64,000 nucleotides of DNA from Lentzea tibetensis (lineage in GTDB: Bacteria > Actinomycetota > Actinomycetes > Mycobacteriales > Pseudonocardiaceae), in assembly GCF_007845675.1 (NCBI RefSeq), contig NZ_VOBR01000010.1, positions 117,530 through 181,529 on the forward strand, given 5' to 3'. Positions 1 through 64,000 of the stretch are shown piece after piece. The notes under the pieces are model-generated. The model was not told the DNA's origin. It saw nothing but the letters and a program-made list of their open reading frames with translations, and searched no databases. How positions within the stretch are numbered: the stretch's first letter is position 1; the number at the start of each line of letters is the position of its first letter. Both the position numbers and the translations under genes were made by a program.

Positions 1-1
1 C

Positions 2-406
2 AACAACCTCGGCGGCTGCTACACCGACCTCAGACGCCACAACGACGCCGTCAGCCCCACCGAAGAAGCCACCACCCACTACCGCGCACTCGCCGCCACC
101 AACCCCAGCTACCTACCCGACCTCGCCAGCGCACTCAACAACCTCGGCACTCGGTACGGCAACATCGGACGCCACAACGACGCCGTCAGCCCAACTGAAG
201 AAGCAGTCACCCTGCGCCGTGTTCAATCCGCCGACAACCCCGCCTACCTACCCGACCTCGCCATGGCCCTCAACAACCTCGGCAACCGCTACAGCAACAT
301 CGGACGCCACAACGACGCCGTCAGCCCCACCGAAGAAGCAGTCACCCACTACCGCGCACTCGCCGCCACCAACCCCAGCTACCTGCCCAACCTGGCCAGC
401 GCACTC
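2..406 (+). repeat. Three tandem 135-bp coding repeats (TPR units)
   Basis: Units start at 2, 137 and 272, each beginning aacaacctcggc; a fourth diverged unit begins at 407. Bases 73-114 are identical to 343-384 but differ in the middle unit, whereas bases 159-192 are identical to 294-327. This mosaic of shared blocks suggests unequal crossing-over or gene conversion between units. More units probably lie upstream of the window. Confidence 0.9.
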
Positions 407-1474
407 AACAACCTGACCCAACTTCTCGTACTTTTCGATGGCGGCGGTCGTGTCGAGGAGATCTGGCGGGACGCGCTCGACTCAGTTGGAAGCGATGCAG
501 CGGCAATGCTGTTGTTGTACCGAACTGACGCCTCGCCGATCGGATCACCAGACAGTGCCAAGTGGCTGCGTGCAATCGAAACGACCGGGCAACGTGACCT
601 TCTCGGTTTTGCGCATGAGCTTGGACGGAAGCACTGGCGCGCCAACCCTGACGCGTGGGCCAAGGCATGGACTGAAGCGGCACACGAGTCGACGCTGCCT
701 GCCTGGCTGACGGTCGATCCGAACAAACTCGAGTTGGTGGAGGCGTGGCTGGCCACGCCGACGTATGAAGCAGAGCGTGACCACCTCGCGACGCACCCAG
801 AACTCCTTGACGAGGTCTTCGATGTAGCCGTGCAGGAGGTACTTCTTGCATGCGACGAAGCTGAGGCCCGTCGCTACCTGGAACTACGAGCAACAGCACA
901 ATCCGTCGGTGCGGTTGCCGCCTACCAACCACTAGTGCTCGGAAGTCTTGTCGCGACGTTCACCAACGCTGATCCTGTGCGACAGCAACAACTCTTGGAG
1001 GAGCGCCGCGACGAACTGCAAGATGACCTGGTCATGGAGTACATGCAACAACACGTGGAGGGCGACGAGTCGGACGGTAGGTTGGAGGTCGCGATGTCAC
1101 TACTCGATCTCGCCCGCACCGGCCAGAACGAGCCATTGTCCGCGACGTTCGACGCGCTCAACGACCCTGAACTGTTCGCGGCTCTCCTGGAGTCAACCGC
1201 TTTGAAATCCAATACCCCGGCGCTAGAAGACATCGCGTTGGTGGCGTTCTACACGGCCAGCACAGAGCCTGAAGCGGCGAACGCCCTCTTCTACGGCGCC
1301 GTCGCCGGCGCCATCACAACCAACGACGAAGCTGACGAACGCTTGCGTGCGGCAATCGAATACAACCCCGACCAGCGAAACAAGTGGATCAGCCAGCTGG
1401 CCAGGATCGGCAGAGTGCACCCAGAGGTGCTGGCGCTGATCGACGTGTTGACGGAGACCGACGATGGCGAGTGA
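2..1474 (+). CDS. TPR protein with conserved C-terminal module (5' end outside window)
   Basis: The reading frame is open from the window edge, so the N-terminus is missing; an internal ATG at 263 should not be taken as the start. Residues encoded by 2-430 form TPR-like 45-residue repeats with the pattern ALNNLG...GRHNDAVSPTEEAV. The remainder (about 430-1474) is a helical C-terminal module with the motifs HWRANPDAWAKAW, LPAWLTVD, HPELLDEVFDVAVQE and NALFYGAVAGAI. It aligns along its whole length with the C-terminus of the caspase-like giant protein at 5126-10003. The missing N-terminus may therefore hold an effector or NTPase domain, which is inference. Codons such as CCA, GAA and TTG in the C-terminal half are less GC-biased than in neighbours. 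The TGA overlaps the ATG of the downstream lipase relic, suggesting an original operon. Confidence 0.85.
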   Translation, partial: NNLGGCYTDLRRHNDAVSPTEEATTHYRALAATNPSYLPDLASALNNLGTRYGNIGRHNDAVSPTEEAVTLRRVQSADNPAYLPDLAMALNNLGNRYSNIGRHNDAVSPTEEAVTHYRALAATNPSYLPNLASALNNLTQLLVLFDGGGRVEEIWRDALDSVGSDAAAMLLLYRTDASPIGSPDSAKWLRAIETTGQRDLLGFAHELGRKHWRANPDAWAKAWTEAAHESTLPAWLTVDPNKLELVEAWLATPTYEAERDHLATHPELLDEVFDVAVQEVLLACDEAEARRYLELRATAQSVGAVAAYQPLVLGSLVATFTNADPVRQQQLLEERRDELQDDLVMEYMQQHVEGDESDGRLEVAMSLLDLARTGQNEPLSATFDALNDPELFAALLESTALKSNTPALEDIALVAFYTASTEPEAANALFYGAVAGAITTNDEADERLRAAIEYNPDQRNKWISQLARIGRVHPEVLALIDVLTETDDGE

Positions 1475-2531
1475 CGACCTGGTCGTCGTGTTGCCCGGCA
1501 TCATGGGAAGCGCGCTCGAACAGCACGGCAGACCGGTGTGGGACGTGTCGGCAAAGCAATCATCAGCGGCATCAGGCACCTCGGCCGCAACATCGGCGCG
1601 TTGAAGCTGCCGGAAGGCATCGGCGACAACCATCCCGAGGATGGGGTGGTCCCGACCAAACTATTGTCGGACCTGCACCGTGCCGCACGGCTGGCGACTG
1701 TCCAATCGGTACCACGGGGAGCCACTGGTCAAGATCCTGGAGCAACAACAGGACAAGAAGCTGTACCACTCGATGGGCGGCCTGGTGGCGCGATGGTACG
1801 TCGAGAAGTGCGGTGGCGCAGAGAGAACGCGCAAGCTGATCACGTTCGGCACGCCGTACCGCGGAGCCGCGACGGCCGTGGCGCGGTTGGTCAACGGGGT
1901 GCGCAGAAAGATCGGGCCGCTGACAGTCGCCCTCACCGAGTTCGCGCGCAGCATGCCGTCGCTGCACCAGGTTGACGCACACGATCGTTGGCGCGCGGCA
2001 GCCCACCTGCACGACGGTGCGCATCGAAGGTGAGACAACGGTGCCGCTGGACACGATCGGCGGGGACAACGACTCCGGCGACGGCACAGTTCCGCTCACC
2101 GGCGGAGTGGGCCACGGCTAACGATGGACAGCAGCCGGGTCGTCGACCAGCACGGCAGTCTGCAGGCCAACCCGTTCGCGCTGGACCAGCTCGAAGAGAT
2201 CATCACCGCTGAGCCGGTGCGCAGGCGTGCGCAGGGCACCGTGCCGGTGGGCGTCGCGGTGCCCGAGCTCATCGTTGCGGGCGAACCACTTCCGGTCACC
2301 GCGCAGATGGACCCGGAGGCGCGGAAGGCACTGCTGATCACCGTTGTGCCAGAACAGGGCAGGCCGATCGCCCGCGAACCGCGGATCGTCGACGTGCTGG
2401 CACGCGCGACGTTCGAGGATCTGCCGCCCGGCGGCTACGAACTTCGCGCCACTGGCCGACGTCCTGAGTCACCGCTCAAACACTCGTGTGGGATCCGAGC
2501 TGAGCTCAGGCCGAGGACGTCCAGCCGCTGA
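1464..2531 (+). pseudogene. LCAT-family lipase relic, frameshifted and internally deleted
   Basis: Pieces of one lecithin:cholesterol acyltransferase-like alpha/beta hydrolase lie in order in different frames. The start MASDDLVVVLPGIMGSALE is at 1464. GKAIISGIRHLGRNIGALKL follows in another frame from about 1555. WRLSNRYHGEPLVKIL and the nucleophile motif YHSMGGLVARWYVEKCGG lie in a third frame at about 1690-1830. A GDNDSGDGTVPL piece (catalytic Asp region) at about 2068-2121 ends in TAA. RVVDQHGSLQAN (catalytic His region) and a C-terminal beta-domain follow from 2124. At least three frame changes separate the Ser, Asp and His regions, and segments before SMGG and before the Asp region are missing. 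It overlaps the end of the TPR gene, so it was probably its translationally coupled partner. Sequencing error could explain single frameshifts but not the deletions. Confidence 0.85.
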
Positions 2532-2871
2532 CCAGCTCGGGCAACAACGTCTGCCACGACACGCCGGCCTGCTCGTGCAGCACGAGCAGCAGCCGCCCGG
2601 ACCGCTCAGGCCCGGCGTCGAGCCACACGGCTTGAAGCAGTCCCTCTTCGGACTCGAGCCGGTCCCCTGCCTCGGCGAGCCGCGCCGGCGTGGCCGCGAC
2701 CGGGTCGCCGACCTCGACGCGGTGGAAACATCGTGCCGCGTCGCCGCGCAGTTCGGGGTGTCGGCAGAGCACCGACTCCACGGCGGTCACGAGCCGCCCC
2801 TCGCCCAACCCGGCACGCACCTGGACCGTCATGGTTCTCAACGCAGCCTCACCGTTCACCTGGTTAGGCAA
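2506..2871 (-). pseudogene. NRPS condensation-domain relic
   Basis: A 121-codon frame starts with TTG at 2871. Its C-terminal part reads like the middle of a nonribosomal peptide synthetase condensation domain: a LQAVWLDAGPERSGRLLLVL strand followed by GVSWQTLLPELVSGW. The N-terminal RLVTAVESVLCRHPELR resembles the start of the same fold. The catalytic HHxxxDG motif is reduced to HEQA-G, with the second His and the Asp lost. No adenylation or carrier domain lies nearby. It is best read as a decayed fragment, although it keeps an open frame. The low length and missing catalytic residues argue against enzymatic function. Confidence 0.6.
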
Positions 2872-2895
2872 CCCTAACCCACTACGCTCTCGGTT

Positions 2896-3201
2896 GTGTC
2901 TTACGGCTACCTAGGTTCGATGAAGACGAAGCCCGGTCACCGCGACGACGTGGTGTCGATCCTGCTCAGCGGCGTGGACGGCCTCCGCGAACACGGGTGT
3001 GATCTGTACGTCGTTTCGGTGTCGGACACCGAACCGGACACCATCTGGGTGTTCGAGTCGTGGCGGTCCAAGGACGCGCACGCGGCTTCGCTCCAGCTGC
3101 CGGAGACCAAAGAGGCCATCGCGAAAGCGATGCCGATGCTCACCGGTGAGTTCAGCGGCCAGGAGACGACGATCGTCGGGGGCCTGGGCGCCCAGCACTA
3201 A
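2896..3201 (+). CDS. Antibiotic biosynthesis monooxygenase (ABM) domain protein
   Basis: A 101-residue protein of the dimeric alpha/beta-barrel ABM superfamily (quinol monooxygenase YgiN-like). Typical features are the N-terminal YLGSMKTKPGHRDDVVSILL strand-helix, the central VSVSDTEPDTIWVFESW strand pair, and the helix SKDAHAASLQLPETKEAI. Such proteins act as cofactor-less oxygenases or as small dimeric accessory proteins; the substrate cannot be read from sequence. GTG at 2896 is the only start giving the full fold. Its TAA overlaps the stop of the convergent GGDEF-EAL gene by four bases. No redox or polyketide genes adjoin it. Confidence 0.8.
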   Translation: MSYGYLGSMKTKPGHRDDVVSILLSGVDGLREHGCDLYVVSVSDTEPDTIWVFESWRSKDAHAASLQLPETKEAIAKAMPMLTGEFSGQETTIVGGLGAQH

Positions 3202-5021
3202 GTCAACGGCACCGGCAGCGGCCCGCGAGCGAGGAGATCCCGCAGCTGTTCGCCCGGCACCGGCCGGGCGAACAGCCATCCCTGGTAGGAGTCCACGCCG
3301 AGGCCACGCAGGACGTGGAACTGGGCGGGCGTCTCCACGCCGACGGCGACGCAACGGAACTCCATGGCCCTCGCCACGCTCACGGCCGCCAGCGCAACGG
3401 CGGACCCCGCCCCGTCGTGACCCACCTGCGCGACCAACGTGCGGTCGACCTTGATGATCTGCACCGGCAGGTCGCGCAACCTCGCCAGCGAGGAGTACCC
3501 GGTGCCGAACCCGTCGAGAGCGAAGCGGACGCCCCGATCCACCAGGTGCCGCATCGACGAGTCGGCGCGCGACAGGCTCGCGAGCACCACCGTCTCAGTC
3601 AGCTCCAGCACCACGCGGTTCCAGGCGATGCCCGCCTCGTCGACGGCGCTCTCGACGACGTCGACGAACTCGGGGTCGTCCGGTGTCAGCCCGGACAGGT
3701 TCACCGTCACGGCGACGTCCCCCGGCCAGTTCACGGCCTCGCGCAACGCCGCGCCCAGCACCCAGATGTCCAGGTCCCGCAGCTTGCCGGAGTACTCGGC
3801 CACCCTCAGGATCTGGTCCGGCAGCAGCAGCCCGCGGTAGGGGTGCGGCCAGCGCACGAGCGCCTCGACCATGTCCACCCGGCCGTCCTGGTGAACGATC
3901 GGCTGGAAGTCCAGCCGCAGCAAGCCGTGCAGCAGGCAGTCGCGCAGCTGGCCATCCAGGTCCACGGCATTTTCGATCATCACCATCTGGTTCCGGCTCG
4001 CGACGGACACCAGTCCGGGACCGCGCAGCTTGGCGTGGGCCATCGCGGTGCTCGCGAACCTGACCAGGTCCTCACCGGTCGCCGGCCGCCCTCCCGGCTC
4101 GGCGGCGCCGAGCGACGCCGTGACCGCGACCTGCCTGCCGCGCACCGGAACGTCCGCCCGGAACAGGACGGAGACGTTCACCGCGAGTGCGTCGATCCCG
4201 CCGTGCACCCCGGTGTCCGTGCAGACGACCATGAACTCGTCGCCGGAGTACCGCGCCGCGGAGCAGTTGGCGGGCAACCGTTCCTCGAGGATCTTCGCGA
4301 GTGCGACGAGCACCTCGTCACCGGCGCGGTGGCCGATCGCGTCGTTGACGAGCTTGAACCTGTCCAGGTCGGCGACCAGCACCGCCGGTTGGTCGCCCGC
4401 GGCGAGCAGGTGGTCCAGCAGCTGCACGGCCGACCGTTTGGTCAGCAGCCCGGTCAGCTTGTCCCGCGTGAGCCCCGGCAGCTGGGACTTGTCGAGCGCG
4501 GCGGACAGGTCTCGCAACCGCTCGCCCTGCTCGTCGAGGTACCGGTCGACCATGTCCAGCCCGATGTCGACCTGGTCGGCCGCCAAGCTCGGCAACACCG
4601 GTGCGGGTGGCGAGCTGCCCAGCCGCGACTCCAGCGCCAGCACCCTGGCGCGCGCGATCTCCACCAGCCGCAACGCCTGCTCGCGTTCCGACTCCGCGCG
4701 CACCAGGCGTTGCTCGGTCCTGGCGTGCGAGTCGCGGGTGCGGTGCAGCTCCTCGCGGTGGCCGTCCCGTTCCCAGGTCAGCCTGGCGATCGTGGCCTGC
4801 AACTGCATGAGCACGGTCTGCAGCACCCACACGACCTGCGTGATGTCGCGTTCGGCGCGCATGCTCTCGACGAGCTGCGCCCGCACCCGGTTGAGCTCCT
4901 CGTGAACGGCGAGCAGCTTCTCGCCGCCCGCGTGCACGTGCACGACACCGCTGATCAGGTGCGCCTGCACGCTCGGGCCGTGCACGGTCCCGGAGACCTC
5001 GTTGCGCGGGTTCTCGTCCAT
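3198..5021 (-). CDS. GGDEF-EAL cyclic-di-GMP protein with coiled-coil N-terminus
   Basis: A soluble 607-residue protein. Residues about 35-135 are a long Glu/Arg-rich coiled coil. A GGDEF domain follows (KLTGLLTKRSAVQLLDHLL, then RYSGDEFMVV near residue 257, so the signature is SGDEF rather than GGDEF). An EAL domain then carries EAL near residue 386, VTVNLSG, LELTETVVL, IKVDRTLV and GVET. The loop-6 metal motif reads DGFGTGYSS instead of DDFGTGYSS, so one metal-binding Asp is lost and phosphodiesterase activity may be weak or absent. No PAS or membrane segment is seen. ATG 5021 is preferred over TTG 5030. It is transcribed divergently from the caspase-like gene across about 100 bp, so shared regulation is possible. 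Confidence 0.9.
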   Translation of the reverse strand: MDENPRNEVSGTVHGPSVQAHLISGVVHVHAGGEKLLAVHEELNRVRAQLVESMRAERDITQVVWVLQTVLMQLQATIARLTWERDGHREELHRTRDSHARTEQRLVRAESEREQALRLVEIARARVLALESRLGSSPPAPVLPSLAADQVDIGLDMVDRYLDEQGERLRDLSAALDKSQLPGLTRDKLTGLLTKRSAVQLLDHLLAAGDQPAVLVADLDRFKLVNDAIGHRAGDEVLVALAKILEERLPANCSAARYSGDEFMVVCTDTGVHGGIDALAVNVSVLFRADVPVRGRQVAVTASLGAAEPGGRPATGEDLVRFASTAMAHAKLRGPGLVSVASRNQMVMIENAVDLDGQLRDCLLHGLLRLDFQPIVHQDGRVDMVEALVRWPHPYRGLLLPDQILRVAEYSGKLRDLDIWVLGAALREAVNWPGDVAVTVNLSGLTPDDPEFVDVVESAVDEAGIAWNRVVLELTETVVLASLSRADSSMRHLVDRGVRFALDGFGTGYSSLARLRDLPVQIIKVDRTLVAQVGHDGAGSAVALAAVSVARAMEFRCVAVGVETPAQFHVLRGLGVDSYQGWLFARPVPGEQLRDLLARGPLPVPLT

Positions 5022-5125
5022 CGGGCCCAAACGTACTCCGGCGAGCCTCGACGGTCCGCCGGTTCCGGCTGTTCAAGTCGACGCGCGGACGCGCCGATGT
5101 ACAGGGATCCAACGAGGGGACGCAC

Positions 5126-8100
5126 ATGGGGAAGCGCGGCGTGTTCATCGGCGTCGGCATCGACACCTACGACGTCGGACTGCGCCGGCTCGACCACGCC
5201 GTCGCCGACGTGAGTGCCGTCGCGGAGTGCCTTTCCACGTCGTACGAAGGTGAACCGCTGCTCAACGGAACCACCGACGACGTCACCCGGCACCTGAAGT
5301 CGTTCGAGGGCAAGGCCGACGGCCGTGCGCTGGTGTTGTTGTGGAGCGGCCACGGGAGCAACGACGCGGGTCTGCGCCTGGCGACGCGGAACGACGTCGA
5401 CGACCTGGCCGCGGCCGAGGTCATCCGCCGGTGCGTGCGGTCGCGCGCGAACCAGCTGCTGTTCATCATCGACACCTGCCAGGCCGAAGCCGTGTTGCAC
5501 GCCGCGCACCAGGCGGCCGAGTGGATCACCAACCTGGAGGCGCCGCACGAGCACGTGTGGTTCGGCTTCCTGGTGTCCTGCTCGACCGCCGACTACGGGG
5601 CCCGTGACGGCGCGTTCGGCGCGCTGCTGGTCAAGCTGCTGAAGCACGGACCCGACTCCCCGGACCAGAAGCGCCGCTGGTCGAGGCACAACAGGTTCAT
5701 CCTCGGTGAGGACCTCGGCCAAGCGCTGCTCGAGGAGTGGCGGGGCGAGCAGCGACCGGACTTCCTGCGGCGTGGCCGCGGCTGGTACATGCTGCCGAAT
5801 CCGCTGTGGACCGAAGACGCCCCCGAGGAGGTCGTGGAACATCTCCTCCTGGCCGCACGAGGTGGTGCGTCCGAGGACCGCCGCTCCTGGTTCACCGGCC
5901 GTGCGGCGGAGGTCGACCAGGTCGTCTCGTGGGTGGTCGCCGCGGAACCCGGCGTGCGGGTGGTGACGGGCTCAGCGGGTACGGGCAAGTCCGCCATCGT
6001 CGGCCGGGTCGTGTCGATGTCGAACGCGGAGGAACGCGCCGGGCTGCGGTGGACCCACGCCGATCCCGGCCGGGGTTCGGTCACCGCGCACGTCCACGCC
6101 CGCGGCCTGACCGCCGACCTCGTGGCCGACGTGCTGGACGGCCAGCTGGTGCGCGCCGGACTGCTGCCACCGGAACCCGCGGGCCGCCGGAACGCCGCTG
6201 AGCTGGTCGGCGCGGTCCAGCGCGCGGTCACCGAGAGCTCGACGGTTCCGGTGATCGTGATCGACGGCCTGGACGAGGCCAGGGGTGACTCGCTCGCGAT
6301 CGCCTCCGACGTGATCTCGCGCCTCGCACCGTTCGCGTCGGTCGTGGTCTCCACCCGCCCGTTGACCGTCATCGGTGGCGACGGCCCGCGGGACGTCCTG
6401 TCCGCGACCGAAGTGCTCGACCTCGACCTGCCGCGCCACCAGGAGTCCGGCCGAGCCGCGATCAACGACTACGTCCGCCACCGGCTGTCCGATGTGGACG
6501 TCACGATGGACGCCGAGGAGGTCGCGCGACACCTCGAGTCGTCTTCGGTGACGAAGCGCCCGTTCCTGTTGGCGCGGGTGATCACCGATCAGCTCCGCGC
6601 CACCCCGGTGGACACCTCGCGACCGGACTGGCGGCAGCGCGTCGCCGGTTCGATCGAAGAAGCCTTCGACCACGACCTGGGCCGCGCCGAGCCGCCGCCT
6701 CCGGACTCGACGTCCGGGCTGACTCCCCAGCAGCTGGCGCGAACGATGCTGACCGCACTGACCTGGGGCATGGGCGCCGGATTCCCCGAGGCGGAGTGGC
6801 TCGCGGTCGCCTCGGCCCTGGCGGACACGCCGCTCGACCGCGACCACGTGAGCTGGGCGGTGGACCAGCTCGGCCGGTACGTCGTGCAGGACGGTGCGGG
6901 AGGAGTCGCGGTCTACCGGCTCGCCCACCAGAGCCTGTCGGACCACCTGCGCCCAGCCCGCGACTCCACCGCCGATCCCGGCGCGCTCCGCGTGCTCGGT
7001 GCGTTGCTCGCACGGTACGAACAGCTGCTCGCTGATGGGCAGAAGTCCTGGGAACCCGCCTACCTGCGCGACTACGCGTGGCTGCACGCGGCGAAAGCGG
7101 GCAACGACGGGCTGGTCGCGCTGCGCGAGCTGGCCACCAGGACCACCGGCCTGCGCGCGGACGTCGCCGACGCGTCGATGTACCTCAGCAACGACGCCCG
7201 GACCCGCGGCCGCCACACCGAGGCGATCGCGCCCATCGAGGACGCGGTTCTCCTGTACACGGCCCTCGCCGAGGACGACCCCGTGTACACGTCCGATCTC
7301 ATCCGCGCGCAGATGCAGCTCGGCATCTGCTACGACGAGGTGGGCCGGACCTCCGACGCCATCGCACCGACGGAGCAGGCCTCCGCGCTCGTGCGCGAGC
7401 TGGCCGCGCACCACCCCGTGTTCGTGCCCGGCTTCGCGGGCACGCTCATCAACCTCGGCAACTGGTACAGCGGGGTCGGCCGCCAGGCGGACGCGATCGC
7501 CGCGACCGAGGAAGCGGTCTCGCTCGTGCGCGCCGCGATGACCACCAGCCCGGACCTCTGGCCGACCCTCGCCACCGCGCTCAGCAACCTCGGCGTCATG
7601 TACGGCGACGTGGGCAGGTACGCCGACGCGCTCGCGCCCGCCGAGGAAGCCGTCGCGCTCTACCGGTCGACGGGGAAACCCGTCCGAGCGGCGGACTTCG
7701 CCGGCCTGCTCACCAATCTCAGCAACCTCTACAACCATCTCGGCCGCCACGCCGAAGCGATCGAGTGCATCGAGAACTCGGTCGTCCTCGCCCGCTTGGC
7801 CGCGGCGGGAAATCCGGAGGAGTTGCCCAGGCTCGTCAGGGCTCTCATCAACCTCGGCTCCTCGTACGACAAGGTCGGCCGCTGGGCCGAGGCCCTCGCT
7901 CCAGCGGAGGAAGCCGTGGCCAACGCGCGCGTTCTCGCGGAGCACAACCCCGGCTGCGCGGGCGACCTCGCCAAGGCGCTCATCCACCTGGGCATGCGGT
8001 ACCGCGCGGTGGGGCGCGACTCCGACGCCATCGCACCCGCCGAAGAGGCGGTCGCCCTGCGGCGTGCGCTGGTGGTCCGGCATCCAGCGCATCGGACCGA

Positions 8101-10003
8101 CCTCGCCAGTGCGTTGAACGGCCTTTGCAGCTCCTACTGCAGCGTCGGTCGCCACGCCGAGGCGCTCGCCCCGATCGAAGAAGCCATCACGCTCCTGCGT
8201 GAGGCGGCAGCGACCAACCCCGCCCACATCGCCGACCTCGGCGGAGCCCTGCACAACCTCGTGAACGTGCGGCACAGACTCGGGCGCGGTTCCGAAACCC
8301 TCGAGCTGGCCGCGGAAGCGGTCGACCTCTTCCGCGCAGCGGTGGCCGTCAATCCCATGCACGTACCCGCACTCGCCTCGGCACTCAGCAACCTGGGAGT
8401 CAACTGCAAGAACAACGCGCACACCACCGCGGCGATCGCCGCACTGGAGGAAGCCGTCGCGCTGTACCGGGACGCGGCGACCGGCAACCCCGCGCACCGG
8501 CCCGGTCTCGCCGGGATGCTCATCAACCTCGCCCGGTGCCACGGAGAGGTCGAGCGCCACACCGAAGCGATCGCCTGCGCCGAGGAAGCCGTGACGTTGC
8601 TGCGCGAGGCGGCCGCCACCAGCTCCGCCCATCTGCCCGACCTCGCTCTGGCACTCCACAGCGTCGGCGTCTGGAAGAGCAGGACGAACCACCACGCCGA
8701 AGCGATCGCCACCACCCGCGAGGCCGTCGAGCTGCGTCGTCCCTTGGCGACGCACAATCCCGCACACGTCCCGGACCTGGCCAAGGCGCTCAAGAACATC
8801 GGCTCGTGGCACGTCGAGCTCGCGCAGCTCGCCGAGGCCGTCGAACCACTCGAGGAGTCCATCGAGCTGCTCACGACGGCAGCGGCCGGCAACCCGACGC
8901 TCCTGCCCGAACTCGCCTCCGCACTCACCGATCTGACCCGTCTGCTGGAGGACTCCGACGACGAACGGGTCGAGGCGGCCTGGCAGCACGCGCTCGACGC
9001 CGTGCCCACCGGCGACGCGACCAGGTTGCTGGTGTCCCGCTCGGACGCGGCAGAACGGGGCGATCCGCGGACAGCCGCCTGGTTGCAGGTGGCCGAGCGG
9101 GATGGCGATCGCCGAGTCGTCGCGGCCGCGCGCGATCGGGCGCGCGGGCACTGGCGTGCCAGTTCTGACGCGTGGGCGACCGCGTGGGCGGTCACGACGA
9201 ACACCGACACGCTGCCCAGTTGGCTGACCGTCGACGAGGACGAGTTGGCGCTGGCGAAGGAATGGATCAGCGCGGGCTCGGTCGAGGGCCAGAGAGAGGT
9301 TCTGCGGGCGCACCCGGAGTTGCTCGACGCGTCCTTCGACCTGGCGGTGCGCGAAGCTCTGGCCGGGGAGAGCCGGGAGGTCGCGAAGGCCTACTCGGCT
9401 CATCGGGACGAAGCGCGCTCAGCCGGGGTCGACGCCTCGTACCGGAAGCTGGTCAGGGTGAGCCTCGCGGCGGACTTCCTGTGGGCGGATCCGGCCACCC
9501 GGCGCCTGCTGCTCACCGAACGCCGCGCCGAGCTGTTCGACGAGGAGTTCGTCGAACCGCTGAAGCGGATGGCCACGGAAGACGACCTGGACCAGAACGT
9601 CGGCAACCGGGCGAGGATCGCACTGGCGTTGATCGACTTCGCCCAGGCGGGCCACGACGAGCAGCTCACCGCGACATTGGACGCGCTGGAGCAGCGCGAC
9701 CGGCTGGCCGCGCTGCTGGACGAGACCGCCCGCCGCCCCGACGCACCGGCCCTGGCGCACATCGCGATGGTCGCGTTCCTGACGTCCGAGGAGAACGTCG
9801 AGGCGATGAACGCGCTGTTCTACTTCGAGGTCGCGAGCGCGATCGACGGGGACGACGACTGCGGAGGCCACCTTCGCGACGCCTGTGAACTCGCACCCGA
9901 CGAGCGGACCGCGTGGATCACTCGGCTGGCCGAGCTCGGCGCGGTCCACCCGAGGGTGCTGCCGTTGATCAAGATGCTGGCGGTGCCAGACCCCGCCCCG
10001 TGA
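5126..10003 (+). CDS. Caspase-like / P-loop STAND NTPase / TPR protein (NLR-like)
   Basis: A 1625-residue protein. Residues 1-200 form a caspase-like (peptidase C14/CHAT) domain with the catalytic dyad H76 in LLWSGHGSND and C118 in FIIDTCQAEA. A P-loop NTPase follows, with Walker A GSAGTGKS at 282-289, Walker B VIVIDGLDEA with D380, D383 and E384, and a sensor strand SVVVSTRPL near 410. A helical winged-helix-like stretch leads into about 14 TPR units of roughly 45 residues (about 675-1270). The C-terminal module of about 350 residues is shared with the protein at 2-1474. This is the layout of STAND sensor-effectors: TPRs sense or autoinhibit, the NTPase oligomerises, and the protease executes. 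The trigger and protease substrate are unknown. A GAGGGGA ribosome site precedes ATG 5126. No membrane segment is seen. Confidence 0.92.
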   Translation: MGKRGVFIGVGIDTYDVGLRRLDHAVADVSAVAECLSTSYEGEPLLNGTTDDVTRHLKSFEGKADGRALVLLWSGHGSNDAGLRLATRNDVDDLAAAEVIRRCVRSRANQLLFIIDTCQAEAVLHAAHQAAEWITNLEAPHEHVWFGFLVSCSTADYGARDGAFGALLVKLLKHGPDSPDQKRRWSRHNRFILGEDLGQALLEEWRGEQRPDFLRRGRGWYMLPNPLWTEDAPEEVVEHLLLAARGGASEDRRSWFTGRAAEVDQVVSWVVAAEPGVRVVTGSAGTGKSAIVGRVVSMSNAEERAGLRWTHADPGRGSVTAHVHARGLTADLVADVLDGQLVRAGLLPPEPAGRRNAAELVGAVQRAVTESSTVPVIVIDGLDEARGDSLAIASDVISRLAPFASVVVSTRPLTVIGGDGPRDVLSATEVLDLDLPRHQESGRAAINDYVRHRLSDVDVTMDAEEVARHLESSSVTKRPFLLARVITDQLRATPVDTSRPDWRQRVAGSIEEAFDHDLGRAEPPPPDSTSGLTPQQLARTMLTALTWGMGAGFPEAEWLAVASALADTPLDRDHVSWAVDQLGRYVVQDGAGGVAVYRLAHQSLSDHLRPARDSTADPGALRVLGALLARYEQLLADGQKSWEPAYLRDYAWLHAAKAGNDGLVALRELATRTTGLRADVADASMYLSNDARTRGRHTEAIAPIEDAVLLYTALAEDDPVYTSDLIRAQMQLGICYDEVGRTSDAIAPTEQASALVRELAAHHPVFVPGFAGTLINLGNWYSGVGRQADAIAATEEAVSLVRAAMTTSPDLWPTLATALSNLGVMYGDVGRYADALAPAEEAVALYRSTGKPVRAADFAGLLTNLSNLYNHLGRHAEAIECIENSVVLARLAAAGNPEELPRLVRALINLGSSYDKVGRWAEALAPAEEAVANARVLAEHNPGCAGDLAKALIHLGMRYRAVGRDSDAIAPAEEAVALRRALVVRHPAHRTDLASALNGLCSSYCSVGRHAEALAPIEEAITLLREAAATNPAHIADLGGALHNLVNVRHRLGRGSETLELAAEAVDLFRAAVAVNPMHVPALASALSNLGVNCKNNAHTTAAIAALEEAVALYRDAATGNPAHRPGLAGMLINLARCHGEVERHTEAIACAEEAVTLLREAAATSSAHLPDLALALHSVGVWKSRTNHHAEAIATTREAVELRRPLATHNPAHVPDLAKALKNIGSWHVELAQLAEAVEPLEESIELLTTAAAGNPTLLPELASALTDLTRLLEDSDDERVEAAWQHALDAVPTGDATRLLVSRSDAAERGDPRTAAWLQVAERDGDRRVVAAARDRARGHWRASSDAWATAWAVTTNTDTLPSWLTVDEDELALAKEWISAGSVEGQREVLRAHPELLDASFDLAVREALAGESREVAKAYSAHRDEARSAGVDASYRKLVRVSLAADFLWADPATRRLLLTERRAELFDEEFVEPLKRMATEDDLDQNVGNRARIALALIDFAQAGHDEQLTATLDALEQRDRLAALLDETARRPDAPALAHIAMVAFLTSEENVEAMNALFYFEVASAIDGDDDCGGHLRDACELAPDERTAWITRLAELGAVHPRVLPLIKMLAVPDPAP

Positions 10004-10538
10004 GCAGGATCAACCTGTCCAACTGGGACGCGTCGCCGGGCACCGGGAGTGCGTCGGCGAACGCACCGCCGCGCTCCGGCCCGGAAGGCGGGAACTCCGC
10101 CACGAACTCCAGCGCACCGGCCACCGACTCGGCGGACGGCTCGTAGTCCTGGCCCAGCGCACGGGAGATGTCCCAGCCGTGCACGACGAGCTCGTTCAGC
10201 GCCACGCAACCGGCCACGTCGCCCGGCAGGTCGACGCCACCGGCCTGCGTCATGCCCTCCCACGCGTCGGGTGCGCGCCACGCCTCCGCCAGCGCGTCCA
10301 GGCGCTCGGCGAACGTCTCGCGCCAGCCGTCCTCGAGGCGCGACGCGTCGCCGGAAGGCGCGCTCTGCAACGGTTTCTTGATCGCGGCACCGTGGAACGC
10401 CAGCGCCAGGCCGCCCACGTGCTCGACGAGGTCGCCCAGCACGTAGTCGGGACAAGGCGTTGCCAGCGAGAGCTGGTCGTCCTTGATGTCAGCCAACAAG
10501 GCGGCCATGCACCGTGCCGCCGGCCCCAGATCGTGCAT
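9969..10538 (-). CDS. TIGR03086-type DinB/mycothiol-isomerase-like protein
   Basis: A 189-residue four-helix protein of the maleylpyruvate-isomerase N-terminal/DinB superfamily. Metal-ligand positions are visible: an EHVGGLALAFHGAAI helix and the late NELVVHGWDISRALG motif (His-x-x-Asp). Family members use mycothiol or bind a divalent metal, but most have no proven reaction. ATG 10538 overlaps the stop of the upstream YbjN-like gene by one base (TGATG), so the two are translationally coupled. The 3' end overlaps the end of the caspase-like gene by 35 bp on the opposite strand. Confidence 0.8.
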   Translation of the reverse strand: MHDLGPAARCMAALLADIKDDQLSLATPCPDYVLGDLVEHVGGLALAFHGAAIKKPLQSAPSGDASRLEDGWRETFAERLDALAEAWRAPDAWEGMTQAGGVDLPGDVAGCVALNELVVHGWDISRALGQDYEPSAESVAGALEFVAEFPPSGPERGGAFADALPVPGDASQLDRLILLTGRGLAPPAS

Positions 10539-10948
10539 CAGTATCCGTCTCCTCCCCAGAACTGCTCCTCCAGCGTGTCCGCCGTGCCGGCGAGCAACGC
10601 GAGAGGCTCGGTGAACTCCTCGATGTCCAGGTTCGCGAGCGGCAGCGCGTGGCGGACGACGACGTGGTCGCCCATGATCGCGACACCGCACGCGACGGTG
10701 GACTTGCCGACCTCTTCCAGCAGTGCCTTGAGGTCGACCGTGGCGACCAGGCCGCACGGCGAGGCGATCTGCACCCACTCGTGCCGCCGGTCGAGCACCT
10801 CGCGGCAGATGATGACGACCTGGGTGCGCGGGTCGTCGTCCTCGTCCTCGTCGCCGAAGCCGACGAGGATGCGCAGCTCCTCGGGCTCGTCGCTGATCAC
10901 TTCGTAAGAGCGGCGGACGTACTCCGCGAGATCTGCCCACGTTGCCAT
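10538..10948 (-). CDS. YbjN-like / type III secretion chaperone-fold small protein
   Basis: A 136-residue acidic protein starting MATWADLAEYVRRSYEV. Strands such as ELRILVGFGDE, TQVVIICREVLDR, HEWVQIASPCG and VVVRHALPLANLDIEEF, followed by a C-terminal helix around AGTADTLEEQFWGG, match the YbjN/CesT-like fold common in actinobacteria. Function is unknown; members often behave as small adaptors. It sits between the TetR gene (10 bp upstream) and the TIGR03086 gene (1-bp overlap), so the three form one minus-strand unit. The longer frame to 11014 would run into the TetR coding sequence and is less likely. Confidence 0.7.
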   Translation of the reverse strand: MATWADLAEYVRRSYEVISDEPEELRILVGFGDEDEDDDPRTQVVIICREVLDRRHEWVQIASPCGLVATVDLKALLEEVGKSTVACGVAIMGDHVVVRHALPLANLDIEEFTEPLALLAGTADTLEEQFWGGDGY

Positions 10949-10958
10949 GACAACAACC

Positions 10959-11498
10959 CTACGGGCGAACGACCGCCCACACGGCGTCAGCCACCAGGGA
11001 ACGAGCATCGGCAAGGGAGAACGCGCCCATCAGGAAACGGCGCACCGACTCGTGCGCGGGGCCCATCACCACCGGGTCCAACGCCCACTGCGGCAAAGCG
11101 CGGATCTCCCCCGCCTCCATCCGGGCGCCGAACCACGCGAGCACCGGTTCGAACAGCTCGAGCTTCGCGGACACGTCGGCCGTCGCCGGTGCGGTGTAGA
11201 GGAAACGGGCGCGCGACGGGTTCGACTCGACCCAGTGCAGGTAGCGCTCGGCGACCTCGCGGACCACGACGGACGCGGGGCGGTCGTCGAGCGCTGGGCG
11301 CATCGCCGCGACGCAGCGGGCGAAGCTGTCGACGTACAGGGCCGCGAAGACGCCCGCCCTGCTGCCGAAGTGGTGGTAGATGCTGCCGTTCGACACGCCG
11401 GAGCGGTCGGTCAGCGCGGTGATCGTGACGGCGTCCAGGCCGCCCGCGTCGACCAGCGCGAGCGCGGCGTCCAGCACAGACTGTCTCGCATCGGTCAT
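10959..11498 (-). CDS. TetR-family transcriptional regulator
   Basis: A 179-residue regulator. The N-terminal helix-turn-helix reads DAVTITALTDRSGVSNGSIY followed by HHFGSRAGVFAALY, and a roughly 120-residue ligand-binding domain follows. It is divergent from an acyl-CoA synthetase gene, and the 40-bp gap holds palindromes ending in CTCTAG. It most likely represses both transcripts and is released by an acyl-CoA or related ligand, which is inference from family and position. Downstream genes in the same direction encode the YbjN-like and DinB-like proteins. Confidence 0.88.
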   Translation of the reverse strand: MTDARQSVLDAALALVDAGGLDAVTITALTDRSGVSNGSIYHHFGSRAGVFAALYVDSFARCVAAMRPALDDRPASVVVREVAERYLHWVESNPSRARFLYTAPATADVSAKLELFEPVLAWFGARMEAGEIRALPQWALDPVVMGPAHESVRRFLMGAFSLADARSLVADAVWAVVRP

Positions 11499-11503
11499 AG
11501 ACG

Positions 11504-11537
11504 CTAGAGTACCGCTCTAGAGCAACGCTCCAGAGGA
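11504..11537. promoter_or_regulatory. Probable TetR operator pair
   Basis: CTAGAG-TACCG-CTCTAG (11504-11520) is a perfect 17-bp inverted repeat. The overlapping TAGAGC-AAC-GCTCCA is a second, slightly imperfect one. Both lie between divergent starts at 11498 and 11539 and would cover the core promoter of at least one gene. Confidence 0.65.
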
Positions 11538-11538
11538 G

Positions 11539-13140
11539 ATGGCAATGGCGCACTCGATCCCGGACCTGCTGCGCGCCCGCGTCGGACAGACCCCCGACGC
11601 CGAGGCGATGCGCTACCGAGCAGGCGACGGCTGGGCTCGGCTCACATGGGCCGAGCTGCAGGAACGCGTCCGGCGCCAGGCGTTCGGGCTCGTGGAGCTG
11701 GGGCTGCGGCCGGGTGACCGGGTCGCGCTCATGGGCGGCACGACGATCGACTGGATCATCACCGACCTCGCCGTGCTCGCGGCCGGTGGCGCCACCACGA
11801 CGATCTACCCGAACAGCACCGCGGGCGAGTGCGCGCACATCATCAGCGACTCGGGCAGCGCCATCGCGGTCGTCGACACCGACGCGCAGGCCGCGATGCT
11901 CGACGTGCCGCACGTGCTGCGGTTCGGACAGGTCCCCGAGGCCGACGGCGACTACGACGCGCTGGTCGACGCGCGCGGTGCGCACGACCTCGCCACGCTG
12001 ATCTACACGTCCGGCACGACCGGGACGCCGAAGGGCGTCGAGCTGACCCACGAGAACTGGCTGCGCACGTCGGAGGCCGTGGCGTCGCTGGGCATCCTGC
12101 GCCCCGACGACCTGCACTTCCTGTGGCTGCCGCTGTCGCACGCGTTCGGCAAGGTGCTCACCATGGCGATGATCGCGGCCGGCGTGCCGACCGCCGTCGA
12201 CGGCTCGGTGGAGCGGATCGTCGACAACCTGGGCGAGCTTCGTCCCACGATCGTCGCCGCCGCGCCGCGGATCTTCGAGAAGATCCACGGCCGGATCGTC
12301 GCCGGTGCGCGGGCCAAGGGCGCGGTCGCGCAGAAGATGTTCGAGTGGGCCGACCGCGACCACCCGAAGTGGACGCACTGGCTCGCGGACCGGTTGGTGT
12401 ACAGCAAGTTGCGTGACCGGGTCGGCGGGCGGATCCGGTACTTCGTGTCCGGCTCGGCGCCGTTGTCACCGGAGATCGGCCGCTTCTTCGAACGCGCGGG
12501 CATCACGATCCTGGAGGGCTACGGCCTGACCGAGTCGTCCGCGGCGACGTTCCTCAACCGGCCTGGCCAGCACGCGTTCGGCACGGTCGGCCCGCCCATC
12601 CCCGGCATGGACGTGCGCATCGCCGACGACGGCGAGGTCCTGATCCACGGCCCCGGCGTCATGCGCGGCTACCACAACCGGCCGGACGAGACCGCGACCT
12701 CGATCGTCGACGGCTGGCTGCACACCGGCGACATCGGCGAACTGGACTCCGCGGGCAGGCTGCGGATCACCGACCGCAAGAAGGAGCTGATCAAGACCTC
12801 GGGCGGCAAGTACGTCGCGCCGACGCCGATCGAGTCGCGCGTCAAGGCCGCGTCGCCCTACATCAGCAACGTGCTGGTGCACGGCGATCGCCGCCAGTAC
12901 TGCGTCGCGCTGGTGACGCTCGACCCGGACACCGTGTCGTCCGAAGTGGATACCCAGGCCGAGGTGCGCCACGCCGTCGACACCGTCAACGCCACGCTGG
13001 CCCGGCACGAGACGATCAAGAAGTTCGCCGTGCTGCAGCACGACTTCAGCGTCGAGGACGGCCTGCTGACCGCGAGCCTCAAGCCGCGGCGACGGGAGAT
13101 CGAGAAGCGCTACGCGGAAGTGCTCGACGGCCTGTACTAG
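11539..13140 (+). CDS. Long-chain acyl-CoA synthetase (AMP-forming)
   Basis: A 533-residue ANL-superfamily enzyme that activates a fatty acid with ATP and CoA. The P-loop LIYTSGTTGTPKGVEL lies near residue 154. VSGSAPLSPEIGRFF and the adenine motif EGYGLTESSAATF follow. GWLHTGDIGELDSAGRLRIT and the hinge RKKELIKTSGGKYVAP lead to the C-terminal subdomain. It resembles FadD15-type long-chain ligases rather than medium-chain ones, judged by the YVAPTPIES segment and the inserted helices around KIHGRIV. ATG 11539 is preceded by AGAGGAG; a second in-frame ATG at 11545 is possible. Its operator-bearing promoter faces the TetR gene. Confidence 0.9.
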   Translation: MAMAHSIPDLLRARVGQTPDAEAMRYRAGDGWARLTWAELQERVRRQAFGLVELGLRPGDRVALMGGTTIDWIITDLAVLAAGGATTTIYPNSTAGECAHIISDSGSAIAVVDTDAQAAMLDVPHVLRFGQVPEADGDYDALVDARGAHDLATLIYTSGTTGTPKGVELTHENWLRTSEAVASLGILRPDDLHFLWLPLSHAFGKVLTMAMIAAGVPTAVDGSVERIVDNLGELRPTIVAAAPRIFEKIHGRIVAGARAKGAVAQKMFEWADRDHPKWTHWLADRLVYSKLRDRVGGRIRYFVSGSAPLSPEIGRFFERAGITILEGYGLTESSAATFLNRPGQHAFGTVGPPIPGMDVRIADDGEVLIHGPGVMRGYHNRPDETATSIVDGWLHTGDIGELDSAGRLRITDRKKELIKTSGGKYVAPTPIESRVKAASPYISNVLVHGDRRQYCVALVTLDPDTVSSEVDTQAEVRHAVDTVNATLARHETIKKFAVLQHDFSVEDGLLTASLKPRRREIEKRYAEVLDGLY

Positions 13141-13747
13141 CCAGCGCCCACACCGCGACGACGAGCAGCGCGGCCACCTCGGTGACCACCAGCAGCCGTT
13201 CGGTGTAGCCGAGCGGGAACACCCGCCACCACGCGGTGCCCGCGACCACGTTCATGACGATCGCGTACAGGATCGGCGTGAACGCGAGCACCGACAGCAC
13301 GCCGAACCCGAACGTCCAGCGCGCGTGGCCCGCCCACTCGCGGTGCCGCAGCCACGGCCGCGCGAGCAGCATCATCGCGATCGGCAGGCTGATGAACGCC
13401 ATCATGCTGGCGAACCGGTGGATGCTGCCGCTGGCGCTCGGCCCGACCGACCAGTCGTGCTTGGGGAACGCCACGACCAGCGCCAGCCCCACCGACCACA
13501 GCACCAGCGCGACCGCGCCACCCGACCGCCACCGCGCGAGCCCCCGGTGGACCAGCACCGCGAGGATCGCGAGCGACCCGGCCGCGAGCAGCAGCACCGC
13601 GCTGTCGAACACCCAGCGGTACGGGCCCAGCGCGTACACGCTGATGGTGCGCCGCATCGCGCCCACGGTCAGGTCGAGGGTGCCGATCATGAGCACGGTG
13701 GCGAGTACGGCCAGGGATCCGCCGATGGCGGTGAGTCGGGGTATCAC
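13079..13747 (-). CDS. DUF998 family integral membrane protein
   Basis: A 222-residue protein with six apparent membrane segments, a PKHDWSVGPSASGSIHRFAS loop between helices 3 and 4 (typical DUF998 His/Asp loop) and a basic C-terminal tail. Function is unknown. It starts with GTG at 13747. The 3' end overlaps the acyl-CoA synthetase gene by 62 bp on the opposite strand, so the two are convergent. There is no partner gene in the same direction except the LysR gene 54 bp upstream, and co-transcription with it is possible. Confidence 0.75.
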   Translation of the reverse strand: MIPRLTAIGGSLAVLATVLMIGTLDLTVGAMRRTISVYALGPYRWVFDSAVLLLAAGSLAILAVLVHRGLARWRSGGAVALVLWSVGLALVVAFPKHDWSVGPSASGSIHRFASMMAFISLPIAMMLLARPWLRHREWAGHARWTFGFGVLSVLAFTPILYAIVMNVVAGTAWWRVFPLGYTERLLVVTEVAALLVVAVWALASTGRRALPRSASRSPVAAA

Positions 13748-13801
13748 GCCTGCCCAACGGCTGGGCGAATCGTCCGGTTCCTGGCTTGAGGAAGTCGACA
13801 G

Positions 13802-14677
13802 CTACGCCAACTGCTCGGCGGCCGTAGCCGCCACCGCTTCGGCCACGGCCGCCAGCGCGGGCGAGTCGAGCTTCCACTGCTGCCAGTACAGCGGAGAGTC
13901 GATCGGACGCCCAGGAGCGAGGTTGACCAGCGCACCCGAGCGTTCCAGCGGCTCAGCGGCCTGGATGCCGAGCATCCCCCACCCCATCCCGGCCACGACG
14001 GCCTCGAGGAACGCGTCCAGCGCGGGCAGGTGGTGGCGCCACCGGCCGGCGCCGCGGCCTCCGGTGAGTGACCGGACGAACTCGTCCTGCAGGTCGTCGT
14101 TGCGGTCGAACACCACGACGGGCGCGTCGGGCAGCGACTGCCGCAAAGGCGTGCCGGCAGGCAGCCAGCGGGCGACGAACGCGGGGCTCGCCACCGGCAC
14201 GTAGCGCAGGCTGCCGAGCCTGCGCACCGAGCAGCCCGCGACCGGCTCGGGCGAGGACGTCACGGCCGCCATCACCCTGCCCTCGCGCAGCAGTGCGACG
14301 GTGTGGTCCTGGTCCTCGCGGTGCAGCTCGAAGCAGATGCGCAGCGGCACGCGGGTGAGCGCGGGCAGGAACCACGTCGACAGCGAGTCCGAGTTCACCG
14401 CGATCGGCAGCCGCACGGGCTCGCCGTCGTCGGTCATGCCCAGCTCGGACCACGTGTCGTGTTCCAGGCGCACGAGCTGGCGCGCGAACCGCACCACGAC
14501 CTCGCCGGACTCGGTCACCCGCACCGGCTTCGACCGGGTCAGCAGCACGCGGCCGGTGCGCTGTTCGAGCGCCTTGATCCGCTGGCTCACCGCGGACGGC
14601 GTCACGTGCAGCACCGCGGCCGCCGCGTCGAACGTGCCCTCGTCGACGACGGCCAGCAGGGTGCGCGCGAGTTCCAT
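13802..14677 (-). CDS. lysG: LysR-type regulator of the LysG/ArgP group
   Basis: A 291-residue LysR regulator. The N-terminal wHTH is TFDAAAAVLHVTPSAVSQR followed by IKALEQRTGRVLL. The effector domain contains CFELHREDQDHTVALLREG and the MGWGMLGIQAAEPL segment seen in ArgP/LysG. It sits head-to-head with a LysE exporter gene, the classical lysG-lysE arrangement in which basic amino acids trigger exporter synthesis. ATG 14677 was chosen because the domain begins exactly there; the open frame continues upstream only through the exporter gene. Symbol given by homology and synteny. Confidence 0.88.
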   Translation of the reverse strand: MELARTLLAVVDEGTFDAAAAVLHVTPSAVSQRIKALEQRTGRVLLTRSKPVRVTESGEVVVRFARQLVRLEHDTWSELGMTDDGEPVRLPIAVNSDSLSTWFLPALTRVPLRICFELHREDQDHTVALLREGRVMAAVTSSPEPVAGCSVRRLGSLRYVPVASPAFVARWLPAGTPLRQSLPDAPVVVFDRNDDLQDEFVRSLTGGRGAGRWRHHLPALDAFLEAVVAGMGWGMLGIQAAEPLERSGALVNLAPGRPIDSPLYWQQWKLDSPALAAVAEAVAATAAEQLA

Positions 14678-14746
14678 CACGAGCGCTAATGATACGTAAA
14701 GAACTTTAGCTGTACTGATGACGAGGCGGTTCCTAGCGTCAGTGCC
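14678..14746. promoter_or_regulatory. lysG-lysE divergent control region
   Basis: This 69-bp gap between divergent genes is the most AT-rich stretch nearby (taatgatacgtaaagaac). It would hold both promoters and the LysG site; a LysR-type T-N11-A box cannot be fixed by eye. Confidence 0.5.
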
Positions 14747-15316
14747 ATGGGGAACCTGCTGCTCGGCTACGGGACCGGACTCTCGCTCATCGTCGCGATC
14801 GGCGCGCAGAACGCTTTCGTGCTGCGCCAAGGCATCCGCCGCCACTCGGTGCTCGCGGTGGTGGCCATCTGCGCGCTGTCGGACGCGGTGCTCATCGCGC
14901 TCGGCGTGGGCGGAGTCGGTGCGGTGGTGGCGAAGTTCCCCGACGCGCTGAAGGTCATCGGTGTCGTCGGCGGCGGTTTCCTGCTGTGCTACGGGTTCCT
15001 GGCCGCTCGGCGGGCGGTGCGGCCGCACGCGCTGGTGCCCGCGGCAGGCGGTTCGACGGTGGTGACGTGCCTCGCGCTGACGTGGCTCAACCCGCACGTG
15101 TACCTGGACATCCTGCTGCTGGGTTCCATCGCGGCGGGCAGCTGGTCGTTCGCACTCGGCGCGGTGCTCGCCAGCATCACCTGGTTCTCCGCGCTCGGGT
15201 TCGGCGCGCGGCTGCTCAGCGGGTTCTTCGCGCGGCCAGCGTCGTGGCGGGTGCTCGACGGGCTCGTCGCCGCGACCATGGTCGCGCTCGGCGTAACGCT
15301 CATCGCCGGAATCTGA
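14747..15316 (+). CDS. lysE: LysE/ArgO basic amino acid exporter
   Basis: A 189-residue membrane protein with about six hydrophobic segments. The first carries the diagnostic IVAIGAQNAFVLRQGIRRH motif of the LysE family, and the central TWLNPHVYLDILLLGSIA matches the conserved TxLNPHxYLD element. It exports lysine or arginine and protects against toxic accumulation during peptide use. The divergent LysR gene is its likely activator. The next gene begins 10 bp downstream and may be co-transcribed. Confidence 0.92.
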   Translation: MGNLLLGYGTGLSLIVAIGAQNAFVLRQGIRRHSVLAVVAICALSDAVLIALGVGGVGAVVAKFPDALKVIGVVGGGFLLCYGFLAARRAVRPHALVPAAGGSTVVTCLALTWLNPHVYLDILLLGSIAAGSWSFALGAVLASITWFSALGFGARLLSGFFARPASWRVLDGLVAATMVALGVTLIAGI

Positions 15317-15326
15317 CAACACAGCC

Positions 15327-16019
15327 GTGGACAACCTCTGGATCACCAACGGCGACCACCTCGTCGAGTGGACGGCCGATCTGAGCGACGCCGAGCCCGC
15401 CGCGCTGCTCGGCTGGCTGCGCCGCGTGCTCGACGCCGGTGTGCGGCACCAGGTGTACGAGGTGGTCGAGGCACCCGGCTACCAGGGCGATCTTCTGATG
15501 GGGATCGAACGCCGGTTCGCCGAGGACGGGGTGCTCGACCTGTGCCACTTCGCGTCGTCCGGGATGGCGCCGCGCGACGGCGTCACGCTGCGGGTCGCGG
15601 CGCTGATGGCGTACGCGGAGTCCGGTGAGGTCGTCGAGCGCCGGGTCGAGAACCTGGGGGCACTGCTGCGCGAGCTGCGTCCCGCCGACGTCGACGTCTC
15701 CGCCGGACTGATGGTCGACTGCCCGCCGATCGACCTGTACGGCCCGTTGCTCGCCGGTCCCGGCCGGGCGCGCGTGCACTTCCGGCTGCGCAGCGACATC
15801 TGGTTCCCGTGGGTGCTCGGCTTCCTCGCCGAGACGTTCGAGGTGACGCCGAGCCACGACAACCGCCCGCTCGCCGAGCGGCACACGCCCCGGCTCACCG
15901 CGTTCCTGGCCGAAGCGAGAACGGCGACCGAGGACGTCGGCGGCACGTGGTCGCTGGACGAGGAGGTCCGGTTCACGCGACGCGACCTGGTCACCGAGGC
16001 GGGCGTCAGCATATGCTGA
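15327..16019 (+). CDS. Conserved hypothetical protein, 230 aa
   Basis: I do not recognise the family. The protein is soluble and acidic, with no signal peptide or membrane helix. Tryptophan-rich segments (MDNLWITNGDHLVEW and RLRSDIWFPWVLGFLAETFE) and the tail GTWSLDEEVRFTRRDLV suggest a mixed alpha/beta fold. It begins with GTG 10 bp after lysE, and a small HTH gene follows 4 bp after its stop, so it is probably transcribed with both. Codon use matches neighbours. A role in basic amino acid response would be speculation. Confidence 0.7.
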   Translation: MDNLWITNGDHLVEWTADLSDAEPAALLGWLRRVLDAGVRHQVYEVVEAPGYQGDLLMGIERRFAEDGVLDLCHFASSGMAPRDGVTLRVAALMAYAESGEVVERRVENLGALLRELRPADVDVSAGLMVDCPPIDLYGPLLAGPGRARVHFRLRSDIWFPWVLGFLAETFEVTPSHDNRPLAERHTPRLTAFLAEARTATEDVGGTWSLDEEVRFTRRDLVTEAGVSIC

Positions 16020-16023
16020 CGAT

Positions 16024-16224
16024 GTGACCGATCTCGACGAGGCCGCGGACAGCACCGACCCGGACGCCGGGCTGCGGGCCGTGGCGCGGCTGCGTCGCCT
16101 GGTGGAGCAGCTGGAGGCCGACCAGGTCGCGGCGGCGCGCCGGGCGGGCTGGTCGTGGCGGGACATCGCGCTGCGCCTCGGCGTCACGAAGCAGACCGTG
16201 CACCGCAAGCACCGGGAGGACTGA
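16024..16224 (+). CDS. Small helix-turn-helix protein preceding ClpN protein
   Basis: A 66-residue protein starting with GTG. An acidic first helix (LRAVARLRRLVEQLEADQV) is followed by a compact HTH, AARRAGWSWRDIALRLGVTK then QTVHRKH, similar to sigma-region-4 or MarR-like HTHs found next to ClpN genes. Its TGA overlaps the ATG of the ClpN gene (TGATG), so the two are made together. It is probably a DNA-binding partner that controls this pair. Confidence 0.75.
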   Translation: MTDLDEAADSTDPDAGLRAVARLRRLVEQLEADQVAAARRAGWSWRDIALRLGVTKQTVHRKHRED

Positions 16225-16859
16225 TGTTCCGCAGCGACCCCGCACTGGACCGGCTCGTCGGCAGGGCGATCAAGGCGGCACGCGACCTCGGGCACCCGCG
16301 CACGGGCAGCGAGCACCTGCTCCTCGCGCTGCACCCGGACAACCCCGCGATCAGGGCCGCCGTGCATGCCGCCGCACCACTCGGCGCCGGCGCCGCGGCC
16401 GACCGCGAGGTGCTGGCTCCGCTGGGTGTCGCGCACCTCGTCGACCTGACGTCGGTGGACCGCCCGCCGCGCAGGGAACCGTTGCTGCCGCTGGGAGTCG
16501 CGAAGGCGCGGCAGCGCTGCGCCCGGCTGGACCCGCCGCTGGGGCTGGACGCGCAGGCGGTCTACGAGGCGTCCCTGCGGCTCGCGCTGGCCCGGCGTGA
16601 ACGCGTGCACCGCCCGCACCACCTCGCGATGGCGTTGCTGGCGCTCGACCCCGGCGTCGCGTGGGTGCTCGCCACCGCGGGCCTCGACCGGGAGGCGATG
16701 CTCGCCGAGCTGGTCGCCCAGTTCCCGCCGCCGCGGCGCAACGCGTTCCTGCGCGCCGAGCGGCGGATCGGCAGGTCGGTGCGGCACAACGACATCGTCC
16801 GGCGCTACCAGCACACGACCGGCCGCATCGCCACCGCGCACCTGGGCCGTGTCCTGTAA
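16224..16859 (+). CDS. Stand-alone Clp N-terminal (double ClpN) domain protein
   Basis: A 211-residue protein with two Clp repeat-like segments. The first is DPALDRLVGRAIKAARDLG then TGSEHLLLALH; the second is AQAVYEASLRLALARRERVH then HLAMALLAL. It has no AAA+ ATPase domain, so it cannot unfold substrates and may act as an adaptor or decoy for ClpC/ClpB-type machines, which is inference. It is coupled to the preceding HTH gene. The last codons and TAA stop lie inside the left arm of the inverted-repeat element at 16843-16929. The natural C-terminus may therefore have been altered by that insertion. Confidence 0.8.
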   Translation: MFRSDPALDRLVGRAIKAARDLGHPRTGSEHLLLALHPDNPAIRAAVHAAAPLGAGAAADREVLAPLGVAHLVDLTSVDRPPRREPLLPLGVAKARQRCARLDPPLGLDAQAVYEASLRLALARRERVHRPHHLAMALLALDPGVAWVLATAGLDREAMLAELVAQFPPPRRNAFLRAERRIGRSVRHNDIVRRYQHTTGRIATAHLGRVL

Positions 16860-16929
16860 GTCCGTTCGATGAGAGTCACGGGCCCCTCGGCCGCGACTAT
16901 CGCGGACGAGACTTGCAGGACACGGCCCA
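16843..16929. repeat. 87-bp element with 20-bp terminal inverted repeats
   Basis: The left arm 16843-16862 (TGGGCCGTGTCCTGTAAGTC) pairs with the right arm 16910-16929 with one mismatch. Inside, CCGCGA-CTA-TCGCGG (16891-16905) forms a second hairpin. The arms look like insertion-sequence ends, so this may be a miniature inverted-repeat element. It could equally act as a rho-independent-like hairpin. No clear target duplication is visible. Confidence 0.65.
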
Positions 16930-16971
16930 AATGCGTTGTCCGGCCTGTAGGGCCTCAGTAGCGTCCGCCGG

Positions 16972-17469
16972 GTGGAGATCAGGGAGTTCGCCGACGGGGA
17001 CTGGCCGCTGGTGTGGCCGATCGTGCGCGAGGTCGTGCGCGCGGCGGACACCTTCACCTACGAACCGGACATGACCGAGTCCGACGCGCGCGCCATCTGG
17101 GTAGAGCGGCCGCCCGGCTTGACGGTCGTCGCGGCCGACGGCGGTGCGCTCGGCACGGCCAAGATGGGGCCCAACAAGGCTGGACCTGGCGCGCACGTGG
17201 CCACGGCCAGCTTCATGGTCGCCGCGGAGGCACGCGGACGGGGTGTTGGCACGGCGATGTGCCGGTTCGCGCTGGACTGGGCGCGCGACCGGGGTTTCGC
17301 CGGCATGCAGTTCAACGCGGTCGCCGCGTCGAACACCTCCGCGGTGAAGGTGTACGAGCGGCTGGGCTTCGAGATCGTCGGCACGGTTCCCGGCGCGTTC
17401 GCCCATCCGACGCTGGGCCACGTGGGTCTGCACGTGATGTACTGCGGGTTCTCTGGGGAGGGATCCTGA
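16972..17469 (+). CDS. GNAT-family N-acetyltransferase
   Basis: A 165-residue acetyl-CoA-dependent transferase. Motif A is visible as ASFMVAAEARGRGVGTAMCR (R/Q-x-x-G-x-G/A pyrophosphate loop), and the C-terminal AVAASNTSAVKVYERLGFEI is motif B with the usual NxxxxxYxxxGF pattern. The N-terminal half (IREFADGDWPLVWPIVREVV) matches phosphinothricin or small-molecule acetyltransferases of actinomycetes. The GTG start at 16972 is the first base pairs after the inverted-repeat element. The stop overlaps the next ClpN-like gene by TGATG. Confidence 0.88.
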   Translation: MEIREFADGDWPLVWPIVREVVRAADTFTYEPDMTESDARAIWVERPPGLTVVAADGGALGTAKMGPNKAGPGAHVATASFMVAAEARGRGVGTAMCRFALDWARDRGFAGMQFNAVAASNTSAVKVYERLGFEIVGTVPGAFAHPTLGHVGLHVMYCGFSGEGS

Positions 17470-17906
17470 TGTACCTCGCATCGACCACGTGGTTCGCCTC
17501 GGCCAACCGCAGGGCGTTCGACATCGCACAGGAGCAGGACGCGCCGGTCGGCATCGACCACCTGGTGCTGGGCCTGCTGGACTGCCAGGAAGGCGTCGCG
17601 GTCCACGTGCTGACCGCGCTGGGCGTCGACGTGGCGGCGTTGCGCACCGAGCTGCAGCGACCCGCCGCCGCGACACCGGGCGAGCTGCGGATGTCGCAGG
17701 AGGCCAGCGACCTCATGCCGCGGATGATGGACGAGCACACCACCAGGATCGGCACGCCGCAGCTGCTGATGGCCGTACTGCGGCAGGGCTACCCGCCGCT
17801 CGTCTCGCGCGGCGTCACGCTGGAACGCGCGCAGGCGGAGATCGCGCGGCAGCTGGCCGACCCGTCCGTCCCCGAGGCGCACGAGTTCGCAGGCACCGAC
17901 TCGTGA
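17469..17906 (+). CDS. Second stand-alone Clp N-terminal domain protein
   Basis: A 145-residue protein with a ClpN-type helical repeat: FASANRRAFDIAQEQDAPVG, IDHLVLGLLDCQEGVAVHVL, then a second half RMMDEHTTRIGTPQLLMAVL. It has no ATPase module. It is coupled to the upstream GNAT gene by TGATG and overlaps the start of the truncated hydrolase gene by four bases (GTGA). Two ClpN-only genes within 1.3 kb, with a GNAT gene between, suggest a small adaptor set. Sequence similarity to the first copy is low. Confidence 0.75.
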   Translation: MYLASTTWFASANRRAFDIAQEQDAPVGIDHLVLGLLDCQEGVAVHVLTALGVDVAALRTELQRPAAATPGELRMSQEASDLMPRMMDEHTTRIGTPQLLMAVLRQGYPPLVSRGVTLERAQAEIARQLADPSVPEAHEFAGTDS

Positions 17907-18465
17907 GCGCGGGCTACCGGTCGCTCGAGCTGGACGGCTGTACCGCGATCTCGCGCTCCACCTGGCGCGCAACGGTTTCGTCGTCGCCCTGCCCGAGCAC
18001 CCCGGCAACCACCGCGACGACAGGTCGCTCACCGGCACGGTGGAGAACCTGACGAACCGGCCCCGGCACCTGCGCGCCGTGATCGACTTCGCCTGCGCGG
18101 AGTGGCGGATCTCGTCGGTCGCGGTCGTCGGGCACTCGCTCGGCGGCTACACCGGGCTGGCGCTGGTGGGCGGCAAGCCGACCGCGTCGCCGCACGAGAC
18201 CGGCGGCGAACCCGAACCACTCGCGGTCGAGCACGACGACCGGGTGCAGGCGCTGGTGCTGCTCGCCCCCGCGACACCGTGGTTCATGCTCGACGGCGCG
18301 CTGGACGACGTCCGCGTCCCGATCCTGATGCTGAGCGGCGAGAAGGACGAGCACACCACGTCGTGGCACGCGTCGCAGGACCCGCCCGGCTTCGACCGCG
18401 TCGCGTACCAGGAGCGGATGAAGGCCGAGGTGCTCGAGTTCCTTCAGCGGTACGCGCGGAAGTAG
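17903..18465 (+). pseudogene. Alpha/beta hydrolase relic (frameshift and N-terminal deletion)
   Basis: GTG at 17903 opens the frame GYRSLELDG, which then breaks near 17935. The continuation in another frame reads LYRDLALHLARNGFVVALPE, ENLTNRPRHLRAVIDFA, the nucleophile elbow VAVVGHSLGGYTGLAL and VPILMLSGEKDEHTT. In such dienelactone-hydrolase-like proteins about 60 or more residues normally separate the two pieces, including the oxyanion strand, so a deletion with frameshift is likely. Ser, Asp and late-loop motifs survive. A shorter product from an internal start such as GTG/ATG near 18040 is possible but would lack part of the fold. Confidence 0.7.
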
Positions 18466-19178
18466 TCGACCTCGAACACCTGCGGGTAGGTCGCACCGCT
18501 CTCACCGGGGAACTCGAAGATCGCGAGCTGGAACTGCATCGGGTAGTCCGGTGACTGGTCGGACTCCTTGACCAGCTGGTCGTCCACGAAGAACCGCACG
18601 CCTTCCGGCCGCCACTCCGCCGCGTACACGTGGAACTCACGCGCATCGATCGGCACGTCGACGACCTCGAACTCGTCGGTGATCCCCGGATCCCCGAAGG
18701 GGTGCAGGCCCATGCCGACGCCCGCGCTGCCGTCGCGCACGTTCTTGCCGAAGATCTCGGCGATGCAGATCTCGGCGGAACGCTCCGGCACGTCCTCGTA
18801 GCCGATCATCCACAGCGCCACCATGAACCTCGGGTCGTCGAGCGCCTTGGCGCGCAGCTCGAACCGCCCGTACGTCGGCGTGAACAGCTGGACGTTCTCC
18901 TGCTCCTCGCGCACCCGCAGCTCGGGCCGGAACCGCGACTGGCCGATCGCGCCGCCGACGGGTCCGGAGAAGACCCCGGTCTGGAAGCCGGAAACCTTGT
19001 TCTCGTCGTCGAACTCCGGGCACCACGGCGGCTGGCCCTCGTCGATCCGCAGCCGCAGGCCGCCGCCCACCTCGTACCTGGCCGCGGTCGCCGCCCTCGA
19101 GCTCCAGTGCGGCAGGTAGTGCGGGAACCAGTGTTCCCCGAGCGCGTCGAACCTGTCCTCGAAGATCAGCTCGGTCAT
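18444..19178 (-). CDS. GH16-like beta-jellyroll protein with altered catalytic motif
   Basis: A 244-residue protein with the overall shape of glycoside hydrolase family 16: FEDRFDALGEHWFPHYLPHW, a YGRFELRAKAL strand, WMIGYEDVP, and the tail EVDYFRAYR. The family signature E-x-D-x-x-E is replaced by EICIAEIFGK, so the central Asp is Cys. Either a divergent hydrolase or a non-catalytic sugar-binding protein is possible. No signal peptide is seen, which is unusual for GH16. It is coupled to the NUDIX gene upstream by a four-base ATGA overlap, and its end overlaps the hydrolase relic on the other strand. Confidence 0.75.
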   Translation of the reverse strand: MTELIFEDRFDALGEHWFPHYLPHWSSRAATAARYEVGGGLRLRIDEGQPPWCPEFDDENKVSGFQTGVFSGPVGGAIGQSRFRPELRVREEQENVQLFTPTYGRFELRAKALDDPRFMVALWMIGYEDVPERSAEICIAEIFGKNVRDGSAGVGMGLHPFGDPGITDEFEVVDVPIDAREFHVYAAEWRPEGVRFFVDDQLVKESDQSPDYPMQFQLAIFEFPGESGATYPQVFEVDYFRAYR

Positions 19179-19567
19179 GTCAGCACACCCTGCTCGTGCA
19201 GATGGGCGAAGATGATCCGGTCGACGGGGGACACGCGGTCGAGGTCGGCCAGCGTCAGCCACGCCAGCTCGGCGATCTCGTTGGCGGGCGCCAGTTCCCC
19301 GCTGTGCCGCGCGGTGTAGCACGTCATCCGCACGATCGTCCCGTCGGCGCGGCCGTGCGCCTGCGCCTCGAACGTGCCGAGGTGCTCGGCGGTCGCCGGG
19401 TCGATCCGGACCGACAGCTCCTCCCGGATCTCGCGAACGAGCGTGTCCACATCGGACTCTCCCGGTTCGCGTTTGCCGCCGGGCAGGTAGTAGGTGTCCT
19501 TGCCGTGCGACCGGGTGCCGAGGACCTCGCCGTCGACGAGGTGGATCCACGCGACCTTGTCGATCAC
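19175..19567 (-). CDS. NUDIX hydrolase
   Basis: A 130-residue protein with a complete NUDIX box, GGKREPGESDVDTLVREIRE followed by ELSV (GX5EX7REUXEEXGU pattern), after strands VAWIHLVDGEVLGTRSHGKD. It hydrolyses a nucleoside-diphosphate-linked substrate; 8-oxo-dGTP-type clean-up is common for this size. GTG 19567 is preferred because the domain starts there, and the open frame beyond it is low-complexity Arg-rich. Translationally coupled to the GH16-like gene. Confidence 0.87.
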   Translation of the reverse strand: MIDKVAWIHLVDGEVLGTRSHGKDTYYLPGGKREPGESDVDTLVREIREELSVRIDPATAEHLGTFEAQAHGRADGTIVRMTCYTARHSGELAPANEIAELAWLTLADLDRVSPVDRIIFAHLHEQGVLT

Positions 19568-19638
19568 CGTTGCGCTCCTCGGGTCCCGGATGCGAGCCGT
19601 GCCACGGTACGAACCGTAGCGGACTCGGCCGAACCCGG

Positions 19639-20670
19639 TCAGCGATCCCGGTAAGCCACCTTCCCCGCCATCGCGGACAGCTCGCCGATCCACTCCGGAC
19701 TGATCGGCGCGTCGCCGATCGCGGTGCGCGCCTTGCGCACCAGGTCGGCGATGTGGTCCTCAACGGTGTCGCGCACCCCGATCAGGTGGCCGCGCAGCTC
19801 GTCGAACGCGCCCCGTTCGACGAGCTCGCGGACCGCCACGTCCTCGCGCATCGCCAGCGCGAGCAGCAGCGTCATCTTGTGCTGCTCGAAGTCCAGCCCG
19901 GCGGGCTTGCCGCTGGCCGAGGCCGACCCGAACGCGTCGATCAGGTCGTCGCGCAGCTGGAACGCCTCGCCGAGCGCCTCGCCGTAGACCTCGAACGCGG
20001 GCGCCAGCTCGGGGCGGCCGGCCAGGGTCGCGCCGATGACCAGCGGGCGGTGGATGGTGTAGCGGCCGGACTTCACGACCGCGATGTGCCGCGCCAGCAA
20101 GGGGTCCGCGGCGAACTCGGCCGCCGCGACGACGTCGAGCGTCTGGCCCGCGACGAGCTCGGCGCGCAGTTCGAACCACTCGCGCGTGACAGCGGGCGAG
20201 AGGTCGGCCATGAGCTTGTCCGCGTACGTCCACGCCAGCAGGCCCGCCATGATCGCGATCGCGTCGCCGTAGCGGCGCGACTCGCCTTGCCAGCACTGGG
20301 TTTCGTGCGCCTGGGCGTGCTTGACGTGCGTGGTCGGCACGCCGCGCCGCAGGTCGGAGTCGTCCATCACGTCGTCGTGGATCAGCGCGCCGATGTGCAG
20401 CAGCTCCAGCGCCATCGCCGCCCGCACCGGTTCCTCGGTGGACGAGCCACCCGCGGCGAGGTACCCGCTCAGGCAGAACACCGGGCGCAGCCGCTTGCCA
20501 CCTGCCCGTGCGAGCGACGCGATCTCCATCACCGGCATCGCACCGCGCGGGTCGGGCACCGCGCGCCGGGCCTGCTCCCTGGCGAGGAACGCCGACATGC
20601 CGTCCTCGACCAGCTTCGTCAGGTCCCTGATCGTCGCCGCGACCGGCGGTGAGACGTGCGCCCTCGTCAT
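19639..20670 (-). CDS. Polyprenyl (geranylgeranyl-type) diphosphate synthase
   Basis: A 343-residue trans-prenyltransferase. The first Asp-rich motif is ALIHDDVMDDSDLRRG (D99, D100, D103) and the second is FQLRDDLIDAFG. GGKRLRPVFCLSGY binds IPP, and KSGRYTIHRPLVIGA is the mid-helix motif. It condenses IPP with an allylic diphosphate to give a C15-C20 or longer chain; length cannot be read with certainty. An IPP isomerase gene lies 5.4 kb away at 26082. ATG 20670 starts just before the conserved region. It is transcribed alone, 63 bp downstream of a TetR gene on the same strand. Confidence 0.88.
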   Translation of the reverse strand: MTRAHVSPPVAATIRDLTKLVEDGMSAFLAREQARRAVPDPRGAMPVMEIASLARAGGKRLRPVFCLSGYLAAGGSSTEEPVRAAMALELLHIGALIHDDVMDDSDLRRGVPTTHVKHAQAHETQCWQGESRRYGDAIAIMAGLLAWTYADKLMADLSPAVTREWFELRAELVAGQTLDVVAAAEFAADPLLARHIAVVKSGRYTIHRPLVIGATLAGRPELAPAFEVYGEALGEAFQLRDDLIDAFGSASASGKPAGLDFEQHKMTLLLALAMREDVAVRELVERGAFDELRGHLIGVRDTVEDHIADLVRKARTAIGDAPISPEWIGELSAMAGKVAYRDR

Positions 20671-20733
20671 GTCAGGAGTGGAAGTTATTCGACTCCGACG
20701 CGTCAACGATGCGGGCCGGACCGTAGACGAAAG

Positions 20734-21363
20734 CTAGTTTTGAGACGCCCACACGGTGTCCACCAGTACCCGAATCCCGGCCACGTCAGCGGGTGGCACC
20801 TCGGCACCGCCGAGCAGGCCGAGCGCCATCTCGGTGTAGCGGACGGCCAGTTCCGGCAGCGGGATCGGACCGTCCGGCGCGTACCACCTGGCGACACCGC
20901 TGCACATCTCCAGCAGCGCCAGCCGGGCCACGCGCGGCGCGCTCACGGTGAACGCGCCCACCGAGCACCCGTCGTCGATCGCGCTCTGCCAGAGCGCCTC
21001 GTACCGGTCGCGCAGCGCCACGACCTCCGCCCGCCGCGCCGGGGTGAGCGAGCGCATCTCGTCGTCGACGACGCGGGTCTCCTCCTGCTGGACGGCGTGC
21101 GTCAGCACGTGCAGCTGCACGAGCCCCGCGACGCGCTCCTGCGGTGACGCGCCCGGCAGCCGCTCGCCCGCGGTGACGAGCCTGGTCAGGCTCTCCCGCA
21201 TGATCGAGACGAGCAGGTCCTCCTTGGTGCCCATGTAGTGGTAGAGCGTCGCGGACGACAGGCCTGCGCGTTCGGCCAGGTCGCGGATGCCGGTGCCGTG
21301 GAAGCCCCGTTCCGCGAACAGCTCGATCGCCGCGCGCCGCACCCGCTGCTCGGTTGTTCCCAT
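20734..21363 (-). CDS. TetR-family regulator of the adjacent acyl-CoA operon
   Basis: A 209-residue regulator. The HTH is AAIELFAERGFHGTGIRDLA then ERAGLSSATLYHYMGTKEDL. The C-terminal domain resembles the KstR/FadR-like group with a large hydrophobic ligand pocket. It is head-to-head with an enoyl-CoA hydratase operon, and a perfect GATC-rich palindrome lies in the gap. It probably represses that operon until a CoA thioester binds. ATG 21363 is chosen over GTG 21369. Confidence 0.87.
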   Translation of the reverse strand: MGTTEQRVRRAAIELFAERGFHGTGIRDLAERAGLSSATLYHYMGTKEDLLVSIMRESLTRLVTAGERLPGASPQERVAGLVQLHVLTHAVQQEETRVVDDEMRSLTPARRAEVVALRDRYEALWQSAIDDGCSVGAFTVSAPRVARLALLEMCSGVARWYAPDGPIPLPELAVRYTEMALGLLGGAEVPPADVAGIRVLVDTVWASQN

Positions 21364-21411
21364 CGACACACCTCTTGACCCGTCGGTCCCGAAACCCGCA
21401 CCATCATCATG

Positions 21412-21433
21412 CCCGATCGATCGATCGATCGGG
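21412..21433. promoter_or_regulatory. 22-bp perfect palindrome, likely TetR operator
   Basis: The site reads CCC, then four overlapping GATC units, then GGG, and equals its own reverse complement over all 22 bases. It lies between the divergent TetR gene (start 21363) and the enoyl-CoA hydratase gene (start 21453), where a repressor would block both promoters. Confidence 0.75.
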
Positions 21434-21452
21434 AACGCGAGGAGGGTGTCGA

Positions 21453-22199
21453 GTGGTCGTCGAATACGTGTGCCGCGACGGTGTCGCGCACATCCACCTC
21501 AACCGGCCCGAGCGCCTCAACGCCGTCGTCCCAGCGCTGACCAGCGGGTTGATCGACGCGCTGGAACGCGCCGCGCGGGACGGCGCCGCCGCGGTCGTCC
21601 TCTCCGGCAACGGGCGCGCGTTCTGCGCCGGGCACGACCTCAAGGAGCCGGAGCCGGTCGAGACCGTCACCGAGACCAGGGCCCGGCTGGAGCAGATCCA
21701 GGACGTGACCAGGCTGATCCGCCGCTTCCCCGGCGTCGTGGTCGCCGCCGTGCACGGGTACGCGCTGGGCGCGGGCTGCGAGTTCGCGCTCGCGTGCGAC
21801 CTGGTCGTGGCGTCCGAGGACGCGCAGTTCGGGTTCCCCGAGGTCAGCGTCGGGCTGAGCGTCACCGGCGGCATCTCGCGGCTGCTCCCCCACCTCGTCG
21901 GGCTCGCCAAGGCCAAGGAACTGCTGCTGCTCGGCGACCGCGTGCCCGCCGCCGAAGCCGCGAAGATCGGCCTGATCAGCCGCGTCACGCCGCCCGGCGA
22001 GCACGAGAAGCAGGCGATCGAGATCGCCGAACGCGTCGCCGCGCGGCCGCGCACCGCCGTCAGTCTCGCCAAGAAGGTGCTCGACCTGGGGCTGGACTCG
22101 TCGGTCGAGGCCGCGCTCGCGACCGAGGTCGAGCACGCGATCATCACCAGTCTCTCCGGCGAGGGGGACGCGCCACGGGAGGAGTTCAACCGTGGCTGA
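21453..22199 (+). CDS. Enoyl-CoA hydratase/isomerase (crotonase family)
   Basis: A 248-residue crotonase. The oxyanion-hole motif is FCAGHDLKEPEPVETVTETR, and the second is VVAAVHGYALGAGCEFALAC. The usual Glu-x-x-Gly catalytic region is FPEVSVGLSVTGG; the second catalytic Glu is not obvious, so isomerase or other crotonase chemistry is possible. GTG 21453 is preceded by GGAGG at the right spacing, which decides the start over the upstream open frame. It is the first gene of a coupled operon with ligase, thioesterase, amidohydrolase and acetyltransferase. Confidence 0.9.
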   Translation: MVVEYVCRDGVAHIHLNRPERLNAVVPALTSGLIDALERAARDGAAAVVLSGNGRAFCAGHDLKEPEPVETVTETRARLEQIQDVTRLIRRFPGVVVAAVHGYALGAGCEFALACDLVVASEDAQFGFPEVSVGLSVTGGISRLLPHLVGLAKAKELLLLGDRVPAAEAAKIGLISRVTPPGEHEKQAIEIAERVAARPRTAVSLAKKVLDLGLDSSVEAALATEVEHAIITSLSGEGDAPREEFNRG

Positions 22200-23577
22200 C
22201 CTCGCGACCGTCGTCCAGCGGGCCGCCGCGCGGTGGCCGGACCGTCCCGCGTGGACGTTCGACCGGACCTTCACGTTCGCCGACGTCGACCGGCTCACCG
22301 CCGGGTACGCGCAGGCGTTGCGGCTCAAGGGGATCCAGGCCGGTGACCGGGTCGCGGTGCTGCTGTGCAACGTGCCCGAGTTCCCGCTGACCTGGCTCGC
22401 GCTGGCCAGGCTGGGTGCGGCGATGGTGCCGGTGAACGTCAAGTACCGCACCCACGACACCGAGCACCTGCTGCGCACGTCCGGTGCCAAGGCGATCGTG
22501 ACGACCGAGGAGTTCCGCCCGCTGCTGGAGCAGGTTCCCTCGACGCCACCGGTGTTCTACGACCTCGCGCCCGCCGACGGCTTCGCGCAGGAGCCGGTGC
22601 CCGCCGAGGCGACGGCGAACATCCAGTTCACGTCCGGCACCACCGGCAGCCCCAAGGGGTGCGTGCTCTCGCACACCTACTGGACGACGCTCGGCGGCAG
22701 CCTGCTGACCGAGTTCCCGCACCTGACGTCCGACGACGTGATGCTGACGGCGCAACCGTTCCACTACATCGACCCGCAGTGGAACGTCATCGCCGCGCTG
22801 ATGGCAGGCGCGCATCTGGTGGTGCTGGACGGCTTCCACCCGTCGACGTTCTGGGACTCCGTCCGCTCCCACGGGGTCACCTACTTCTACTGCCTCGGCG
22901 CGATGCCGACGTTGTTGCTGCGCATGCCGGAAGGCCCACTGGACCGGGAACACAGGGTGCGTGCGGTGCAGTGCTCGGCGATCCCGCCGCAGCTGCACGA
23001 GATGCTGGAAGACCGGTGGGGTGTCGGCTGGTACGAGGCGTTCGGCATGACCGAGACGGGCGCGGACATCCGGGTCGGCGCCGACGACCACGACGAGCTG
23101 GTCGGCACCGGCTGCCTCGGCAGGCCGGCCGCGCACCGCGAGGCGCGCGTCGTCGACGGCGAGCTGCAGCTGCGCGGTCCCGGCATGATGGACGGCTACC
23201 TCGGGCACGAGCCGGTCGACGGCTGGTTCGCCACCGGCGACCTGGCGCGGATCGACGACGACGGGCGCGTCTACCACCTGGGGCGGCGCAAGGACATGAT
23301 CCGGCGCGGCGGCGAGAACGTCGCGGCGCACGAGGTCGAAGAGGTCCTGCTCAGCCACCCGCTGGTCACGCTGGCTGCCGTCGTCGGCGTGCCGGACGAG
23401 ATCCGCGGCGAGGAGGTCAAGGCGTTCGTCGTCTCGACGGCCACCGAAGACGAGCTCACCGCGTACTGCGCGGACCGGCTGGCGTCGTTCAAGGTCCCCC
23501 GGTTCTGGGAGTTCCGCGACGACCTGCCGCGCACCGCGTCCGAGCGGGTCGCCAAGCACCTGCTGGCGGAGTCATGA
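22192..23577 (+). CDS. AMP-dependent acyl-CoA ligase
   Basis: A 461-residue ANL-superfamily ligase. IQFTSGTTGSPKGCVLSHTY is the phosphate loop, YEAFGMTETGADIRVG the adenine motif, GWFATGDLARIDDDGRVYHL the Asp motif, and GRRKDMIRRGGENVAAHEVE the hinge. It is closest to short/medium-chain or aromatic acyl-CoA ligases. The GTG start overlaps the hydratase stop by eight bases and is preceded by GGGAGGAG. With the neighbouring hydratase and thioesterase it suggests activation and breakdown of a carboxylic acid whose identity is unknown. Confidence 0.9.
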   Translation: MADLATVVQRAAARWPDRPAWTFDRTFTFADVDRLTAGYAQALRLKGIQAGDRVAVLLCNVPEFPLTWLALARLGAAMVPVNVKYRTHDTEHLLRTSGAKAIVTTEEFRPLLEQVPSTPPVFYDLAPADGFAQEPVPAEATANIQFTSGTTGSPKGCVLSHTYWTTLGGSLLTEFPHLTSDDVMLTAQPFHYIDPQWNVIAALMAGAHLVVLDGFHPSTFWDSVRSHGVTYFYCLGAMPTLLLRMPEGPLDREHRVRAVQCSAIPPQLHEMLEDRWGVGWYEAFGMTETGADIRVGADDHDELVGTGCLGRPAAHREARVVDGELQLRGPGMMDGYLGHEPVDGWFATGDLARIDDDGRVYHLGRRKDMIRRGGENVAAHEVEEVLLSHPLVTLAAVVGVPDEIRGEEVKAFVVSTATEDELTAYCADRLASFKVPRFWEFRDDLPRTASERVAKHLLAES

Positions 23578-23963
23578 GCTTCGTCTGGGACAGCCCGGTC
23601 TACTTCGACGAGCTCGACCTCAACGGCACGCTGCACAACGCGCGGTTCGCGCTGCACGTGGAGCGGGCGCAGTCGGCGCTGTTCGAGTCGCTCGGCAAGG
23701 AGTGGGCGTCGTTCGCGGAGCGCGATCCCGATCTGCACTACGTGGTGCGCGAGTTCCACATCGAGTTCCACCGGGCGTTCACCGCGCCCGGCGTGCTGCG
23801 GGTGGAGATCACCGCAGACAAGATCGGCACGACCAGCGCGCGGTACGGGTTCCGCTGCGGCGACTACGCGTCCGGGTACCGGGTGATCGTGAAGGTCGAC
23901 CCGGAGACGGGACGGCCCGCGCCGTGGACGGACTGGTACCGGGAGAGGTTCGCGTCACTGTGA
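23574..23963 (+). CDS. Hotdog-fold acyl-CoA thioesterase (4HBT type)
   Basis: A 129-residue hotdog protein. YFDELDLNGTLHNARFALHV carries the 4HBT signature with a Asp-x-x-Gly-x-x-x-N/H pattern, followed by HIEFHRAFTAPGVLRVEITA and TSARYGFRCGD. It releases free acid from an acyl-CoA. Its ATG overlaps the ligase stop (ATGA), and its stop overlaps the next GTG, so it is made inside the operon. Confidence 0.85.
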   Translation: MSFVWDSPVYFDELDLNGTLHNARFALHVERAQSALFESLGKEWASFAERDPDLHYVVREFHIEFHRAFTAPGVLRVEITADKIGTTSARYGFRCGDYASGYRVIVKVDPETGRPAPWTDWYRERFASL

Positions 23964-25489
23964 TCACAGCGGATCTGTTGCTGCGCAACGCGAAGTTCGT
24001 GACGCTCGACGGCCCGGCCGACGCGATCGCGATCCTCGGCGACCGGATCGTGGCGCTGGAGGACGTGCCCGCGCACGAGACCATCGACCTCGACGGCGCC
24101 GTCGTGGTGCCCGGTTTCCACGACGCGCACAACCACATGGCCTGGTACGGACTCTCACTGTCCGAAGTGGACCTTCGAGCGGACAGCCTGGACGAGCTCT
24201 ACGCACGGGTGGCCGCGGCGCCCGCGGGCGACTGGCTGATCGGGTCCGGGTACGACCAGAACAAGACCGGCGGGCACCCGGTCCGCGAGGTGCTCGACCG
24301 CATCGCACCCGGCCGCAAGGTGTGGCTCAAGCACACCAGCGGGCACATGTGCGTGGTCAGCTCGGCCGTGCTGGACCTGCTGCCGCGCGGCGAGGTCGAC
24401 GGCGGGGTCGTGCACTGGGACACCGGGCTGCTGGAGGAGCAGGCGCAGTCGCTGGTCAACGCGCTGGTGCTGCCGTACCCGACGGACGTGCTGGTCGACG
24501 CGATCGACCGCGCCGGGCGGCAGTACCTGGCCGACGGCATCACGAGCTGCGTCGAGGCGGGCATCGGCGGCGGGTGGATCGGCAAGAGCCCGGTCGAGCT
24601 CGAGGCGTACCAGCTCGCGCGCGAGCGGGGGAAGCTGCACGTCCGCGTCGAGCTGATGGTGGCGTCCGACGTGCTGCACCCGGTCGGCTCGTCGTTCGGA
24701 CTGGACCTGGGCATCCGCAGCGGGTTCGGCGACGACTGGCTGAGCATCGGGCCGGTCAAGGTGTTCTCCGACGGCTCGCTCATCGGGCACACCGCCGCGA
24801 TGTGCCACGACTTCGCCGACACGCCCGGTGAACGCGGCTACCTCCAGTCGTCGGCCGACGCGTTGACGCGGAAGATCGTCGACGCGCACCGGTCCGGCTG
24901 GCGGGTGGCCACGCACGCGATCGGCGACGCGGCCATCGACCTCGTGCTGGACGCGTACGCGTTGGCGCAACAGGAGTTCCCGCGCGACGACCCGCGCCAC
25001 CGCATCGAGCACTTCGGCGTCGCCCGCCCGGACCAGGTGGTGCGCGCGGCCGAGCTCGGCGTGGTTCCCGTCCCGCAGGGGCGTTTCGTCAACGAGATCG
25101 GCGACGGCATGCTGCGCGCGCTCGGTGCCGAGCGGTCGAAGTGGGCGTACCGGCACCGGACGCTGCTCGACGCCGGACTCGTCGTGCCGGGCAGCTCCGA
25201 CCGTCCGGTCGTGCAAGGAGCGCCGTTGCTCGGCATGCACGACCTGGTCAACCAGCGCACGTCGTCCGGTGCGGTGTTCAACGCCGACGAGGCGGTGAGC
25301 GGGCTGGACGCGTTGCGCGCCTTCACGATCGGGTCCGCCTACGCGTCGCACCAGGAGCACGTGAAGGGCACCTTGTCGACCGGCAAGCTCGCCGACCTCG
25401 TCGTGCTCGACGGCGACCCGACGACAACCGACCGCATCAAGGACATCTCGGTGCTCAGGACCATGGTGGGTGGAAAGTTCCGATGCTGA
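23960..25489 (+). CDS. Metal-dependent amidohydrolase (amidohydrolase-3/YtcJ type)
   Basis: A 509-residue TIM-barrel hydrolase. The metal HxH is FHDAHNHMAWYG. Further ligands are plausible in KHTSGHMCVVSS, RVATHAIGDAAIDLVLDAYA and HRIEHFGVARPDQV, and the catalytic Asp is in VVPGSSDRPVVQGAPL. These enzymes hydrolyse exocyclic amide or related C-N bonds on N-acyl substrates. In this operon it could free an acyl chain or amine for activation by the ligase, which is inference. GTG 23960 overlaps the thioesterase stop (GTGA). Confidence 0.88.
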   Translation: MITADLLLRNAKFVTLDGPADAIAILGDRIVALEDVPAHETIDLDGAVVVPGFHDAHNHMAWYGLSLSEVDLRADSLDELYARVAAAPAGDWLIGSGYDQNKTGGHPVREVLDRIAPGRKVWLKHTSGHMCVVSSAVLDLLPRGEVDGGVVHWDTGLLEEQAQSLVNALVLPYPTDVLVDAIDRAGRQYLADGITSCVEAGIGGGWIGKSPVELEAYQLARERGKLHVRVELMVASDVLHPVGSSFGLDLGIRSGFGDDWLSIGPVKVFSDGSLIGHTAAMCHDFADTPGERGYLQSSADALTRKIVDAHRSGWRVATHAIGDAAIDLVLDAYALAQQEFPRDDPRHRIEHFGVARPDQVVRAAELGVVPVPQGRFVNEIGDGMLRALGAERSKWAYRHRTLLDAGLVVPGSSDRPVVQGAPLLGMHDLVNQRTSSGAVFNADEAVSGLDALRAFTIGSAYASHQEHVKGTLSTGKLADLVVLDGDPTTTDRIKDISVLRTMVGGKFRC

Positions 25490-26085
25490 TCAACGCTTCC
25501 GCACTCGACGAGGCGACGTTGCGCGAAGTGCGGGACATCTACGAGGACGGCTTCGGGGCACGCCTGCGCGCGCCGTTCGCCGACCTGCTGGCCGACGAGG
25601 CGCTGGTGCTGATGGACTCCCATCCGCAGGGCCTGGCCGTGCTGCGGCCGCTCGGCCCGACCGGGTGGGTGTTCCTGCGCTACTTCGTCGCCGCCTCGCG
25701 GGGCAACGGCGCGGGCACCCGGCTGTGGCACGCGATCACCGCGCACCTCGCCGCCCGCTACAGCCGGATCGTCTACGACGTCGAGGACCCGGCCGAGCAC
25801 GACACCGCGCCGGCCGAGGTCGTCATCCGCGAGCGCCGCATCGCGTTCTACGAACGGCTGGGCGCGCAGCTCCTGCCAGTGCGCGACTACCTGCCGCCGC
25901 ACGGCGACGACACCCACCCGATGCTGCTGATGGCCGCGAACCTCGGCGCCGCAACGGATCCAGCCGGAATGGATCCAATCGACGTGCCGGACCTCGTGCG
26001 CGGCGTCTACCTGCACCGTTATGGCCTGCCCGCGCACGACCCGGTCGTTCAGCGCACCCTGTCGGCGCTGCCCACCAGGACCTAG
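25483..26085 (+). CDS. GNAT-like acetyltransferase
   Basis: A 200-residue protein. The ALRPLGPTGWVFLRYFVAAS strand is followed by RGNGAGTRLWHAITAHLAAR, an acetyl-CoA loop of the GNAT type (R-x-x-G-x-G/A), and IAFYERLGAQLLPVRDY resembles motif B. The C-terminal part (DVPDLVRGVYLHRYGLPAHD) is an extra helical tail. It overlaps the amidohydrolase stop by seven bases and closes the operon. The acceptor is unknown. Its stop overlaps the stop of the convergent idi gene by four bases. Confidence 0.75.
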   Translation: MLINASALDEATLREVRDIYEDGFGARLRAPFADLLADEALVLMDSHPQGLAVLRPLGPTGWVFLRYFVAASRGNGAGTRLWHAITAHLAARYSRIVYDVEDPAEHDTAPAEVVIRERRIAFYERLGAQLLPVRDYLPPHGDDTHPMLLMAANLGAATDPAGMDPIDVPDLVRGVYLHRYGLPAHDPVVQRTLSALPTRT

Positions 26086-26663
26086 GGACGGGCGGCGGGC
26101 GGGAGGTCGGCGGCGTCGCCGGTCTCCCACTTCAGCGGGTCCGGGCCGAGCTCGACCAGCTCGGCGACCTGGAGGCGGCACCACGGCGAGATGTCGCGGG
26201 TGCCGTCGAGCACCGACGGGACGAACTCGTCCCACGGCACCCACTCGACCGAGTCGACTTCATCCGGGTTGGGTGCCGCGACGACGTCGGAGACGACCCG
26301 GAACACCGGGCACATCTCGTTCTCGACGATGCCGTCGGCCATGACGGCCCGGTAGCGGAACTTCGGCAGCACGAGCTCGGGCGTCACGCCGGTGATGCCG
26401 AGCTCGTCGTCGAGCCGCCGCACCACGGCGGACGTGACGTCCTCGCCGGGCAGCGGGTGGCCGCAGCAGGTGTTCGTCCAGATGCCTGGCCACGTCTTCT
26501 TGTGCAGCGCGCGGCGCGACAGCATGACCCGCGCGGACGCGTCGAAGACGTAGCTGGAGAACGCCAGGTGCAGCGGCGTGTCGGCGTGGTGCACCACGGC
26601 CTTGTCCTCGACACCGATCGCGGTGCCGTTCTCGGCCAACAGGACGACCTGCTCCACAGTCAT
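26082..26663 (-). CDS. idi: Isopentenyl-diphosphate delta-isomerase (type I)
   Basis: A 193-residue NUDIX-fold enzyme that interconverts IPP and DMAPP. The catalytic Cys lies in GIWTNTCCGHPLPGED and the catalytic Glu in IVENEMCPVFRV. VLLAENGTAIGVEDKAVVHH is the first strand pair, and RRLDDELGITGVTPEL is the NUDIX-like helix. It complements the polyprenyl diphosphate synthase at 19639. ATG 26663 gives the usual N-terminus. It is divergent from the histidine kinase with a 63-bp gap. Confidence 0.93.
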   Translation of the reverse strand: MTVEQVVLLAENGTAIGVEDKAVVHHADTPLHLAFSSYVFDASARVMLSRRALHKKTWPGIWTNTCCGHPLPGEDVTSAVVRRLDDELGITGVTPELVLPKFRYRAVMADGIVENEMCPVFRVVSDVVAAPNPDEVDSVEWVPWDEFVPSVLDGTRDISPWCRLQVAELVELGPDPLKWETGDAADLPPAARP

Positions 26664-26726
26664 CAGCCGAACGTACCCACCGCGCTGATCCGACGCCCAA
26701 TCGGCCGGTCTCGGTACGTTGTCGGC

Positions 26727-28256
26727 ATGGTGCTGGGGCACGTGCTGAACGTGGTGAGCGGTCTGCTGTTCGTCGGCACCGGCGTGGTCAGCAGGCGCGC
26801 GCAGCCGGGCAACCCGACCGGCGTGCTGATGGCGCTGGCAGGCGTGAGCTGGATGCTGAACTTCTGGCTGGACGACAACGGGTTCCTGCTGACCCTCCCG
26901 CAGAAGGCCTGGGCGCCGATGCTCGGGCACCTGGTCGTCGCGTTCCCGACGGGCAAGCTGCGCACCCCGGCGCGGCGCGTGGTGGTCGCCACGGCCTACG
27001 CCGAGATGCTCGTGCTGGTCGTCGCGCACCAGACCTCGTGGGGCCGGCCGGTGGTCGACGCCGAACCGCTGATGACGGCCGTTGTGGGCGCGTGCATGCT
27101 CGTGCTGCTGGTGCGGCAGTGGACGTGCAGCAGCCCGGCGCAGCGCCGCACGCTCACCGCGATGGGCGTCGCGTCCGTGGTGGCGGTGCTGGTGTTCACG
27201 GCGTGGGAGCCTGCGTACCGCGCGGGGATGGAGCCGCCGTACTTCGCGCTGGTGCTGTCGATGAGCGGCATCCCGATCGCCCACCTCGCCGGTCTGGTGC
27301 GCAGGCGGATGGACCGCGGTGCCGTCGCCGACCTGGTCGTGCGGCTCAGCGCGGCACACCACCGGGCGAGCGTGCGCGACGCGCTGGCCACGGCGTTGCA
27401 CGACCCCGGCCTGCGGGTCGGCTACTGGCTGGCCGAGCAGCAGCGGTACGTCGAGGCCGACGGCAACCCCATGACGCACGACCCGGACTCCGTGCTGACG
27501 CAGGTCAACCGCGGCGACAAGCGGGTCGCCCTGCTCGCGCACGACCCCGTGCTGCTCGACAACCCGGAGCTGGTCGACGCGGCCTGCGCGACCGTCGCGC
27601 TCACGCTGGACAACGAGCGCCTCACCGCCGAGCTGCGCGCTCAGCTGCGGCAGCTCGCCGAGTCGCGCGACCGGGTGCTGCGCGCCGCGGAGACCGAGCG
27701 GCGGCGCATCGAGCGCGACCTGCACGACGGCGTGCAGCAACGACTCCTGTCCGTCGCCATGACGCTGGGCCTCGCCGAGGCGACGCCGCCCGACAAGTCG
27801 CAGCGGCTGACGTCCGAGGCCAAGACCACGGTGCTGGCGACCATCGACGAGCTCCGCGCGCTGTGCCACGGCATCCACCCGCCGGTGCTGACCGAGCGCG
27901 GCCTGCACGGCGCGGTGCGCGAGCTGACCGCCGTCACCACGGGGGTCGACCTGACGATCGCGCTGACCGATCCGCTGCCGCCCCAGGTGGAGACGACCGC
28001 GTACTACGTCGTCGCCGAAGCGCTGGCCAACGTGGTCAAACACGCCGCCGCGACGCGCACCGAGATCGCGATCGCCAGCCGAGCTGGCACCCTGGTGGTG
28101 CGCGTCGACGACGACGGGCGCGGCGGCGCGGACGCCGCACGGGGGTCAGGGCTGCGCGGTCTCACCGACCGCGTGGAGGCGAGCGGGGGAACTTTGCACG
28201 TCACGAGCGAACCGGGCCGCGGCACGAGCCTGCGCGCGGAGCTGCCGTGCGGGTAG
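26727..28256 (+). CDS. Membrane sensor histidine kinase (NarL-family partner)
   Basis: A 509-residue kinase. About six hydrophobic segments lie in the first 200 residues. A GAF-like region follows, then a HisKA_3 dimerisation helix with the phospho-acceptor H333 in RRRIERDLHDGVQQRL. The ATPase domain has VVAEALANVVKHAAAT (N box) and VRVDDDGRGGADAARGSGLR (G1/G2). It phosphorylates the response regulator encoded next, whose GTG lies 10 bp inside this gene. The stimulus is unknown; the hydrophobic sensor with almost no extracellular loop suggests a membrane signal. Confidence 0.92.
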   Translation: MVLGHVLNVVSGLLFVGTGVVSRRAQPGNPTGVLMALAGVSWMLNFWLDDNGFLLTLPQKAWAPMLGHLVVAFPTGKLRTPARRVVVATAYAEMLVLVVAHQTSWGRPVVDAEPLMTAVVGACMLVLLVRQWTCSSPAQRRTLTAMGVASVVAVLVFTAWEPAYRAGMEPPYFALVLSMSGIPIAHLAGLVRRRMDRGAVADLVVRLSAAHHRASVRDALATALHDPGLRVGYWLAEQQRYVEADGNPMTHDPDSVLTQVNRGDKRVALLAHDPVLLDNPELVDAACATVALTLDNERLTAELRAQLRQLAESRDRVLRAAETERRRIERDLHDGVQQRLLSVAMTLGLAEATPPDKSQRLTSEAKTTVLATIDELRALCHGIHPPVLTERGLHGAVRELTAVTTGVDLTIALTDPLPPQVETTAYYVVAEALANVVKHAAATRTEIAIASRAGTLVVRVDDDGRGGADAARGSGLRGLTDRVEASGGTLHVTSEPGRGTSLRAELPCG

Positions 28257-28885
28257 TCATCGCGGAGGACTCGACGTTGCTGCGCGAGGGCCTCACCAGG
28301 CTGCTCGCCGAGGCGGGCTTCGAGGTCGAGGCGGCGGTGGAGGACGCGGACGGGCTGCTCGACGCCGTGGAGCAGACCGCGCCGGACGTGGCGCTGGTCG
28401 ACATCCGGCTGCCGCCGACGCACACGGACGAGGGCCTGCGCGCGGCGATCGAGCTGCGCACGGACCACCCGAACACCGGGGTGCTGGTGCTGTCGCAGTA
28501 CGTCCGGGTCAGCTACGTCGCCGAGCTGCTCGACACGGGCGCGGACGGCGTCGGTTACCTGCTCAAGGACCGGGTGTCGGACCTGGTGGAGTTCGCGGCG
28601 GCCATCCGGCGGGTCGGGGCGGGCGGGTCCGCGTTCGACCCGACGGTGATCAGCCAGCTGCTGGTGCGGCAGCGGCAGAACGACGACCAGCTGACCGAAC
28701 GGGAACGCGCGGTGCTCGCGCTGATGGCCGAGGGCCGCACGAACCAGGCCATCGCGCAGCGGCTGACGATCGCCGAGCGCACGGTCGAGAAGCACTGCAC
28801 GAACATCTTCACGAAGCTCGACCTGTCCGCGAGCCCGCACGACCACCGGCGGGTGCTCGCGGTCCTCCGGTATCTCAACGGGTAA
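28247..28885 (+). CDS. NarL/LuxR-family response regulator
   Basis: A 212-residue two-domain regulator. The receiver has the acidic pair AEDS, the phosphorylated D52 in VALVDIRLPPTHTDE and the Lys in VGYLLKDRVSDL. A LuxR-type HTH follows: LTERERAVLALMAEGRTNQA then IAQRLTIAERTVEKHCTNIF. It is encoded with its kinase by overlapping genes. A perfect 18-bp palindrome just downstream might be a target or terminator for the pair. GTG 28247 is supported by MRVVIAEDS alignment. Confidence 0.93.
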   Translation: MRVVIAEDSTLLREGLTRLLAEAGFEVEAAVEDADGLLDAVEQTAPDVALVDIRLPPTHTDEGLRAAIELRTDHPNTGVLVLSQYVRVSYVAELLDTGADGVGYLLKDRVSDLVEFAAAIRRVGAGGSAFDPTVISQLLVRQRQNDDQLTERERAVLALMAEGRTNQAIAQRLTIAERTVEKHCTNIFTKLDLSASPHDHRRVLAVLRYLNG

Positions 28886-28893
28886 CTAAAGAT

Positions 28894-28911
28894 GGTGCGG
28901 TTAACCGCACC
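28894..28911. promoter_or_regulatory. 18-bp perfect palindrome upstream of membrane operon
   Basis: GGTGCGGTTAACCGCACC is fully self-complementary. It follows the response-regulator stop by 8 bp and precedes the membrane-protein start by 57 bp. It could be a dimeric regulator site or part of a terminator. There is no T-run, which makes an operator more likely. Confidence 0.5.
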
Positions 28912-28968
28912 TCCTTCATGAGGCCAGCACGCTGGTGTGACGCGGCCGGTGATCGTCACGCTGGGATC

Positions 28969-29988
28969 ATGCTGCAACAGGGCCGGACGAGGGCCGGTAC
29001 CAAAGCGGACGTGATCACGGTGGTGCTGGGGACCTGGTTCTCGGTGGGGCTGTTCCTCGACGCCTGGGCGCACTCAAACCTGACCGAGCTGGAGTCGTTC
29101 TTCACGCCGTGGCACGCGGTCTTCTACTCGGGCTTCTCGGCGACCGCCGCGTGGATCTGCTGGCTCGTCTACCGCAACTACCAGCAGGGCAGACGCGGGC
29201 TGAACGCCGTGCCGGTCGGGTACGGGCCCGCCGTGCTGGCACTGCCGGTGTTCGCGGTGATGGGCGTGCTGGACTACACGTGGCACTCGATCCTGGGCAT
29301 CGAGACCGACATCGAGATCCTGTTCAGCCCCACGCACCTCGGGCTCGCCGCGGCGATGATCGTCATCATGGCGACGCCGCTGCGCACCGCGTGGCTGGAC
29401 ACCTCGCGCGACAAGCCGTCGTTCCCCGCCTTGCTGTCACTGGGTTTCTGCGCGTCGCTGGTGCTGTTGTTCCTCCAGTACGCGGACGCGACGGTCTACC
29501 CGGCCGAGGCGATCGTCGAGCGGTTCTCGTACGAGCAGGGCAAGTCGACGGGCATCGTCGGCAAGCTCACCGCGTCGATCTTCGTCACGAACCTGGTCAT
29601 GCTGGCGCCGCTGCTGTTCGCCGCGCGCCGCTGGACGCTGCCGTTCGGCACCGCGACGACGGTGCAGGTCATCGTGGCCGGGCTGAGCGCGTCGATCACC
29701 GCGTTCTCCAACCTGGGGATCGCCGCCGCGCTGGTCCTGTCCGGTGTCGCGACCGACCTGCTGCTGGTCAAGCTGCGGCCGTCCGAGCAGCGGGTCGTGC
29801 AGTACCGGCTGTTCGGGTTCCTCATGCCGCTGATCACGTGGCTGTTCTACTTCGGCGGCGCGATCGTGCTGACGGGCAGGTTCCCGACCGTCACCGAGAC
29901 GTGGACCGGCGTGCCGCTCGTCGCGGCGCTCAGCGGCCTGCTGCTCGCGGTGCTGTTCGTGCCGAAGCCGGTGCCGGTCCGGCTGTGA
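28969..29988 (+). CDS. Multi-pass membrane protein, first gene of cupredoxin-like operon
   Basis: A 339-residue protein with about eight to nine membrane helices. Conserved-looking loops include LFLDAWAHSNLTELESFFTP followed by WHAVFYSG, and DYTWHSILGIETDIEILFSP then THLGLAA. These His-rich helix ends (WAHS, PWHAV, TWHS, PTHLG) could bind metal or haem, which is inference. ATG 28969 starts just before the first hydrophobic segment; the frame also runs to 28918. Its stop overlaps the next GTG (GTGA). I do not know a named family. Confidence 0.7.
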   Translation: MLQQGRTRAGTKADVITVVLGTWFSVGLFLDAWAHSNLTELESFFTPWHAVFYSGFSATAAWICWLVYRNYQQGRRGLNAVPVGYGPAVLALPVFAVMGVLDYTWHSILGIETDIEILFSPTHLGLAAAMIVIMATPLRTAWLDTSRDKPSFPALLSLGFCASLVLLFLQYADATVYPAEAIVERFSYEQGKSTGIVGKLTASIFVTNLVMLAPLLFAARRWTLPFGTATTVQVIVAGLSASITAFSNLGIAAALVLSGVATDLLLVKLRPSEQRVVQYRLFGFLMPLITWLFYFGGAIVLTGRFPTVTETWTGVPLVAALSGLLLAVLFVPKPVPVRL

Positions 29989-30761
29989 GGGTGCTGCTGC
30001 TGGTGCTGGGTCTCCTGCTCGTCGGCACGCCGGTCGCGCACGCGCACGCGGGCGGGCTGACGCCGCAGAACCACCTCAGCGCGGTGACGTCCGTCGACCC
30101 ACCGCTCTCGGGCGTCCAGGTGCGGATGATCAACCACGGCACGCAGCTCGAGGTCCGCAACGACGGCTCGGCACCGCTGGTGATCGCCGGCCGCACGGTG
30201 CGCCCCGGCGAGACGGCGCGGTTTCGCGACGACCGCACCACCGCCGACACCTGGCAGATCCCGCTGGGCGAGTCGGTGGTCCGGGGCACCACCACCAGGT
30301 ATGACGCCCCGAACGCGCTGATGTGGTTGCTGATCACCGTGGCGGTGGCCGCTCTCGGCGTGTTCCTCGGCCGCGGACTCGCCTGGCTGGCCGTGGCCAC
30401 GGTGCTGGTGACGGCCGCGAACGTGGCGCACGCGCTCGGTTCCACGATGGTGGTGACCGGCGGATCGTTCCTGCCGCTGTTCGTCGGCGCCAGCGGCGTC
30501 GGGCTGGTGTGCTGGCCGCTCGCCGTGCTGTGCGCGGGCGCGGCGGTCGCGCGCAAACCCGCGACGGCGTTCGTCGCGGCGACCGTGGGGGCGATGCTCG
30601 TCGTGGCGAGCATCCCGGACTTCGACAGCTTCCGGTTCGCGCAGCTGCCGTTCGCGGGCAGCGCGGACCTCGACCGGGCGCTGGTCGCGATCACGCTGGG
30701 CGGCGGGCTCGCGCTGGCGGTGGGGGGATTTTCGTGGATGAGAAGGGAAACCGCGGCATGA
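29985..30761 (+). CDS. Secreted-domain plus membrane protein of the same operon
   Basis: A 258-residue protein. A signal peptide (start VRVLLLVLGLLLVGTPVAHA) is followed by a HAGGLTPQNHLSAVTSVDPP segment and a small beta-sandwich (VRMINHGTQLEVRNDGSAPL then VIAGRTVRPGE). Four or so membrane helices complete it. The extracellular strand pattern resembles the CopC/YcnI type, but the sequence is too diverged to claim it. Overlapping starts and stops tie it to genes on both sides. A role in metal handling is inferred from the neighbouring cupredoxin-like lipoprotein. Confidence 0.65.
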   Translation: MRVLLLVLGLLLVGTPVAHAHAGGLTPQNHLSAVTSVDPPLSGVQVRMINHGTQLEVRNDGSAPLVIAGRTVRPGETARFRDDRTTADTWQIPLGESVVRGTTTRYDAPNALMWLLITVAVAALGVFLGRGLAWLAVATVLVTAANVAHALGSTMVVTGGSFLPLFVGASGVGLVCWPLAVLCAGAAVARKPATAFVAATVGAMLVVASIPDFDSFRFAQLPFAGSADLDRALVAITLGGGLALAVGGFSWMRRETAA

Positions 30762-31072
30762 TCCGGTGGCTGCTGCTCGTGCTGATGCTGGCCGGGTGTT
30801 CCGCCGCACCCACCGCAGAGACCGGTCCGGTGGTGCTGAACCTCTCCGTGGACAACTCGTCGCCGCAGCGCACCTCCGTGAGTCGCGGCCAGCAGGTGGA
30901 GATCACGGTGACCAGCACCAAGGACGCCGAGGTGCACGTGCACGGGTTCGACGTGCTGGCCACGGCATCGGCCGGCAAGCCGGCGTCGCTGAAGTTCGTG
31001 GCGGACCGCACGGGCACGTTCGAGGTCGAGGCGCACCCGGACACCCTGCTGGCGCAGCTGGTGGTGCGGTGA
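30758..31072 (+). CDS. Cupredoxin-like lipoprotein
   Basis: A 104-residue protein with a lipoprotein signal, MIRWLLLVLMLAGCSAAPTA (lipobox LAGC). The mature domain runs RTSVSRGQQVEITVTSTKDA, then EVHVHGFDV, then TFEVEAHPDTLLAQLVV, and has the strand order of a plastocyanin/cupredoxin fold with His in the HVHGFD and EAHPDT positions. The usual copper-ligand Cys and Met are absent, so copper binding is uncertain. It is anchored outside the membrane and encoded between two membrane proteins with overlapping codons. Confidence 0.75.
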   Translation: MIRWLLLVLMLAGCSAAPTAETGPVVLNLSVDNSSPQRTSVSRGQQVEITVTSTKDAEVHVHGFDVLATASAGKPASLKFVADRTGTFEVEAHPDTLLAQLVVR

Positions 31073-32136
31073 TCCTCGCCCACGGCGTGGGTGAGCGGCA
31101 CGACCTGCCGCTGCCGCTCGACCTGGTGCTGCAGGGCGCCGCGATCGCGTTGCTCGCGTCGTTCCTCGGGCTCGGTCTGCTGTGGACGAGGCCGCGCTTC
31201 ACGCCGTCGCCGGACGAGGAGGGCCGCGACTGGTGGCCGGTGCGGCTGCTCGTGCTGGTGGGACTGCTGTTCGTGCCCTCGTGGCCGCACCTGGTCTTCG
31301 TCCTGCTGTGGGTGGGCGTGGCGTTCGCGTCGATGCTGCTCGGGCCGGTGTGGCGGGTGCTGAACCCGTTGCGCTTCGCGGCCCGCTTCTCACTCGGGCA
31401 CGCCTACCCGCCGCGGCTCGGGCACTGGCCGGCCGCCTTGTCTCTCCTCGCTTTCACCTGGGTCGAGCTGGTGTCGCCGCACGCGCTGCCGTGGTTCCTC
31501 GTGGCGTACGCGGTGGTCAACGTCGCCGGTGGTGTCGTGTTCGGGCCGACGTGGTTCGCGCGTGCGGACGGGTTCGAGGTGTACTCGACCCTGCTCGGTC
31601 GCCTGTCCCCCTTGCACGGCAACCCGTTCCGGCGGTTGATGAGCACGCCCGTGCGGCCCGGTCTGGTCGCGGTGATCGCGGTGTGCCTCGGGTCGACGGC
31701 GTTCGACAGCATCGGCTCGACGCCGACGTGGGCGCGCTGGGGGCTGCCGGACGCGCTGGGCCTGGTGGTCGCGATCGCCGTGGTGGCGGGAAGTTACCTG
31801 CTGTGCACGCGGTTGCTCGGCGGGCCGCTGGCGCACTCGTTGATCCCGATCATCGCGGGGTACGTGGTCGCGCACTACTACTCGTTGCTCGTGATCGAGG
31901 GGCAGCGGGTGTTCGACCAGAGCGTTCGCGCTGACGAAACCCTTGCCGCGCCGGTGATCGTGGCGACCGTGCAGGTGGTCGCGGTGCTCACCGGGCACCT
32001 CGTGGCGGTGGTGTCCGCGCACGACCGGACGCTCGCGTTGCTGCCGAAGCAGCGGCACCTGACGGGTCAGGTGCCGCTGCTGCTGTTGATGGTCGGCTAC
32101 ACAGCGGGCGGGCTGGCCCTGCTATTCGCAGGTTAG
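31069..32136 (+). CDS. Multi-pass membrane protein, last gene of cupredoxin-like operon
   Basis: A 355-residue protein with around nine hydrophobic helices. N-terminal VILAHGVGERHDLPLPLDLV precedes the first helix; later loops include FGPTWFARADGFEVYSTLLG and SPLHGNPFRRLMST, and a C-terminal YVVAHYYSLLVIEGQRVFDQ segment. The family is found with the upstream lipoprotein gene in other actinomycetes as I remember it, but no function is known to me. The GTG start overlaps the lipoprotein stop. Its 3' end overlaps the GH97 gene by 15 bp on the other strand. Confidence 0.7.
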   Translation: MILAHGVGERHDLPLPLDLVLQGAAIALLASFLGLGLLWTRPRFTPSPDEEGRDWWPVRLLVLVGLLFVPSWPHLVFVLLWVGVAFASMLLGPVWRVLNPLRFAARFSLGHAYPPRLGHWPAALSLLAFTWVELVSPHALPWFLVAYAVVNVAGGVVFGPTWFARADGFEVYSTLLGRLSPLHGNPFRRLMSTPVRPGLVAVIAVCLGSTAFDSIGSTPTWARWGLPDALGLVVAIAVVAGSYLLCTRLLGGPLAHSLIPIIAGYVVAHYYSLLVIEGQRVFDQSVRADETLAAPVIVATVQVVAVLTGHLVAVVSAHDRTLALLPKQRHLTGQVPLLLLMVGYTAGGLALLFAG

Positions 32137-34680
32137 CCGGGCGTCACCCCACACCGCGTTGTCGAGGCTCGTGCCGTCACCGCCGTCGGACACCTTGAGC
32201 GTCAACGACTTCACGCCGGTGACGTCCGCGGTGATCGGCAGCGCCTGGTCGGTCGACTTCAGCACCGCGCTCTGGTAGAGCACCCGGCCGTCGCCGATGA
32301 CCGAGAAGACCACGGTTCCACCGGCGAACGCGCGGTCCACGCGGCCGTCGACCTCGTCGTCCACGCCGACCGTGGCGTTGAACGCCTTGCAGGTGCCCAA
32401 GGCCACGGTCACCTCGGCGGGCGTGGTGCCGATGCCCTTGCCGAACCGCACGCCACCGGTGGTGAGCGTCCGGCCCTCGACCGAGCGGTCGTTGCCCGCG
32501 ACGTAGGACTGCCCGGCGGGCAACGGCTTCCACACGTGCGTGCGGGTCGCCTTCTCCGCCTCGAACGTGCCGCGCCCGTGCAGGAACGGCTTGTACTTCG
32601 CGACCGCGGGCACGTCCGTCAGCCCGACGACCGGGTTCGCGCCGACGGTGACCGTCCACTTGCCACTGATCGACTCACCGGGTGCGACGCGGAAGGCGCG
32701 CACCGGTGCGGACCGCAGGTTCCAGCCGTCCGGGAGGCGCGGCGCGAACGTCACCTCGTAGAGCGGCTGGGTGGAGGTGTTGGTGAACGTGCTGCCGATC
32801 TCGAAGGACTGGCCGGGCTGCACGGACACCTGCGCGGGCGTGGTGACCACGGTGGTCGGCGGCACGCCGTAGGTCGGCTCCGCGCACGTCGTGCGGCCGG
32901 GCCGCCACCGGCACGCGAGCGCCGCGAACCCGCCGTCCTTGGCGACCGGGATCGACAGCTTCTCCGACGTCACGTGGTCTTCCTTGACGAGCGCGCCGGT
33001 GCCGTCGCGGACGACCTCGACGAGCCACTTGCCGTTGCCGAGCGCGGGCAGGTCGAGCGTGCGCGCGTCACCGGACACCGCGCCGCCGACGAACCAGCGG
33101 TCGCCGCTGCGCCGCGCCATGACGATGCTCTCGGTCGGGCGACCGGAGAGCAGCCGCGTCTCGTCCCACGCGGTCGGCGTCTGCTCCAGGAACCAGCGCA
33201 CCAGCGGACGCGCGTCGTAGGAGTCGGGCCGTCCGGCGAGGTTCTGGATGCCGGACTCGAACAGCACGGACAGCGCCAGCTCGCCGCCGTCGGTGTTGCT
33301 GCGGTTGGTGCGGTGGAACGCGCCGGGCGTGTAGTCCATGCCGCCGACCACGTTGCGGGTGAACGGCAGCGCGGTCAGGTGCGACGTCGTGACGCCGGTC
33401 GACTTCTCCGCGCCGTGCACGGCCTCAGTGGTCATGACGTGCGGCCACGTGCGGTGGATGCCGTGCGGCAGCGTCGCGCCGTGGAAGTTGATCAGGAAGT
33501 GCATCTTCGCGGTCTCGGGCAGGATCTCGTCGTACCAGCGGTAGCGCTCCTGGCCGTCGGAGTCCATGAAGTCGATCTTCAGGCCCTGCACGCCCCACTT
33601 CTCCAGGTACGGCAGGTAGTCCTTGCGCTTGTCCGGCGTGTCGACGCTGCTGAACCGCACCCACGTGTGGATGCCGACCCCGCGTGCGGCGGCGTACTGC
33701 ACCAGCTCGGGGATCCAGCTGGTCTGCCGCCAGTTCGGGTCGTCGTACCACCCGGCGTCGACCACCACGTACGGCCAGCCGCGCGCCGCCGCGTAGTCGA
33801 CGAACTCCTTCTGCCGCACGAGGTCCTGCTGCGCGCCGCGGCCACCGGCGATCCACGTCCACACGGCCGGGCCGGGCTTGATCCACGACGTGTCGCGGAT
33901 GCGCGACGGCGGCGCCAGGTCGTCGACCAGCGTCGACTCGGTGACGGTCGCGAGGCTGCCGACGATCATCGTGCGCCACGGCGTCTTGAGCGCACCGCTG
34001 ACGAGCACCTTCTCGTCCCACAGCTTCATCTGGAACTTGCCGGCGCCGGTGTGCACCAGGTGCCCGCCGGAGTAGCGGCCGTCCACATCGGACTCGCTGA
34101 CGAACAGGTACGTCCCGCCGACGTCGAACAGCGCCGGGTGCATGTACTCGGCCTGCTCCGCGGTGCCCGCGGTCATCTGGATGAACGGGTTCTCGTAGTC
34201 GCGCCGGAACTTGGCGAGCCACGCGGTCGCGGTCGCGGGGACGTGGAACGCCGACGCCTCGCCGAGCACCGCGCCGGTGTCCTGCGGCAGCTCGTACCGG
34301 TACGCGACACCGTCGCGGGACGTGCGCACGACGAGGTCGAGCCGCGCTCCCCCGGCACCCACGTACTCGTAGGTCGTCTCGGTCGCGTCTACGAACCTGT
34401 TCCGCTTCTTGCCGACCGTCGTCTCGTAGCGCTCGAGCACCTTGCGCTGACTGCGTCCGACCGGCTTCAGGTTCTTCGAAAGGTCCGATCGTTCGGTGAT
34501 GATTCCGACGGGCGACGGGTCCAGCACCGTTTTCCCGCCGACCGTCACCGACAGCGCCACGGTGCCCGTGGCGCTGTCGTTCGTGACTACCGCTTTAGGC
34601 CCGTTGAACTGCGCCGATGCTGGTGGCACGACTATCAGCCCTGCCACCAGTGCGCACAGGGTCACGGTTCTCACCGCCAC
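32122..34680 (-). CDS. Secreted GH97 family alpha-glycosidase with NPCBM domain
   Basis: A roughly 852-residue secreted enzyme. After a signal peptide (VPPASA cleavage area) comes a GH97 N-domain, then a TIM barrel with VVVDAGWYDDPNWRQ, WGVQGLKIDFMDSDGQERYR (the Asp nucleophile position of retaining GH97) and WPHVMTTEAVHGAE (acid/base Glu region). A beta domain follows, then a CARDB-like segment (VSVQPGQSFEIGSTFTN) and a C-terminal NPCBM-type sugar-binding domain (GKGIGTTPAEVTVALG). It probably acts on alpha-galactosides or alpha-glucosides. GTG 34680 is preferred over GTG 34686 because AGGGGA then sits about six bases upstream. Confidence 0.9.
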   Translation of the reverse strand: MAVRTVTLCALVAGLIVVPPASAQFNGPKAVVTNDSATGTVALSVTVGGKTVLDPSPVGIITERSDLSKNLKPVGRSQRKVLERYETTVGKKRNRFVDATETTYEYVGAGGARLDLVVRTSRDGVAYRYELPQDTGAVLGEASAFHVPATATAWLAKFRRDYENPFIQMTAGTAEQAEYMHPALFDVGGTYLFVSESDVDGRYSGGHLVHTGAGKFQMKLWDEKVLVSGALKTPWRTMIVGSLATVTESTLVDDLAPPSRIRDTSWIKPGPAVWTWIAGGRGAQQDLVRQKEFVDYAAARGWPYVVVDAGWYDDPNWRQTSWIPELVQYAAARGVGIHTWVRFSSVDTPDKRKDYLPYLEKWGVQGLKIDFMDSDGQERYRWYDEILPETAKMHFLINFHGATLPHGIHRTWPHVMTTEAVHGAEKSTGVTTSHLTALPFTRNVVGGMDYTPGAFHRTNRSNTDGGELALSVLFESGIQNLAGRPDSYDARPLVRWFLEQTPTAWDETRLLSGRPTESIVMARRSGDRWFVGGAVSGDARTLDLPALGNGKWLVEVVRDGTGALVKEDHVTSEKLSIPVAKDGGFAALACRWRPGRTTCAEPTYGVPPTTVVTTPAQVSVQPGQSFEIGSTFTNTSTQPLYEVTFAPRLPDGWNLRSAPVRAFRVAPGESISGKWTVTVGANPVVGLTDVPAVAKYKPFLHGRGTFEAEKATRTHVWKPLPAGQSYVAGNDRSVEGRTLTTGGVRFGKGIGTTPAEVTVALGTCKAFNATVGVDDEVDGRVDRAFAGGTVVFSVIGDGRVLYQSAVLKSTDQALPITADVTGVKSLTLKVSDGGDGTSLDNAVWGDARLTCE

Positions 34681-34787
34681 GGACACTCCCCTCGTGATCC
34701 GGGGCGGCGGTCACCGGAGACATCCAATGAATCGGACCGTATGCCGGGGCTTTCGACCGAGTCAAGGGATGAAACAACCCTGAACGC

Positions 34788-36125
34788 TCAGCGCCTGCCG
34801 ACGACCACCCTCACCGACGACGCGCCGCCCGCGAGCAGGGCGATCGAGCCGTGGCCGGTGGACGAGGCGTGCTGGTTGTTGCCCGCGAAGCTCGCGGTGT
34901 AACCCTGCAACAGCGTGCCGAGCCCGACCAGCAGCGGCACGTCCGCGTCGCACTTGGCGACACCGGTCGCATCCGTGTTGGCGCTGCACAGCTTGCCGCC
35001 CTTGACCGTGGTGAACGTGACCTTCTGGCCGGCGACCGGCGCACCGGTCTTGGTCTCGGTCAGCTTGGCGTTCAGGCCGCGAACGGTGAACCCGAGCAGG
35101 CGGATGGTGAGCACCGCGTTCCCGGCGACGAGCTTCGTCGGCGCGGGCGGGACGAACTGGATCGCCACACCCACCGGGTTCACACCGACCGGAACCGTGG
35201 CGGTGACCGCGAGCGCGGCCGTGTCGATCACGGAAGCGGTGCCGCTGTTGAAGTTCGTGACGTAGGCCTTCGCGCCGTCCGGGGTGAAGGCCACGCTGAT
35301 CGGACGGTCGCCGACACCGACCGTGCCCGCCACCGAGGCGGACGCCAGGTCGATCACGCTGACGTTGCCCGAGTTGCTGTTGGTCACGTAGGCGCGCGCG
35401 CCGTTCGGCGACACCGCGACGCCGTGCGGCGTGATGCCGACGCCGACCGTGCCGACCACCGCGTTCGTCGCCGTGCTGACGATCGACACGTTGTTCGACA
35501 GCTTGTTCACGACCAGCAGCTTCGAGCCGTCCGGTGTGACGTCGACGGCCGTCGGCGTGTTGCCGACCGCGATGGTCGTGGCGACCGTGTTCGTCGTCGT
35601 GTCGAGCACGGTCACCGTGCCGGACGGCGACGACTGGTCGTGCGCGATGTAGGCGAACAGCCCGTTGGGCGTGAGGGTCACGCCGTCCGGGTTCGGACCG
35701 ACCGGGATCGTCGCCGTGACCGCCATGGTCGCGACGTCCACCACGGACACCGAGCCGCCGTCGTAGTTGGTGACGTAGACGTGCCCGCCGTCCGGAGCGA
35801 CCGCGACACCAGCGGGACGGGGCCCGACGGGGATCGAGGTCTGCACCGAGTTGGTCGGCGTGTCGATGACTGTGAGCGTGTTGTCACGGATGTTCGTGAC
35901 GTAGCCGCGGCGGCCGTCGAACGCCACGTCCACCATGTACGGAGAACTGCCTCCGCTGTCCGTGACGGTCTCGGTCACCGTGTTGGTCGCGGTGTCGATG
36001 ACGGACACGCCGCCACCGTTGTTCGCGACGTAGCCGAGTACTCGTCCAGCGGGAGCGGCGGAGGCCGGAGCCACCACCATTGCCGCTGTGACGGCCGCAA
36101 CCGTCACAAGTGGACGCAACCGCAT
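34788..36125 (-). CDS. Secreted YVTN beta-propeller protein with Ig-like C-terminus
   Basis: A 445-residue protein. After a signal peptide (VVAPASAAPAG) come about seven YVTN repeats of the form PDGxxxYVTNxxxxxVSVIDxA, such as NGARAYVTNSNSGNVSVIDL and DGAKAYVTNFNSGTASVIDT. The last 110 residues are an Ig-like domain (LTETKTGAPVAGQKVTFTTV then KGGKLCSANTDATGVAKCDA) of the invasin/intimin type. It has no enzyme motif and is likely an extracellular binding or structural protein. The repeat strands are evenly diverged. It is transcribed away from the sigma-factor gene. Confidence 0.88.
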   Translation of the reverse strand: MRLRPLVTVAAVTAAMVVAPASAAPAGRVLGYVANNGGGVSVIDTATNTVTETVTDSGGSSPYMVDVAFDGRRGYVTNIRDNTLTVIDTPTNSVQTSIPVGPRPAGVAVAPDGGHVYVTNYDGGSVSVVDVATMAVTATIPVGPNPDGVTLTPNGLFAYIAHDQSSPSGTVTVLDTTTNTVATTIAVGNTPTAVDVTPDGSKLLVVNKLSNNVSIVSTATNAVVGTVGVGITPHGVAVSPNGARAYVTNSNSGNVSVIDLASASVAGTVGVGDRPISVAFTPDGAKAYVTNFNSGTASVIDTAALAVTATVPVGVNPVGVAIQFVPPAPTKLVAGNAVLTIRLLGFTVRGLNAKLTETKTGAPVAGQKVTFTTVKGGKLCSANTDATGVAKCDADVPLLVGLGTLLQGYTASFAGNNQHASSTGHGSIALLAGGASSVRVVVGRR

Positions 36126-36351
36126 GTGCTTGCCTCCTGGGCGCGCGGGATCCCGACCTAGTCAGGGCATCGCGACCGCAGCCGGTTCCGTTAGCCGATT
36201 CCCGAATAAGCGGCCTGCGCACAACCCGCGGTGATACGGCTCTGTCTCCGCGTAACCGCAGTAGGTTGACGAGCGCGGGACGACCGCACTAGAAGTGACC
36301 TGGATCACACAAGTGCAACACGGTCGCCACGGCGAGCCAATGAGGTGCGTG

Positions 36352-36846
36352 ATGTTCGCCGAGCTGTTCGACGACCACGCGGGCCAGCTGCGCGGCTACC
36401 TCGCGCGGCGGGTCGGCGCGCACGTCGCCGACGACCTCGTCAGCGAGACGTTCCTGACCGCGATGCGCGTGCACGAGAGCTACGACGCCGAACGCGGCAG
36501 CGTCGTCGGCTGGTTGTACGGCATCGCCACGAACCTGTTGCGCGGACACGTGAAACGCGAGCTGCGCCTGTTGCGGGCCGCCGAGCGCTACGGCATCGAC
36601 ATGGTCACCGCGGAGGCGCTGGAGACCGTCGTCGTGGCGCGGATCGACGCCCAGTCGCACCTGCGGAGGCTGGCCGGCGAGCTGGCGCGGCTCAGCGCGG
36701 ACGACCGCGACCTGTTGCTGCTGACCGCACTCGCGGGCCTCAGCACGCACGACGCCGCCATCGCGATCGGCATGAACCCGGCCACCGCGCGGTCACGACT
36801 GCACCGCCTGCGCCAGAAGCTGAAGGGAGCACAGGTCGATGCGTGA
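36352..36846 (+). CDS. RNA polymerase sigma-70 family (ECF-like) sigma factor
   Basis: A 164-residue ECF-type sigma factor. Region 2 is FDDHAGQLRGYLARRVGAHV followed by ADDLVSETFLTAM and GWLYGIATNLLRGH; region 4 is LTALAGLSTHDAAIAIGMNP then ATARSRLHRLRQKL. ATG 36352 is chosen because GAGG sits six bases upstream; upstream GTG and ATG codons at 36295 and 36340 are in frame. The stop overlaps the next gene by eight bases. That gene encodes a CU044_5270-type membrane protein, the usual partner and possible regulator of this sigma subfamily. Confidence 0.9.
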   Translation: MFAELFDDHAGQLRGYLARRVGAHVADDLVSETFLTAMRVHESYDAERGSVVGWLYGIATNLLRGHVKRELRLLRAAERYGIDMVTAEALETVVVARIDAQSHLRRLAGELARLSADDRDLLLLTALAGLSTHDAAIAIGMNPATARSRLHRLRQKLKGAQVDA

Positions 36847-37723
36847 CGACCTCGACATCGAGATCGCCGAGCTCTACCCGCAGCGCCCCGGCGACGACGC
36901 CGCGCTGGCGGCACTGCGCGAGAAGCTGTTCGCCCCGCGGAAGCGCCGCCGCGACTGGACGGGCGCCGTCGCGGCCGCGGCCGTCGTCGTGCTCATCACC
37001 GGCATCGCGGTCTTCTTCCGCCTGCCGGACCACGTGCTGCCGCTGGCCCCCGCGCCGTCGCTCACCGAGGCGGCGGACCGGCTGGACGCGATCCCGGAAC
37101 CGTCCGGCCCCTACCGCCACGTGACCAGGCGGGTCTGGACGGGGCGCACCGTGGAGCTGGGTGCCAACCGCTGGTACACCTACGCCGAGGAGTTCCTGGT
37201 CGAGTACTGGGTGCCCGCCGCGGCCGGCCAGCAGGTCGGGTTCAGCAACCGGGCGACGGGCGGAGTCCGCTGGATCGGCGGCACCGAGCCGGAGTCCGTG
37301 CTGGCGAACCGCCCGGCTCCCGAGCTGCCACCGGACCTGCGCGGGTACTGCCCGCTCACGCCCTGCGAGATGCCCGCCGTGACCGCGGAAGAGCTCGAGA
37401 ACGCGCGGAACAACCCCGCCAGGCCGCACGAGGTCTTCGACGGCGCGTGGAGCCGGCTCGACTACCCGTTCACGACCAACAAGGAGCAGGCCAAGGTCTA
37501 CCGCCTGCTCGCGCTCGTGCCCGCGGCGCGCTACACCGGTGAGTGGATCGAGCTGGACTCGGTGCTGGACGGCGGCAGGCTGAGGCTGAAGGTGGATCCG
37601 GTGAGCGGCCGGTTCCTCGGCTACGAACGACTCGTGCCGACCCCGTCCCGGCTGCCGTCGGACACCGTGCTGGACTCGGTCGAGATCACCGTCGAGGCGG
37701 CCGACAAGATGCCATCCGGCTGA
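36839..37723 (+). CDS. CU044_5270 family membrane-anchored protein
   Basis: A 294-residue protein. A cytoplasmic acidic start (MRDDLDIEIAELYPQRPGDD) is followed by one membrane helix around residues 41-60 and an extracellular domain. That domain includes GPYRHVTRRVWTGRTVELGA, CPLTPCEMPAVTAEELEN and YRLLALVPAARYTGEWIELD, characteristic of this family. Such proteins accompany ECF sigma factors as possible anti-sigma or sensor proteins; the cytoplasmic segment is too short for a zinc anti-sigma fold. It overlaps the sigma gene and is followed by a strong hairpin. Confidence 0.88.
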   Translation: MRDDLDIEIAELYPQRPGDDAALAALREKLFAPRKRRRDWTGAVAAAAVVVLITGIAVFFRLPDHVLPLAPAPSLTEAADRLDAIPEPSGPYRHVTRRVWTGRTVELGANRWYTYAEEFLVEYWVPAAAGQQVGFSNRATGGVRWIGGTEPESVLANRPAPELPPDLRGYCPLTPCEMPAVTAEELENARNNPARPHEVFDGAWSRLDYPFTTNKEQAKVYRLLALVPAARYTGEWIELDSVLDGGRLRLKVDPVSGRFLGYERLVPTPSRLPSDTVLDSVEITVEAADKMPSG

Positions 37724-37724
37724 T

Positions 37725-37777
37725 GCCATGAGGGGAGCTTTCATGGCGGTCAGCGCTTGCAAAGCTCCCCTCATGGC
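37725..37777. terminator. Intergenic hairpin, copy 1 of GAGGGGAGCTTT family
   Basis: The left arm GCCATGAGGGGAGCTTT (37725-37741) pairs perfectly over 17 bp with 37761-37777 around a 19-base loop. It lies between convergent genes ending at 37723 and 37814, so it can stop both transcripts. The stem core recurs at 53931-53979 with a different loop. Confidence 0.85.
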
Positions 37778-37813
37778 ACGCCAGTTGCCCGGCCAACGTT
37801 GCGTGCCGAGCTC

Positions 37814-39202
37814 CTAACGCGGGTCGTAGGCGCGCGGCAGGTACCAGGCGAGCGCGGCGCGCAGCTCGTGCGTGTCGCGGTCACGCCGCCGCCGGGACCG
37901 TTCGTGCGCCACGGGGTAGAGGCGCACACCGCCGTGGTGCGAGCGGAAGAACCGGCGGCGCACCGGTTCCTTCAGCCACACCACGAGCCACGGGCGGCGC
38001 CGGTGCGGCACGACGCGGACGCGCGCCAGCTCGTACCACCAGTACTGCTTGAACACGCCAGCCCGCGTGACCGCGATGCCCTCGCGGCTCACCTCGAGCG
38101 TCATCTTGCGGCGCACCGCGATGCTGAAGAACCGCGCCGCCCTGATCATCAGCACGACGAACGCGGCGATCGCGAGCAGCTGCGTCGCGCCGTTGGCGCC
38201 GGCCGCCGGGTCCGCGATGGCGGCGGCGAGCAGCGCGACGGCCATGTTGAGCGCGCCCCACGTCGCGGGCACGATCCGCGACGTCGCGAACTTCGCACCC
38301 GGTGGCGTGGACGCCTCGGGCGCCTTGACCGACGGCACCTTCACCAGCGACTTGGTCGGCGGCTTCACGAGTGCCTTGGTCGGCGGCTTCACCGCGGGCG
38401 CCGTCGCCGGCGCCTTGACCGTCAGCAGCTGCGTGATCTCGGCCGGATCGGGACGGCGCACCGGGTCGCGGTGCAGGCAGCGGGTCACCAGCGGGCGCAG
38501 CGACGCGGGCACCTCGCCGAGCTCAGGCGCGCTGTGCACCGCGCGGTACAGCAGCGTCGAGGTCGGGCCCTCGCCGAACGGCCCGTTGCCGCTGGCCGCG
38601 TAGACGAGCACCGCGCCGAGCGAGAACACGTCGGAGGCCGGGCCGACCTCCTGGCCGGTGATCTGCTCCGGTGACAGGAATCCGGGCGTGCCGAACACCA
38701 TGCCGGTCTCGGTGAGCGCGGTGTGCTCCAGCGCGCGCGAGATGCCGAAGTCGATCACCCGCGGCCCGTCCGGCGCGAGCAGGACGTTGGACGGCTTGAG
38801 GTCGCGGTGCACGAGCCCGGCGCGGTGGATCGCCGACAGCGCCTCCGCGAGGCCCTCGGCGAGCCTGCGCACGTGGTGCTCGGGCAGCGGGCCGTGCGAC
38901 TCGACGGCCTCCTGCAGGTTCGGGCCGGGCACGTACTGGGTGGCCATCCACGGCCGGGCGGCCCGCGTGTCGAAGTCGACGACGGCGGCGGTCGCGCCGC
39001 CACCGACAGCCCGCGCCATCTCCACCTCGCGGCGGAAGCGCTCGCGGAACCGGGGGTCGTCAGCCAGCTCGGCCCGAGCCACCTTGACGGCGACCTGACG
39101 CCCGTCCCGGCCCTGTCCGAGGTAGACCGTCCCCATGGCACCACGACCGAGCCTGCTGACGAGCAGGTAGTCGCCGACGTGCTGGGGCTGCTCCACCTTC
39201 AC
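37814..39202 (-). CDS. Membrane Ser/Thr protein kinase (PknB-like)
   Basis: A 462-residue Hanks-type kinase. The Gly-rich loop LGRGAMGTVYLG is at 18-29, ATP lysine K40, catalytic HRDLKPSN at 132-139, DFG at 151-153, and GTPGFLSPEQ replaces the APE activation-segment end. After the kinase domain comes a Lys/Pro linker with repeated KPPTKALVKPPTKSLVK, two membrane helices, and a C-terminal PH-like region ending in basic residues. No PASTA or other extracellular sensor is present. It starts with GTG 39202 and is divergent from corA. Substrates are not evident. Confidence 0.9.
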   Translation of the reverse strand: MKVEQPQHVGDYLLVSRLGRGAMGTVYLGQGRDGRQVAVKVARAELADDPRFRERFRREVEMARAVGGGATAAVVDFDTRAARPWMATQYVPGPNLQEAVESHGPLPEHHVRRLAEGLAEALSAIHRAGLVHRDLKPSNVLLAPDGPRVIDFGISRALEHTALTETGMVFGTPGFLSPEQITGQEVGPASDVFSLGAVLVYAASGNGPFGEGPTSTLLYRAVHSAPELGEVPASLRPLVTRCLHRDPVRRPDPAEITQLLTVKAPATAPAVKPPTKALVKPPTKSLVKVPSVKAPEASTPPGAKFATSRIVPATWGALNMAVALLAAAIADPAAGANGATQLLAIAAFVVLMIRAARFFSIAVRRKMTLEVSREGIAVTRAGVFKQYWWYELARVRVVPHRRRPWLVVWLKEPVRRRFFRSHHGGVRLYPVAHERSRRRRDRDTHELRAALAWYLPRAYDPR

Positions 39203-39256
39203 CAGTTCGAGGGTAGCGGGCGAGTGTCTGCGTAGTTCTACGTATCTTTGACAGTC

Positions 39257-40210
39257 ATGGTTCGTTCCCGGCTCTACCGCGACGGCGCGCTCGTCGAATC
39301 CGACTTCCCGATCACACGCCTCGCGGAGCTGGTGAAGTCACCCGAGAACATCATCTGGTTCGACCTCTGCGCACCGGAGAAACACGAGATCGAGCTGGTG
39401 CGCGACGAGCTGGGGCTGCACGAGCTCGCCATCGAGGACGCCTTCCAGGAGCACCAGCGGCCCAAGCTCGACCGGTACCCGTCGCACCTCTTCCTGACCG
39501 CCTACGCGGTCGAGTACGACGAGACGATGGTCACGACGGAGATCGACGCGTTCATCACCGATCAGGTGCTTCTGACCGTGCGCCAGAGCGACTCCTTCGA
39601 CGTCAGCACGCTGACGGCCCGCTGGGACCGTGCGTCCGATCTGGTGAACAACGGCGTCGGCTTCCTGCTGCACGGCCTGCTCGACGCGGTCGTGGACGGG
39701 CACTACGCGACGGCGCAGCAGCTCGACGACGAGATCGAGGCGCTCGAGGACGAGATCTTCGACGAGCGCCCGAACCTGGGCCGCAAGGCGTTGCGGCTGC
39801 GCCGGGCGCTGGCCGAGCTGCGAAAGGTCGCGCTGCCGATGCGCGAGGTGCTCGGCTCGCTCATGACCACGGGGAACGGACTGGTCAGCGACGAGCTGAT
39901 GCCGTACTACCACGACGTCAAGGACCACGCGCTGTTCACGTTCGAGCTGACCGAGTCGATGCGCGAGCTGGTCACGAACCTGCGCGAGGCGCAGCTCAAC
40001 GTGCAGGGCAACCGGCTCAACCTGATCATGAAGAAGGTGACGAGCTGGGCGGCGATCATCGCCGTGCCGACCGCGGTGAGCGGCTACTACGGCATGAACG
40101 TCCCGTACCCCGGCTTCGAACAGCCGTGGGGGGTCTGGATGTCGACGGTCGGCATCGTGGTTCTGTCCGTTTACCTCTACGCGATGTTCAAAAGGCGTGA
40201 TTGGCTGTGA
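39257..40210 (+). CDS. corA: CorA-family magnesium/cobalt transporter
   Basis: A 317-residue channel. The N-terminal cytoplasmic domain (IIWFDLCAPEKHEIELVRDE) leads to a long stalk helix. The signature YGMN lies at SGYYGMNVPYPGFEQPWGVW between two C-terminal membrane helices, followed by the basic tail FKRRDWL. It takes up Mg2+ (and Co2+/Ni2+) as a pentamer. ATG 39257 is chosen over the upstream TTG 39248. The final TGA overlaps the next GTG, so an enoyl-CoA hydratase is co-translated, an unexpected partner. Confidence 0.93.
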   Translation: MVRSRLYRDGALVESDFPITRLAELVKSPENIIWFDLCAPEKHEIELVRDELGLHELAIEDAFQEHQRPKLDRYPSHLFLTAYAVEYDETMVTTEIDAFITDQVLLTVRQSDSFDVSTLTARWDRASDLVNNGVGFLLHGLLDAVVDGHYATAQQLDDEIEALEDEIFDERPNLGRKALRLRRALAELRKVALPMREVLGSLMTTGNGLVSDELMPYYHDVKDHALFTFELTESMRELVTNLREAQLNVQGNRLNLIMKKVTSWAAIIAVPTAVSGYYGMNVPYPGFEQPWGVWMSTVGIVVLSVYLYAMFKRRDWL

Positions 40211-40971
40211 ACATGATCCACGTCTCGAACGGTCTCGCGGTCATCACCATCTCGGCCCCGCCGCTGAACCTGTACACCCCGGAGCTGGACGCCCAGTTCC
40301 ACGCCGCGCTGTCGCAGCTGGGCGACGCGCGGGCGCTGCTGATCCGCGCCGACGGCAAGGTCGTCAGCGGCGGTGTCGACGTGTCGGTCTTCGCGGCCCA
40401 GTCCTCGCGCACCGAGGCCAAGGCGCTGTTCGACCGGATGCTGCTGCTGCCGCAGCGGATCGCCGCGCTGGAGATCCCGACCGTCTTCGCCGCGCACGCG
40501 CTGTGCCTGACCTGGGCGTTCGAGATCGCGGTCGCGTGCGACATCCTGCTCGCCGCGCGGCGCGCGTCGTTCGGGCTCGTGGAGAAGGTCGTCGGCCTGA
40601 CCCCGACCATGGGCGGCACCCAGCGCCTGGCCGCTCGCGCCGGCGTCGGCCGGGCCAAGGAGTTCGTGATGACCGGCGGCCGCTACGACGCCGAGACGCT
40701 GGAGCGGTGGAACGTCGTCAACCGCGTCCTGCCCGACGAGGGCTTCGACGACGCGGCCCGCTCGTTCGCCCAGGAGCTGGCCTCCGGGCCGACGCGGGCG
40801 CACGCCGCGACGAAGAAGGTGCTGGCGCACTTCGAGTCCGGTGGCGTCGCGGCGGCCGACGAGCACGTCACGTCCATCGCGGCCGACCTCTACGACACCG
40901 AGGACCTGCCCAACGCCGTCCGGTCGTTCCTGGCCGACGGACCGGGCAAGGCGAGGTTCAGCGGTCGCTGA
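40207..40971 (+). CDS. Enoyl-CoA hydratase/isomerase family protein
   Basis: A 254-residue crotonase-fold protein. The first oxyanion motif reads VVSGGVDVSVFAAQ, without the usual G-H/A-D-L, and the second is VFAAHALCLTWAFEIAVACD where the common Gly-Gly is lost. The FGLVEKVVGLTPTMGGTQRL helix keeps the family Glu. Diverged oxyanion residues suggest altered activity. GTG 40207 overlaps the corA stop; TTG 40201 and ATG 40213 are alternatives. The 3' end overlaps the SLATT-like gene on the other strand by 14 bp. Confidence 0.8.
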   Translation: MNMIHVSNGLAVITISAPPLNLYTPELDAQFHAALSQLGDARALLIRADGKVVSGGVDVSVFAAQSSRTEAKALFDRMLLLPQRIAALEIPTVFAAHALCLTWAFEIAVACDILLAARRASFGLVEKVVGLTPTMGGTQRLAARAGVGRAKEFVMTGGRYDAETLERWNVVNRVLPDEGFDDAARSFAQELASGPTRAHAATKKVLAHFESGGVAAADEHVTSIAADLYDTEDLPNAVRSFLADGPGKARFSGR

Positions 40972-41419
40972 TCTCGCGGTACTGCAACCACCGGTTGCTG
41001 AGCCGGTCCCAGATGCCCTGGTACTCGTCGAACACCTCGCGGATCCGCCGGGCGTCCAGCTCGTCCGGCGGCACCGACGCGAGGTAGTACTCGAGCTCGT
41101 CGTGCAGGCGGTAGAAGCGGTAGGCGGCCTCCTCCATCAACACCCACAGCGAGCGCCACGCGAAGAACGGCTCCAGCGCGCCCACCACGGTCGCGATGGC
41201 GACGAGCGAGAACGCCGTGCCGGTCCACGGGTTCAGGTTCTGCAGGCCGAGGATGATCGTGGACGCCGCGGTCATCACGAGCACCGACACCCGCACGGCC
41301 ACGGACTTCCAGCGAAAGCGCTGCTTGCGCACCTTCGCGTAGCCGTTGGCGTCCTCGATGCGGGTCAGCACCAGCTTCGCCAGTTCCAACGGGGTCAGGC
41401 CGGTCGGAAGATCGCTCAC
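40958..41419 (-). CDS. SLATT/DUF4231-like two-transmembrane protein
   Basis: A 153-residue protein. A helical N-terminus with KVRKQRFRWKSVAVRVSVLV leads into two membrane segments (about residues 50-70 and 75-95). A long C-terminal helix follows (EEAAYRFYRLHDELEYYLAS then DARRIREVFDEYQGIWDRLS). This is the arrangement of SMODS/SLOG-associated 2TM (SLATT) proteins, often encoded with nucleotide-second-messenger defence systems and proposed to form membrane pores. No nucleotidyltransferase lies next to it. The GTG start overlaps the GNAT stop (GTGA), so the two are coupled. Confidence 0.75.
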   Translation of the reverse strand: MSDLPTGLTPLELAKLVLTRIEDANGYAKVRKQRFRWKSVAVRVSVLVMTAASTIILGLQNLNPWTGTAFSLVAIATVVGALEPFFAWRSLWVLMEEAAYRFYRLHDELEYYLASVPPDELDARRIREVFDEYQGIWDRLSNRWLQYREISDR

Positions 41420-41865
41420 GCGGCGTAGGTTAGCCACACGTAGAGGGTCGGCTGGAGCCGATTCCACTCATCCGCGTCAGCTTGGGACACCCGGACGAAC
41501 CCCGCTCCGGCGTAGCACCGCAACGCGCGTGCGTTGTCCGGGTGCACTCGCATGAAGATGCTCGGGTGATGCGCCAGCGCCTGCTCGACGAGCCTGGCGA
41601 CCAGCTCGCGGCCGACACCGCGGCCGCGTGCATGCGGAGCGACGATCAGCCGGGCCAGCTCCACCTCGTCGTCGTCGACCCAGACCTCGCCGTAGCCGAC
41701 GAGCTCGTCCGCGTAGAGCCCGAAACCCGCCCACCCGGTGATCTCCTCGGCCGAGACCGAGGAGGCCGAACACCACAGCCGGGTCTCCTCGGCTGAGCTG
41801 GGCCAGCTCGCGACCACGGCGGCGTCCGCCGGGTCGAGAGACCTCAGCTCGCCGCGCCCTGCCAC
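41416..41865 (-). CDS. GNAT-family N-acetyltransferase
   Basis: A 149-residue acetyltransferase. VELARLIVAPHARGRGVGRE is the acetyl-CoA loop and MRVHPDNARALRCYAGAGFV is motif B, as in RimI-like enzymes. The N-terminal SLDPADAAVVASWPSSAEET fits protein or small-molecule acetyltransferases. It is coupled to the SLATT-like gene by a four-base overlap, so acetylation of the membrane protein is conceivable but unproven. GTG 41865 begins the conserved region. Confidence 0.85.
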   Translation of the reverse strand: MAGRGELRSLDPADAAVVASWPSSAEETRLWCSASSVSAEEITGWAGFGLYADELVGYGEVWVDDDEVELARLIVAPHARGRGVGRELVARLVEQALAHHPSIFMRVHPDNARALRCYAGAGFVRVSQADADEWNRLQPTLYVWLTYAA

Positions 41866-41951
41866 TCGCGGGTGTCCACTCCAGTAGACGTTCGCATGGG
41901 GACAACGTTAACACTCAGCGTCAAGCACGATGGACGCTGAGTGGACGATTC

Positions 41952-43040
41952 TCAGTGGACGCGCATGGCCCTGTCCAACTCGATCAAGTAGCGCATCTCG
42001 GCGTGCATGGTCGACTGCGACGCCTTCAGCTCCGGCAGCAGGTCGTGGCCGACGCCGCTGTGCCGCTGCGGTGCCCCGTCCAGCGCGTCGCGGCGGGTGA
42101 CCTCCAGCCAGTGCGCGACCGGGTGCGGGGTGTCGCGCGCCTGCTGCAGCAGCTCGGGCCACGCCCACGTGTCGTGCAGGTAGAACGCGCTGTCGCGGAT
42201 CTCCACGACGCGCCGGTGCAGCCGTTCCCACGAGCGGCCGAACGTCAGCAGGTCCCGCCGCCGCGACGGCGGCGGCTCCAGCGCCAGCTCCCCCGTCGCG
42301 TCCCGCAGGCGCCGCCACAGGCCGTACAGGCGGACGCGGCGGTAGTAGTAGAGCGCTGCCTGCCGGACCGGTTCCAGCGCGGCGATCGAGCACCCCAGCG
42401 GCACCAGGATGAACCGGGCCGTGCCGAGCTGGAACGCCACGTCCAGCAGCCACTGCGGGATGCCGGGCACGAGCCGCTGCCACGTGCGGATGAGCATGAA
42501 CGGCACCTGTGTGGCGTGGCCGACGGCGACCATGAGCAGGCCCGCGTACAACGTCCTGCCGGTGATCCGCGGCAGCTGCCGGAACAGCAGGTAGGACGCG
42601 GCGCCGGCCGCGACCACCATGTACACCAGCGCGAGCAGCGCGTAGACGGTGAAGGCGGTGAAGCCGACCGGCGGCTTGAAGCGTTCGGCGGCCGGCGTCA
42701 GCGCGAACGTCACGCACATGCCGGCGGCGGTCGCGACGGCCGCGCCGATGCGGAGCCTCCAGCGGCGCACACCGACCAGGTACGCGACGAACTCCAGCAC
42801 CACCGCGGCGTTGAGGATGCCGGACAGGCCCTGCACGAGGTTGTTGAACTGCGGGATCCCGGTGGCCTCGTTGACGAACCTGCCGAACCACGACTGGATC
42901 GTGATCGAGCCCAGCGCGAACACCGCGAGCACCAGCCACAGCCTGCGCTGCCTGCGGTCGCGCAGCATCGCGGGCGTGCGCAGCACCAGCACGGTCCAGA
43001 CGACGGTCAGGATGACCGTCCGGGAGATCTCCTCGAACAT
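41952..43040 (-). CDS. MAB_1171c/DUF6545-type multi-pass membrane protein
   Basis: A 362-residue protein with seven predicted membrane segments in the first 230 residues and a cytoplasmic C-terminal part (RRVRLYGLWRRLRDATGELA then PPSRRRDLLTFGRSWERLHR) rich in Arg and Trp. The tail HAEMRYLIELDRAMRVH ends the protein. This family is regularly encoded after an XRE regulator and an ImmA/IrrE-like protease in actinomycetes. Its function is unknown. ATG 43040 overlaps the upstream protease stop (TGATG). The longer frame to 43424 overlaps that gene and is unlikely. Confidence 0.82.
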   Translation of the reverse strand: MFEEISRTVILTVVWTVLVLRTPAMLRDRRQRRLWLVLAVFALGSITIQSWFGRFVNEATGIPQFNNLVQGLSGILNAAVVLEFVAYLVGVRRWRLRIGAAVATAAGMCVTFALTPAAERFKPPVGFTAFTVYALLALVYMVVAAGAASYLLFRQLPRITGRTLYAGLLMVAVGHATQVPFMLIRTWQRLVPGIPQWLLDVAFQLGTARFILVPLGCSIAALEPVRQAALYYYRRVRLYGLWRRLRDATGELALEPPPSRRRDLLTFGRSWERLHRRVVEIRDSAFYLHDTWAWPELLQQARDTPHPVAHWLEVTRRDALDGAPQRHSGVGHDLLPELKASQSTMHAEMRYLIELDRAMRVH

Positions 43041-43534
43041 CAGACGGCGCCGAACACCTCGCTGGCCCTGCGTTCGACCTCGTCCATGGGCCGTCGCAGG
43101 CCGACGGTCCTGAGCACCCTGGAGGCGAACAGCTCGGCCACCTCCTCCTGCCGGGTGTCGAACCGGTTGCGCGCCGCGTTCTCCACGAGATCCTCGAAGG
43201 TGAACGCCCGCACGGTGTTGTGCCGCGCCAGCATGTGGCAGATCTCGTGCAGCACCACGTGGTCGCGGTGGTAGCCGGTGACCCCGGAGCGGTGCAGCAC
43301 GTGGTCGCGGTCGCCGTCGTCGTACCAGAGCCCGAACGGCAGCGCGGGCAGGTCGATCGGGTGCAGCAGCAACGGCCGTCCGCGCTGCTCGGAGAGCCGT
43401 TCGCACAGCACGCCCACGTCCCACGGGTCGGGCAGCGCGGGCAGCAGCGCAACCAGTTCCTCGATCACGCCGTCCGCATCACGCCAGCCCACGGCCCGCT
43501 CCAGTCCGCCCGAGTCAGGGCAGCGTCGAGTCAT
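43040..43534 (-). CDS. ImmA/IrrE-like zinc metallopeptidase
   Basis: A 164-residue protein. The zinc motif HEICH lies in HVVLHEICHMLARHNTVRAF, and EEVAELFASRVLR supplies the downstream glutamate helix of the IrrE/ImmA fold. In known systems such proteases cleave a partner repressor; here the XRE regulator encoded upstream is the obvious candidate, which is inference. It starts with ATG 43534 and its stop overlaps the membrane-protein ATG. It lies 24 bp downstream of the XRE gene. Confidence 0.85.
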   Translation of the reverse strand: MTRRCPDSGGLERAVGWRDADGVIEELVALLPALPDPWDVGVLCERLSEQRGRPLLLHPIDLPALPFGLWYDDGDRDHVLHRSGVTGYHRDHVVLHEICHMLARHNTVRAFTFEDLVENAARNRFDTRQEEVAELFASRVLRTVGLRRPMDEVERRASEVFGAV

Positions 43535-43558
43535 TCCAGGCCCCCCAGCGTAGCGATC

Positions 43559-43948
43559 TCACTGACCGCGCGTGACGATCTCGATCGCCTGCTTGATCGC
43601 GGCGACCTGTTTGTCGTCCAACGTGGCGAACCGCGCGGCGAGCGCCCTGACGGTGTCGTCCGACTCCTCTTCCGGCAGGAACGCGGTGATCGGCTTGCCG
43701 AAGAACCTGGCCAGCAGCGTTCTCGTGCGGTCGGTGAGGTTGTCCGCCTCCCCGGCGAGGATGTTGTGGATGTGCCCGTGCGAGATCGTCTCGCCGTCGC
43801 AAGCTGCCTTGATGTCGGCGGAGATCCGCCGCACGCCGGGGACCTTGCCCCCGTACCTCTCGTTCAGGAAACCCCGGATAGTGGCACCGAGCCACGCACC
43901 GGGATGATCGTCCGTCTTGGCCACGTGCCACCCCCGAGTGACGTCCAT
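43559..43948 (-). CDS. XRE-type helix-turn-helix regulator
   Basis: A 129-residue DNA-binding protein. The HTH-like stretch VRRISADIKAACDGETISHG followed by HIHNILAGEADNLTDRTRTL is the four-helix lambda-repressor fold, with a C-terminal helix DDKQVAAIKQAIEIVTRGQ. FFGKPITAFLPEEESDD is typical of XRE proteins paired with ImmA proteases. ATG 43948 is chosen; the frame extends to 44050 but into the PIG-L gene. It is divergent from that gene across only 27 bp, so it may control both directions. Confidence 0.85.
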   Translation of the reverse strand: MDVTRGWHVAKTDDHPGAWLGATIRGFLNERYGGKVPGVRRISADIKAACDGETISHGHIHNILAGEADNLTDRTRTLLARFFGKPITAFLPEEESDDTVRALAARFATLDDKQVAAIKQAIEIVTRGQ

Positions 43949-43975
43949 CAGCCATCCACTGTACTGGACAGGACC

Positions 43976-44776
43976 ATGCCTCTCACGCTGTTGGCGGTAC
44001 ACGCCCACCCCGACGACGAGTCCACGTCGACCGGCGGCATCCTCGCGCACTACGCCTCCCTAGGCGCCCGAATCGTGCTCGTGACCTGCACGAACGGCGA
44101 GCTGGGCGACGCTCCGTCCGGCGCGAAGCCGTTCACTCCGGGCCACGACCCGCAGGCCGTCGCGCGACACCGCCTCGGCGAACTGCAGGCGGCCTGCCGG
44201 GTGCTGGGGATCACCGACGTCGAGCGCCTCGGCTACCACGACTCGGGCATCCCGGCCTGGGAGAAGCCGGCGGACGCGTTCATCGACGTACCCGTCTCCG
44301 TGGTCGCGGACCGGGTGGCCGCGCTGATCGAGCACTACGAACCGCAGGTCGTCGTCACCTACGACTACGAGAACCCACTGCAGCACCGCGACCACGTGCA
44401 CGCCGCACAGGTCGCCGCAGCGGCGTTCGACCAGGCCGGGGTCGCGCAGAAGCTGTACCTGAAAGCACACGGCACGACGTACTGGGACCGCCTGATCGCT
44501 GTAGCCGCGTCGGTAGGCATCCACCGCGACAAGCCGTCCGGCGCCGTGCTGGACGAGGTCGACCGCCGCATCACCACGACGATCGACGCGCGGCACGTCG
44601 TGGAGCGCAAGTACGCCGCTCTGCACTCGCACGCGTCACAGCTCGCGTCGTCGCTCGCGGGCAAGCTGCCGCCTGCCGAGTTCGCTGTGGCGTTCGGCGT
44701 CGAGGACTACGTCCGGGCACGGGACACCACCGGCGCCCCGCTGCCCGAGACAGACCTGTTCGCAGGCTGCGCCTGA
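43976..44776 (+). CDS. PIG-L family zinc deacetylase (MshB/Mca-like)
   Basis: A 266-residue deacetylase. VHAHPDDESTSTGG carries the zinc-binding AHPDDE motif, and YDYENPLQHRDHVHAAQVAA gives the distal His. RLGYHDSGIPAWEKPADAF resembles Mca/MshB substrate loops. Such enzymes deacetylate GlcNAc-inositol (MshB) or hydrolyse mycothiol conjugates (Mca); the 266-residue length fits either group. ATG 43976 is supported by MPLTLLAVHAHP alignment. It shares a 27-bp divergent region with the XRE gene. Confidence 0.88.
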   Translation: MPLTLLAVHAHPDDESTSTGGILAHYASLGARIVLVTCTNGELGDAPSGAKPFTPGHDPQAVARHRLGELQAACRVLGITDVERLGYHDSGIPAWEKPADAFIDVPVSVVADRVAALIEHYEPQVVVTYDYENPLQHRDHVHAAQVAAAAFDQAGVAQKLYLKAHGTTYWDRLIAVAASVGIHRDKPSGAVLDEVDRRITTTIDARHVVERKYAALHSHASQLASSLAGKLPPAEFAVAFGVEDYVRARDTTGAPLPETDLFAGCA

Positions 44777-45199
44777 ACGAGGGGCTCCAGGGGAGCACAG
44801 AGTTCGCACGCGGCACGCGGCACGCGGCACCCGGCACGCGCGTGGCGGGCACGACGGCACAGGCAGGCACCAAGAGAGCACCGACCCAACCGGCAGGTAC
44901 CAAGAGAGCCCAGCGAAAACCGGCAGGTGCCAAAAGAAGAGAGCGCCCGCCGCACTAGCGACCCCCGCACTGCCAAACGGGCGCGGCCCCACAACAAAAC
45001 CGGCAGCCAAATGAACAGGACAAACTTTCCCGGAGGGCAGGGGGTGGGGAGGGTCTCGCTGATCAGGCGCAGCCTTGCCACATCGACAATGCCTTGTCAA
45101 GGCAGCTTTTCCGCCTTGACAAGGCATTGTCGATGTGGCGACCGTGAGGTGATCAGCGAGCCCCTCCCCACTCCCCCACCGAAAGAACCCAAGCAGGGC
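44777..45199. other. Intergenic repeat and hairpin region
   Basis: This 423-bp gap between convergent genes holds no convincing gene. GCGGCAC heptamers repeat near 44810-44838. Degenerate about 30-bp repeats sharing GGCAGG-N-N-CCAA-R-AGA lie at 44863, 44892 and 44922. A purine/cytosine-rich skewed tract follows, and then the long hairpin described separately. Confidence 0.75.
45041..45174. terminator. Long two-arm hairpin between convergent genes
   Basis: The inner arms 45077-45103 and 45113-45139 pair perfectly over 27 bp around the nine-base loop agcttttcc. The outer arms 45041-45065 and 45150-45174 pair over about 25 bp with two mismatches. They are separated from the inner stem by an 11/10-base internal bulge. 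It is far longer than a normal terminator. Confidence 0.85.
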
Positions 45200-46507
45200 T
45201 CAGTGACTACGCCCCAGCGCACTGACGGTGAACCCAGCCCGCCGCACCACGTCGGGGTCGAGCAGATTGCGCAAGTCGACGACGACGGGCTTGCGCACCA
45301 CGGAAGCAAGCCGCGCCCAGTCGAGCGTCCGGAACTCAGGCCACTCGGTGAGCACAACGAGCGCGTCAACGTCCTTGGCAGCGACATACGGATCGTCGGA
45401 CAACGACACCTTGCCCACATCGTGCCCGTCGGACAACGCAGGGTCGTACCCCACGAGCTCGGCACCGGCCTGATGCAACAGCGTCGCCACGGCCAACGCA
45501 GGCGAGTCACGCAGATCGTCGGTACCGGCCTTGAACGTCAGCCCGAGCAACCCGAGCCGCACATGCGACAACGACCCACCACGCTTACCGGTGACAGCCA
45601 TGCGAACCTTCTCGACCATCCGCTGCCGCTGCCGCTCGTTGGTGTCGATCGTGGCACGCAACAGCCGGAACTCGAAGTCCGCGGCGTCCGCGACCTGGAG
45701 CATGGCGTGGGTGTCCTTCGGCAGGCACGACCCGCCCCAGCCGGGCCCCGGCGTGAGGAACGCCTGCCCGATGCGGCGGTCGTAGCCCATGCCCTCGGTG
45801 ACGTCGGAGATGTTGGCGCCCAGGCGTTCGCACAGCTCGGCGACCGCGTTGACGTACGACAGCTTCATCGCGAGGAAGCAGTTCGCCGCGTACTTCACCA
45901 TCTCGGCCGATGCCGCGTCGGTGAGCACGGTCGGCGCGCCGAGCCGGGCGTACAACGCCGCCACGCGCTCGGCGGCGTCCTGCTGGTCGCAGCCGACGAC
46001 GATGCGGTCCGGGTTGAGGAAGTCCGACACCGCGGTGCCCTCGCGCAGGAACTCGGGGTTCGAGACCACCGCGACGTCGGAGCGGTTCAGCAGCTCGGAC
46101 GTCCGCACGGACGTGCCGACCGGCACGGTGGACTTGTTCACGATCACGCAACCGGCGGGCAGCAAGTCCCGGCATTCGTCCACAACGGACTCGACTGCCG
46201 AGAGGTCCGCGATGCCGCCGACGCCCATCGGCGTTGGCACGCAGAGGAAGACGACCTCCGCATCGGTCACCGCCGACGAAGCACCGAGCACGAACGAGAG
46301 CCTGCCGGAGGCGATGCCCTCGGCGACCAGCTCCGCGAGGCCGGGCTCCAGGATGTCGACCTCACCGGCGGTCAACCGCCGCACCTTCGCCTCGTCGACG
46401 TCGGCGCACACCACGCGGTGCCCGAGCGACGCGAGGCACGCGCCCGTGGTGAGACCGACGTAGCCGGTCCCGATCACTGCGATCCGTCTGACGAACACCA
46501 GCGTCAC
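45200..46507 (-). CDS. UDP-glucose 6-dehydrogenase
   Basis: A 435-residue enzyme that oxidises UDP-glucose to UDP-glucuronate using two NAD+. RRIAVIGTGYVGLTTGACLA is the Rossmann loop, VNKSTVPVGTS and SNPEFLREGTAVSDFLNPDR are UGD/GMD signatures, GGSCLPKDTHAML holds the catalytic Cys, and FKAGTDDLRDSPALAVATLL is the C-terminal domain motif. GTG 46507 overlaps the glycosyltransferase stop (GTGA); GTG 46498 with GGGAGAG is an alternative. It supplies a uronic acid for the surface polysaccharide encoded to the right. Confidence 0.92.
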   Translation of the reverse strand: MTLVFVRRIAVIGTGYVGLTTGACLASLGHRVVCADVDEAKVRRLTAGEVDILEPGLAELVAEGIASGRLSFVLGASSAVTDAEVVFLCVPTPMGVGGIADLSAVESVVDECRDLLPAGCVIVNKSTVPVGTSVRTSELLNRSDVAVVSNPEFLREGTAVSDFLNPDRIVVGCDQQDAAERVAALYARLGAPTVLTDAASAEMVKYAANCFLAMKLSYVNAVAELCERLGANISDVTEGMGYDRRIGQAFLTPGPGWGGSCLPKDTHAMLQVADAADFEFRLLRATIDTNERQRQRMVEKVRMAVTGKRGGSLSHVRLGLLGLTFKAGTDDLRDSPALAVATLLHQAGAELVGYDPALSDGHDVGKVSLSDDPYVAAKDVDALVVLTEWPEFRTLDWARLASVVRKPVVVDLRNLLDPDVVRRAGFTVSALGRSH

Positions 46508-47829
46508 TCTCCCGTTCGATCGGCCGCGAACGCGCGGAGCACCGCGTCGTCGCCGATGTCGATCACCTTGTTGCCCCACTGGTCCTCGCCGCCGGAGAGG
46601 TCCGGCCGAGGCGCGGGCTCGTTGGACACGAACCCGGTCAGCCCGTCGAAGACGGAGAGGTAGTTGGCCGCCTGCGGACGCCAGTCCAGCTCGGCCTCAC
46701 AGCGGCGGCGGCCGGCGGAGCCGAGCCGCGCCCGGCGCTCCGCGTCGTCCAGCAGGTCGAGCAGAGCCGTGGTGAACCCCTCGACGTCACCCGGCTCCAC
46801 GTACACCGCGCAGTCACCGGCGGACACGACCGTCTCGGTGAGGCGGTACGACACCACCGGCAGCGCGTACGCCATGTACTCCATGGTCTTGTTCATCGTG
46901 GAGACGTCGTTCAACGGGCTCAACGGATCCGGCCCGAGACCGGCCGACGCCGTCGACAGGTAACGGGTGATCTGCTCCGGCCCGACGCGTCCGGTGAACT
47001 CCACGTACTCGTCCAGTCCCCACGAGGTGGACTGCTTCTTCAGGTCCTCGAGGCAGTCGCCGAACCCGAGCAGCGCGAACCGGACGTCGGTGCGGCCGCG
47101 GTCGAACACGATCCGGCGGGCCACCTCCAGCACTCCGTCGACGCCGTCCTGCGGGCCCATGATTCCCAAGTAGGCCACCAGGTGTTTGCCACCGCGTCGC
47201 AGGTCGTCCACCCGCTCGACGGGACGCATCACCGACGTGTCCGGGCCCGAGCGCACGACGCTCGTGTGCTCGACCGGCACTCCCCCGCGTTCCCACGCGA
47301 TGCGCTGGTACGAGGTGTTCGTGGAGATGACCCGGTGCGCCGTGCGGAAGGTGCGGCGTTCCAGCCAGCGCAGGATCCGCAGCTGGAGCTTGCCCGCGAA
47401 CCCGGTGGGCTCGCCGAAGCGGGACAGGAACACCTCGGGGTTGAGGTCGTGGTGGTCGAAGACGAACCGCACGCCACCCAGGCGCCACAGCAGCGCGAGC
47501 GCCCAGTAGGTGTCCGGCGGGTTGCACGCCTGGAGCACGTCGAACCGGCTGCGGCGGCGGACCTTCACGCTCAGCAACGCGGTGCGCACCCAGCAGTACA
47601 GGAACTCCCACGCGTACCCGAGCGCCCCTTCCGCCTGCGGCGGCGGAGCGTACTTGTAGATGTGCACTCCGTCGAGGTGCTGGTAGGCCGGATCTCCCGG
47701 CCCCTTCGGACAGATGACCGACACCTCGTAGCCGGCCGCGATCAGAGCGCGGCACTCCAGCCACACCCTGCGGTCCAACGGCACCGGGAGGTTCTGCACG
47801 ACGATCAACACGTGCGGGGAATGCGTCAC
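46504..47829 (-). CDS. Family 4 glycosyltransferase
   Basis: A 441-residue GT-B transferase. HVLIVVQNLPVPLDRRVWLE is the acceptor-side start, FDHHDLNPEVFLSRFGEPTG is typical of GT4 enzymes of this group, YLGIMGPQDGVDGVLEVARR begins the donor domain, and NKTMEYMAYALPVVSYRLTE is the E-x7-E-like donor-binding motif. It adds a sugar to a growing lipid-linked or polysaccharide chain. GTG 47829 is the start; the frame extends upstream with no family similarity. Coupled to the UDP-glucose dehydrogenase gene downstream. Confidence 0.92.
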   Translation of the reverse strand: MTHSPHVLIVVQNLPVPLDRRVWLECRALIAAGYEVSVICPKGPGDPAYQHLDGVHIYKYAPPPQAEGALGYAWEFLYCWVRTALLSVKVRRRSRFDVLQACNPPDTYWALALLWRLGGVRFVFDHHDLNPEVFLSRFGEPTGFAGKLQLRILRWLERRTFRTAHRVISTNTSYQRIAWERGGVPVEHTSVVRSGPDTSVMRPVERVDDLRRGGKHLVAYLGIMGPQDGVDGVLEVARRIVFDRGRTDVRFALLGFGDCLEDLKKQSTSWGLDEYVEFTGRVGPEQITRYLSTASAGLGPDPLSPLNDVSTMNKTMEYMAYALPVVSYRLTETVVSAGDCAVYVEPGDVEGFTTALLDLLDDAERRARLGSAGRRRCEAELDWRPQAANYLSVFDGLTGFVSNEPAPRPDLSGGEDQWGNKVIDIGDDAVLRAFAADRTGE

Positions 47830-47931
47830 GCCTGTGTTCTCGCTCCAGAGGGCAAAACGGTTACATCCGTAACGGAGGTTCCGCTCCTCTCGATGTAGCG
47901 GGCACAAGCGCCGTCACAGCGAGGAGAAGCG
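47830..47931. promoter_or_regulatory. Divergent promoter region of polysaccharide cluster
   Basis: The 102-bp gap separates two glycosyltransferase genes read in opposite directions. It contains GTTAC-ATCC-GTAAC (47860-47873), a perfect inverted repeat within an AT-richer patch, and a GGAG ribosome site before GTG 47932. It is a plausible control point for both arms of the cluster. Confidence 0.5.
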
Positions 47932-49938
47932 GTGGAGCGGTCACCTGTCGCGGTGGTCATCGTCAGCTACCAGAGCGAACAGGTGATCGCGGAATGCCTG
48001 TGCTCGCTACCTGACGACGTCCGCGTCATCGTCGTGGACAACGCGTCCACGGACAGCACCGTGGCGGTCGCTCAGCGTGCACTCCCCCGTGCCGAGATCA
48101 TCCGCAACCCGGTCAACTCCGGCTTCGCCGGTGGCGTCAACTTGGGCATCGAGGCGGCAGCGGGGCACGACGTGCTCGTGCTCAACGCCGACATCCGGTT
48201 GCACCCCGGAGCCGTGGAAGCACTGCGAGCTAACGAAAAGGACATCGTCGCGCCCCGTCTCGTCTCGCCGGAGGGCGAGCTTCACCACTCCCTGCGGCGC
48301 ACGCCGACCATCCTCCGTTCGCTCGGCGAGGCCGTGCTCGGCGGTGGCCGGGCGGGCCGGATCGGTCTCGGTGAGACCGTTGTGGACCCGAAGAGCTACG
48401 AGCACGCGCACCAGGCCGAATGGGCGACCGGTGCGGCGTGGCTCATCTCACGTGCGTGCATCGAGCGATTGGGCCTTTTGGACGATCGCTACTTCCTGTA
48501 CTCCGAGGAAACCGAGTTCATGCTGCGGGCAGGCGGCGTCTGGTACGAGCCCCGCGCGGTGGCGACGCACATCGGCGGCGAGGTGTCCACGTCACCGCGG
48601 CTGTGGTCGCTGCTCACCACGAACCGGGTCCGCCTGCACCGCGAGCGGCACGGCCGGTTCGCGGCGTTCTTCATGTGGCTGGCGGTGGTGCTGAACGAGG
48701 CGCTGCGGGCCCGTGATCCCAAGCACCGGAAGGCGTTGCGCGAGTTGTTCGGGATGGCGAAGTGGCCGGCGGAGACCTCCGGCGAAGGGCCGTCGTACCT
48801 GTGCTTCTCGGCGCAGGACTGGTGGTACCACAACCGGGCGCACTCGGACTTCCAGCTGCTGCGCCGGGTCGCGAAGCACCGGAAGGTGTTGCTGGTCAAC
48901 AGCATCGGCCTGCGCATGCCGACGCCGGGCAAGAGCACCCAGTTCCTGCGCCGCATCCTGCGCAAGCTGCGCAGCGTCGCGATGCTGGTGCGCCGCCCGC
49001 TGCCGGACACGCCCGGATTCCACGTGATGACGCCGCTTCCGCTGCCGTTCTACGGAAAACCGTGGCTGCGCAAGCTGAACTCGGTGCTCGTGCGCGCCCA
49101 GGTCCGCGCGGTGTGCTTCTTCCTCCGCATGGGCACGCCCGTCGTGGTCGCCACGATTCCCACCGCGTGGGACGTCGTGGAACCCATGAAGCGCAAGGGT
49201 CTGCTGTTCAACCGCTCGGACCGGCACTCGGCGTTCCCCGAGGCGGACCAGTCCGCGATCAGGGCGCTGGAGGACTCGCTGCTGTCCAACTCGGACCACG
49301 TCCTCTACGTGAGCCGTGCGTTGCAAGAGGAAGAACAGCGCCTGACCGGTGAGCGGGCCTGCTTCATCGACCACGGCGTCGACCTCGAGCACTTCACCAT
49401 GAGGACGGCGCTGCCCGCCGACCTCGCGAGCATTCCCGGTCCCCGCATCGGTTTCTTCGGCAGCCTCGACGACTACCTCGTCGACTTCGACCTGCTGGAA
49501 CGGGTCGCGGCCGAGTTCCCCGACGCCTCGCTCGTGCTGATCGGCGACGCGACGTGCTCGATGGAGCGCTACGACAAGTTCTCGAACGTGCACTGGCTCG
49601 ACTTCAAGTCCTACGAGGAGATCCCCGGCTACGGCTCGGGTTTCGACGTCGCGCTCATGCCGTGGCTCGACAACGACTGGATCAAGCACGCGAACCCGAT
49701 CAAGATGAAGGAGTACCTCGCGCTCGGCCTCGCCGTGGTGAGCACGGACTTCCCCGAGGTGGAGCGGTACTCCGACGTGATCAGGGTCGCCGGTGACCAC
49801 ACCGCGTTCGTCGACCAGATCCGCCGCACGCTCGCCGACGGCGGCCTCAAGACCCCCGAAGAGCGGCGCACCGCCGTGCTGGCCGCGTCCTGGGATTCCC
49901 GAGCTCGCGAGCTGATGAAGCTCGCCGAGGAGAACTAG
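47932..49938 (+). CDS. Two-domain glycosyltransferase (GT2 fused to GT4-like)
   Basis: A 668-residue fusion. Residues 1-240 are a GT-A family 2 domain: VVIVSYQSEQVIAECLCSLP, VVDNASTDSTVAVAQ, NSGFAGGVNLGIEAAAGHDV, LVLNADI (DXD-like) and GLLDDRYFLYSEETEFMLRA, as in rhamnosyltransferase WbbL. After a linker, residues about 300-668 form a GT-B-like domain with LYVSRALQEEEQRLTGERAC, PRIGFFGSLDDYLVDFDLLE and HANPIKMKEYLALGLAVVST. The product may add two sugars in sequence. GTG 47932 follows GAGGAG. Confidence 0.9.
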   Translation: MERSPVAVVIVSYQSEQVIAECLCSLPDDVRVIVVDNASTDSTVAVAQRALPRAEIIRNPVNSGFAGGVNLGIEAAAGHDVLVLNADIRLHPGAVEALRANEKDIVAPRLVSPEGELHHSLRRTPTILRSLGEAVLGGGRAGRIGLGETVVDPKSYEHAHQAEWATGAAWLISRACIERLGLLDDRYFLYSEETEFMLRAGGVWYEPRAVATHIGGEVSTSPRLWSLLTTNRVRLHRERHGRFAAFFMWLAVVLNEALRARDPKHRKALRELFGMAKWPAETSGEGPSYLCFSAQDWWYHNRAHSDFQLLRRVAKHRKVLLVNSIGLRMPTPGKSTQFLRRILRKLRSVAMLVRRPLPDTPGFHVMTPLPLPFYGKPWLRKLNSVLVRAQVRAVCFFLRMGTPVVVATIPTAWDVVEPMKRKGLLFNRSDRHSAFPEADQSAIRALEDSLLSNSDHVLYVSRALQEEEQRLTGERACFIDHGVDLEHFTMRTALPADLASIPGPRIGFFGSLDDYLVDFDLLERVAAEFPDASLVLIGDATCSMERYDKFSNVHWLDFKSYEEIPGYGSGFDVALMPWLDNDWIKHANPIKMKEYLALGLAVVSTDFPEVERYSDVIRVAGDHTAFVDQIRRTLADGGLKTPEERRTAVLAASWDSRARELMKLAEEN

Positions 49939-49940
49939 TC

Positions 49941-51767
49941 ATGTGCGGAATCGCGGGAGTCAGACGGTTCGACGGCAGGGCCGTCGACCCGGAACTGCTG
50001 GCGGAGATGGCGAAGCGGCTGCACCACCGCGGCCCGGACGACAGCGGCATCTGGGCGCAGGGGCCGGTCGGCTTCGCGCACACCAGGTTGTCCATCATCG
50101 ACCTCGCCGGGTCGCCGCAGCCGATGGTCGGCGCGAGCGGGCACACGCACATCGCGTTCAACGGCGAGATCCTGAACTACCGGCAGCTGCGCGAGCAGCT
50201 GGCGTACCCGTTCCGCACCAACGGCGACACCGAGGTGCTGCTGGCGCTGTACGAACAGCACGGCACGGCCGGGATCTCCAAGCCGCGCGGGCAGTTCGCC
50301 TACGCGCTGCACGACTCGACGACCGGTGAGACGCACCTGGTCCGCGACCGGCTCGGCATCCTGCCGCTGTACTACTACAGCGACGGCGACGTGTTCGCGT
50401 TCGCGTCCGAGATCAAGGCGCTGCTGCCGGTGATCGGCTCCCCCGAGGTGGACGCCGAGAGCCTGCACGACTACCTGGCGCACCGGTCGGTTCCGGCGCC
50501 GTACACGCTGCTGCGCGGCGTGCGGAAGGTCCCGCAGGGCCACCACCTCGTGGTGCGGCCGGACGGCTCGATCGCCATCAGCGCCTACTGGGAGCTGCCG
50601 CGCGAGCCCGAGATCCAGTCCGTCACGCCGCAGGAGGCCGTGCGACTCGTCGACGAGGCGCTGACGGCGTCCGTGCGCGACGCGCTGGTCGCGGACGTGC
50701 CGGTCGGCGCGTACCTCTCCGGCGGCGTCGACTCGTCGCTGATCACCGCGCTCGTGGCGAAGGAACGCGACGGCGCTCTCCTGCACACGTTCTCCGCGGG
50801 CTTCGGCGACGAGCGCGTGGACGAGCTGCCGTGGGCGCGCAAGGTCGCGTCGCTCGTCGGCAGCGAGCACCACGACGTGATCGTCACCGCCGACGACTTC
50901 CGCGACAGCTGGGCGAAGCTCAGCTGGCACCGCGACGCACCGCTGTCCGAACCGGCCGACGTGGCCGTGTTCCGGCTCGCCGAGCTGGCCCGCCGCGACG
51001 TGAAGGTCGTGCTGTCGGGCGAGGGCAGCGACGAGCTGTTCGGCGGTTACCCCAAGTACCGCTTCGCACTGCCCACGCGCTGGGGTGGCGTGCTGCCGAG
51101 CTCCTTGCTGCGCAAGGCGGAGAAGATGCTGCCGGCGTCCAAGGCACGGCTGGGCATCGCGATGCGGGCGATGGCCGAACCCGGCTACGCGGAACGGATG
51201 CGCGGCTGGTTCGCGCCGTTCACCGTGGCCGAGCGGGCCGCGCTGCTCGCTGGTCCCGCGACCCGGTCGGTGCTCGACCCGTACGTCAACGGCGGCGGGG
51301 ACCCGTTGCGCCGCATGCTGTACGCGGACTCGCACACCTGGCTCGCGGACAACCTGCTCGAACGCGGCGACCGCATGTCGATGGCCGCGTCGCTGGAGCT
51401 GCGCCCGCCGTTCCTCGACCACCGCGTCGCCGAGCTCGCGTTCCGCCTGCCCAGCGACGTGAAGGTGCGCCGCGGCGTCACGAAGTGGGTGGTGAAGGAG
51501 GTCGCGCGCCAGCACCTGCCCGCCGACGTCGTCGACCGCCCCAAGTCCGGCTTCAAGGTGCCGCTCGACGCGTGGTTCCGCGACGGGCTGCGCGACATGG
51601 CGTTCGACCTGCTGACCGGCCCGTCCTCCTTCGTGGGCTCCGTTTTCGACGGCCCGGCTGTGCGCGCGCTGCTCGACGACCACTCGTCCGGCACCCGCAA
51701 CGAGCAGCCGCGCCTGTGGACGTTGCTGTCGCTCGAGGTGTGGCACCGCGAGCTGGCGAGGCAGTAG
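49941..51767 (+). CDS. asnB: Glutamine-hydrolysing asparagine synthase homologue
   Basis: A 608-residue protein. Cys2 in MCGIAGVRRFDGR is the glutaminase nucleophile; RLSIIDLAGSPQPM and NGEILNYRQLREQL belong to the N-terminal domain. The synthetase PP-loop is YLSGGVDSSLITAL near 258-271, followed by LSGEGSDELFGGYPKYRF. In a polysaccharide cluster such proteins (compare WbpS/WbmI types) can amidate uronic acids, and UDP-glucuronate is made by the nearby dehydrogenase. It could instead be the housekeeping AsnB. It begins two bases after the glycosyltransferase stop and three before the MFS gene. Confidence 0.93.
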   Translation: MCGIAGVRRFDGRAVDPELLAEMAKRLHHRGPDDSGIWAQGPVGFAHTRLSIIDLAGSPQPMVGASGHTHIAFNGEILNYRQLREQLAYPFRTNGDTEVLLALYEQHGTAGISKPRGQFAYALHDSTTGETHLVRDRLGILPLYYYSDGDVFAFASEIKALLPVIGSPEVDAESLHDYLAHRSVPAPYTLLRGVRKVPQGHHLVVRPDGSIAISAYWELPREPEIQSVTPQEAVRLVDEALTASVRDALVADVPVGAYLSGGVDSSLITALVAKERDGALLHTFSAGFGDERVDELPWARKVASLVGSEHHDVIVTADDFRDSWAKLSWHRDAPLSEPADVAVFRLAELARRDVKVVLSGEGSDELFGGYPKYRFALPTRWGGVLPSSLLRKAEKMLPASKARLGIAMRAMAEPGYAERMRGWFAPFTVAERAALLAGPATRSVLDPYVNGGGDPLRRMLYADSHTWLADNLLERGDRMSMAASLELRPPFLDHRVAELAFRLPSDVKVRRGVTKWVVKEVARQHLPADVVDRPKSGFKVPLDAWFRDGLRDMAFDLLTGPSSFVGSVFDGPAVRALLDDHSSGTRNEQPRLWTLLSLEVWHRELARQ

Positions 51768-51770
51768 CCC

Positions 51771-52988
51771 ATGTACGTCGCCTCGTCCCGTCCAGCCAAG
51801 ACCGAGTTCCGGACCCGGTTGCCCGGCACGGTCTTCGCGCTCGGCACGGTCAGCCTGCTGACCGACATCTCGGCCGAGATGGTGACCGCGTTCCTGCCGG
51901 TGTACCTGCTGTTCGGGCTGCAGATGAGCTACCTCCAGTTCGGTGTGCTGGACGGCATCTACACCGGCGCCACGGCCGTGCTGCGGCTCGTCGGCGGGTA
52001 CGTCGCGGACAAGGCGAACCGGCACAAGACCGTGGCGCTGTTCGGCTACGGGCTGTCGGCGGTGACCAAGCTGGCGTTCCCGCTCGTCGGCGCGTCCGCG
52101 TTCGGCATCGGCGGCGTGCTGGCGGCCGACCGCGCGGGCAAGGGCGTGCGCACGGCACCCCGTGACGCGATGATCTCCCTCGCCACGCCCGAGGACGCGC
52201 TGGGCGCGGCGTTCGGCGTGCACCGCACGATGGACACGATCGGCGCGCTGCTCGGTCCACTCGCGACGTTCGCCGTGCTGGCGTGGATGACCACCTCGCC
52301 CGAGCCGGTGTTCGTCATCAGCTTCTGCTTCGCGCTGCTGGGCGTGATCGTGCTGGCGTTCTTCGTGCGCCAGCCACCGCCTTCGGCGCCGACGCGACGC
52401 GTGTCGCTGCGCCGGTCCGCCGGCCTGCTGCGGGTGACCGGCGTGCGCCGCACCACGATCGCGGCGGGCGTGCTGGGCCTCGCGACCATGTCAGACGCGT
52501 TCGTGTTCGTGGTGCTGCAACGGGTGTCCGGCATCGGCCCGACCTGGCTGGCGCTGATGCCCGTCGGCACCGCGGCGGTGTTCCTGCTCGCCGCGACCCC
52601 GCTCGGCAAGCTCGCGGACCGCTTCGGCCGGTGGGCGATGTTCTTCGCGGGCCACGTGGTGCTGCTGCTCGCGTACGTCCTGCTGCTGGGCCCGGTCACC
52701 GGATGGCTGCTCGTCGCGGTCACACTGGCACTGCACGGCCTGTTCTACGCGGCCACCGACGGTGTCCTGATGGCGCACGGGGCGACGCTGATCTCGCCCG
52801 AGCTGCGCGCGTCCGGTCTGTCGATCATCCAGACCGGACAGGCGATGGCACGCCTGGTGTCGTCGATCGGATTCGGTTTCATGCTGCAGTACCTCGGTTT
52901 CGGCACTGCCGTCGCGCTCGGTGTGACGGTGCTGGCCGCCGCGCTCGTCGCGGTCTACCTGCTGATGCGCCCGGCGGTGAAGGCGTGA
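51771..52988 (+). CDS. MFS transporter
   Basis: A 405-residue major facilitator with about 12 membrane helices. The first is preceded by RLPGTVFALGTVSLLTDISA EM, a start seen in the DHA1 group; the loop VADKANRHKTVALFGYGLSA is the motif-A region, and LADRFGRWAMFFAGH is its C-half copy. It is likely an exporter of a small molecule. It starts three bases after asnB and its stop overlaps the next gene (GTGA), so it is in the cluster operon; it may export a sugar intermediate or be unrelated cargo. Confidence 0.88.
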   Translation: MYVASSRPAKTEFRTRLPGTVFALGTVSLLTDISAEMVTAFLPVYLLFGLQMSYLQFGVLDGIYTGATAVLRLVGGYVADKANRHKTVALFGYGLSAVTKLAFPLVGASAFGIGGVLAADRAGKGVRTAPRDAMISLATPEDALGAAFGVHRTMDTIGALLGPLATFAVLAWMTTSPEPVFVISFCFALLGVIVLAFFVRQPPPSAPTRRVSLRRSAGLLRVTGVRRTTIAAGVLGLATMSDAFVFVVLQRVSGIGPTWLALMPVGTAAVFLLAATPLGKLADRFGRWAMFFAGHVVLLLAYVLLLGPVTGWLLVAVTLALHGLFYAATDGVLMAHGATLISPELRASGLSIIQTGQAMARLVSSIGFGFMLQYLGFGTAVALGVTVLAAALVAVYLLMRPAVKA

Positions 52989-53932
52989 ACCGGGTGGCGG
53001 TCGGCGTGGCCGCGCTCGTGGCGGTCGTCCTCTTCGGAGCGGGCTACGTCGTGTGGACGATCAACCGTCCCACCGCGACCGCGTCCTCCGGCGGCGCCAG
53101 CGGGACCGGGCTGCGCTTCGTCGACCAGAGCGACGGCCGCAACCGCGTCGACGAGCTGGCACCGGACGGCACGCGCACCGCGGGTTCGCTGCGCTGCCAG
53201 CGCGTGTACGCGGCGGCGGGCACGACCGTGTGCCTGCGGCTCGCGGGGCTCGGCCCGTCCTACGAGGTGGCCGTGCTCGGCGGCTCCGGTGAGGTGCTCA
53301 AGACCGTCGGCCTGCCCGGTGTGCCCAGCCGGGCGCGCGTGTCGGCGTCCGGCAAGATCGTGTCGTGGACCGTCTTCGTGGTCGGTGACTCCTACGCCGT
53401 GCCCGGCGGTTTCTCCACCCGCACCGGCTACCTGGACCTGCGGACCGGCACCGTCGTCGAGTCACTGGAGCACTACACCGCGTACATCGACGGCACACCG
53501 ACCAAACGCGACAACTTCAACTTCTGGGGCATGACGTTCGCCGACGACGACCAGACGTTCTACGCCACCCTCGGGTCCGGCACGCAGACCTGGCTCGTGA
53601 AGGGCGACATCACCCGCGGCGAGGTGCGCACCCTGCGCGCCAACGCCGAGTGCCCGTCGCTGTCGCCGGACGGCAAGCGCGTGGCGTACAAGAAGCGCGC
53701 GGGCACGCTCGGTGCGTGGCAGCTGTTCGTGCTGGACCTGGAGAGCGGCGAGGAGACCCCGCTGCCGGGCAGCAACGGCCTCGACGACCAGGCGGCGTGG
53801 CTGGACGGATCCACCCTCGCCTACGCGAAGGTCCCGCAGGGCCAGGCACCGGCGATCTACGCGTCCGCGGCGGACGGCAGCGGCGAACCCCGCCTGCTCG
53901 TGTCCTCCGCCTCATCGCCCTCGCCACGTTGA
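52985..53932 (+). CDS. TolB-like beta-propeller membrane-anchored protein
   Basis: A 315-residue protein. One N-terminal signal-anchor helix (VAALVAVVLFGAGYVVWTIN) is followed by a propeller: LRFVDQSDGRNRVDELAPDG, SPDGKRVAYKKRAGTLGAWQ, LFVLDLESGEETPLPGSNGL and DDQAAWLDGSTLAYAKV are WD40-like TolB blades. No catalytic motif is seen. It is co-translated with the MFS gene. It may bind an exported glycan or signal on the outer face. The hairpin at 53931 follows its stop. Confidence 0.82.
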   Translation: MNRVAVGVAALVAVVLFGAGYVVWTINRPTATASSGGASGTGLRFVDQSDGRNRVDELAPDGTRTAGSLRCQRVYAAAGTTVCLRLAGLGPSYEVAVLGGSGEVLKTVGLPGVPSRARVSASGKIVSWTVFVVGDSYAVPGGFSTRTGYLDLRTGTVVESLEHYTAYIDGTPTKRDNFNFWGMTFADDDQTFYATLGSGTQTWLVKGDITRGEVRTLRANAECPSLSPDGKRVAYKKRAGTLGAWQLFVLDLESGEETPLPGSNGLDDQAAWLDGSTLAYAKVPQGQAPAIYASAADGSGEPRLLVSSASSPSPR

Positions 53933-53979
53933 TGAGGGGAGCTTTCCTCAACTCCAGGTTGGTGAAAGCTCCCCTCATC
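53931..53979. terminator. Intergenic hairpin, copy 2 of GAGGGGAGCTTT family
   Basis: GATGAGGGGAGCTTTC (53931-53946) pairs perfectly over 16 bp with 53964-53979 across a 17-base loop that itself has CAAC/GTTG. It separates convergent genes ending at 53932 and 53985. The stem core matches copy 1 at 37725, but the loop is unrelated. Confidence 0.87.
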
Positions 53980-53984
53980 GAGGA

Positions 53985-55106
53985 CTACGGCTGGCCGATG
54001 GCCTTGCCGGAGGACGTGACGTTGTTGGCCCACTTGGCGATGGCGACGCCCTTCTCGGAGAGCACCTCACCCCATCCGCCGGTGGTCGGGCCGAACTTGT
54101 TGTCGGTCACGACGGCACCGGTGATCGGGCCCTCGAGACGCATGATGTAACCGCCGCCGGCGAGGAAGTTGCCGACCACCTGGAGGTTCGACGCACCGCC
54201 GCCACCGGGCTGCACGAACACGGCACCGTTCTGGTGCGTGCCGTCGTACGCGACGCCGTCCGGTCCCTCGATGTCGATCCGGTTGTACCGGATGAACAGG
54301 TCGGGGCCGCCGTAGCTCTGGATGCCGTCGTTGTGCGTGTTGTTCGGGTACGCACCGATCCGCGCCAGGTCGTGGATGTAGTTCTGCTCGATCGTCGACC
54401 GGCCGGGACCGTTCTGGATGCCGTCCGGCGTGCCCGAGATGTCGTTGCGACGCAGCGTCATCGTCGAGTCACCGTGGATGGCGCCGTTGCCCCACTGGGC
54501 CTGCGGACCGCCGTCACCGGCCTTCCAGCGGATCGTGGAGTCCGAAATGTCCAGGTGGCCCTTCAGGCCGAGCACCGCGGACTGAGCGCTGCGGTTTCCC
54601 TCGACGATGGAATTCTTGATGGTGAGCGTGCCGCCCCCCTGGAAAGTGATCCCGCCGCGCACGAAAACGCGGTCGAGCACCAGGTCGTTGGCGGTCACCT
54701 GGAGAACGCCGGCGTTCCACTTGGAACCGGCAGGTGCATTTCCCGCACCGTCGATGACCTTCAGTGATCCCTGGTCACCGAGAAAACCGACCTGACCCGC
54801 GTTCGGGACGACGCCAGGACCCACGGAACCGCCGGGAGCCGGTGCGGGCGGCTTCACGGGCTGCGTGACCTTGGACGTCGGCGCGGTGGTGGTCGTGCTT
54901 GCGGCGGAACTGCTGGTGGCGGAACTGCTGCTGGCCGGGACGGTACTGCTTGGCGTGCTGGTGGCCGAGGACGGCACCAGCGCGTTTCCCGCACCGGGGA
55001 CGCACGCCGCGGTGAAAGCGGCGGCTGCCCCCAGCAGCGTCACGAGCGCGAGCTTCGGCTTCCTGCTGGCCGAGTCTGACGCGGACGTGCGAGGTCGTGC
55101 GGACAT
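53985..55106 (-). CDS. Lipoprotein with parallel beta-helix domain
   Basis: A 373-residue protein. The signal region FTAACVPG gives a lipobox-like AAC. A Ser/Thr/Pro-rich linker (about residues 45-90) precedes a right-handed beta-helix with strands such as LTIKNSIVEGNRSAQSAVLG, LDISDSTIRWKAGDGGPQAQ, IQNGPGRSTIEQNYIHDLAR and YNRIDIEGPDGVAYDGTHQN. This is the pectate-lyase-like fold, so a polysaccharide lyase or epimerase is plausible, but catalytic residues cannot be fixed. ATG 55106 is chosen because GGAAGGA lies five bases upstream. It is divergent from the Wzz-like gene. Confidence 0.85.
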   Translation of the reverse strand: MSARPRTSASDSASRKPKLALVTLLGAAAAFTAACVPGAGNALVPSSATSTPSSTVPASSSSATSSSAASTTTTAPTSKVTQPVKPPAPAPGGSVGPGVVPNAGQVGFLGDQGSLKVIDGAGNAPAGSKWNAGVLQVTANDLVLDRVFVRGGITFQGGGTLTIKNSIVEGNRSAQSAVLGLKGHLDISDSTIRWKAGDGGPQAQWGNGAIHGDSTMTLRRNDISGTPDGIQNGPGRSTIEQNYIHDLARIGAYPNNTHNDGIQSYGGPDLFIRYNRIDIEGPDGVAYDGTHQNGAVFVQPGGGGASNLQVVGNFLAGGGYIMRLEGPITGAVVTDNKFGPTTGGWGEVLSEKGVAIAKWANNVTSSGKAIGQP

Positions 55107-55484
55107 GAGATCCTTCCGAGCCGGGTACATTTCGCCCCCCGAGGCGACCGCGGGGCAAGCGGCAGCCCCACAGCGGCGATCACCATATGCACATTGATCC
55201 GAAGATCACAATGCGGTCACGGAAATGTGGAATTAGGATCACGAATAATTGAAGGTCACTCATAAACCGAGCGTGACGACTTCGTCTCACTCACGCGAAG
55301 AGGCCGTGAGGATACCCTCCGCAACTTCCGCAAGTCACGTGTCCGCTGAGTGCATCTTCGGTGGACCAAATGGCAGAACCCTTGATCCGCAAGGATCACA
55401 TCGCGTAACGAGCGCGCCGGGGATGCCGATCCCCAAGGCAGTAGGTCACACCTCGCTCGTTGAGCCGTCACGGTTGGGACGCGG
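55107..55484. promoter_or_regulatory. 378-bp divergent control region with GRTCAC array
   Basis: No gene is seen. The stretch is AT-richer than surroundings. G(A/G)TCAC hexamers start at 55204, 55215, 55237 and 55254, with another at 55394. The first three are 11 and 22 bp apart, which puts them on one DNA face. GATCC-GCAA-GGATC at 55384-55397 is an inverted repeat. Confidence 0.55.
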
Positions 55485-56237
55485 ATGGATTTGTGGAAGA
55501 CGATTCTGGTCCTGCTGCGGCGTTGGTACGTGGCGGTGCCGGTCTTCGTTGTGACACTGGGTCTGGCGGTCGGCGCGTACGCCGCTGTGCCGATGCGCTG
55601 GGAGTCCACCGGAACAGTCGTGCTCACCTCGCCCGCGCAGGGCGCGACCAGCGAGGCGACCAAGCAGCGCGGGCTCACGAACCCCTTTCTCGCGTTCGAC
55701 ATGAGCCTCGGCGTGTCCGCCGCGATCATCATCCAGAGCCTCAGCACCCCCGGTGTCGAGAAGGAGCTGGGTGCGGACGGCGAGGACACCACGTACGTCA
55801 TCAGCGGTGCCGAGATCGGCGGTCCGTTCATCAACGTGGTCGCGGAGAGCACGTCCGAGGAGAGCGCACGGGGCACCGTGCAGCGCGTGCTGGAACGCGT
55901 GCAGAAGGACCTCTCGGACCGGCAGACAGCGCTCCAGGCGCCGCCGGGCACGTTCATCAAGGTGGAGACGGTCGTGCAGCCGACGGAGGCCGAACCGCAG
56001 CGCGGCGGCAAGCTGCGCGCCGCGGGCGCCGCGTTCGTGCTCGGGTTCGCCGCGATGCTCACCGCCGCGTACGGCCTGGAGAGCTGGTCGATCGCCCGCA
56101 GGCGCAAGCAGGACGCCGAGGCGAAGAAGAACAAGGACAAGGACTCCGAACCCGCCACCAACGGAGAAGCGGCGAACTGGGCTGAGCCGACGATGCGGAT
56201 GAAGCCCGCCGCGACCGGGTCCAAGCATCCGGGGTGA
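55485..56237 (+). CDS. Wzz-like chain-length regulator
   Basis: A 250-residue membrane protein of the polysaccharide co-polymerase type. Membrane helices lie near residues 12-33 and 177-197, with a periplasm-like loop between (SLSTPGVEKELGADGEDTTY and ESARGTVQRVLERVQKDLSD). The Lys-rich cytoplasmic tail (KQDAEAKKNKDKDSEPA) lacks a tyrosine-kinase domain. It probably sets polymer length with the Wzy-like protein next to it. The gene is followed by a GTG overlapping its stop. ATG 55485 begins MDLWKTILVLL. Confidence 0.85.
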   Translation: MDLWKTILVLLRRWYVAVPVFVVTLGLAVGAYAAVPMRWESTGTVVLTSPAQGATSEATKQRGLTNPFLAFDMSLGVSAAIIIQSLSTPGVEKELGADGEDTTYVISGAEIGGPFINVVAESTSEESARGTVQRVLERVQKDLSDRQTALQAPPGTFIKVETVVQPTEAEPQRGGKLRAAGAAFVLGFAAMLTAAYGLESWSIARRRKQDAEAKKNKDKDSEPATNGEAANWAEPTMRMKPAATGSKHPG

Positions 56238-57595
56238 GCACCGCCGTGCAGCCGACCTCCTCGCGGGGTGTGCTCCCGCCCCCGACGAACATGCTCGGCG
56301 CCCGCCCCACGTCCCGCGTCGACGGCGCCACACTGGCCTGCTTCTTCGCGCTGTCGATGACATTGATCCCGGCCAGGCTGATCTTCGCCAAGCTGCCGCT
56401 CGCGCTGACCCCGGCGATGCTCGTCGGCCTCGTGCTGGGCGTGCTGTGGTTCTGCGCGCAGATGGTCGACAACCTCGGTGTCGCCAAAGGACGCAGCGCG
56501 GTGCGCACGTCCATGTTCCTCTTCGCGCTGTCACAGGTGGCGACGTACGGCTACTCCACGTACAGCTACCTGCCGCAGGACGAGCTGAAGGCGACCGACC
56601 GCACGTTCATCACGCTGATGGCGTTCGTCTGCGTCGGCATCGCCGTGTGCGACGGCGTGCGCGGGCTGAAGCGGATCGACCGGGTGCTGAAGGTGCTCGT
56701 CGGCGGCGCCACGTTCATGGCGATCGTCGGCATCTTCCAGTTCGCGATCGGCTTCGACCTGACCAAGTACCTGATGCTCCCCGGACTGCGGCTCGCGGGT
56801 GACATCTCGTTCGTGCTGGACCGCTCGAACTTCCGCCGCCCGGCCGGCACCGCGGAGCACCCCATCGAGTTCGGTGTCGTGTGCTCGATGGCCGTGCCGC
56901 TGGCGCTGCACTACGCGTTCCGCGCCAAGGACTACGGCGGCCCGCAGTGGCGCTGGTGGTTCTGCCTGGGCATCCTCTCGGTCGCCGCGATGCAGTCGCT
57001 GTCCCGCTCAGCCGTGCTGGGGCTGACGATCGCCGCGCTGATCCTCATCCCGCACATGCCGAGGGGCCGCCGCTGGCGCGCCGTCGTGGCGTGCGGCGTG
57101 TTCGTGGTGGCGCTGCGGTTCCTCGTGCCCGGTCTCGTCGGCACGCTCATCGCGCTGTTCACCAACATCTCCGTCGACCCGTCGATCGGCAGCCGCACCA
57201 GGGCGATCGACCGGGCGGGAGCGGAGATCGCGCAGCACCTGTGGCTCGGCAGAGGCATGGGCACGTACCTGCCGACCAAGTACGGCTACCTGGACAACCA
57301 GTACCTCGGCACGATCGTCATGGCCGGCCTGGTCGGTCTCGCCACGCTCGTCTTCCTGTTCCTCGCGGCCGGGTACGCGGCGATGCGCGCCCGGCTGACG
57401 TCGAACGACCCGCAGACGCGCGACCTCGGCATCACGCTGGCCGCCTGCCTCTCCGTCCCGGCGATCTCCGCCGCGACGTTCGACCTGCTCGCCTTCTCGG
57501 TGGCGACCGGGTTCGCCTTCCTCCTCATGGGTTGCGCCGGTGCGCTCCTGCGCGCCGTGCGCGAGGAGAACCAGATCAGAGGGGTGCTCGCATGA
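56234..57595 (+). CDS. Wzy/O-antigen ligase-like polymerase
   Basis: A 453-residue protein with about 11 membrane helices and the large loop RLAGDISFVLDRSNFRRPAG then TAEHPIEFGV, characteristic of O-antigen polymerase/ligase (Wzy/WaaL) families. LSRSAVLGLTIAALIL and the loop GRGMGTYLPTKYGYLDNQYL match the RSA and H/D-x-Q regions of this superfamily. It would join repeat units outside the membrane. GTG 56234 overlaps the Wzz-like stop and its own TGA overlaps the flippase ATG. Confidence 0.88.
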   Translation: MSTAVQPTSSRGVLPPPTNMLGARPTSRVDGATLACFFALSMTLIPARLIFAKLPLALTPAMLVGLVLGVLWFCAQMVDNLGVAKGRSAVRTSMFLFALSQVATYGYSTYSYLPQDELKATDRTFITLMAFVCVGIAVCDGVRGLKRIDRVLKVLVGGATFMAIVGIFQFAIGFDLTKYLMLPGLRLAGDISFVLDRSNFRRPAGTAEHPIEFGVVCSMAVPLALHYAFRAKDYGGPQWRWWFCLGILSVAAMQSLSRSAVLGLTIAALILIPHMPRGRRWRAVVACGVFVVALRFLVPGLVGTLIALFTNISVDPSIGSRTRAIDRAGAEIAQHLWLGRGMGTYLPTKYGYLDNQYLGTIVMAGLVGLATLVFLFLAAGYAAMRARLTSNDPQTRDLGITLAACLSVPAISAATFDLLAFSVATGFAFLLMGCAGALLRAVREENQIRGVLA

Positions 57596-59013
57596 CGGCC
57601 GGCTCCATCGGCAGCAAGGTCGGCAGAGGCGCCTTGTGGAGCCTGCTGAACAACGTCGTGCTGCGCCTGGGAGTGCTGGTCTCCGGCATCGTCCTCGCCC
57701 GGATCCTCTCCCCCGCCGACTACGGCGTGTTCGCCGTCGCGCTGGTCGCGATGACGCTGCTCCAGGCGTTCAACGAGCTCGGCGTCAGCCTCGCGCTGGT
57801 GCGGTGGGAACGCGACGTGCGCGAGTTCGCGCCGACCGCCATGACCATCGCGCTCGGCACCAGCACCGCGATGTACACCGTGGTGTGGTTCGCGGCGCCC
57901 GCGTTCTGCGAGGCGATGGGCAGCCCGTCGGCCGTCGGCGTGCTGCGGGTGCTGTGCCTCGCCGTCGTGCTCGACGGACTCGCCGTCGTGCCCGCGACGA
58001 TCCTGAACCGCGAGTTCCTGCAGCTGCGCCGGTTCTTCACGGACCTGAGCTCGTTCGCGGTCAGCACGACGATCACGATCACGCTGGCCACGCAGGGCTG
58101 GGGAGCGATGAGCTTCGCGGTCGGCCAGATCGCCGGCAACGTCGTGTCGGTGACGATCTACCTGCTGCTGTGCCCGGTGCGCGTCCGGCCGGGCTGGGAT
58201 CCGGTGATCGCGCGCGACCTGGTGAAGTTCGGGCTGCCGCTGGCCGGGTCCAGCCTGCTCGTGCTGTCGGTGACCAACCTGGACAAGATCGCCGTCGGCG
58301 CGCTGACCGACGAGGTCACGCTCGGCCTGTACCTGATGGCGTTCAACCAGTCCAGCCTGCCGCTGCAGGTGTTCTCCGAGGCGGCGCGCCGGGTGTCCCT
58401 GGCGGGCTTCTCCCGGCTGCTGCACGACCGCAGGCAGCTCGAGGAGTCGCTCGCGCGCGGCGTCGGGTTGCTGATGGCCGCCACGATCCCGGTGTGCGCC
58501 CTGCTCGCCTGCTACGCGGAACCGATGCTCTCGTTCGTCTACGGCGAGAAGTGGACGCCCGCCGCCCAGGCGTTGCAGATCCTGGCCCTGCTCGGCCTGC
58601 TGCGGGTCGTGCTGTTCATCGGCTACGACCTGCTGGTCGCGCTGGACGGCAACCGCGTCCTGCTGGGACTCCAGGCGCTGTGGCTCGGCGCGATGCTGCC
58701 CACGTTGTACATCGGCACCAAGGTGGACGGCATCCGCGGCGCGTCGATCGCCTTGCTGGCCGTGGCCGCGCTGGTCGTGCTGCCCGCGTTCGTCATCGTC
58801 TTGAGCCGCAAGGGCATCCGGTTGTGGTCGACGATGCTCGCCTGTCGCCGTCCCGCGATCGGCGGCGTGCTGGTCGCGCTGTCCTCGATCCTCGTCTTCC
58901 AGCTCGTCGAAGGCTCCTTCGCCCGGCTGGCCGTCGGCGGCCTCGTCGCCGTGGCCGTCTACCTGCCCGTCGTGTACCCGATGCGCACCCTGCTCCCCGG
59001 GAGATCCTCATGA
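57592..59013 (+). CDS. Wzx-type oligosaccharide flippase
   Basis: A 473-residue polysaccharide flippase of the MOP superfamily with 12-14 helices. SKVGRGALWSLLNNVVLRLG, VLARILSPADYGVFAVALVA and FVYGEKWTPAAQALQIL are family marks. It moves lipid-linked repeat units across the membrane. It is coupled by ATGA to the polymerase and overlaps the next glycosyltransferase, so export and assembly are one operon. Confidence 0.9.
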   Translation: MTAGSIGSKVGRGALWSLLNNVVLRLGVLVSGIVLARILSPADYGVFAVALVAMTLLQAFNELGVSLALVRWERDVREFAPTAMTIALGTSTAMYTVVWFAAPAFCEAMGSPSAVGVLRVLCLAVVLDGLAVVPATILNREFLQLRRFFTDLSSFAVSTTITITLATQGWGAMSFAVGQIAGNVVSVTIYLLLCPVRVRPGWDPVIARDLVKFGLPLAGSSLLVLSVTNLDKIAVGALTDEVTLGLYLMAFNQSSLPLQVFSEAARRVSLAGFSRLLHDRRQLEESLARGVGLLMAATIPVCALLACYAEPMLSFVYGEKWTPAAQALQILALLGLLRVVLFIGYDLLVALDGNRVLLGLQALWLGAMLPTLYIGTKVDGIRGASIALLAVAALVVLPAFVIVLSRKGIRLWSTMLACRRPAIGGVLVALSSILVFQLVEGSFARLAVGGLVAVAVYLPVVYPMRTLLPGRSS

Positions 59014-59792
59014 ACCGCAACAAGCTCTCGGCGACGGCGCGCAAGGCGCTGCGGGACTCGTTCGGGCTGTGGCCGATGCACGAGGCCAAGAACACGGTTC
59101 AGCTCGGCAGGCACGTGGGTGCGTTGCGCCGCTTCGAGGACGACGAGGTGGCACGGCTCGGCCCCACCCGTCCCGACGCTCTCGTGGCCACCGTCATCCC
59201 GACCTACAAGCGGCCGCGGCTGCTCGTCGACTCCGTCGAGTCCGCGCTCGCGCAGACGGTCACCGACCAGGTCGTGGTCGTGGTGGACGACGGCGCCGGA
59301 CTGCCGTCCCTGCCGGACGACCCGCGCCTGGACGCGGTCAGCCTGTCGCGCAACACCGCCGTGCTCGGCCTGGTGCGCAACGTCGGCATCCGGCTCACCA
59401 GCTCGCGCTTCATCGCGTTCCTCGACGACGACAACACGTGGCGCGCGGACCACCTCGAGCTGGCGCTGGCCGGCCTCGCCCGCGGCGCGGACGTCGTCTA
59501 CACCGCGGTGGAACGCCGCCGCGCCGACGGCTCGGTCCTCGACGTGCTGACCGAGGACTTCGACCGGATCACCTTCCGCGACGGCACCCCGTACGTCGAC
59601 GCGAACTCGCTCGTCGTGCGCCGCTCCCCCGACGTGCTCTTCAGCAGGTTGCCGCGCACCAGGAGCACGCTGCCCAAGGAGGACTGGGAGTTCGTGCACC
59701 GGCTGGCCAAGCGGCACGTGACCGAGCACGTGCCGCAGCCCACCGTCCGCTACCTCGTCAACGAGGACAGCTACTACACCGCCTGGACCTGA
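59010..59792 (+). CDS. Family 2 glycosyltransferase
   Basis: A 260-residue GT-A enzyme. VATVIPTYKRPRLLVDSVES is the nucleotide-binding start, VVVVDDGAGLPSLPDDPRLD the first Asp region, and FIAFLDDDNTWRADHLELAL the DXD motif. The C-terminal TLPKEDWEFVHRLAKRHVTE resembles acceptor-binding helices. A 65-residue N-terminal helical extension (MHEAKNTVQLGRHVGALRRF) precedes the fold. It is coupled to the flippase gene. Convergent with the acyltransferase gene, overlapping it by 19 bp. Confidence 0.9.
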   Translation: MNRNKLSATARKALRDSFGLWPMHEAKNTVQLGRHVGALRRFEDDEVARLGPTRPDALVATVIPTYKRPRLLVDSVESALAQTVTDQVVVVVDDGAGLPSLPDDPRLDAVSLSRNTAVLGLVRNVGIRLTSSRFIAFLDDDNTWRADHLELALAGLARGADVVYTAVERRRADGSVLDVLTEDFDRITFRDGTPYVDANSLVVRRSPDVLFSRLPRTRSTLPKEDWEFVHRLAKRHVTEHVPQPTVRYLVNEDSYYTAWT

Positions 59793-60841
59793 CGCCTCCG
59801 CGTCAACAGGCGGTAGCACGGCTTCTCCACGAACCGGAACAGCAGCCACGCCGCCCCGAGCGACACCGCGAACATCACCACCGCCCCCGCGACGGCGGGG
59901 AACTCGGGCGCGTTCAGCTCCTCCAGCGCCTCCGCGATCGTCCGGATCACGAAGTGGTGCACGAGGTAGAACGCGAACGACACCTCACCGAGCCACACCC
60001 ACAGCCGCGAGCGCCACGGCGAGCGCGTGCCCGTCACGTCCGCGACGGCCGCTGCCGGGATCAGCAGCGCCAGCGGCACGATCGTCGCCGCGACGTACCC
60101 GAACGTGCCGGGCAGGTACGCGGAAGCGAAGTACGCCACCAGGAACAGCCCGCACGCGGGCAGCAGCCGCACGCCGATCCAGCGCTCCTCGATCACGATC
60201 CGCGCCAGCACCATGCCCAGCGCGAACTCGAGCACCCGCGCGGCCGGGCAGATGTACACGAGCCAGTACTCCACGGGCGCGGAGAACGGCATGGCGACGA
60301 GAGGCACCAGCAGCACGCCGAGCACCAGCGCGCCTGCCGCCCACCACAACCGCGCGGGCCTGATCCGGTTGATGAGCAACAACAGCAACGGGAACGCCAG
60401 GTAGAACGCCGCCTCGCAGGACAACGACCACGCCGGTGTGTTGACGCCGAAGTAGACGTCCTGCACGGGAACCCACGCCTGCAACAACAGCGCGCCGAGC
60501 ACGACTGTCAACGTTGACATGGAATGCGTGCCGAGCAGGGCGAGGCCCAGCAGCGCGACGAACCACGCGACGACGTGGTTCGGGTAGATCTTCGCCGCTC
60601 GTCGCCGCCAGATCGCGCGCGAGGACTCACCCGGCCGGGCGGACCAGGTGAGCACGAATCCGGACAGCACGAAGAAGAAGCTCACGCCGATGGCACCCGG
60701 ACCGAACAGCAGGCCCATCACGGGTTCGGCGGGACCTCCGGAGAACAGACCGAGTGCGTTGAGGTGGAAGCCGAACACTGCCAGTGCGGCGGCGAAGCGC
60801 AGTCCGGTCAGCGACGGCAGGCGACGGTCAGACCCCCGCAC
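59774..60841 (-). CDS. Acyltransferase-3 family membrane protein
   Basis: A 355-residue protein with about ten helices. SLTGLRFAAALAVFGFHLNA holds the conserved R-F-x-A-A and the helix-1 His, GVSFFFVLSGFVLTWSARPG the signature loop, and LVHHFVIRTIAEALEELN a later helix. It O-acylates sugars of exported polysaccharides using an acyl-CoA. In this cluster it likely decorates the product. GTG 60841 overlaps the next upstream glycosyltransferase gene end by 14 bp. Confidence 0.9.
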   Translation of the reverse strand: MRGSDRRLPSLTGLRFAAALAVFGFHLNALGLFSGGPAEPVMGLLFGPGAIGVSFFFVLSGFVLTWSARPGESSRAIWRRRAAKIYPNHVVAWFVALLGLALLGTHSMSTLTVVLGALLLQAWVPVQDVYFGVNTPAWSLSCEAAFYLAFPLLLLLINRIRPARLWWAAGALVLGVLLVPLVAMPFSAPVEYWLVYICPAARVLEFALGMVLARIVIEERWIGVRLLPACGLFLVAYFASAYLPGTFGYVAATIVPLALLIPAAAVADVTGTRSPWRSRLWVWLGEVSFAFYLVHHFVIRTIAEALEELNAPEFPAVAGAVVMFAVSLGAAWLLFRFVEKPCYRLLTRRRQVQAV

Positions 60842-61874
60842 GCTTCCACTGCCTCAACCGGTACATCTGCCGCAGCCGGCGAGCCGGCGCGGTGAGGACC
60901 AGTGGGCTGAGCGCTCTGGAAGCGCGCACCCCGAGGCGTTGTCTGAGACGAAGTGTGTGCCATTCGGGCAGCCGGTCAGCCTCGGCGTAGGCCTTCTCGG
61001 CGAAGGTGACCAGCTCGTCGATCGGCTCGTCCGACGAACGGCCCCGGTCGTAGGCGCGACCGGCCCGGCGCAACGCGTCCTTCGCGAGGACGCGCCGCAC
61101 CTCCTTCTCCAGAGCGGCTTTCTCCGGCAGCTGGCCGTTGGCCCTGTCCAGCAGCGCCTCGTAGGCGGCGAGGCGCTGCTGGAGGTCGCGGACACCGGAA
61201 GCCGAGTAGTAGTTCACCGACATGTTGTTGCCGTGCACGCGGTAGTACGCCTGGTCGACGCCGCGCAGGTAGCCCACGTCGGCGTGCAGCGCGAACCGCA
61301 TCCACATCTCGATGTCCCCGGTGTGCGGCAACGCCGGGTCGTAGCCACCGATCTTCTGCTGCAACGACGTGCGCACGAGCACCTCGGGCGAGGTGATGCA
61401 GCCGTCACCGAGCTCGAACCGGCGCCGCAGCCAGGACCGTCCCTTGTAGACGATCGAGCCCTGCGACTCGGTGCGGGCCGCGGGCAGCGGGTCGCTGCCG
61501 TCCCAGTGCAGCGGGCGACCGTAGACGAACCCCACCGAGGGGTGGGCGTCCATCACGTCAGCCGCCCGCTTCAGCGCACCGGGCGTGAGGGCGTCGTCCG
61601 CGGACAGCAACGCGCAGTAGTCCGCGGACGCCCAGCCGAGCAGGCCTTCGTTGTACGTGGCGATGTGACCTTTGTTGGTGTCGTGCTCCCAGACCTCGAC
61701 GCGGCTGTCCGCCGCGGCGAGCTCCCTGGCGACGTCGGCACTTCCGTCACCGGAGGCGTCGTCGATCACCAGCACCCGGACGTTCACGCCCGGCTGGTCG
61801 AGAACACTGCGCACCGCCGTTGGCAACACCGCGCCGTATCTGTAGCACGGGATCACCACGTCAACTGAAGACAC
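60828..61874 (-). CDS. Family 2 glycosyltransferase
   Basis: A 348-residue GT-A enzyme. SSVDVVIPCYRYGAVLPTAV and VLVIDDASGDGSADVARELA form the donor site, LLSADDALTPGALKRAADVM the DXD-like motif, and LPHTGDIEMWMRFALHADVG the catalytic Glu/Asp-x-Glu region. The C-terminal helical part ends with basic RRLRQMYRLRQWKRAGV. It probably adds a sugar to the repeat unit. GTG 61874 starts the domain, and it is followed closely by the acyltransferase gene in the same direction. Confidence 0.9.
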   Translation of the reverse strand: MSSVDVVIPCYRYGAVLPTAVRSVLDQPGVNVRVLVIDDASGDGSADVARELAAADSRVEVWEHDTNKGHIATYNEGLLGWASADYCALLSADDALTPGALKRAADVMDAHPSVGFVYGRPLHWDGSDPLPAARTESQGSIVYKGRSWLRRRFELGDGCITSPEVLVRTSLQQKIGGYDPALPHTGDIEMWMRFALHADVGYLRGVDQAYYRVHGNNMSVNYYSASGVRDLQQRLAAYEALLDRANGQLPEKAALEKEVRRVLAKDALRRAGRAYDRGRSSDEPIDELVTFAEKAYAEADRLPEWHTLRLRQRLGVRASRALSPLVLTAPARRLRQMYRLRQWKRAGV

Positions 61875-61889
61875 TGCCTACACCCTCCC

Positions 61890-64000
61890 CTAGTTCGTGA
61901 ACACGGCGTCGACCCAGTAGTTGGTTCCTCCGCCGTTGTCGCTCGGCATGGTTCCGCCTCCGCCGTACCGGTAGACGCCGTTCGGCGCGCTCTCGGTGGT
62001 GGCGGGCGCGGTGAGCGGCCCTCTGGTCTTGCTGGTGCTGAAGTACTGCGACGTGTAGCCGTACCGGCCTGCCGCGGTGTGGAACGACACCACGTAGGAC
62101 GTCGCCGCGGTCACCGCGACGGGCGAGCTGAACGTCAGCGTCTGCCACCCGCTCGACGTCTCGTTGGTGAACGTCCCGGTCGCCAGCAGCTGACCGGTCG
62201 CCGACCACAGCGAGCCCGTGTGGGTGCCGGGGTCGTTCGCGGTCTTGTAGAACCGGACACCCGTGATCGAACCGTTCTGCGACGGCGTGATCCGCATGCC
62301 GAGCTCCACCGGCGAGTCCGTCGCCGTCACGGCAGGCGTGTCCACGGCCCGGAAGAGCGTGCACGGGCAGGCGCCCGATGCTCCGGTGGTGAACGACCAG
62401 GTGTGCGGCGTGAACATCGTGTTGCCCTGCAGGTCCGTCGCGTTGACGGTGACCGAGTAGGTCGTGTTGCCCGCGAGGTCCGCGTTCGGCGCGAAGCTCA
62501 CCGACCTGCCGTCCGGCGCGACCTGGCTGGCGCCGGCGACGGTGCCGCCACCGTTGACCGTGATGCTGACCGACTCGGCGTCAACGGGTTCGCTGAACGT
62601 CGCGGTGATGCCGGTCCCGGTCGGGACGCCGGTGGCGTTGGCGGCCGGGGTGCGGTTGGTGACGCTCGGCGGCGTCACGTCGGCACCGTCGGTCGCGACG
62701 ACCGCGTCGACCCAGTAGTTGGTGTCGTTGTACGAGCTGGCGGGGTAACCGCCGCCGTACTGGTAGACGCCCTGGCCGTTCGCGGCGATCGAGCTCGGTG
62801 CCGTCACGACACCGCGGCCCGCGCCCTTGGTCGCGAAGTACCCGCCGTCGGCCGCGTAGTGGCCGGTCGGCGTCCGGTAGGACACGACGTACGTCTTGCC
62901 GGCCTGGATCTGGACGCCTTCGCTGAACGTCAGCGTCTGCCAGCCCGTCGCCGTCTCGTTGACGAACGTGCCGTACGCGAGCCGCGTTCCGTTGGTCGAC
63001 CACAGCGAACCCGTGTGGGTGCCGGAGTTGGCCGCCGACTTGTAGTAGCGGACGCCGGTCACCACGGCGTTGGTGGAGCTGGTGAACTTCACGCCCAGCT
63101 CGACGTCACTGGGGTCGTTGGTGTCCGAGCTGTTCGGCGTCGCCTGCCCGAAGATCGTGCACGGGCACGGCGCCGGACCGGCACCGGTCGTGAAGCTCCA
63201 CACCCTGGGCTGCGCCAGCACGTTGCCGTAGCCGTCGGTCGCGTTGACCGTGGCGGTGTAGCTCGTGTTGGGCAGCAGCAGGTTCGTGGGCGTGAACCGC
63301 ACGACGTTGTCGTTGGTGCTGGTCGTGCCGGGCACCGAGGTCGAGCCCGAGGTGAGCGTGAACGTCACGCTCGACGGGTCGATCGGCTCCGAGAACGTCG
63401 TCGTGACGTCCTGGTCGGTGTAGGCACCAGTGCCGCCCGTCGGCGGGTTCGTCGAGCTGACCGTCGGCGGCGAGTTGTCCGCGCCTTCCGTGGTGATCAC
63501 CGCGTCGACCCAGTAGTTGCCGCCGTTGAACGTCGAGTCCGGGAACCCGGATCCGTAGCGGAACACACCGTTGCCACTGGACGACTCGGCCGACGGCGCC
63601 GTGATCGGCACGACACCCGCGCCCTTGCCGTTGAAGTAGGCGGCCGTGAAGGCGTAATGACCCGTCGTCGTGGTGTACGACGCGATGTAGGTCTGCCCGG
63701 CCCTGATCCCGACCGGCTGCGAGAACGTCAGCGTCTGCCAGCCCGACGCGGTGCCGCTGCCGAACGTGCCGGTGGCGATCCGCTGCCCGGCCGAGTTCCA
63801 CAGCGAACCCGTGTGGGTACCGGTGTTGGCGGCCGACTTGTAGAACCGCACGCCGGTCACGTTGGCGTTCACCGAGGTCTTGAACTTCATGCCGAGCTCG
63901 ATGGCCGACGTGTCGCCGGAGTCCACAGTGGTCGGCGTCTGGCTGCCGAACACGGTGCACGGGCACTGCTGCGCGCCGACGGTGACGTTCACCGTGACCG
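61890..64000 (-). CDS. Secreted DUF4082/Ig-like repeat protein (5' end outside window)
   Basis: The frame is open at the window end, so the N-terminus and any signal peptide are missing. At least 703 residues remain. They hold three DUF4082 units, each with a CPCTxF start, GVRFYKSAANTGTHTGSLW, GWQTLTF and an ending NYWVDAV. Between them are Big_5-type Ig domains (PPTVSSTNPPTGGTGAYTDQ, DVTTTFSEPIDPSSVTFTL). Such domains occur in extracellular actinobacterial proteins and may bind carbohydrate. Its last codon lies 16 bp before the glycosyltransferase start on the same strand, so it is probably in that operon. Confidence 0.9.
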   Translation of the reverse strand, partial: VTVNVTVGAQQCPCTVFGSQTPTTVDSGDTSAIELGMKFKTSVNANVTGVRFYKSAANTGTHTGSLWNSAGQRIATGTFGSGTASGWQTLTFSQPVGIRAGQTYIASYTTTTGHYAFTAAYFNGKGAGVVPITAPSAESSSGNGVFRYGSGFPDSTFNGGNYWVDAVITTEGADNSPPTVSSTNPPTGGTGAYTDQDVTTTFSEPIDPSSVTFTLTSGSTSVPGTTSTNDNVVRFTPTNLLLPNTSYTATVNATDGYGNVLAQPRVWSFTTGAGPAPCPCTIFGQATPNSSDTNDPSDVELGVKFTSSTNAVVTGVRYYKSAANSGTHTGSLWSTNGTRLAYGTFVNETATGWQTLTFSEGVQIQAGKTYVVSYRTPTGHYAADGGYFATKGAGRGVVTAPSSIAANGQGVYQYGGGYPASSYNDTNYWVDAVVATDGADVTPPSVTNRTPAANATGVPTGTGITATFSEPVDAESVSITVNGGGTVAGASQVAPDGRSVSFAPNADLAGNTTYSVTVNATDLQGNTMFTPHTWSFTTGASGACPCTLFRAVDTPAVTATDSPVELGMRITPSQNGSITGVRFYKTANDPGTHTGSLWSATGQLLATGTFTNETSSGWQTLTFSSPVAVTAATSYVVSFHTAAGRYGYTSQYFSTSKTRGPLTAPATTESAPNGVYRYGGGGTMPSDNGGGTNYWVDAVFTN

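Follow-up and report, generated by a model that had tools for sequence, protein, structure and literature searches.

In Lentzea tibetensis, a giant protein that joins a caspase-like domain, a STAND NTPase, a TPR arm and a further C-terminal module in one chain belongs to a family whose genes stand, at most loci, beside a gene for an LCAT-like lipase. We infer from sequence a role in immunity or death, and consider it somewhat probable that the protein is the sensor/initiator of a two-component cassette of this kind, in which the lipase would be switched on by the caspase. Table 1 gives the coordinates of the focal gene, its domains and its neighbours; the window is the whole 64,000-nucleotide stretch of contig C2 that was analysed. 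A sequence-only reading had described a caspase-like/STAND/TPR giant with an intact catalytic dyad, and this architecture is confirmed, the caspase fold by a structure model and the P-loop domain by profiles.

Table 1. Features of the focal gene and its surroundings (window coordinates unless a locus record is named)
Feature	Position	Strand	Remarks
MoxR-type AAA ATPase and DUF2201 metallopeptidase/vWA-like gene	L011:6709-9386		directly upstream of the tandem paralog; Pfam
3' end of tandem full-length paralog	1..1474	+	last TPRs and C-terminal module
Decayed LCAT-like lipase remnant	1473..2477	+	partner of upstream paralog; incomplete, its pieces spread over more than one frame
Approximate insertion carrying the focal gene	2841..10149		absent at the same spot in two congeners aligned at nucleotide level
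ABM gene	2896-3201	+	inside insertion
GGDEF-EAL gene	3198-5030	-	inside insertion, between the two tandem sensor genes
Focal gene, caspase-STAND-TPR-C-terminal-module protein	5126..10003	+	1625 aa; Lentzea tibetensis contig C2
Caspase-like (para/metacaspase-type) domain	5126..5860	+	residues 1-245
Catalytic H76; C118	5351-5353; 5477-5479	+	caspase domain
STAND NTPase and following region	5861..7195	+	residues 246-690
Walker A; Walker B	5969-5992; 6251-6280	+	STAND region
Conserved His601	6926-6928	+	STAND region; LAHQSLSDHL
13 TPR-like units of 45 residues	7196..8950	+	residues 691-1275; sensor arm
Family-specific all-helical C-terminal module	8969..10000	+	residues 1282-1625

The predicted structure of the caspase region has the fold of the caspase superfamily (peptidase clan CD, para/metacaspase-like). 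The two residues that had been named as catalytic, H76 and C118, are invariant, together with D116, in all 28 rows of an alignment (A4) that holds the three copies of the own genome and 25 of 38 homologous loci (see below), and position 28 is acidic throughout (D in 26 rows, E in two). The dyad is intact at 35 of the 38 loci, the remaining three lying outside the aligned stretch. D28 and D116 align with acidic residues of the animal paracaspase MALT1 and of plant metacaspase-4, and are candidates for the acidic S1 pocket of para/metacaspases. Identity to these two proteins is about 17%, and the focal domain differs from them in its fusion to STAND and TPR parts. Going by the model, the domain is a para/metacaspase-like member of the caspase superfamily and a predicted protease.

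The Walker motifs that had been claimed are borne out by a match to Pfam AAA_16 above the cut-off, with a P-loop containing Walker A and a DGLDE-type Walker B; the Walker A lysine is kept at 37 of the 38 loci, with T in its place in L041. The context of His601 is retained in most aligned loci, and this histidine after the NTPase may represent the winged-helix region motif of STAND NTPases. The repeats are present as well, in 13 units rather than the approximately 14 counted earlier. The C-terminal stretch, previously taken for a new component, is indeed a family-specific module, detected in one of 295 other genomes of the class. Examined alone, it is all-helical and has no match in Pfam or NCBIfam, and comparison with the PDB brought up TPR-type arrays, with middling Z; it seems to prolong the sensor by further helices rather than to add a component of another kind. 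A reading of the module as a new enzyme was rejected on these results, which point neither to a known fold nor to a new one.

The N-terminal alignment, used to scan a collection with one genome per species, retrieved 38 loci, mostly from Lentzea, the others from Streptomyces, Intrasporangium, Blastococcus, MAGs of Coriobacteriales, Lamprocystis and Bryobacterales, and further sources. With the lipase of one of the other copies in the own genome (C34, see below) as sole tblastn query, a relative was found at 33 of the 38, mostly overlapping or abutting the sensor gene. A check with profiles, built partly from these same 38 loci, placed the caspase domain at 36 loci and the lipase at 33 of those 36. 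The caspase loci with no lipase match are L047 as well as L014 and L046, both of which run into a contig end on one side and show no lipase on the other, and neither of the two loci that lack the caspase domain (L041 and L050) has the lipase. The lipase lies 3' of the sensor in the Lentzea core clade, in Streptomyces (L013, L015 and L043) and in L039, and in Blastococcus it is also 3', after a second, partial sensor copy. It lies 5' in L032, L036, L040, L044 and L045, is divergent from the sensor in L048 and L049, and stands 3-5 kb upstream in L025 and L028. That the linkage is kept despite the rearranged order argues for a functional pair, with far fewer than 33 independent events, since a single Lentzea clade accounts for about 20 of the 38 loci. 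At L044 and L045 two caspase-bearing genes flank a single lipase, and L035 likewise has one lipase for a sensor and a partial second copy; this recurrence makes it plausible that sensors share a lipase. At L047, where no lipase was found, a pair of caspase-bearing genes lies in tandem. The origin of L039 is uncertain, its record title naming a Rhodococcus MAG versus a tree lineage of Chroococcidiopsidaceae (Cyanobacteriota).

The own genome (9.36 Mb, 105 contigs) contains three copies, namely the focal gene, its upstream tandem paralog on C2 and a copy on contig C34. The C34 sensor is followed, with a 4-base overlap, by an LCAT-family alpha/beta-hydrolase gene (Pfam LCAT PF02450, E 5.2e-12, above the cut-off), whose C-terminal part looks Ig-like by eye. 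A Ser-Asp-His triad was assigned by motif, with Ser145 and Asp300 in 15 of 15 aligned rows and His327 in at least 90% of them. A basic residue between the hydrolase part and the C-terminal part (R or K in nine of ten core lipase rows) was considered as a protease cleavage site and rejected, because 18 lipase columns reach 8/10 and this one is therefore not outstanding; neither a gating insertion nor a cleavage site could be established for the lipase. The own genome also has TPR-only relatives (on C55 and C22), which served as a weak negative control: their contigs give no lipase match.

A tree of the caspase-STAND regions, flagged for long branches by the programme, has the C34 copy splitting off first within the Lentzea clade (100/100). 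The two C2 copies are sisters (100/99) and fall together with Intrasporangium (90/89). Of 24 further genomes of the genus, 22 have a strong caspase-domain match (E < 1e-90), against none of 36 that represent other genera in the family and order. At 19 loci of the Lentzea clade, ctaD comes next after the gene and its lipase, as on C34. Between the focal and the upstream C2 copy, NG86 dN/dS values, which are rough owing to saturation and GC differences, are 0.25/0.64 for the caspase, 0.26/1.06 for STAND, 0.50/0.79 for the TPRs and 0.53/1.40 for the C-terminal module. Thus, the C2 copies do not stem from a recent duplication, and the lower dN in caspase and STAND than in the TPRs and the C-terminal module points to a conserved signalling part and a faster sensor.

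The upstream paralog occupies C2:114084-119003, starting 3446 bases before the window, and is 54% identical to the focal protein over its length. Comparison with two congeners at the nucleotide level indicates, besides the insertion that carries the focal gene, a second one at about L011:9977-16102. The vWA-like gene and a small conserved gene, which flank the C2 pair, are 14.7 kb apart in the own genome; of the 20 congeners with both genes, 18 have an interval of 2.15-3.26 kb and the other two have 7.0 and 25.0 kb. Six congener stretches examined (L110-L115) contain no match to the caspase or the lipase at the corresponding spot, and no tblastn match to the GGDEF-EAL gene. To judge from these comparisons, the focal gene entered this Lentzea lineage by insertion, as an accessory sensor. 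The MoxR and vWA genes on the upstream side, the latter (DUF2201/vWA-like) found in 20 of 24 congeners, two of these partial, were considered as ternary partners and rejected, since a search at E 1e-6 in flanks of up to 10 kb finds neither of them at any of the 38 homologous loci, and congeners have the pair at the same place without the inserted genes. Mobile or phage carriage was likewise rejected: no homologs appeared in a scan of viral contigs, or in phage and plasmid collections searched by tblastn (N-terminal 690 residues). PADLOC-DB 2.0 returned only PDC-S53 for the focal protein (E 0.1, over 36 residues), nothing for two lipases, and weak matches of the relatives L043 and C34 to its "caspase" model PDLC02987 (E 4.3e-6 and 0.003).

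The near genus-wide presence and the synteny with ctaD are unusual for an anti-phage system and fit a housekeeping or developmental role as well. One may consider that the cassette is a core module of filamentous actinobacteria, serving developmental or stress-related programmed death or envelope quality control, and that the C2 copies are paralogous spares. The strong matches in nearly all congeners, the vertical position in the tree and the ctaD synteny speak for this explanation, which we nevertheless think unlikely. Cassettes recur with mixed gene order in Streptomyces, Blastococcus and the Coriobacteriales, Lamprocystis and Bryobacterales MAGs, this recurrence is rare (as for the C-terminal module, with its single other genome in the class), the C2 pair sits in insertions absent from congeners and groups with Intrasporangium, and divergence is fastest in the sensor parts. 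Mixed-order rare recurrence, insertions and fast sensor divergence are traits of accessory conflict genes. Inherited as it is across the genus, the C34 cassette could serve development or stress responses just as it could immunity, and the C2 pair, being inserted, suits an accessory part in conflict.

Contig C2 has no intact lipase, and the only lipase on the focal stretch is the decayed remnant, in several pieces. The focal copy may use the lipase of C34, act on other substrates or be disarmed. The last case, in which it would be an orphan acting as a decoy or dominant-negative regulator, or a gene heading for decay, appears improbable to us: the ORF is full-length (1625 codons) with its catalytic residues retained and even GC3, dN is well below dS in caspase and STAND, and arrangements of two sensors with one lipase elsewhere (see above) make lipase sharing possible. 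Most likely, the focal copy acts through the intact lipase of the genus-core C34 copy.

Looking from the side of the lipase, we searched 296 genomes of the class, the own one included, scoring the best few candidates per genome. Eleven matches outside the own genome, in eight genomes, had E 2.1e-11 or better, a limit set after seeing the match list (the next matches listed span shorter hydrolase stretches), and all 11 loci were examined. L116 runs into a contig end downstream. All of the other ten have a protease gene beside the lipase, which is caspase-like in seven (L101, L105, L106 and L107 by profile, L108 by NCBIfam, L102 and L103 by motif only), transglutaminase-like in two (L104:7950-14943 by Pfam; L117:6007-9581 by motif only, with a partial lipase at the contig end) and trypsin-like in one. 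In the latter, L109:2757-9506, an EAD1-trypsin-like protease gene (Pfam Trypsin_2 with EAD1) is followed by an ATPase-like gene and by a single open frame encoding a STAND-type ATPase and then the lipase. Pfam or phmmer detects a STAND-type NTPase at eight of the ten (L102-L109, with L103 and L106 below the curated cut-off), at L101 a P-loop was seen by eye only, and at L117 no NTPase was recognised. WD40 forms with a caspase stand beside the lipase at L101, L106, L107 and L108.

With the protease class swapped in this way, the lipase would seem to be the output that stays constant, and the protease an activator that can be exchanged. The protein had been called a sensor-executioner, of which the sensor half stands and the executioner half probably does not: the reading had missed that the conserved partner is a separate lipase gene, and this makes the caspase more likely an activator than the sole killer. 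We doubt that the caspase is itself the executioner through many cell proteins, with the lipase as an accessory (e.g. an acyl-modifier or a controlled restraining substrate), for although the dyad is intact wherever it can be read and the LCAT family includes acyltransferases, the protease beside the lipase may be a caspase, a transglutaminase or a trypsin.

If the caspase does act as activator of the lipase, the TPR superhelix and the helical C-terminal module would bind a trigger, upon which the STAND NTPase would exchange nucleotide and then oligomerise. The N-terminal paracaspase-like domains, activated by proximity, would cleave and thereby switch on the LCAT-like alpha/beta-hydrolase that is encoded next door in the family, and the activated lipase would attack membrane lipids, so that the cell is killed or arrested. 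Each functional step of this caspase-to-lipase circuit we infer from domains, residues, predicted fold and gene linkage. Alpha/beta-hydrolases among such effectors are read as membrane-lipid hydrolases in the available part of PMC8195603.

The closest genomic precedent, as far as the accessible sections of the source go, is the caspase-bearing VMAPs, next to which an alpha/beta-hydrolase gene is said to be always present (Kaur et al. 2020, PMC7159879); the same sections describe VMAP systems in which the position of the caspase is taken by a trypsin-like peptidase or, in rare cases, a transglutaminase-like one. MoxR-vWA VMAP systems, so described, share with our family a caspase-superfamily domain and an alpha/beta-hydrolase in a neighbouring gene. 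Unlike in them, the caspase here is fused to a STAND region with intact Walker motifs, TPRs and a distinct C-terminal module, and no conserved MoxR-vWA pair accompanies the family. None of the VMAP models in Pfam is among the matches of the focal protein at E up to 1. The protease-like neighbour at L117 has a weak VMAP-M2 match (E 5e-4, below the cut-off), and hence the VMAP-linked hydrolases and the present ones may be the same family. Prokaryotic metacaspase-NACHT-WD40 proteins, described in Asplund-Samuelsson et al. 2012 (PMC3501461, in the portion available), also carry caspase, STAND/NACHT and repeats in one chain, whereas the focal protein has TPRs and a C-terminal module instead of WD40; that portion contains no mention of a lipase link. 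The closest experimental precedent, by analogy, is proteases that activate partner nucleases, including Canu: in the accessible text of PMC12799240, Canu caspase-nuclease pairs and trypsin-nuclease pairs in Hachiman/AVAST were shown experimentally to work by protease activation of a pro-nuclease. Canu and our family are alike in pairing a protease with an adjacent hydrolytic enzyme, and differ in that the Canu partner is a metallo-beta-lactamase-type nuclease and ours a lipase, with a STAND-TPR sensor in the same chain as the caspase. Among the literature matches listed (titles and abstract beginnings), no account of the STAND-TPR form with a lipase appeared.

More tentatively, the cassettes could be parts of a bacterial caspase-to-lipase death pathway, in which STAND sensors with exchangeable proteases (caspase, transglutaminase-like or trypsin-like) and exchangeable arms (TPR or WD40) converge on one conserved LCAT-like lipase, and lipase-less sensors such as the focal one plug into a shared executioner; this seems to us possible, if short of probable. 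If true, it would resemble sensor NLRs feeding a common helper, and would place a lipid-hydrolysing counterpart beside the gasdermins and nucleases that caspases activate. It would provide a compact bacterial inflammasome-like circuit with a lipase output, a paracaspase whose specificity is predicted to be basic, and a natural experiment with more sensors than executioners. It would also suggest a role for the alpha/beta-hydrolase noted in 2020 in caspase conflict systems, as the protein that is switched on by the protease.

Two further observations concern the sister copies. An SPFH/Band 7 gene (L012:10639-11418) lies directly upstream of the C34 sensor, with which it may share an operon, and is present at 18 of the 19 Lentzea-clade loci that keep ctaD. 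The TPR array of the upstream C2 paralog (L011:12221-13944) is a partly homogenised 135-base repeat of 12.7 copies with 80% matches and an assembly gap, versus no tandem repeat at the DNA level in the focal array, and this repeat with its gap suggests recombinational change of sensor length.
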